The notes beneath the pieces were generated by a model. That model saw only the letters and a list, made by a program, of their open reading frames with translations, searched no databases and was not told the origin of the DNA. Of a stretch of 24,929 nucleotides of DNA, positions 1-24,929 are shown one piece after another. The stretch is from a virus: IMG/VR virus record IMGVR_UViG_3300030450_000497, positions 1-24,929 of that record. One strand, given 5' to 3'. Position 1 is the stretch's first letter. Every line of letters starts with the position of its first letter. The translations under genes were made by a program, and so were the position numbers.

Positions 1-371
1 GCTACACTAACAACACTTGCAGTACCAGCAGCTATAACACTTGACGCTATAACCTCTGGAGCAGGTATAGGCATTTCACCAAAAAATGGTAAATTAAAAG
101 TACCTACAGTTTCAGATGAAGTATTTACTAAGTTTTGTGGCAGGTTCAATGGTATCTCTTCTTGCTTTATACCTGTTACTTCCTCGCCTTGCTCCTTTTC
201 TTCTTCAGAAGTTTTTGCCTGATCTTCTCCCAAACCCGACTGAACTTGTTCCAGACTTGGAAGGAGTAAAGGATCTAAATATGGAATCTCTGCCACAGGT
301 GGATAAAATATTGTTGTAGGTGGTATTAATATATTATTAGTATCTGGTAAATCAGGTAGATTTATTTCCAA
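1..371 (-). CDS. Partial proline-rich phage protein, TTG start, runs off left edge
   Basis: An open frame on the minus strand runs from a TTG codon at 371 to the window edge without a stop (123 codons and two bases). It begins MEINLPDLPDTNNILIPPTT and continues with proline-rich segments, an acidic stretch (SEEEKEQGEE), and a small-residue hydrophobic run near the edge (VIASSVIAAGTASVVSV) that may be a membrane segment. The stop codon of the preceding gene lies in the same frame two codons upstream of TTG, so the protein cannot start much earlier, and the first in-frame ATG comes far too late. I associate this kind of N-terminus with marine phage proteins encoded after fibre genes, but I cannot name a function. 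The hydrophobic 67-residue frame on the plus strand at 116-319 is the shadow of the acidic region. Confidence 0.75.
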   Translation of the reverse strand, partial: MEINLPDLPDTNNILIPPTTIFYPPVAEIPYLDPLLLPSLEQVQSGLGEDQAKTSEEEKEQGEEVTGIKQEEIPLNLPQNLVNTSSETVGTFNLPFFGEMPIPAPEVIASSVIAAGTASVVSV

Positions 372-374
372 TTT

Positions 375-710
375 TTAGAACGCAACGCCAGTAGCTTGCA
401 TTGGTGTATTTATAAGATCAATTTCTGCTTTTATTCCAGCTTCAAGAGCAGTGACAGCGTCCGTTCCAAGTGCATCTTTAACCCAAGTTATCATGGTTGC
501 ACTGTCTGGAGTTTTCTTAGATTCGTCAAAAGCAATAAATCCAGAAGGTAGTGACTCAGGCTTGACGTAGGTTATTTCACCTGTGCGTCTTGCCTTCTCT
601 TCTGTGCCATCCATTCCTTTTACTCGATAGACAACATTTGTAAAATAACCATCGGCAACATCTCTTTTACAAGCAGTGCCGTTGATTTCCCATGTGTATG
701 TGATAGCCAT
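375..710 (-). CDS. Conserved phage hypothetical protein downstream of fibre genes
   Basis: A 111-residue protein starting MAITYTWEINGTACKRDV. It reads as a small beta-rich domain (ITYTWEI, NVVYRVKG, GEITYVKP) followed by a short helical part (ITWVKDALG, VTALEAGIKAEIDLIN). I have seen similar short proteins with this MAxTYTW opening near the fibre genes of marine phages, possibly a DUF7936-type family, but I am not certain of that name. There are no catalytic motifs, signal peptide or membrane segment. It sits 25 bases after the coiled-coil gene and directly before the TTG-started gene. No clear ribosome binding site precedes the ATG. A role as an accessory structural protein is a guess from position only. 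Confidence 0.72.
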   Translation of the reverse strand: MAITYTWEINGTACKRDVADGYFTNVVYRVKGMDGTEEKARRTGEITYVKPESLPSGFIAFDESKKTPDSATMITWVKDALGTDAVTALEAGIKAEIDLINTPMQATGVAF

Positions 711-735
711 GATAACTTTGGTTGAATTTTTACTT

Positions 736-954
736 TTATTCTACAACTTCTGTTGTAGTTTGCCCTATTGCTTCTTCTTCTTTTACAAGTTCAACTAACT
801 CGTCATATTTATATTTTGCAGACTTAAACTGTTCTAATAATTCTGCATTTGCATTTTTTAATTTTTCCAGTTCTTGAACACCTGCGTTGTACTTCTCAGC
901 AAGAGCTTCTGCTTCTGCCTTACGTTTTTCGCATCTTTCTGATAATTTTGACAT
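736..954 (-). CDS. Small charged coiled-coil protein
   Basis: A 72-residue protein made almost wholly of charged helix: residues 1-60 are rich in Lys, Glu, Ala and Leu with heptad-like spacing (LAEKYNAGVQELEKLKNANA and onwards), ending in an acidic, threonine-rich tail. It is probably a coiled coil. It has no recognisable family motif. It lies between the 1399-residue fibre gene, 65 bases upstream, and a conserved hypothetical gene 25 bases downstream. Short coiled-coil proteins in this position could be fibre trimerisation or assembly helpers, but that is inference. The upstream spacer shows no strong ribosome binding site. Confidence 0.65.
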   Translation of the reverse strand: MSKLSERCEKRKAEAEALAEKYNAGVQELEKLKNANAELLEQFKSAKYKYDELVELVKEEEAIGQTTTEVVE

Positions 955-1019
955 GAAATTTATGTAATTATCTTAAAGTGTAACTACTGGAACGTATAAC
1001 GGCAATACGGCTAATCCCC

Positions 1020-4000
1020 CTATGTACCAAAGCTTATTGACGGTGAAGTTAATGAACTTAGAAGATATCCGCCAAGTGAAACTATAAACCTTGCGTATGG
1101 GTGCGAAGTCGCAGAATCAAAAGTTACTGTATAAGTGTAAGTTGAAGAGTTTGAAGAGCCTGATATTGACGAAGTTACTGTACAACCAGTGCCATCGTTA
1201 GTTAAAACATTTAAACCACCATTGTGATATCTATGAGAAACGTGATGCAAATGATAACTAGAAGAACCTACAAACATTTCTACAAAAACAGTTTTACCAT
1301 TATATGCTGATGAAAACGTAAGTGTAACTGATGTACGAGAACCATTTGCTCCCTTTTGAATATCTAAACTAATACCTCTAGCTGTAGATGTTCTAAAATC
1401 ACCTGCTACATCTAACTCACCTGTAACATCTACACCATCAGAAGTGGTTTCAAGTTTTTTACTGTTGTCATAAAAGAGTTCTACTGCACCATTACGAACA
1501 CAATGTACAGCAGCTTCTGTATCATTAACTTGTAATCTTAAATCACCTGTATTTCTAATAAAGAATACACCACTGTAATTATGAATAAAAGTATCCGATC
1601 CATTGTGAACAAGTTGCAAATCTTGAGAAGCACCTAACTGTAGTTTTTTGTTATCTCTTGGTAAATTTACGTCACCATTAGAAGTGATTGTAAAAGTATC
1701 TACGGTTGTAGCTGCATTTCTAAAATTAATGTCATCACCGTTTAAAAATAACCTTGTATTACCTGTTATCTGTAAAGCTTCTGAGTTACTACCAGCAACA
1801 AATATTCTATGTTCAGCACCAGATCCCAACGCTCCAGTTATTTTTATATCAGGATTATGACCTGGAGTTGAAACCTTAATTCCAGTTGAGGTTGTCGCAA
1901 ATTTTAGTGAATTATCATAGAAGAGTTCAACATCTCCATCTGGATTAAATTTTGCACTACTTTCATTATTTTTAGGTTGTAACCAAACAGTATTACCACT
2001 TCCACCTATTCCTTTTATAAATGTACTACCAGTGCTATTTGCAATGATGCTGTTATTTGAATCGTGATAAAATTCAAAATCTTGACCAGCACCGATTTGT
2101 AACTTTGCGTTGTCGTTTGGTATCTGTAAGTGACCATCTTCTGTGATTCTTACTAGCTCAGTTCCACTGCCACTATTACCGTTTTTATAAAATCCAAAAT
2201 ATCTATTTGTATCATCATTATCTGAATCAATATTAAACGTCATTAATTCAAAGGCGTTTAAATGACCAGAGGCAGTATCAGCAGCACCTAGTGTTAACTG
2301 CCCTCCACTAATAGTTGCATCACCTGTAACCGATACACCTGTTGAAGTTGTCTCAAACTTTTTGCTGTTATTGTGAGATAACTCTATCGCCCCACCGTCA
2401 TTAAATTTAAGACCAGTTGTAGAAGCTGATTGGTTTCCTATAATTATGACACCATCATTTTGAATATAAAAATTACCAGTTTGGTTTTTAATATATCCTG
2501 TTGAACCAGTATGGTGTATTAATAGGTCAATATCATCTCCAAATGCTGCTAAGACATTATCACCTAACTTAATTCCATTAGCATATGTCTCAAACTTTTT
2601 ACTGTTGTCGTAAAAGAGTTCTACGGCTCCGTTTGCAACGCAATGTACAGCAGCTTCAGTATTATTAACGCGTAATCTTAAATCACCTGCGTTTTGAATG
2701 AAGAAAACACCAGTTGAGTTTGTAATATTACTATCACTTGCATCATGAAAAATCTCTAAATCTTGAGATGTTCCAAAAGTAGCTTTAATATTATCTATAT
2801 GTCGAACATCACCATATGGTTGTATTCCAGTTGATGTTGTAACAAGTCTTATAGCGTTGTCATAATAAAGTTCAACCCTATCGTTCTCTGTACATTTAAT
2901 ATGAGTTTCATCGTTAACACCACCTATATAAACATTATCAGTACCTTGTAAAATTAAATCGCCTGTAGCTGCTACCTTAGAAGCACCACCACCAGAATGA
3001 GTAATATTTAATTGATTAGAACCAGAACCAGAACTAAATGTTCCAGATGTCGTAATATTCCCTGTTACTGAAATTCCATCTGATGCTGTTATTAATCTAG
3101 TAGTGGCTCCATGTTTAAATTCGCAAGCTCCACCAGTATTGAATCTTGCCATTGTTCTATTATTAGCAGAATCGTAAAAAGTAATATAACTTCCATTGGT
3201 TTCTAGACTAAAACTTCCACTACCATACTCAGCCAAAATTGAAGCGTTATCAGCAGAACGGTGAAATATTTGAAGGTCACTTCCAGTACCAAGTATTAAT
3301 TTTTTATCATCAGGTAATGCAATATGTTCACTACTTGTCCAGGAATCTGTAGCATCTAACCACTGGAACGTCTTATTCGTAGCACCTAATAAAGTTATAC
3401 CACCACCGTCAGCAGTAGTATCAGTAGGAGTTGATACCTTGCCTAGTTCAATATTTTTATCTTCAACTGTAAGCGTAGTCGTATCAATGGTTGTGGTCGT
3501 TCCATTAACAGTGAAGTTACCACCTACTGTTAGATCCCCAGTGATCGTTCCACCAGCAAGAGGTAATTTAGTTCCAACAGTTGTATTTAAGGCTTGAATA
3601 TCAACGCCATCAACTGTTCCACCAACTACAATATCTGCACCTATACTGACATTTCCATTAGATAGAATTGTCATTGCTGTAGTGCTTTGATTTACTTGAA
3701 ATACTAAAGCTTTGCCTGTTACGGCTCTAACAATAGGATTTCCATTAGTAGCTGTAAAACTTAAATGACCTAAAGCAGATGTATCACCCCATTGAACAGA
3801 AGCCTCCCCATTTCCAAACAATTTTGAAGATCCTGTTACGTCAAGACCAGCACCAACATCTAAATTACCTGTTACATCAACATGACCATCTGAATTTATT
3901 ACAAGTCTATTTGCACTACTTGTCGAATCAACAAAATTTAAAGTACCTCCATTTCCAAAAATTTTAAAATCAGGATTATTATCTGAATCAACAAAAGTAA

Positions 4001-5219
4001 TATTAGGGTCGTTACCAGTAATATTGACAGTTTCGCCTAAACTTGTAGTACCAGTGACAGTTAAACTTTGAGAAACTGTTGCATGACCTGTTACATCAAG
4101 CCCTCCTAATGCGTCAAAATTTCCATGTGATCTGACAGTTCCATTTGCTAATATTGAAAATCTATCGGCAGTATTTGTTGCGTCATATAATAAAAAATTT
4201 CCATCATTGTTTATAATTATAAAGTCAGAATTATTGTTAGTGTCTGTAAGATAAATTCTTGGATAAGTATTACTTATTGTTATATCTGAAGTAAATGATG
4301 GATTGATCTTTGACCCTGCTATCGCTGCACTAGCATCTACTTGAGCATTGACAATACCATTGCTATTCAATAATGTTTTTATCTCTGCTGCGGTTTGATC
4401 AGCAGTAGCATTACTCTCAATACCATTTAATTTTGACAATAAAGCATCAGTAAAAGCATTAGTATCACTGTTACTTTCGTAAGCAGTCTTTATTTCACTT
4501 GCAGTCTGATCTGCTGTCGCACCTGTCTCAATACCATCTAATTTAGTTCCGTCAACAGATACGTCACGGCCATCTACTGTTCCTGTAACTGTGATATTTC
4601 CTGTAACGTCTAACCCTGCTCCAACATCTAGGTTGCCAGTTACGTCAACGTGTCCATCTGTGTTAACTGCAAATTTAGTAGTACCACCATTTTCTTGAAC
4701 AATAAATTGACCACTTTCACTTTTCAAAATATAGTCAGGGTTATTATCAGTATCTGTTAAAAAAATACTCGGTGCTGAGTTAGTTATCGTGATATTTCCA
4801 GATGATGTAATAGCTCCTGTGACATCAAGACCATTAAGATTAGTATTTCCAGTTGTAGTTATAGTCTGCGACCCAAAATCAGGATCAATCTTTGTTCCTG
4901 CAATGGCAGCACTGGCATTTATATCAGCATTAACAATACTTAGATCAGATATATTGGCACTTGTAACAGTAATTGATGTAGGCAATGCACCTGTAGCAAG
5001 TTTTGATAGAGCAATAGCAGCATTACTAGCTATTTTTGCATTATTAACTACTCCATTATCTATAGTTGCTACCGTTCCACCGCCACTAATAACAATATCG
5101 CCTATATCACCATCAGCAAAAGCTGGACCCTGTGGACCCCTTGTTTTTACAGTGACAACACGGGTTTCTCCGTTTACTGTAACCGTATTCTTTGTAGTTG
5201 TAACATTAACTGAAGTCAT
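1020..5219 (-). CDS. Large repetitive tail fibre / tail appendage protein (1399 aa)
   Basis: Residues 1-60 hold a beta-rich N-terminus with one collagen-like RGPQGPA at 27-33. Residues 60-115 carry alanine/isoleucine repeats (NAKIASNAAIALSK, INASAAIAGTKI). Around 222-300 are two helical repeats of the KLDGIE..ATADQTA.EIKT type. From there to about 1270 the chain is a series of beta modules with the phrases LDVTGNITV, DGHVDVTGNLDVG and VELFYDNSKKFETTS. This is typical of trimeric fibre shafts in marine phages. The last 125 residues differ in composition and contain a histidine-rich YHLHHVSHRYH at 1322-1332, a candidate receptor-binding tip. The start overlaps the preceding stop as ATGA. It is the largest gene here, and its position after gpJ and the smaller fibres supports a host-contact role. 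Confidence 0.85.
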   Translation of the reverse strand: MTSVNVTTTKNTVTVNGETRVVTVKTRGPQGPAFADGDIGDIVISGGGTVATIDNGVVNNAKIASNAAIALSKLATGALPTSITVTSANISDLSIVNADINASAAIAGTKIDPDFGSQTITTTGNTNLNGLDVTGAITSSGNITITNSAPSIFLTDTDNNPDYILKSESGQFIVQENGGTTKFAVNTDGHVDVTGNLDVGAGLDVTGNITVTGTVDGRDVSVDGTKLDGIETGATADQTASEIKTAYESNSDTNAFTDALLSKLNGIESNATADQTAAEIKTLLNSNGIVNAQVDASAAIAGSKINPSFTSDITISNTYPRIYLTDTNNNSDFIIINNDGNFLLYDATNTADRFSILANGTVRSHGNFDALGGLDVTGHATVSQSLTVTGTTSLGETVNITGNDPNITFVDSDNNPDFKIFGNGGTLNFVDSTSSANRLVINSDGHVDVTGNLDVGAGLDVTGSSKLFGNGEASVQWGDTSALGHLSFTATNGNPIVRAVTGKALVFQVNQSTTAMTILSNGNVSIGADIVVGGTVDGVDIQALNTTVGTKLPLAGGTITGDLTVGGNFTVNGTTTTIDTTTLTVEDKNIELGKVSTPTDTTADGGGITLLGATNKTFQWLDATDSWTSSEHIALPDDKKLILGTGSDLQIFHRSADNASILAEYGSGSFSLETNGSYITFYDSANNRTMARFNTGGACEFKHGATTRLITASDGISVTGNITTSGTFSSGSGSNQLNITHSGGGASKVAATGDLILQGTDNVYIGGVNDETHIKCTENDRVELYYDNAIRLVTTSTGIQPYGDVRHIDNIKATFGTSQDLEIFHDASDSNITNSTGVFFIQNAGDLRLRVNNTEAAVHCVANGAVELFYDNSKKFETYANGIKLGDNVLAAFGDDIDLLIHHTGSTGYIKNQTGNFYIQNDGVIIIGNQSASTTGLKFNDGGAIELSHNNSKKFETTSTGVSVTGDATISGGQLTLGAADTASGHLNAFELMTFNIDSDNDDTNRYFGFYKNGNSGSGTELVRITEDGHLQIPNDNAKLQIGAGQDFEFYHDSNNSIIANSTGSTFIKGIGGSGNTVWLQPKNNESSAKFNPDGDVELFYDNSLKFATTSTGIKVSTPGHNPDIKITGALGSGAEHRIFVAGSNSEALQITGNTRLFLNGDDINFRNAATTVDTFTITSNGDVNLPRDNKKLQLGASQDLQLVHNGSDTFIHNYSGVFFIRNTGDLRLQVNDTEAAVHCVRNGAVELFYDNSKKLETTSDGVDVTGELDVAGDFRTSTARGISLDIQKGANGSRTSVTLTFSSAYNGKTVFVEMFVGSSSYHLHHVSHRYHNGGLNVLTNDGTGCTVTSSISGSSNSSTYTYTVTFDSATSHPYARFIVSLGGYLLSSLTSPSISFGT
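1471..2690 (-). repeat. Diverged DNA repeat inside the fibre gene, units 1140 bases apart
   Basis: The segment 1471-1550 aligns without gaps to 2611-2690 with 12 mismatches in 80 bases, exactly 1140 bases (380 codons) apart. Both encode fibre modules with the phrase TEAAVHCVxNGAVELFYDNSKK. Shorter, more diverged copies of the ELFYDNS module lie between them. A second pair encoding DGHVDVTGNLDVGAGLDVTG occurs near 3845-3905 and 4610-4670. The pattern fits expansion of fibre modules by duplication. Confidence 0.8.
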
Positions 5220-5557
5220 GCCGTGTATCCTTCACTTACAAATATAGTACCTTCTAAATAGTATTCTTTCGACCCTCCTGGAGCAGTTAATAAAACATCG
5301 TATTTTAAAACATCAGGAGTAAATGTAGCTGTTTGTGTATCTGTCAATGATATAGAAACAGATCCAGCAGCACGATCTGTATAAGTTGTTGTAAAATCTG
5401 CATATTTTGTGGTGCGTGTTTCTTCCCAAACCTGTGCTTCTACTGTATATCCAGTTAAATTTATCGCAGCATCATTTCCATCTTTAAACAATAAAGGGAT
5501 GCTATGATCTGACCTACGTTGTAACGTAAAGTTATAAGTACCAGGTTGGATTGCCAT
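5216..5557 (-). CDS. BppU-like N-terminal domain protein, probable fibre/baseplate component
   Basis: A 113-residue all-beta protein: an opening strand (YNFTLQRRSDHSIPLLF), then INLTGYTVEAQVWEE, GSVSISLTDTQTATF and KYDVLLTAPGG, ending in YYLEGTIFVSEGYTA. This order of strands (substrate phrase, 'G.t..aqvw', 'G.v.l.Lt...T', 'Y.vl...dG....yl.G.i.v') is that of the BppU N-terminal domain family, which in other siphoviruses attaches receptor-binding proteins to the baseplate. Here the domain stands alone and is followed at once by the large fibre gene (ATGA overlap), so an adaptor role for that fibre is plausible. It overlaps the upstream gene as TAATG. Confidence 0.7.
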   Translation of the reverse strand: MAIQPGTYNFTLQRRSDHSIPLLFKDGNDAAINLTGYTVEAQVWEETRTTKYADFTTTYTDRAAGSVSISLTDTQTATFTPDVLKYDVLLTAPGGSKEYYLEGTIFVSEGYTA

Positions 5558-5817
5558 TAGCTATAGGGTGAACTGCCAAGGATGTCTGTTTTCCATTGTG
5601 CTTTTAAATCATCTGTATCACTGGCTGCAGCTATACCAGAATCAGCAGGAGCATCTCTTAGTGCTTGCTTCTTAGCAACAATATCAGTTGTACTAGCACC
5701 AGTTTCTAAAGCTTTTTGAAATTCAATATCAAGTTCTGCAAGTTTTGGCGTTCTTGCTGTTCTTATATTTGTTTTATGAATTTCTCTGGCTTTCGCCATG
5801 TCTATGCCAAATCCCAT
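5557..5817 (-). CDS. Conserved small phage protein of the fibre region
   Basis: An 86-residue, mainly helical protein: MGFGIDMAKAREIHKTNIRT, then a second helix (LAELDIEFQKALE) and the phrase IVAKKQALRDAPAD, ending with DDLKAQWKTDIL. Proteins with the 'VAKKQALRD' phrase followed by 'ELKA.WP'-like endings are common next to fibre genes in marine phages, where they are usually hypothetical or proposed fibre-assembly factors. A good ribosome binding site, GGAG seven bases before the ATG, overlaps the end of the upstream gene. The stop overlaps the start of the BppU-like gene as TAATG. Confidence 0.72.
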   Translation of the reverse strand: MGFGIDMAKAREIHKTNIRTARTPKLAELDIEFQKALETGASTTDIVAKKQALRDAPADSGIAAASDTDDLKAQWKTDILGSSPYS

Positions 5818-5820
5818 AAT

Positions 5821-6021
5821 TTACTCCGTATAAATCCAAGCATTTCTAAAACTCCTATCAGTAGGAATAACAGATTTATCTACAATATAAGATGTTTTTC
5901 CAGTTGGTACATCTTTATCTCTAATTTGTTCTAGGGTTAAATCACATTTATCTGCTGGAACAACTATGGCAACCGTTCCATCATCTTGTGTATAAATAAT
6001 TCTTTTATCTGAATTAGCCAT
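5821..6021 (-). CDS. Conserved small phage protein (66 aa)
   Basis: A 66-residue protein reading MANSDKRIIYTQDDGTVAIV, then a middle part with LTLEQIRDKDVPTGKTSYIV and the ending DRSFRNAWIYTE. The three-part pattern 'RIIYT.dDG.vaIv.P', 'eqir.kDVP.G..y.ivd' and 'iP.dr.FRnAW' is one I recognise from small proteins beside fibre genes in many marine and proteobacterial phages, but no function is known to me. It always seems to travel with the 86-residue helical gene that follows three bases later, as it does here. No transmembrane segment or catalytic motif is visible. Confidence 0.7.
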   Translation of the reverse strand: MANSDKRIIYTQDDGTVAIVVPADKCDLTLEQIRDKDVPTGKTSYIVDKSVIPTDRSFRNAWIYTE

Positions 6022-6053
6022 TAGTTTTTTCTTTTATTGTATCTTAACTGTGA

Positions 6054-6449
6054 TTAATCGCCAAAACCAGCAACATAAATTCTAGTTGCATCAGATAAAC
6101 TTCCGTCAGCAGTAACTTGTATTCTAACAGAGGAAACTAATTGATTTGTAGCCATACCCCCATCAGGTCTAACTCTAAAAGCATTTCGACCATTTGAAAA
6201 ACCAACGTGTCCACCTAATACGCAATAATTATTATTTGAAAAATTATTAGTAAAGTTTATTGTAAAATCACCAGTACCATTATCAGTAACTGTTGAGACA
6301 TTAAAACTGTCATTTATAGTTTTGTTTGTTCCAGAAGAATCACCTTCAAAAGTAACCCAAAATTTTGCACGACCTTGAGCTATTTGTTCAGGTGTTGAGT
6401 TATTAGCACCGTTTATATCTTGTAAGTTGTTGACTTTAAGTGTTGACAT
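6054..6449 (-). CDS. Short tail-fibre-type protein, paralogue of 6928-7341
   Basis: A 131-residue beta-rich protein. It opens MSTLKVNNLQDING and contains GRAKFWVTFEGD, then INDSFNVSTVTDNGTGDFTI, and ends in VAGFGD. The middle phrase is found in many short fibre proteins of marine phages. The gene at 6928-7341 shares the opening (MSTL.V), the ARA.....F.G strand, the DSFNVS..TDNG.GD block and the final FGD, so the two are paralogues that have diverged in their outer loops. It lies two bases after the C1q-like gene. It probably forms a small trimeric fibre or decoration on the tail tip; that role is inferred from family and position. Confidence 0.75.
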   Translation of the reverse strand: MSTLKVNNLQDINGANNSTPEQIAQGRAKFWVTFEGDSSGTNKTINDSFNVSTVTDNGTGDFTINFTNNFSNNNYCVLGGHVGFSNGRNAFRVRPDGGMATNQLVSSVRIQVTADGSLSDATRIYVAGFGD

Positions 6450-6451
6450 AA

Positions 6452-6925
6452 TTAAACGTTAAGTTTGTAACCAAAAAAAGTACTGTAAGTTGGCTCTACA
6501 GCTTCATTGCCTGATGTTACTGCAGTATAAATGTCACAATCAACGTAATCACCAACTGCTAATGTAAAAACATTTATTAAATTTGCACTTGTGATTTCTG
6601 CATTATTACTATTAAATTCATTTGCAACTAATTGAACAACACCATTTACTCTTATTCTAAAAACAATATAATTACCAGAATTTAAATCATCTATACCAAT
6701 ATTTGCCCCAATTAAATATTGCCCTGCCTCACCCGAAGGAACTGTAAATCTATAATTACTCGTACTATATGCGTTATTAGTATCTAAAGTTTCTGTTTCA
6801 TATGGAACGACTGTAAAACTTTGTTGTGGAATACTATAGGCTGGATTAACAACTTTTGCAGCAAAAGCAGGTCTGTTTGGTGTATAACCTGTTATTGTTC
6901 CATCACCGTCTACTGAAATTGGCAT
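6452..6925 (-). CDS. C1q/TNF-like jelly-roll fibre protein
   Basis: I place the start at the ATG at 6925 (157 residues, MPISVDGDGTITGYTPNRPA), because GGAG lies eight bases upstream and this leaves a two-base gap after the preceding gene. A longer reading from 6952 would overlap that gene and add a poor nine-residue leader. Strands follow the C1q-like pattern: YRFTVPSGEAGQYLIGANIG, NYIVFRIRVNGV, INVFTLAVGDYVDCDIYT and STFFGYKLNV. The closing 'ff.GykL' and 'L..GDYV...v' phrases are typical. Such domains form trimers and sit at the ends of phage fibres. It lies between two paralogous short fibre genes, which suggests a cassette of alternative or co-assembled tips. Confidence 0.75.
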   Translation of the reverse strand: MPISVDGDGTITGYTPNRPAFAAKVVNPAYSIPQQSFTVVPYETETLDTNNAYSTSNYRFTVPSGEAGQYLIGANIGIDDLNSGNYIVFRIRVNGVVQLVANEFNSNNAEITSANLINVFTLAVGDYVDCDIYTAVTSGNEAVEPTYSTFFGYKLNV

Positions 6926-6927
6926 AA

Positions 6928-7341
6928 TTAATCTCCAAATACTGATGCACAAATTCTATTGCAATTTGACCTTCCAGTACCGAAAGAAGTGTCAGGTCTT
7001 TCAATCGTTAATCTAAAACCAGTTGTTATATAATCATTATCAGAATGATCTCCGTTTCCTGTTAGTCCAACTTGACGAGTATTAGAATCTTGATGATTTG
7101 AAGCTAATGTCACTGCATAAACTTTATTTGGCATTGCAACAGCAAAAGTAACAAAATAATCACCACTTCCATTATCTGTTATTGAACTTACATTAAAACT
7201 ATCTTTTATCTCAACAGTTCCAGTTCCATCAAAATTTATCCAAGCTCTAGCAAGCTGTCCTTTCTCTACTCCTGATGAATTTTGAAATACAGGAGCAGAT
7301 GAACCTAAACTTTTTATCGTTCCTACATTAAGAGTACTCAT
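6928..7341 (-). CDS. Short tail-fibre-type protein, paralogue of 6054-6449
   Basis: A 137-residue beta-rich protein that opens MSTLNVGTIKSLGSSAPVFQ, then has ARAWINFDGTGTVEIKDSFN and VSSITDNGSGDYFVTFAVAM, and ends in SVFGD. This 'ARAWINFDGTGTV..k.SFNVSSITDNGSGDY' block is widespread in short fibre and appendage proteins of marine phages. It matches the 131-residue protein at 6054-6449 over the opening, the central block and the end. The start lies directly after the stop of the 264-residue fibre gene with no gap. I expect it to be a trimeric appendage at the tail tip, by family resemblance. Confidence 0.78.
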   Translation of the reverse strand: MSTLNVGTIKSLGSSAPVFQNSSGVEKGQLARAWINFDGTGTVEIKDSFNVSSITDNGSGDYFVTFAVAMPNKVYAVTLASNHQDSNTRQVGLTGNGDHSDNDYITTGFRLTIERPDTSFGTGRSNCNRICASVFGD

Positions 7342-8136
7342 TTAAACAACACTCCAAGTTTCACCAGAACCAACAGTAACAACTACGCCTGAGTTTATCG
7401 TAATTGGACCAAAACTTCCAGCATTTTTACCGTTTGTTATTGCATAACTTGTTGTTATTGTCTGATCGTTTTCCCAAAAAACTTGGTTAGTTCCTCCACC
7501 AGTTGCACCACCAGCAACACCCCAGCTTAACGTTCCAGAAGTGTCTGTAGAAATAAGAGCATAACCAGCAACAGCAGGGTTGGCTGTAGGTAACGTAAGA
7601 GTTAAATTAGCAGCTAATGCACTAGGGGATTTAACAGCAACATAGTTTGTACCATTACCTGTCTGTTCACTAAATCTAATTTCTTTTTGATTATTAACTG
7701 TCAGACCATTTTGATCTAAAAAAGATATTTCAGCTTGGTTTGCAACCAAACCTATTTGGTTTGTTCCTTTTTTATAAAATCCTGTGCCACTATCACCAAA
7801 ATTAAAAGATGGTGCAGATGTAGAACCAGCAGATGAAGTTAATACACCTGTCATTACTCCACCAGCTTTAAGAAGTAATCCAAGATTTGTTTGTGCAACA
7901 TCTCCTATTTCTACGAAACCATCATTTGCTTTATTTCTTATCTTTAATATCTGTGATGTATTACTTACTTCATTAACGTGCAACTGATATGCACCAACAC
8001 CCACTGTTGGATCGCCACTACCAGATTGTAAACTTCTTAACGCATCAATAACCTGTTGCAGTTTTGTTCTTACCTGTAAACCAGTACCATTATCTACGGC
8101 AAATCCAGTTCCTCCAGTTGTATTAACTCTTGCCAT
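7342..8136 (-). CDS. Tail fibre protein (264 aa)
   Basis: The first 45 residues include a helical stretch (LQVRTKLQQVIDALRSLQSG) likely to trimerise or attach to the tail tip. Beta-rich fibre sequence follows, with the phrases QILKIRNKANDGFVEIGDV, PSFNFGDSGTGFYKKGTNQI and a TLTLPTANPAVAGYALIST block. That last phrase ('lTlP...g..g..L.tdg.G.LsW') is common in phage and marine metagenomic fibres. The C-terminus is a short beta piece (ITINSGVVVTVGSGETWSVV). The gene starts four bases after gpJ, with GGAG about nine bases upstream of its ATG. First fibre after gpJ is the usual place for a protein bound to the tail tip. Confidence 0.78.
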   Translation of the reverse strand: MARVNTTGGTGFAVDNGTGLQVRTKLQQVIDALRSLQSGSGDPTVGVGAYQLHVNEVSNTSQILKIRNKANDGFVEIGDVAQTNLGLLLKAGGVMTGVLTSSAGSTSAPSFNFGDSGTGFYKKGTNQIGLVANQAEISFLDQNGLTVNNQKEIRFSEQTGNGTNYVAVKSPSALAANLTLTLPTANPAVAGYALISTDTSGTLSWGVAGGATGGGTNQVFWENDQTITTSYAITNGKNAGSFGPITINSGVVVTVGSGETWSVV

Positions 8137-8140
8137 TTAG

Positions 8141-11100
8141 TTAAGCTCCTTTACCATATCCTAACGCTTGAAACGAAAATTTCACATCTATAGCACTATT
8201 TGATTGATCTTTAAATACAATAGTAAATCCTGTACCAGATACATTACTTAAAACGAAAAACGCTTTTGATGGTAAGTCATAAGGTGAAATACCAATTACA
8301 GGAATAAAGGCAGTTGTCGATCCGCCTATATCACTTGTTCCTGTAAAAAATCTATTGGCAAACACAATATCAACACCACTGGCTGACGTGCCAGATTGAA
8401 TTGGAGTACTTATAACATTGCCTGATGAAATATATTTATTTTCTACTCTTGATGGTAAAGAAGCATCAAACCCTAATTCCAAAAACTTTATATTCTCATT
8501 TGTATCAACAGAAATAAGATTACTTCTAAATTTAAAAGCTCTACCAACAAAAGATCCATTTCTTAAATTAGTAAAACTTGTAAATGTTGAGGTATCATTT
8601 GATGTTTGTACTGTTAATCCACCTTTTAACCTATCAACAGCAGCACCATCAAAATTTACCCTTGCATCTAAATCAGGAATCGAATCAAATTGATCTGATA
8701 TATTAAAACCTTCACTTTTTATATGTCTTTTTAATCTTAAATTTTGATAGACAGCACCTAAATCAAAAGTACTTGCAAAATCATATGTGCCAGTTAAATT
8801 ATTAACTGGATTTGTAAGCTGCAAAGCACCAGAAACTACACTTACATTAGTTTTTGTACCACTAAACGATGTCTGTTCTCTTTGTTGTTTTATAACAAGT
8901 TCATCTTCTGTCTCTGGTAATGCAAATTCTACCTTTGCTTCATTTGCTGATAAATTACTTGCTAAATCCTCAAACTTTATACTATAAGTACCAGCTAAAG
9001 CAGGAACAACAACCTCTGTTGTATTACCATTGCTTGTATCAAGATCAATAGAATTACTAAAAGTAGTGTTTGCTAATGATGTTGTGGAATGTCTTATCAA
9101 GCATCTACCACCAAATATGACATCTTTTGCTAAAGCCAAATCCCAACTAAGTCTTACCTGATAATTATTTATCGGTTCTATTTCAAAATTTGTAGGCTGT
9201 TCTGGTAGTTCAGATAAAGCATTTACAGCAATATTTGCTTCTGTTGGCGTATTTGATCTTTGCCCTTGAGAATTAACTGTATAAAGTCTTATATCGTATG
9301 ATCCAGCTTCAAATTCTGTCTGTATAATTTCAAATGTTGTTTCCTGTGTATTAACAACAGTAAAATTATCTCCATCTCTTCGATATTGTAATGTATAACC
9401 AGATGCACCCTCTACTGCTTGCCAATCAATAAATACTTTTGGTACTGCTCTGTTATTGATAACAACAATTTTTTCTTCAAGAGTTAAACCTGATGGCGGT
9501 GATAATATTGCAGTGAGTAAACTTACATTTCGTGATGGTAATTGCTCTCCATCTTCTACTGCTGCATATTTACCCTGATTATGACTTAAAGCAGTAATAG
9601 CATATGTTTTTTTAGCTGTTTCTTTTATATTTATTACTCGCCAATTAGTAACAGACAAACTAGCCGATTCAAAAATATATGGACTATTAACAACAGGAGC
9701 AGATGAAAAAGCACTTGAAACATTAACAACAGTTTGATTATTTGAATAACTAGATATTGTTTTGGTTTCTACTGTTCCATTACTTAATAAACAACTAATA
9801 GTTGGTGTGTCACTAATATCAGGTTGATTTGTACCATCTACATTATCAATAGTTACAGCAGTGGTGGTTGCAGCTTTTACTACACCTCCTCTTCTTGTTG
9901 CTGCTTTGACTCTATCTGCAATACCAATAATGCTACCTATCTGCACAACAGAACCAGCAGCAATGTTAGTTTCAAAAGCACAGCTTTCAGTAGCAGTTTG
10001 TTGTGTATTTAAAAACCATTTACCAACTCTTTGTGCCTGACCTCTTGATGTCGTTCCAAATGTCCTAATAGTATTTATATGTTCGCCATACTTTGCTATC
10101 GCTGCTGTATCTTTTACAGTTACATAATCTAATTGTTGAGTTTCTAAATCAAAATAACTAATATTTATGATCGTAAATCTTGTTTTTAAAGAACTGCCAC
10201 TGTAAACAAAACTACCGTCTACAACATTTGCATTATTAAATACATAGTCAAAAGATACTGTGCCTGGGTTAGCAAAATCTTTTGGTGCGTCTTGTGATAT
10301 TTTTATTGTGCCTTCTGAATAAAACGGCATTGCTCTCATCACAGAACAAATATCATTAATTATTTTTAATGCTTCTTGTTGTGTTCTTATGTTTACATTT
10401 AAAGAAAATCTAGGTTCTTGACCACCTTGCCCATCGTCTACTAATTCACCACAATATTCACTTGCTTTACGAAAAACAAATTTATCTAATGATGACTCTG
10501 ATAAATTACAACCATATCTGCTGTCTATCAAAAGATCATAAAGTATCCAAGCTGGATCGCTTGTCCATTCTTTATCTGTTTTAAAAGTGCCATTAAAGGT
10601 ACCACTGTAAGTTATTCTTCCTGTTGCAAGCTCAACTGTTGCATTATGTGGAATTTTTATCTTCTTACCTCTTACACGTAAAACCCTTGATGGTAAAGAT
10701 GGAAACTCCTCTGCACTAAAACGTAATGAAGTATATGCAACATTTGGATAATTATTAGAATCTTCAATAATTTCTGTAACACCACTTAAACGCATTGGAT
10801 TAAAGGTATTATTATCACCTTCATCATTGCTTCTTGATAAGGTTACTGTAATTGGGAAAAATGCTCCTGATTGTCCTATAGCTGTTGTGTTATAACCAGT
10901 AACATCAGATAGCCTTATACCATAATCACGACTATAAGATGATGTACTTTTACCTTGAACAGTATCAGTGATAATAGTTTGTTCAGATCCATTACTAGGA
11001 TTTACTTTTATTTCTACATTTACACTTGTTGATTTTCTATCACCAGAGCTAGTATCTATTCTAAAAAATTGGTCAAATTTTACTCTTACTCTTACTTTAT

Positions 11101-11557
11101 CAACATTAATATTAGTAATCTGTACAGATCGTGTTGTAACTGAACCACCTGCAGGGAAACTTACAAGCTGTCCAATATCACCACCTGTTCTTTCCGTAGA
11201 TTGTATCTCTGCTGCTGGTAATATTGCATTATTAGCAGTGCCTTGTTGAAACTGAAAATCAATACTGTCATAGTTAAAATCTGACGCTGCGGGGTTGTTT
11301 ACATTTGCATCACTAGCTAAAACTGGTTGATTATTCAAAAATAAATCTTTTAAAAAAGCATTTTTGTATGCTGCAGATGTTTTATCAGTAATATTATTTT
11401 TATGTGCTGTAGCACTAAGTTCTATTTCTCCTTCACTTAAAATATCAACAAGAGTAATAAAATCTATTGATTTTAAAGCATTATTCGGAAGTTTTGCGTT
11501 TTGTTGATAAATTAACTCACCATTATTTGAAGTAATAATATTATTGATTTGACTCAT
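8141..11557 (-). CDS. gpJ-like tail tip / host specificity protein
   Basis: A 1138-residue protein, very close in size to lambda gpJ (1132). It is the central tail-tip protein that closes the tube and leads to the fibres and receptor. Residues 25-50 hold the opening KSIDFITLVDILSEGEIE. Residues 316-351 contain the signature TYSGTFNGTFK...DPAWILYDLLIDSRYG. Residues 390-420 (QQEALKIINDICSVMRAMPF) belong to the same family. Two fibronectin-III-like domains follow at about 688-780 (VFIDWQAVEGASGYTLQYRR) and 785-880 (QVRLSWDLALAKDVIFGG). The last 250 residues are beta-rich and probably variable. It overlaps the end of gpI as ATGA. Confidence 0.92.
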   Translation of the reverse strand: MSQINNIITSNNGELIYQQNAKLPNNALKSIDFITLVDILSEGEIELSATAHKNNITDKTSAAYKNAFLKDLFLNNQPVLASDANVNNPAASDFNYDSIDFQFQQGTANNAILPAAEIQSTERTGGDIGQLVSFPAGGSVTTRSVQITNINVDKVRVRVKFDQFFRIDTSSGDRKSTSVNVEIKVNPSNGSEQTIITDTVQGKSTSSYSRDYGIRLSDVTGYNTTAIGQSGAFFPITVTLSRSNDEGDNNTFNPMRLSGVTEIIEDSNNYPNVAYTSLRFSAEEFPSLPSRVLRVRGKKIKIPHNATVELATGRITYSGTFNGTFKTDKEWTSDPAWILYDLLIDSRYGCNLSESSLDKFVFRKASEYCGELVDDGQGGQEPRFSLNVNIRTQQEALKIINDICSVMRAMPFYSEGTIKISQDAPKDFANPGTVSFDYVFNNANVVDGSFVYSGSSLKTRFTIINISYFDLETQQLDYVTVKDTAAIAKYGEHINTIRTFGTTSRGQAQRVGKWFLNTQQTATESCAFETNIAAGSVVQIGSIIGIADRVKAATRRGGVVKAATTTAVTIDNVDGTNQPDISDTPTISCLLSNGTVETKTISSYSNNQTVVNVSSAFSSAPVVNSPYIFESASLSVTNWRVINIKETAKKTYAITALSHNQGKYAAVEDGEQLPSRNVSLLTAILSPPSGLTLEEKIVVINNRAVPKVFIDWQAVEGASGYTLQYRRDGDNFTVVNTQETTFEIIQTEFEAGSYDIRLYTVNSQGQRSNTPTEANIAVNALSELPEQPTNFEIEPINNYQVRLSWDLALAKDVIFGGRCLIRHSTTSLANTTFSNSIDLDTSNGNTTEVVVPALAGTYSIKFEDLASNLSANEAKVEFALPETEDELVIKQQREQTSFSGTKTNVSVVSGALQLTNPVNNLTGTYDFASTFDLGAVYQNLRLKRHIKSEGFNISDQFDSIPDLDARVNFDGAAVDRLKGGLTVQTSNDTSTFTSFTNLRNGSFVGRAFKFRSNLISVDTNENIKFLELGFDASLPSRVENKYISSGNVISTPIQSGTSASGVDIVFANRFFTGTSDIGGSTTAFIPVIGISPYDLPSKAFFVLSNVSGTGFTIVFKDQSNSAIDVKFSFQALGYGKGA

Positions 11558-12129
11558 TGACTATTTACCACCTGTAAAGTATCTATATTTGCACTAATAG
11601 TATTTGTTCCAATCAAAGTTTCTCCAAACACAATATTTATTGGAACACCTTGTTTAGAAATATTATTCGTTCCATCAAAAGTAAAACTTGGATCTTGTTC
11701 ATCTGTACCACCAAATGAAGGTGGTGTAGGTGGTGGAAATAATAACTCCGAAACTCCTTGTAAGACCATTGAAATTCCAACAGCATTAATAACTGCTAAT
11801 GCTGCACTTCCAATTTTCAATCCTGCGATAAAACTTAATGATGAAGTTTTCATAAGTGCAAGTGCGCCACCAACAATAAAATTTATTAATTCTCCATGAA
11901 CAACAGGTATTATTTTTATATCGCTTTCTGTCTGCAAGTCTAATAAATCCTCTGTAATTCTTGCTTTACCTGCCATTACACAATATTCTTGTGTTTTTAT
12001 ATGATCTGCTACTCCATCAAAATTATTTATCAAAAAACTAAAGGCTTGTCTAGGACTCTCTACATCTATTTCAAATGTAGATTGACCTATGAATTTTCTT
12101 AATCGACCATAAATAGTTAATTTAATCAT
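11554..12129 (-). CDS. gpI-like tail assembly protein
   Basis: A 191-residue protein of the lambda TAP-I family. Residues 1-75 form a beta-grasp-like N-terminus (MIKLTIYGRLRKFIGQSTFE ... DIKIIPVVHG). Residues 80-128 are hydrophobic and small-residue rich (FIVGGALALM, LSFIAGLKIGSAALAVINAV), followed by a proline run (LLFPPPTPP) and a C-terminal part (INIVFGETLIGTNTISANID) that is also typical of the family. In lambda gpI helps to build the tail-tip initiator but is not found in the finished virion. The start overlaps the end of the JAMM gene by eight bases; the stop overlaps gpJ as ATGA. Order K-I-J is as in lambda. Confidence 0.88.
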   Translation of the reverse strand: MIKLTIYGRLRKFIGQSTFEIDVESPRQAFSFLINNFDGVADHIKTQEYCVMAGKARITEDLLDLQTESDIKIIPVVHGELINFIVGGALALMKTSSLSFIAGLKIGSAALAVINAVGISMVLQGVSELLFPPPTPPSFGGTDEQDPSFTFDGTNNISKQGVPINIVFGETLIGTNTISANIDTLQVVNSQ

Positions 12130-12469
12130 CTACCTCTGCTGGATCTAATTTAATAATAGATTCTGTCTTTGGATCTACAAGATAAAAAGGCAAATCATTA
12201 TACTTACAACTAATTTTATCAGTATGACTAAATTCAAACAATCCATCAGGATGGCTATGGACGATACCTAAAACCTCTCCTTGATCTTCACCATCTGCCC
12301 AATCTAGAGGATCTATTACAAAAGACTCCTCCTTATAAGCTTTTGATATATTTTTACATTTCCAATATGTATGCTTACCATCTATATCTAAGACAAGACC
12401 ACAACATTCTTCTGGATAACACTCTGTAGCGTGTTTATATGCCTCTGTAGCCCATGTATTACAAGTCAT
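12122..12469 (-). CDS. gpK-like tail protein with JAMM metalloprotease domain only
   Basis: A 115-residue protein with a complete JAB1/MPN (JAMM) zinc-peptidase signature: glutamate in PEECCG (E20/E21), H71 and H73 in HSHP, then S81 and D84 at the spacing H-x-H-x7-S-x2-D. In lambda, gpK carries this domain followed by an NlpC/P60 peptidase. Here the chain ends after the JAMM fold (LVDPKTESIIKLDPAEVDD) and no NlpC/P60 half is seen in the neighbouring frames. It contains six cysteines (C3, C17, C22, C23, C38, C88), many for its size. It overlaps gpL as TAATG. It probably acts in tail-tip assembly or processing. Confidence 0.88.
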   Translation of the reverse strand: MTCNTWATEAYKHATECYPEECCGLVLDIDGKHTYWKCKNISKAYKEESFVIDPLDWADGEDQGEVLGIVHSHPDGLFEFSHTDKISCKYNDLPFYLVDPKTESIIKLDPAEVDD

Positions 12470-13080
12470 TAGATAAACGTACCAGCAGCAGGGAATAAAT
12501 CTCTTGTTACTATTCTTGCAGGTATTTTTTTGTTTTGCATATCTAATGCACTAACTAACTCAAACTGTACTATCTGCCTATTTTCTACGGCTTTTCTATC
12601 TATATAATAAATTCTATCCTGTAATCTATCTGTACTGGGAGTACCAAAAGGATTGTCTCCAACAAAATTTGCATTATCAAGTGCTGAAGCTAACGGTAAA
12701 AGTCTTGTTACTTTTGCATTTAACAAATCATTTCCAGGAGTAACAGTGTTAACAACATTTAAAAAATCACTCATGGTCATAACTGTTGTATCTTTTGTTA
12801 TACCACCTAAATTACTAAAGGTAAGAGTAGGTCTTGGAATTGTACCTTTGCTTGTATCTTCAAAACCTTCTACTTTTACAGCTACTCGCTGATAACTATT
12901 GCCATTAAATATTACCTGTCCAAAGTTATTTAAGTTCGCACCAGCATGAAATCTAAATACAGTATCTAAATTATTAGGATTACCAGTTGGTATATGTAAG
13001 CCAACAGTGAGTTCAAGTTCAAATAACTCGATAATAGAACTTGGATTAAGTTTATTTAATTCAACAAAAGGAATTGCCAT
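12469..13080 (-). CDS. gpL-like minor tail protein, without cysteines
   Basis: A 203-residue protein of the lambda gpL family, a component of the tail-tip cone. It opens with LNPSSIIELFELELTVG, contains FRFHAGANLNNFGQVIFNGN and YQRVAVKVEGFEDTSKGTIP, and has the late phrase RIYYIDRKAVENRQIVQFEL, all characteristic of the family. It ends shortly after KIPARIVTRDLFPAAG. Lambda gpL (232 residues) continues with a C-terminal domain whose cysteines bind a 4Fe-4S cluster; this protein is about 30 residues shorter and has no cysteine at all. It sits between gpM and gpK as in lambda, with TAATG overlaps on both sides. Confidence 0.9.
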   Translation of the reverse strand: MAIPFVELNKLNPSSIIELFELELTVGLHIPTGNPNNLDTVFRFHAGANLNNFGQVIFNGNSYQRVAVKVEGFEDTSKGTIPRPTLTFSNLGGITKDTTVMTMSDFLNVVNTVTPGNDLLNAKVTRLLPLASALDNANFVGDNPFGTPSTDRLQDRIYYIDRKAVENRQIVQFELVSALDMQNKKIPARIVTRDLFPAAGTFI

Positions 13081-13433
13081 TAAGGTTCAAATACTTCTCT
13101 AAAAACAACATTTACAGTTGCACGATTAGAAAAATTTATTGTTTTTTTATATTGTGAATCAATTACAAAATTACCTACAACATCATTAGGTGGAGTATAT
13201 ACAAAACTATCTGCATTAGTAGCTCTTGCATTTAAGAAATTAATTAGCGTATCGCTTTCAGTCTCAGTTATATTTTTAAAAGTTAACGTTAATTTTCTTG
13301 GGTTTTGATTTAATCCCTCTGTTAATCGTTGTTCAAAACCATCTCCAAAACTTATTGTATTTATTTTTGGGTTATTTTCTATAGACAAACCATAATCTGG
13401 ATTTAAACCTACATCAGTATTAAAATTTGCCAT
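13080..13433 (-). CDS. gpM-like minor tail protein
   Basis: A 117-residue protein of the phage minor tail family (lambda gpM, 109 residues). The hallmark is the block at 28-42 ISFGDGFEQRLTEGLN, followed by RKLTLTFKNITE, a helix LINFLNARATNADSFVYTPP, and the ending INFSNRATVNVVFREVFEP. In lambda gpM joins the tail-tip complex on which the tube polymerises. It lies directly after the tape measure gene and before gpL; both junctions are TAATG overlaps, so translation of H, M, L and K is probably coupled and their ratios linked. Confidence 0.9.
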   Translation of the reverse strand: MANFNTDVGLNPDYGLSIENNPKINTISFGDGFEQRLTEGLNQNPRKLTLTFKNITETESDTLINFLNARATNADSFVYTPPNDVVGNFVIDSQYKKTINFSNRATVNVVFREVFEP

Positions 13434-15121
13434 TAATTTAACAAACCTCCAACTCTTTTTTCATTAATTATTACAGCTTGAACTGCTGCTGCAATCTGTT
13501 CACCAAAAGCATTAGCCTGCTGTGTATTTCCTTGCACATTAGAACCAGATGCATCAACAGAAACATTTATAACAGTAGAACCGCCACCATTAGATTCAAC
13601 ACCTAATCTACCATTACTACCTCTTCTTAAAGGTAAGATAGCTTCTGCACCTGCTTCACCCATTAAACCCATGCCATTCGCCATAGGAAATAATGTTGGT
13701 TTTCGGACTACTGTTCCTCCATAGGCATATTTCTGAACCTGTCCATTAACAAAAGCATTACCATCTGCATTTTTTGTAAATAAACCCTCTATAAAATTAG
13801 TAAATGGTTTTGTAATAGATTCCTGTATTGCAATACGTGCCATATCTTTAATTATGCTATTTGCTAAATTTCTAAAATTTAATTTACCTGTCATTACAAA
13901 ATTAACTAAAGCATCTTCCATACCTTTTATTCCTTTTACTACAACATCTGCCATTGATTCCTGTACAGATTTTAAACCAGACTGAAATTGTTTTAATTTA
14001 TCTCTCATGGCCTGACCAAAAGCATCATTAAGAGAATCTTTTGCATCATCAACTGCATCTGCATTTACATTAATAGTTATAGTTCCACCTTCTTCTGCAC
14101 TCAATCCTTCTATACCTTCTACAATCTGTCCAGCATTAATAATATCTGCAATTACCTTAAAATCTTTTTTTGCCTGTTCTGCAGTATCTTCGAATCCTTT
14201 TTGCATTACTTCCAATGCTGTTTTAAAATCACCTAAAGCAAGACTGCCTAATATTTTTGCTAAATCTATAAAACTTCTTGTTAAAAATCTAACAGAAGCA
14301 AATGTTGCAAAAGCAGCAGAACCAATGATTTTAAATCCTACTTCAACTGCCTTAAATAATTCATTCAATGATTCTTTATCATTTAGAAACTGTTCAACTA
14401 TAAGTGCAAAATCATTAAGTGTTGGTAATAAATTATCTGCTAACTGTAAATTTGCTTCACCTGCAGAAAAACCTATACGTGTAAGAGTATCATTAAAATC
14501 TTCTGCATTTTTTGCAAATCTATCTGATACCTGTGTATTAAATTCCTTAATACCTTTTGCACCCATATTTAAGAATGGTACAAGTTGTGATCCTGATCTT
14601 CCTAATATCTCCATTGCAATGGCAGCCTTTGTAGCACCATCAGGTAAATCTGCAAATCTATCTGCTATCTCACCCAATACCTGTTCTGATGATTTTAAAG
14701 TGCCATCTGTATTTCTAACTGATAAACCTAAATCATCAAAAGCATCTTTGTAAGTAGCAACACCCTGATCTGCTTCACGCATTGACTGGGCTAATCTTCT
14801 TAATCCTCTATCTATTGTTTCCTGTTCAACGCCTGCTAATTTACCTGCTCTTGTATATGCAATAAGTGTATTAGCAGCTATACCTGTCTGTGTACTGAGT
14901 TTTCCAAATCTATCACCAGCATCTATAGCACTTTTAAGTAAACCTGCAAAAGCACCACCAGATATAACAAGACCAAAAGTTGCAAATGTTTTATTAAGAC
15001 CACCCATAGCAAGCCTTAAATTTTTTACCTTACCTGATACACCCTGCATAGAGTTACCAAGCCTTTTTATAGAACCTGCTCCTACTGTTTTTGCTGCTAC
15101 AACTAAATCAAATTTTGCCAT
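13433..15121 (-). CDS. Tail tape measure protein (lambda gpH type)
   Basis: A 562-residue protein. The N-terminal third matches lambda-type tape measures: helical DAGDRFGKLSTQTGIAANTL at 68-87, then ETIDRGLRRLAQSMREADQG and IAMEILGRSGSQLVPFL. A hydrophobic middle (IIGSAAFATFASVRFL) may be the membrane-active part used during DNA entry. The C-terminus has the family signature YGGTVVRKPTLFPMANGMGL followed by GEAGAEAILPL and a terminal TVINVSVDASGS beta motif. At roughly 1.5 angstroms per residue it predicts a tail of about 80-85 nm, shorter than lambda's; this is an estimate. It follows the G/T chaperone pair and overlaps T as TAATG. Confidence 0.93.
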   Translation of the reverse strand: MAKFDLVVAAKTVGAGSIKRLGNSMQGVSGKVKNLRLAMGGLNKTFATFGLVISGGAFAGLLKSAIDAGDRFGKLSTQTGIAANTLIAYTRAGKLAGVEQETIDRGLRRLAQSMREADQGVATYKDAFDDLGLSVRNTDGTLKSSEQVLGEIADRFADLPDGATKAAIAMEILGRSGSQLVPFLNMGAKGIKEFNTQVSDRFAKNAEDFNDTLTRIGFSAGEANLQLADNLLPTLNDFALIVEQFLNDKESLNELFKAVEVGFKIIGSAAFATFASVRFLTRSFIDLAKILGSLALGDFKTALEVMQKGFEDTAEQAKKDFKVIADIINAGQIVEGIEGLSAEEGGTITINVNADAVDDAKDSLNDAFGQAMRDKLKQFQSGLKSVQESMADVVVKGIKGMEDALVNFVMTGKLNFRNLANSIIKDMARIAIQESITKPFTNFIEGLFTKNADGNAFVNGQVQKYAYGGTVVRKPTLFPMANGMGLMGEAGAEAILPLRRGSNGRLGVESNGGGSTVINVSVDASGSNVQGNTQQANAFGEQIAAAVQAVIINEKRVGGLLN

Positions 15122-15438
15122 TATTTATCACTATTAATAATTTTTAGTATTGCAGCTTCCATAATCTGTAAATTTTCCATTAAAGATACAGCATCTTCTA
15201 CTGAATACAGTTTAATCATTTCTAACACAGTTGTATAGTCTAATCCAACAATTCCACTCATACCTACACGCCATTGTGTTTGACAACGTAAAAACATTTC
15301 AACTGTTAACCAGTTTTCTTCATATACATAACAATTATTAATTACTTCTTCTTTTTCTATAACAATACCTAACACTTCATTATCTTCTGCTGTTTTATCT
15401 ATGACTGCTGAACCTGACACCCAATATTCAGCAGCCAT
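15121..15438 (-). CDS. Tail assembly chaperone T part (reached by -1 frameshift from G)
   Basis: A 105-residue frame encoding the T half of a lambda gpG-gpGT-type chaperone. The family signature is FLRCQTQWRVGMSGIVGLDY, with the ending VSLMENLQIMEAAILKIINS. It has an ATG two bases after the stop of G but no ribosome binding site at useful distance. The frame is continuous in -1 with G across the slippery run at 15444-15450, reading L-I before MAAEYW. Most T is therefore expected as a fusion of about 220 residues. In lambda the T part recruits tail tube protein while G coats the tape measure. It is directly followed by the tape measure gene. Confidence 0.85.
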   Translation of the reverse strand: MAAEYWVSGSAVIDKTAEDNEVLGIVIEKEEVINNCYVYEENWLTVEMFLRCQTQWRVGMSGIVGLDYTTVLEMIKLYSVEDAVSLMENLQIMEAAILKIINSDK

Positions 15439-15440
15439 AA

Positions 15441-15782
15441 TTAGTTTTTTTTGTATATTTCCTGGTTAGATTCCATAAAAGCAAAACCTACAGCCAAAGC
15501 AAAACCTCTTACTTCCAATAATTGATTCAGTGTATTTTTATTAAAAGGAACTTCTGAACCATCAGAAGCTAACATTTGTTCCCATCCTAGTAATACTTCC
15601 TTTGTTACATCTATATCATCTATCTGTTTATCTTCTATCATTTTTACCATTTCCTTAAATCTTGACTGTGAAATATTTTTAAAATGACCAACAAATATTT
15701 CCTTAGATACTGCACCATCCTTATTTACATTAACTTCTACATTCCATTTATATGTAGGACTTTGGTCAATAACAAAAGGCAT
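15441..15782 (-). CDS. Tail assembly chaperone G
   Basis: A 113-residue protein between the tail tube gene and the tape measure gene, where lambda has gpG. It opens MPFVIDQSPTYKWNVEVNVN, has a central helical part (SRFKEMVKMIEDKQIDDIDV) and EVLLGWEQMLASDGSEVPFN, and ends EIYKKN at the frameshift site. The phrase 'W..v.d..G.evpf......lL......' is typical of this family. It is an assembly chaperone that coats the tape measure and leaves before the tail is finished. A 12-base perfect palindrome lies in the 37-base gap upstream, and no clear ribosome binding site is seen. Confidence 0.85.
   Translation of the reverse strand: MPFVIDQSPTYKWNVEVNVNKDGAVSKEIFVGHFKNISQSRFKEMVKMIEDKQIDDIDVTKEVLLGWEQMLASDGSEVPFNKNTLNQLLEVRGFALAVGFAFMESNQEIYKKN
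15444..15450 (-). other. Programmed -1 ribosomal frameshift site (G to GT)
   Basis: On the minus strand the end of G reads TAC AAA AAA AAC TAA. This places the canonical slippery heptamer A AAA AAC (X XXY YYZ) in frame, immediately before the stop. Slipping back one base gives CTA ATT ATG GCT, which is exactly the T frame with no stop between. A run of eight A bases could also allow transcriptional slippage. Confidence 0.85.
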
Positions 15783-15804
15783 AAAAATTTAGTATCTAAT
15801 AACT

Positions 15805-15816
15805 AGGGTATACCCT
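15805..15816. promoter_or_regulatory. 12-base perfect palindrome between tail tube gene and G
   Basis: AGGGTATACCCT lies in the 37-base gap after the tail tube gene. It is followed by six T on the plus strand and preceded by six A on the minus strand. In the coding direction there is no T-tract after it, so it is not a standard terminator for the late operon. It could be a protein-binding dyad, an RNA hairpin that protects the tail tube mRNA end, or a terminator of antisense transcripts. Confidence 0.4.
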
Positions 15817-15819
15817 TTT

Positions 15820-16755
15820 TTATGTATAGACAAGACTAAACTCATTATTTGCTGATGCTGTTGGAGTTGCATAAAACGGTAAACTTAACATTGTTATCCC
15901 ATCTGATTCTTCGTATGTAGGTTGTCCTAAATCAGTTTGTGGACAGGACACTGTAACTCTATTACCAGCAGCAGTTCCATGTAACCATGTATTTGTGCCA
16001 GTTGATGTACCAGTATAATCTGTAAAAAAGTTATGGGCTGACAGTGAGGGGTTTTCAATAACAGCTGTCCCAGAAGGTCTACGGTCAGTAATTAATACTT
16101 CTTTTGTACCACCAACTAATTCTCTATATATAACTTCATTATTAAAATCTAAATTCCAACTCTGTAATGCTGCTGAAAAACCAAATATAGAAAAGTTAGA
16201 TGTGCTGCCATTTTTAAATATTAATGGTGATGCCTGATTACTTACTGTTACAGTTGGTAAAGCAGTATCAGTAGGTGCTGTGAATAATCCAGTTAAGGAA
16301 AAAGATATACGTGGTATGTTGTTAACCTCACAATTTATACTAAATGTTCCTCTAGCACCTGTTACCTTATGTCTTATGCCATCATAATTAACAAATAATG
16401 TAACGCTGTCTGATGGAGTAGCTACTGGTGCATATGTAACTGTATTGCCACCAGTTATATTTTCTGATAAACCACAAGCTTTTAATATTGCACCATATTT
16501 CGGTGCTGTACCCGCAGAACCAGAACCTGCCATTTCTACATCAAAGGTTACATTAACTCTTGTATTAGCAGGTATTACTTCATAGTTACCCATATATGGC
16601 CTTATCAAATCTCTACTAACTTCATCACTAACAATAGGTTCTATATTTAAATCTATTACCTGCACATAGTTAGCAGAACCAGTAGGTGTAGGGTCACTTC
16701 CATAACTAGACTCTGCTTTAGCTAGTATGCTTCTTTTTCTGTGTAGCTTTGGCAT
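15820..16755 (-). CDS. Major tail tube protein (lambda gpV position)
   Basis: A 311-residue protein opening MPKLHRKRSILAKAESSYGS. This is the usual start of tube proteins of the 'lkr...l.kaE..yGtdp.P..a.dai.v.' type. It continues with LIRPYMGNYEVIPANTRVNV and FDVEMAGSGSAGTAPKYGAI, then beta strands including TYAPVATPSDSVTLFVNYDG and HKVTGARGTFSINCEVN. The pattern is the phage tail tube (TTP) beta-barrel family. The C-terminal half (FTDYTGTSTGTNTWLHG and the end) may be an added surface domain. It lies after gpU and before the chaperones, as expected for the tube subunit. No strong ribosome binding site is visible; dyads flank the gene on both sides. Confidence 0.88.
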   Translation of the reverse strand: MPKLHRKRSILAKAESSYGSDPTPTGSANYVQVIDLNIEPIVSDEVSRDLIRPYMGNYEVIPANTRVNVTFDVEMAGSGSAGTAPKYGAILKACGLSENITGGNTVTYAPVATPSDSVTLFVNYDGIRHKVTGARGTFSINCEVNNIPRISFSLTGLFTAPTDTALPTVTVSNQASPLIFKNGSTSNFSIFGFSAALQSWNLDFNNEVIYRELVGGTKEVLITDRRPSGTAVIENPSLSAHNFFTDYTGTSTGTNTWLHGTAAGNRVTVSCPQTDLGQPTYEESDGITMLSLPFYATPTASANNEFSLVYT

Positions 16756-16777
16756 TGTTACATTAAATCACTATGTT

Positions 16778-16790
16778 CCTATAATATAGG
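16778..16790. promoter_or_regulatory. Dyad CCTAT-AAT-ATAGG upstream of tail tube gene
   Basis: In the 55-base gap between gpU-like and tail tube genes, CCTATAATATAGG forms a five-base stem with a three-base loop. Five T follow it on the plus strand. The stem is weak. It may be a dyad-shaped operator or a weak antisense terminator; in the coding direction no T-tract follows. Confidence 0.25.
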
Positions 16791-16810
16791 TTTTTAGTAA
16801 TAAACACCAT

Positions 16811-17239
16811 CTATTGAGTTAAATCAGCTACTTCTGTTCTATATCGCACTATATATTGTATATCTATTACTCCCCCAGGCTGATCTGCGTCTAACAATTC
16901 AAATGATGTATCTGAAGGCTGTAAATCTATAGCATTACTGTTAACAGTTAAATCTGCCATTATTGTTTTATGTACTAATTCAACAACTTCATCTGATTGC
17001 TGATCTGGTATTTCACCTCTAACAATTACGCTTACTTTTACAGTTAAGGAATGATCTAATGTAGGTAGTGATGTATTTTGTTCAACTGTATCACTAACTG
17101 GTTCTATAACTATTGCAGGTACTTCACCTCTAGATAATGGTACAACTCTTGACCTATATACATTGATATTTGTAGTAACAGTTATGTCATCTAATACCTT
17201 AAATAACTGTGCTAGTATTTTTTCTCTTTTAGTAGTCAT
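16811..17239 (-). CDS. gpU-like tail terminator protein
   Basis: A 142-residue protein with the alternating pattern of tail terminators: helix 1 (REKILAQLFKVLDD), then VYRSRVVPLSRGEVPAIVIE, a strand DHSLTVKVSVIVRGEI, a helix SDEVVELVHKTIMADL, and a final strand pair ending VIDIQYIVRYRTEV. The phrase 'lP.i.i', 'L.v.v.v.v' and the closing 'i.Y.v.Y.T' match lambda gpU and relatives, which form the hexameric ring that stops tube growth and joins it to the head. It overlaps the gpFII-like gene as ATGA and comes before the tail tube gene, as U-V in lambda. No separate gpZ-like gene is seen. Confidence 0.75.
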   Translation of the reverse strand: MTTKREKILAQLFKVLDDITVTTNINVYRSRVVPLSRGEVPAIVIEPVSDTVEQNTSLPTLDHSLTVKVSVIVRGEIPDQQSDEVVELVHKTIMADLTVNSNAIDLQPSDTSFELLDADQPGGVIDIQYIVRYRTEVADLTQ

Positions 17240-17523
17240 CTTTTCTGTATTGCAATTTCACAAAAATTACCATCATCTAACTTTCTAACTTCTCTAACAA
17301 AATATACCGTACTGTCTATAGTTATTCTTGCACCAGCTATAAGATTGCCAAAATCAGAAACTTTTGCAGTAAGTTGATAATCTGTACTTATTATTTGGTT
17401 ACCTGCTAAAACTAAATCTGGCTGCTCTAAAATAGCTTTTGCAGTTGTAGAACCTGATGTACAACTCACACCAAAATCATCAAGGTATGCAGAAAGTGTT
17501 GTACTGTCCTCAACAAGTGCCAT
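17236..17523 (-). CDS. gpFII-like head-tail connector protein
   Basis: A 95-residue protein that fits the lambda gpFII pattern in order: KAILEQPDLVLAGNQIISTD aligns with the gpFII stretch around 'GVFDDP...yaGqgv', followed by YQLTAKVSDFGNLIAGARIT (the 'p.l.vr..dv..l..Gd.l.i' strand pair) and TVYFVREVRKLDDGNFCEIA ('.f.V..v..Ddg.....lg'). gpFII closes the DNA-filled head and accepts the tail. The N-terminus is shorter than in lambda (117 residues). The ATG overlaps the stop of the 54-residue gene as TAATG. Confidence 0.78.
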   Translation of the reverse strand: MALVEDSTTLSAYLDDFGVSCTSGSTTAKAILEQPDLVLAGNQIISTDYQLTAKVSDFGNLIAGARITIDSTVYFVREVRKLDDGNFCEIAIQKR

Positions 17524-17687
17524 TACTTTTTAGTTGTTGTTTTTTTTGGTTTTGGTGTTTCTTTATATTCTTCGGCTTTACCAATACTAATAAGGAAAGA
17601 AGCATCTGCACTAGATACATCATATGTTTTGCCAGCTTCTAAACCAACACCACTTGCACATACATTTTTTAAACACTTTATTTTCAT
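17523..17687 (-). CDS. Small basic-tailed protein after the capsid gene (54 aa)
   Basis: A 54-residue frame begins MKIKCLKNVCASGVGLEAGK, continues TYDVSSADASFLISIGKAEE and ends with a lysine/threonine tail (PKPKKTTTKK). The pattern 'mkvkclknv...G..l.aGk.Ydvs..da..Li.iG.Ae' is familiar from short proteins encoded between capsid and connector genes in many tailed phages; a Src-homology-3-like fold or head accessory role has been suggested to me only by position, and I give no function. The start codon follows the terminator T-tract directly, with no room for a ribosome binding site. The stop overlaps the gpFII-like start as TAATG. Confidence 0.78.
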   Translation of the reverse strand: MKIKCLKNVCASGVGLEAGKTYDVSSADASFLISIGKAEEYKETPKPKKTTTKK

Positions 17688-17714
17688 AAAAAAAAAGGGG
17701 TAGATAGCTACCCC
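17688..17714 (-). terminator. Intrinsic terminator after the capsid polyprotein gene
   Basis: On the minus strand, 14 bases after the capsid stop, GGGGTAG-CTAT-CTACCCC forms a seven-base stem with a four-base loop. It is followed at once by nine T. This is a textbook rho-independent terminator in the coding direction. It would raise capsid mRNA relative to tail genes by partial termination, since no other promoter is obvious before the next gene. Confidence 0.85.
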
Positions 17715-17728
17715 ATATAGTAAACCAA

Positions 17729-20305
17729 TTATGTGGTTACGTCTAAGATTGCAGCAAATGACTGTGCGTGTCTTACAGCAACATCAAATGCAACTACACC
17801 TTTTACTGATACTAAGTTTTTAGCAAAGTCATCAGAATCTTCACCAGCAGTAATTTCAATACCAGATCCGTATAGACCTAAGATTGCCTGTGAGAAGTCA
17901 CCCATGACAACAGCAGAGCAAGAACCACTTGTAGAACCTTTAGTTAGGTTGCTAGGTACTTGGTTTGTCATTGCTAAAGGATAACCATTAACAGCAACAG
18001 GAGTTGCACCTCTACCTAATGCCTGTAGGTTGTTGTTCACTAAGTACTCACCACCAGATGTCTTAAGCTTCTTAATAGCACCCATCACTTTAGCGTTGGT
18101 TACATAAGAAATAGAATCAGCATTAACACCTGCATTATCTTCCATAATTGCAGTTTCTAGATCAATAAGCTTATCAACTGTAATAGCACCACCATTAGTT
18201 CCGATTGCAACTGAACCAATACCAGATGTTTGCATAATACCTGTAGGCTGACCTGATGAACCAGTACCATTAAGTATTCCTAAATCAATACCTAAGTTAA
18301 TACCGTCACTAATGTCTCTTCTAACTAAATCTTCAATGCCTGGAGTTGCCTGTATAAGCATATTCCTAGAGAATTTTGACAGTGTGCCTAAAGTCTTAGG
18401 AGTCATTGAAATCTGGTCAAATGTACTTTCTGCCTGAGATAGTGCAGCAGTTTCACTTGATAAGAAACTAGTAGAAGCAACACCTGATCTCCTAGGTATC
18501 GCAACATCACCAACCAAACCTGATAATGTTTGTACACCTAAACCTACCATTACAGTTGAATTACGTAATGCCTCAATAAAATCATCAGCAAGTAAATCTG
18601 TTGCCACGATGTTTCCACCTGTTGTTGCACCAGAAGTTACGTATGTAGCTCTTTGTACCAAACCACTGTAAGGAATAAATAAAGATCCACTTCTTGTACC
18701 TTTACCTGAGTCCTTTGCAATTTGTTGTGAGATTTCTCTAGCAAAACCTGATGCTTTATCAGACCAATCGTTTGTAATAAGACCTCTTATACCAGCAGAA
18801 AGTCTATAGTCTTTTGCATACTGTTTTCTTTCTTGTGGTGAAAGTTGTTCTTCAATTGGCTTTGCTGTTTCTACAGGTTTTGCATCTAGCTTATCCAAGA
18901 TAGCTTCTCTGCATGAATCTACAGAAGAACCATTGTTAATTAACTGTTCAGCAAGGTCATCAAAACCACGCTTAGAACACATTGCATTGATCTCTCTAAT
19001 TCTTGTGCGTTCTGCGGAAGCAGCTTTTTTAGTAGCTTCACTACGCACAACTTCTAGATCAAGTTGCTCTTTTTCCATAGTTAGTTGTTTTTTAGAATTG
19101 GGCTGTTGTGCGTCAGTAGACGCTGCGTATACACGCTTACTGTTTACTATATCTTGTTTTTCTACACTAGGCATAGTGTTGTCATCAATTAATCCTCTTG
19201 AAATCCCTACATCTGGTGCTGCTGGCGATGCAACAACTGATACCTCATGTGGTTCCCATCTTGTAGCAAGAAAAGCGTTATTTCCATCTATTTCACGTTC
19301 TTCCATCTCTAAAATGCGATAACCTACGCTAATTGACGATAAAATGCCGTCATCTATGTCTCTTTTTACCTCCTGTGCCTTTGCATTTCTGCTTAATTCA
19401 ACAACTGCACGACCTTTTTTCTTTTCCTTATCAAGATATGCGTTTCTAACAATACCTATAACAGAATCCATATTGTGATTCCATAACACTGGTGCAACTC
19501 CACCATTTAACCTTCCAAAATCTATTGCACCATCGTCATGGCTTAGTATTTCTGTACCAAATGATCTTTCTACAGGATATGTACTAGAGAAACTAAATTC
19601 ATATGTGTTTTCTTCTTTTTCAGAAAAAGATGTTTCACCACTTCGTTTTAATACTTTTGTAACACTTCTTAATGAATCTATCTTAGTAAGTGTACTGAAC
19701 TTATGACCAACCTGTACATCTGTTGCCTCATATTCTCCATCATTCTCTCTAAATACAGTTATTAATGCAGCAGGGTCATCTTCTGTACCAGTAATTTCGA
19801 AACTAGAATCAGGTACATTTATAGTGCCATCACGCACAATACGATCTATCTGACCTCTTGCAGTACCACCACTTGCGTTCCATCTAACATAATCTCCTAC
19901 AGATAATGCGTCTGGTTCTGCACGTTTTACAGTACGTTTTGTTTTAGGCATGGCATCATTGTTTCTTAATTCTTTTATTCTAGCTGATTTTGCATCAGAA
20001 AAACTTTTACCTGCTGACCCGCCCCATGCTGCGGCACTAACACGCCCAGGACTTGGATAACCTTTTTCTCCTGGCCTATATCCTTCTGCCTCTTGATCTA
20101 CAGCGTGTCTTGCGTGCCATGCTGACATTTGTACAACAACATCAGGTGATAATTCATTACCACTTAATATTTGTGTTGCCCTCCTACGTGCAACTTCTGT
20201 ACCACCAGCTTCACCTTCTGATTTCCAATCTCTATATCTCTGTGCTTCTTCTCTCATACCTGCTGTAGGCATAAGGTCTATTTCTGTGCCATTAATAACT
20301 GCCAT
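17729..20305 (-). CDS. Prohead protease - HK97-fold major capsid protein fusion with N-terminal and Tudor-like domains
   Basis: An 858-residue chain. Residues 1-115 carry a phage-associated domain with MSAWHARHAVDQEAEGYRPG at 60-79 and PSPGRVSAAAWGGSAGKSF at 84-102. Residues 134-210 match the DUF2945/HVA1 Tudor-like pattern (LSVGDYVRWNASGGTARGQI, later EDDPAALI and VGHKFSTLTKI). Residues 240-365 are the HK97-family protease: H277 in VLWNHN, S326 in SSISVGYR, then EVSVVASPAAP. Residues 410-480 resemble a scaffold-like delta helix, and 545-858 the HK97 capsid fold (VGLGVQTLSGLVGDVAIPRR, ISDGINLGIDLGILNGTGSS). AGAGGG lies about six bases before the ATG, which overlaps the portal gene by 14 bases. 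Self-cleavage between protease and capsid is expected but unproven. Confidence 0.9.
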   Translation of the reverse strand: MAVINGTEIDLMPTAGMREEAQRYRDWKSEGEAGGTEVARRRATQILSGNELSPDVVVQMSAWHARHAVDQEAEGYRPGEKGYPSPGRVSAAAWGGSAGKSFSDAKSARIKELRNNDAMPKTKRTVKRAEPDALSVGDYVRWNASGGTARGQIDRIVRDGTINVPDSSFEITGTEDDPAALITVFRENDGEYEATDVQVGHKFSTLTKIDSLRSVTKVLKRSGETSFSEKEENTYEFSFSSTYPVERSFGTEILSHDDGAIDFGRLNGGVAPVLWNHNMDSVIGIVRNAYLDKEKKKGRAVVELSRNAKAQEVKRDIDDGILSSISVGYRILEMEEREIDGNNAFLATRWEPHEVSVVASPAAPDVGISRGLIDDNTMPSVEKQDIVNSKRVYAASTDAQQPNSKKQLTMEKEQLDLEVVRSEATKKAASAERTRIREINAMCSKRGFDDLAEQLINNGSSVDSCREAILDKLDAKPVETAKPIEEQLSPQERKQYAKDYRLSAGIRGLITNDWSDKASGFAREISQQIAKDSGKGTRSGSLFIPYSGLVQRATYVTSGATTGGNIVATDLLADDFIEALRNSTVMVGLGVQTLSGLVGDVAIPRRSGVASTSFLSSETAALSQAESTFDQISMTPKTLGTLSKFSRNMLIQATPGIEDLVRRDISDGINLGIDLGILNGTGSSGQPTGIMQTSGIGSVAIGTNGGAITVDKLIDLETAIMEDNAGVNADSISYVTNAKVMGAIKKLKTSGGEYLVNNNLQALGRGATPVAVNGYPLAMTNQVPSNLTKGSTSGSCSAVVMGDFSQAILGLYGSGIEITAGEDSDDFAKNLVSVKGVVAFDVAVRHAQSFAAILDVTT

Positions 20306-21875
20306 CTGAACCCTCTGCTACGTTTTCTGCATCTTCTCCTGATGGTGCATCAGTATCACCAAAAGGATCTACAGTATTAATAGGTTTATATTGACTGCCA
20401 CCAGATTTATTTGTAGCTGATGGGTCACTATCTGTAATAATATTCATTTCATCTAGTTTTGCCAGTTCTGTCTGTCTAGCTATTAGTAGTTCTTCTATAT
20501 CACCACCATTTTCAGAGACAACATCAGTTAATGTTTTAAATCCACACCGAACTGCATCTTTCATGGCGGCGACTTCTTTCTGTGGATCTACATAACTATA
20601 TCCTCTACAAACCCATCTAACTTTTTCATATACTTCTGGTGTTGTTGAATATGTAGGCAAAGATAATGTGCCACTTAATACGGCCATCTCTAACCAATAT
20701 TCATATATAGGCTGATAAAAAGTTTCCTTTAACATTTTTTGTATTGTTCTCCAATGATCTCTGTCTTGCATCATTGCTAACCTGCTACTGCTGTAATTAG
20801 ATTGTGAGTAATCAGAACTTATAGCCTCAAAACTACAACCTAAACCACTTGCCATACTTCTAAGCATTGCTCTTACAAATGGTTCAAATTCACCATTGGC
20901 TTTATCTAAATCAGGTACAGAAATAGATTCTCCAGGTGCTAAATATTTAAATGCACCAGGCTCAAAGCCACTTACACGTTCATAATCAAATACCTCACCA
21001 CCTGCATCTAATTCACCTTCTGGACTTGTAATAAATCCCATCAATGCACTTGATGCACGTTGTCCAACTACTGTGGCCTCGATATAGCCATCCAACTGAT
21101 GTAAGTGATTAATTGCACTAGCTAAAAATGGAACACCCCTATGCTGTCCTGGTCTAAGTGGCATAAATAAATGTATTACATCTTTTGCAGGTACAATTAT
21201 ATGTCTCTTTTCTTTTATAGGATTTTCAAGGGTCGTATCGCCTGGGTGTTTTCTTAAAAACGCATAACTGACAGCCCTACCTTCTGGACTTATCTCTATT
21301 CCTAACCTCCATACATTCTTATTATTCTTTTTTACACCTTTATAATCTGCATCTAATTGTTCTGCCTCTAGTATTTCTAATGAAAAAGGTATTTTACTTC
21401 TACCGTATGCTTTTCTATGTATAACAATAAAACATTCGCCACTTTCTATCATTGACCTTACTGCAAGTCTTTCCATTTCAGAAAAACATAAAACACCACG
21501 TATATCACAACTATCTTTTCTACCCCATTTACTCCATTCACTTTCTATAGATTCGTTTAATCTTGTATTAGGTGTACCGCCACGCTGACTTTTTATCTGT
21601 GCTTGCATAGTTACACCTTGTCCAACTATTTGATTTGTTGCATATCTAACTGCCTGTGCTGCATAATTATTATTACGTACTAAATCATGTACTCTTTTTC
21701 TTAGTAGTTCAATAGAGTTTTTATAACTTTGATCTGGTGAAGATAAAGGTGTAATCCAACTTAGGTTAGTTCTATCTACTCTTGCACCTGCATACATTCT
21801 TTTTAACCTATTTCTACGGTTATTTAAGTCGTTATTAGATGTAAATAAGCCTTTCCAAGCGTTTCTTAAGCCCAT
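20292..21875 (-). CDS. Portal protein (lambda gpB family)
   Basis: A 527-residue protein of the lambda portal family (gpB is 533). Diagnostic parts are YAGARVDRTNLSW at 28-40, ELLRKRVHDLVRNNNYAAQA at 56-75, and NQIVGQGVTMQAQ at 81-93. Next comes the clip/stem region with EILEAEQLD and DVIHLFMPLRPGQHRGVPFL, then SDYSQSNYSSSRLAMMQDRD near 350-370, and the C-terminal WVCRGYSYVDPQKEVAAMKD. These are standard for this family. It forms the dodecameric ring for DNA entry and exit. A strong ribosome binding site (AAGGGGG) precedes the ATG, nine bases after the upstream gene. The C-terminus is acidic and serine-rich. Confidence 0.93.
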   Translation of the reverse strand: MGLRNAWKGLFTSNNDLNNRRNRLKRMYAGARVDRTNLSWITPLSSPDQSYKNSIELLRKRVHDLVRNNNYAAQAVRYATNQIVGQGVTMQAQIKSQRGGTPNTRLNESIESEWSKWGRKDSCDIRGVLCFSEMERLAVRSMIESGECFIVIHRKAYGRSKIPFSLEILEAEQLDADYKGVKKNNKNVWRLGIEISPEGRAVSYAFLRKHPGDTTLENPIKEKRHIIVPAKDVIHLFMPLRPGQHRGVPFLASAINHLHQLDGYIEATVVGQRASSALMGFITSPEGELDAGGEVFDYERVSGFEPGAFKYLAPGESISVPDLDKANGEFEPFVRAMLRSMASGLGCSFEAISSDYSQSNYSSSRLAMMQDRDHWRTIQKMLKETFYQPIYEYWLEMAVLSGTLSLPTYSTTPEVYEKVRWVCRGYSYVDPQKEVAAMKDAVRCGFKTLTDVVSENGGDIEELLIARQTELAKLDEMNIITDSDPSATNKSGGSQYKPINTVDPFGDTDAPSGEDAENVAEGSDGSY

Positions 21876-21884
21876 TTAACCCCC

Positions 21885-22466
21885 TTAAAAGCGTACATAA
21901 AGTGTTTTAGGGTCTCCTAAACCCTGACTTATTAAACTATAACGCTTTTCACTAGCAACTCTACTTTTTAATTCAGCCCTTAACTCTCTTAACTTGTCTA
22001 AATCTATTCTTTTAAATGTTCTATTCCCAATACTGTATTCCTGTGCCTTATCTGCAACCATTGCCCTAATTGCAGCTTCTACACTATCAAGATCTTTTTC
22101 TGTTTGTGTTCTATTGTCTATAGCAGCAGGTGTACCAGAATATTGTAAAGATTGTTTTACTTCAAGCTCGCCTGTACCTAGTTCAAAAACTTTACCGCTT
22201 TTAAATGCTCTAGCAGCCCAATACCAATTACCTGCATCAAATGCTGCACTGTCAGTAGCAGTTATTGTAAACTGCCAACCTGTACTATTTGAATATTGTG
22301 TACCTTGTACAGTATGTCCTTCACTAGCTGTATTAGTTCTTAGGTAATATTCTAATGTCCAATCAGGACTTGTAATACTTTCATTAATACCAGCAGTTGT
22401 GGCTTTATCTACCCATTCAATAGTAGTACCAGCAACAATAATACTAGGCAAGTCAGATTTAAACAT
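21885..22466 (-). CDS. Head-tail joining protein: Ig-like domain fused to gpW-like domain
   Basis: A 193-residue protein between large terminase and portal, the place of lambda gpW. Residues 1-103 form a beta-sandwich-like domain (WTLEYYLRTNTASEGHTVQG, FDAGNWYWAARAFKSGKVFE, LGTGELEVKQ). Residues 112-193 are helical with the family pattern DNRTQTEKDLDSVEAAIRAM, EYSIGNRTFKRIDLDKLREL and the closing LYVRF. The 'ysigGR...r....dL..lr..y...v' part is reminiscent of gpW and is common to a phage family found at this locus. Lambda gpW itself has only 68 residues. It probably seals packaged DNA at the portal vertex. Confidence 0.72.
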   Translation of the reverse strand: MFKSDLPSIIVAGTTIEWVDKATTAGINESITSPDWTLEYYLRTNTASEGHTVQGTQYSNSTGWQFTITATDSAAFDAGNWYWAARAFKSGKVFELGTGELEVKQSLQYSGTPAAIDNRTQTEKDLDSVEAAIRAMVADKAQEYSIGNRTFKRIDLDKLRELRAELKSRVASEKRYSLISQGLGDPKTLYVRF

Positions 22467-22471
22467 TAGCT

Positions 22472-24343
22472 TTACCAGGAATTAACAAAATCTTTTTTTG
22501 GTGCTGTCTTTATTGTAGCTCTTTTAGGCTTATCTACATTATCAGCATTATTAAAATTATTTTGTAAGTATTGCCACACGTTTTTTGTATTTGTACTGAA
22601 TCTAGATATATATAAACACATTGCGGCATAAGAATAAACCCATGTATCTAAACATTCATTTCTTACACCTGAAGGTAATACCCATACTGGCACTTGAAAA
22701 CCTCTTTTATTTGTTTTTAATAGTTGTTTTTCTGATGTTATCTGTTTAAAATAATCTTCACTTGTACTTGCGTGAAAATGGATATAACCATAGCTACCAA
22801 TTTTATTATTTTTCAATCTATTCATTAAGGTATTTTTTATAGTATCAACTCCAAGTGGATATACAACAGATCCATTTTTTATTGCTTTATTATATTTTTT
22901 CATATTAATATCAACCCTTGAAGGTCTACCTATTGCAGGTTTATTAGCCTGTGATTGCCCTTTAATTGCTATTACACCTTGTGCTACTTTTTCCCTAGCA
23001 AATTGATATACAACTTGTGTATGTAAACCACCTGAGTCAATAGCAGTTACTACAGGTACTAAAGTTTTACCATTTTCATGCTCATATTGTTGATTAATTA
23101 CTATCTCCAGTTGTTTCCATACTTCTGCCTGATGTGGATCACCCCATAATTGTATATGATCTATCAAAAATGCCTCCTCACCTACACCCCAACCCCATGT
23201 ACTAACTTCTAGTCTGTCTATCTGACAGTCAACACCTTGAGTTAAAAACAATACACCATCTGGACAAGTACCCTGTTCATAACTCTCGCATCTTTTTAAC
23301 AATCCTTCTGCACTCATAGCACTTACATAATCTGTTTCAAATGTTTCTGCTAAACGTGTATTAACAAAAGTTTTAATTAATGGTGCATCACCTTTTGCCT
23401 TATTAAATTCCATAAGCATTTCAGACCACGATAACCAACCTAAAGGTGAATAAAGTCCGTTAAGTCTATAACCTGCTGTTATTCCATCTCCTTCTTTCAT
23501 AGCTCGCCATTCACCCATTCGTAGCATTTTTGTTTTATGTGTTTCATCAAATAACTCTCCGCAATGTATACATTTATATTTAGGATTTTTTTCGTTATCT
23601 TTTTCTAATTGTTTCCAATCTAAATATTGATATTTACCGCAACATGGTGCAGGTACAAAATATAAGCGTTGATCTGATGCTAAATATTCTGCCTCTATCC
23701 TTGAAAAATCTTTAATCGTAGGTGTAGATGTTAGTAATATCTTTTTGCGTGTACTAAATGTTGTTGCCCTTTTTTCCGCAAGTGCTACAGGATCACCTTC
23801 ACCTGATACATCAGATGGAAATGCATCCACCTCATCTAGGCTTATATATCGACATGGTGTTGATCTTAATCCTGTTGCTGAATTTGCTCCTGTTATTATC
23901 ATCATCCCACCAGGAAACTCTTTACTAAATAATGTATTTCCACTATCTCTGCTTCTAGCAGGTGCAATTTTTTTATTTAAGCATGGTGTATCATTTATCA
24001 TAGGTTCTATTCTTTGTTTACTGAGTCTTTTGCTCATATCAACAGTAGGCTGTACAAGTAACATAGGTGCTGGTGCATGATCTATTACATAACCTGCAAA
24101 GCAATTCTGAAGTTCTGTTTTTCCACTTTGAGCAGCAAACATTAACACCACTCTTTGTATAGGACTTTGTGTACTTAAACAGTCCATAGGTTCTTTTAGG
24201 TATGGTGTTCGTTCAACTCTATACTTTCCATGCTCACTAGAACTTTTACTAGATAAGACTCTATATTTATTAGACCATTCACTTACTGTAAGTTGTTCTT
24301 GTGGCTTTAAACCTGCAAAAAATCCTTCTTCCCATGCGTTCAT
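22472..24343 (-). CDS. terL: Terminase large subunit (lambda gpA family)
   Basis: A 623-residue protein that pumps DNA into the prohead and cuts it. Key parts: Walker A-like AAQSGKT at 70-76, Walker B ISLDEVDAFP at 167-176, and coupling motif LLTSTPT at 203-209. A zinc-ribbon-like set of cysteines follows (C234, C235, C258, C261). The nuclease domain carries acidic residues in QGVDCQIDRLEV (D372), VTAIDSGGLHTQVVYQF (D436) and ECLDTWVYSYAAM (D566). This arrangement is that of the GpA family, which usually makes cohesive ends. The start overlaps the small subunit stop as ATGA. Length matches lambda gpA (641). Confidence 0.95.
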   Translation of the reverse strand: MNAWEEGFFAGLKPQEQLTVSEWSNKYRVLSSKSSSEHGKYRVERTPYLKEPMDCLSTQSPIQRVVLMFAAQSGKTELQNCFAGYVIDHAPAPMLLVQPTVDMSKRLSKQRIEPMINDTPCLNKKIAPARSRDSGNTLFSKEFPGGMMIITGANSATGLRSTPCRYISLDEVDAFPSDVSGEGDPVALAEKRATTFSTRKKILLTSTPTIKDFSRIEAEYLASDQRLYFVPAPCCGKYQYLDWKQLEKDNEKNPKYKCIHCGELFDETHKTKMLRMGEWRAMKEGDGITAGYRLNGLYSPLGWLSWSEMLMEFNKAKGDAPLIKTFVNTRLAETFETDYVSAMSAEGLLKRCESYEQGTCPDGVLFLTQGVDCQIDRLEVSTWGWGVGEEAFLIDHIQLWGDPHQAEVWKQLEIVINQQYEHENGKTLVPVVTAIDSGGLHTQVVYQFAREKVAQGVIAIKGQSQANKPAIGRPSRVDINMKKYNKAIKNGSVVYPLGVDTIKNTLMNRLKNNKIGSYGYIHFHASTSEDYFKQITSEKQLLKTNKRGFQVPVWVLPSGVRNECLDTWVYSYAAMCLYISRFSTNTKNVWQYLQNNFNNADNVDKPKRATIKTAPKKDFVNSW

Positions 24344-24834
24344 TGTGCTAAATTCTCTAATGCTTCTCTGTGTTCAGTAGAAATAATATTATGTATAACA
24401 GTTGCATCATCCTCCCCTGCTAACTGATGACTAAGCCTATCAGCAAGATTTGTTAATGCTTCTCTAATAGATCTACCAGTAGCAAAACTGCTTTTTTTTA
24501 TCTCATCAACACTAACTAACTGTTTTTTCTTTTCTTCTACATCTAACTTTGCTAGTTCTGCTAAATAAAATTCTCTTTTAGCTTTACTTTCTGCAAAATC
24601 TGGTATGGAATCAGCAGGTAAACTATCTATCTTCTGTTTAAGTTCTTTTTTAACTGTTGTAACAACTCTTGTATCAGCCATATCCCATAATCTAAATGCT
24701 TCTTCTTTGTTAACCATTTTTCTGCCATTGTGGTTAACAACTGCACCATGTAATCTACCAGATTTAATTTTCTTTGTAACCGCAGCCCTAGACACGTTTT
24801 TAAGCATTGCCAATTCTGCAAGACTAATTAACAT
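24340..24834 (-). CDS. terS: Terminase small subunit (Nu1-like)
   Basis: A 164-residue protein. Residues 1-50 form a winged-helix-like DNA-binding part as in lambda Nu1 (181 residues): LISLAELAMLKNVSRAAVTK, then KIKSGRLHGAVV and GRKMVNKEEAFRLW. Residues 80-110 are a charged helix (ESKAKREFYLAELAKLDVEE), probably for oligomerisation, followed by a helical C-terminus likely to bind the large subunit. It recognises the packaging site. Four copies of an octamer TTGTTAAC lie in its first 130 bases and in its leader. No clear ribosome binding site is seen before the ATG. It overlaps the large subunit gene as ATGA. Confidence 0.88.
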   Translation of the reverse strand: MLISLAELAMLKNVSRAAVTKKIKSGRLHGAVVNHNGRKMVNKEEAFRLWDMADTRVVTTVKKELKQKIDSLPADSIPDFAESKAKREFYLAELAKLDVEEKKKQLVSVDEIKKSSFATGRSIREALTNLADRLSHQLAGEDDATVIHNIISTEHREALENLAQ

Positions 24835-24882
24835 AATGCTTTTTTGTTAACCTACTTTACTTATTATAATTAACTTGTTAAC
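24706..24882. repeat. Cluster of four TTGTTAAC octamers at the start of the terminase operon
   Basis: Exact copies lie at 24706-24713, 24733-24740 (opposite orientation), 24844-24851 and 24875-24882. Three of the four extend to TTGTTAACC. The last two are 31 bases apart, about three helix turns. I noticed only two further exact copies in the rest of the window (12748-12755 and 16319-16326). The layout resembles repeated recognition sites such as lambda cosB R sites, or operators for a regulator. Confidence 0.55.
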
Positions 24883-24929
24883 TACATATGTCAACTGACG
24901 CTAGATAATTTCGGAGCTTTCAGATGACC
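24835..24929 (-). promoter_or_regulatory. Leader before the terminase operon with a possible promoter
   Basis: This 95-base stretch has no complete gene. On the minus strand a perfect TTGACA (24889-24894) and a perfect TATAAT (24863-24868) are present, but the spacer is 20 bases, longer than the ideal 17, so the promoter is uncertain. Two TTGTTAAC octamers lie within and below it. At the right edge one frame stays open for eight codons to a TAG at 24901-24903, which may be the tail end of an upstream gene. Confidence 0.35.

Follow-up and report, generated by a model that had tools for sequence, protein, structure and literature searches.

A Fused Protease-Scaffold-Capsid Gene Probably Still Acts as Nested Genes through a Start at the Protease/Scaffold Junction

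We analyzed a 24,929-nucleotide stretch of viral DNA (the window; IMG/VR record IMGVR_UViG_3300030450_000497) in which the head protease, the scaffold, and the major capsid protein are encoded in one continuous frame. The fused gene probably still acts as nested genes (probability about 0.8): initiation at its first ATG would give a long protease-bearing chain, and initiation at an in-frame ATG at the protease/scaffold junction would give a shorter scaffold-capsid precursor.

Results

The Fused Gene and Its Locus

The gene lies on the minus strand (20,305→17,729, i.e., window positions 17,729–20,305) and comprises 858 codons plus a stop (91.9 kDa). The ORF list gives an 858-residue frame that begins with ATG and has no internal stop; the plus-strand translation of the same interval is full of stops. 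The head-tail cluster is of the siphophage type, with the order small and large terminase, head-tail joining protein, portal (which overlaps the start of the fused ORF by 14 nt), and fused gene, followed by a 54-residue ORF (17,523–17,687), a 95-residue Hc1-like head-closure protein, the tail terminator, a tail protein, the tape measure, and fibres. An intrinsic terminator, a stem-loop followed by a T run, lies just past the capsid stop (17,697–17,714, minus strand) and is kept in 62 of 65 relatives. Elsewhere in the window (1,020–5,219), a predicted fibre-like protein of 1,399 residues contains many repeats, with motifs such as GLDVTGN and ELFYDNSKKFETT.

The chain consists of five modules, all given here with their minus-strand coordinates. 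The first is a marine-phage helical domain, D1 (residues 10–115; 19,961–20,278), of which residues 10–111 match phrog_2859. It is predicted to fold confidently (pLDDT 93.5), and searches of Pfam and of PDB folds gave no match, but a structure search returned 50 viral models with E ≤ 0.001, and many of these models carry the name prohead protease, portal, or XkdF. D1 of phage S-CBS3 is 75% identical to that of the window over 85 residues, compared with 34% for the whole chain, and so D1 seems to have been exchanged alone between phages. The second module is an Hva1_TUDOR domain (residues 137–183; 19,757–19,897) identified by HMM (PF11160, 30.4 bits against a cut-off of 24.1). Our guess at the role of D1 and TUDOR is that they steer the protease-bearing chain to the portal or to DNA.

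The third module is an S78 prohead protease (residues 228–369; 19,199–19,624). Peptidase_S78 (PF04586) matched residues 269–369 (E 5e-10; 40.2 bits against a cut-off of 21), TIGR01543 scored under its cut-off (43.1 against 59), and H256, H277, and S326 are invariant in an alignment of 29 diverse relatives; by this profile and these conserved His and Ser residues, the module is predicted to be a caudovirus prohead protease of the S78 type. Just past the catalytic Ser, synonymous change is suppressed at equivalent places in the CRP-811 gene (codons 343–354) and the window gene (codons 330–341). The fourth and fifth modules are a delta-like helical scaffold (residues 410–552; 18,650–19,078) and an HK97-fold major capsid domain (residues 563–858; 17,732–18,619). 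The capsid domain matched the Phage_capsid HMM over residues 563–852 (E 8e-42; 144 bits against 24.2), passed the cut-off of TIGR01554 (138 against 27.5), and is similar to the solved capsid 8gta (E 2e-31). AlphaFold2 predicted folded N-terminal, TUDOR, protease, and helical scaffold regions joined by low-confidence linkers (residues 116–127, 213–224, and 361–419); it predicted the capsid part poorly, and the grouping of this part with HK97-fold capsids comes from sequence and Foldseek.

A sequence-only reading of this DNA had placed protease and capsid in one stop-free chain, named H277 and S326 as protease residues, seen no separate scaffold or decoration gene, and asked for a structure prediction. 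The ORF list and HMM domains, the invariance of the two residues, and the portal-to-tail interval, which holds only the 54-residue ORF and the Hc1-like protein besides the fused gene, bear these points out, and the predicted structure resolves the chain into modules and linkers. Because one chain carries all three functions (protease, scaffold, and capsid), a single gene does stand in for lambda C, Nu3, and E, as was suggested, or, in HK97 terms, for gp4 and gp5. The count of four domains becomes five.

Protease-Capsid Fusions Are Already Known

Fusion of protease and capsid as such is already known from phrog_617, NF045541, and Microbacterium phages. The phrog_617 profile ("major head protein") covers residues 226–856 of the window protein (profile positions 20–624 of 626, E 2e-108), and NF045541 (scaf_prot_MCP2) matched residues 230–491 only, with 174.9 bits, short of its cut-off of 525. 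Annotated examples of these two families are PPpW-3 and Murka, with R4C, VP882, phiHAP-1, Jilinvirus, and FoX phages as relatives. Like the window gene, such fusions encode protease, scaffold, and capsid in this order in one frame and have the junction ATG, but most lack D1 and TUDOR. Roseobacter phage CRP-811 and Synechococcus phages S-CBS1 and S-CBS3 are full-length relatives that do carry an N-terminal D1; CRP-811 also has TUDOR, whereas the S-CBS phages have a different insert in its place. The fused gene of CRP-823 is annotated as two overlapping frames (1480–2196 and 2156–4408), both called "major capsid protein," which could be a real split or frameshift signal, or an error. In Microbacterium phages, one gene encodes protease, scaffold, and capsid in cluster EE, and protease and capsid in cluster EL, a likeness to the window gene that is one of description only; the passages of that report covered here contain no discussion of an internal start (PMC7302621). 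The layout had been called unusual. This holds for the extra N-terminal pair of modules and for the internal start, but not for the fusion.

An SD-Marked ATG Recurs at the Protease/Scaffold Junction

Every full-length relative examined has an in-frame ATG at the protease/scaffold junction, and an alignment of isolates shows a linker Met in every member, in a linker that is itself unconserved and hypervariable. Where isolates have two Mets in the linker, the candidate was in some cases picked by eye; two surveys, one of all ATGs in the CRP-811 clade and one of fusions in bacterial genomes, avoid that choice. Among 58 dereplicated relatives in the CRP-811 clade, ATG404 was kept in all 58 and had an SD core at −16 to −5 in all 58, against a background of 10% of the other in-frame ATGs and 8% of those out of frame. 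When in-frame ATG columns with at least 40 sequences were compared, the SD core was present throughout at only two: 404 (58/58), which is the protease/scaffold boundary, and 130 (54/54), which is the D1/TUDOR boundary.

For the second survey, on an independent set, we took one bacterial genome per species and obtained 78 long fused ORFs; dereplication at 60% identity left 53. Every one of these had an in-frame linker ATG, and 39 had an SD core there. SD-marked ATGs made up 40 of 66 in the linker versus 23 of 705 elsewhere (sums over 20-residue bins, first bin excluded), and the least-structured ATG of the ORF fell in the linker in 37 of the 53 fusions (3.9 expected). Disordered linkers may have unstructured RNA through their composition. 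Relative to the first linker ATG, the SD cores peak at −15 to −6 and are absent at the offsets to either side, so this signal is not merely that of a K/E-rich linker. Seventeen groups of isolates, represented by one member each, gave the same picture (an SD in 8/17 against 9/266, P = 3e-8, with lack of structure also ranking at the extreme), with P values that are indicative only because the groups are related.

These signals argue that the junction start is very probably used in the fusion family. The earlier view that fusion forces equal amounts of protease and capsid thus loses ground, since internal initiation, for which the family carries strong conserved signals, is an escape that it had itself named. 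In the open-access literature (subscription papers fell mostly outside the search) we found no description of an internal start in such fusions, and as far as we searched this start is undescribed for the protease-capsid fusion family.

Internal Starts and a Constrained Linker in the Window Clade

The proposed scaffold-capsid start of the window gene is ATG410 (19,076–19,078, minus strand), which would give a product of 449 residues (47.0 kDa). A candidate second internal start, ATG119 (19,949–19,951, minus strand), lies at the D1/TUDOR boundary and is the counterpart of CRP-811 ATG130. In contrast to the SD-marked internal starts of CRP-811, ATG410 has no SD. Among the conserved in-frame ATGs of the window clade, the leaders of ATG410 and ATG119 are the most A-rich and the least structured (means of −1.4 and −1.8 kcal/mol, respectively, compared with −7.0 over the whole ORF). 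That the two clades would mark equivalent sites with different signals is the strongest argument for the use of both sites. We consider use of ATG410 in the window's own phage probable, at somewhat lower confidence than for the family, and give even odds to ATG119.

Roughly half of the genes of this phage (window 375–17,687) have an absent or poor SD, several of them with A-rich leaders, and the translation habits of the host may differ from those of E. coli. The start of the gene at 15,121–15,438, ATACAAAAAAAACTAATTATG, is similar to TCTAAAAAACAACTAACTATG at ATG410.

Synonymous change is suppressed over codons 372–421 (19,043–19,192, minus strand; 52 sequences, 0 of 2000 permutations as low), and half of this constraint lies upstream of ATG410. 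Nowhere in the gene is the constraint stronger than at codons 372–393, of which 382–393 are almost frozen. The frozen 36 nt (19,127–19,162) contain a TATAGT/TATGAT alternation next to a small hairpin, GCGT-GTAT-ACGC (19,125–19,136, minus strand). A GCGU-N4-6-ACGC hairpin, with loops of several types and over differing peptides, is kept in 68 of 68 relatives (by chance, a matching complement is present at 23% of other GCGT sites); the consensus RNA fold across all clades is weak as aligned, and only this hairpin survives direct counting. A search of the window for repeats of the constrained 27-mer found no clear one (best other match 17/27). The element may serve as a promoter or for RNA processing, or it may belong to the initiation region.

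This constraint, together with the terminator after the capsid gene, would also suit a different arrangement in the window clade, in which the linker holds a promoter or RNA-processing site that yields a separate capsid mRNA, or in which the start is ATG378 (19,172–19,174, minus strand), which is invariant in the clade and borders the constrained element; a separate mRNA could exist alongside plain internal initiation on the long transcript or replace it. A consensus scan for sigma-70 promoter-like sites in the linker and an Rfam search for an RNA family were both negative. ATG378 lacks an SD, its leader is structured, and it aligns with the start of neither CRP-811 nor Halley (an unfused relative, below); we rejected it as the main internal start. 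We regard this arrangement as unlikely, though it is the best placed of the alternatives. Slightly better, and still tentative, is a combination of three-tier nesting (starts at codons 1, 119, and 410) with a linker promoter or processing element and the terminator, giving a separate capsid mRNA in the window clade. The likeness we draw for this combination is to herpesvirus UL26/UL26.5, in which protease and scaffold share a frame and an internal start provides scaffold in excess over protease.

Capsid Maturation and the Space inside the Prohead

Gene 006 of roseophage R4C encodes a 629-residue fusion, and PDB chain 8gta_A corresponds to residues 362–629 of its product, which shows that matured capsid does derive from a fused gene. 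The R4C product from residue 362 onward aligns with the window protein starting at residue 563. In the R4C virion there are 415 copies of the fused-gene major capsid protein and no decoration protein (PMC10276861). The maturation cut in the window protein would accordingly fall between residues 552 and 563 (18,617–18,652, minus strand). All 29 aligned relatives have R552 (RcRhea, in the separate isolate alignment, has Q), and this residue, like HK97 K103, is basic; HK97 is cut after K103, at K103/S104 (PMC10275583). R552/A553 is thus a reasonable, although unproved, candidate cut site. The mature N terminus had been expected between residues 480 and 555, a range that comes close to our best estimate of about 553–563, taken from R552 and the start of the R4C model.

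If the 858-residue chain were the only product, every capsid subunit would bring its own protease, and the parts would be sorted by self-cleavage. The uninterrupted frame, the retention of the active-site residues, and the origin of the R4C capsid in such a fused gene fit this idea. It leaves the conserved, SD-marked junction ATG unexplained, and 415 copies of residues 1–552 have a computed dry volume of ~30,500 nm3, close to the entire interior of a T=7 prohead if the inner radius is assumed to be 18–20 nm, which is a reason to seek a second start. We therefore consider a single product improbable. HK97 proheads contain ~60 proteases per 415 capsid proteins, and those of D3 ~90 with 540 (PMC12749128).

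Unfused Relatives and Persistence of the Junction Signals

In two relatives, the capsid gene is separate and begins at the junction. In Mycobacterium phage Halley, MEKHLESLRELR aligns with window M410EKEQLDLEVVR, so that an MEK start falls at M410 (the annotated start is 15 codons further upstream than the aligned MEK). In Faecalibacterium phage Epona, whose scaffold is 47% identical to that of the fusion family over 49 columns, the end of the protease gene and the beginning of the capsid gene both fall in the linker, at ATATAGGAGGTACCCATCTATG (stop, SD, ATG). The fused gene therefore looks like two cistrons that lost the stop and kept the second start. Such relatives would also be expected if the junction ATG and SD were leftovers of a recent fusion and no longer used. 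Unused signals should decay, but these persist in 53 fusions that share less than 60% identity and come from many groups of bacteria, and also in 58/58 members of the CRP-811 clade despite a freely varying linker, which makes disuse very improbable.

That an assembly or sequencing error fused two genes or hid a stop, for which residues 365–410 had been flagged as the place to check, can be dismissed, as dozens of independent contigs of marine viruses contain the intact full-length ORF (66–100% identity) and the same long gene is present in cultured S-CBS1, S-CBS3, and CRP-811 (34–37% identity). The IMG/VR search returned 148 stretches that encode relatives, of which 80 were kept, and most loci with complete ends have a frame of 850–900 codons; a pattern search of IMG/VR found no R4C relatives.

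Discussion

We propose that initiation at ATG1 would produce a minority 92-kDa chain with D1, TUDOR, and protease, initiation at ATG410 an abundant 47-kDa scaffold-capsid precursor, and ATG119 possibly a 79-kDa form. The scaffold-capsid parts, identical in long and short chains, would let the two co-assemble, so that a minority of shell subunits would carry the protease in covalently. The protease would then release itself and remove the scaffold by a cut between residues ~552 and 563, leaving ~296–306 residues. The domains, the catalytic residues, the junction ATG with its SD or unstructured leader, and the starts of unfused relatives are the basis in sequence from which we infer the use of the ATG, the product ratio, and the cleavage steps.

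In lambda C/Nu3, protease and scaffold likewise share a frame, and an internal start yields more scaffold than protease. The fused gene resembles it in that, as judged by sequence signals, its protease-bearing frame contains a further in-frame start at the scaffold. The lambda nested product is scaffold only, whereas that of the window gene continues in frame through the capsid protein; the gene would thus work like C/Nu3 but is not a C/Nu3 system. Retention of the C/Nu3 logic inside the fusion appears to be the best explanation of these features. HK97 (gp4/gp5) and D3 resemble the proposed arrangement in another respect, as their scaffold is the N-terminal part of the capsid protein and is removed by an S78-type protease, but they use two separate genes where the window has one continuous frame.

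In the literature searched we found no explanation of how protease is kept scarce relative to at least 415 capsid subunits in these widespread fusions. A family-wide internal start can be tested in cultured phages, among them R4C, VP882, CRP-811, and E. coli phages such as ECO1230-10, and, if true, it would correct many annotations. Covalent attachment to a minority of the shell subunits would be a tidy route for the protease into the prohead, and the family suggests that a phage-head gene fusion can drop a stop codon yet keep the second gene's own expression.
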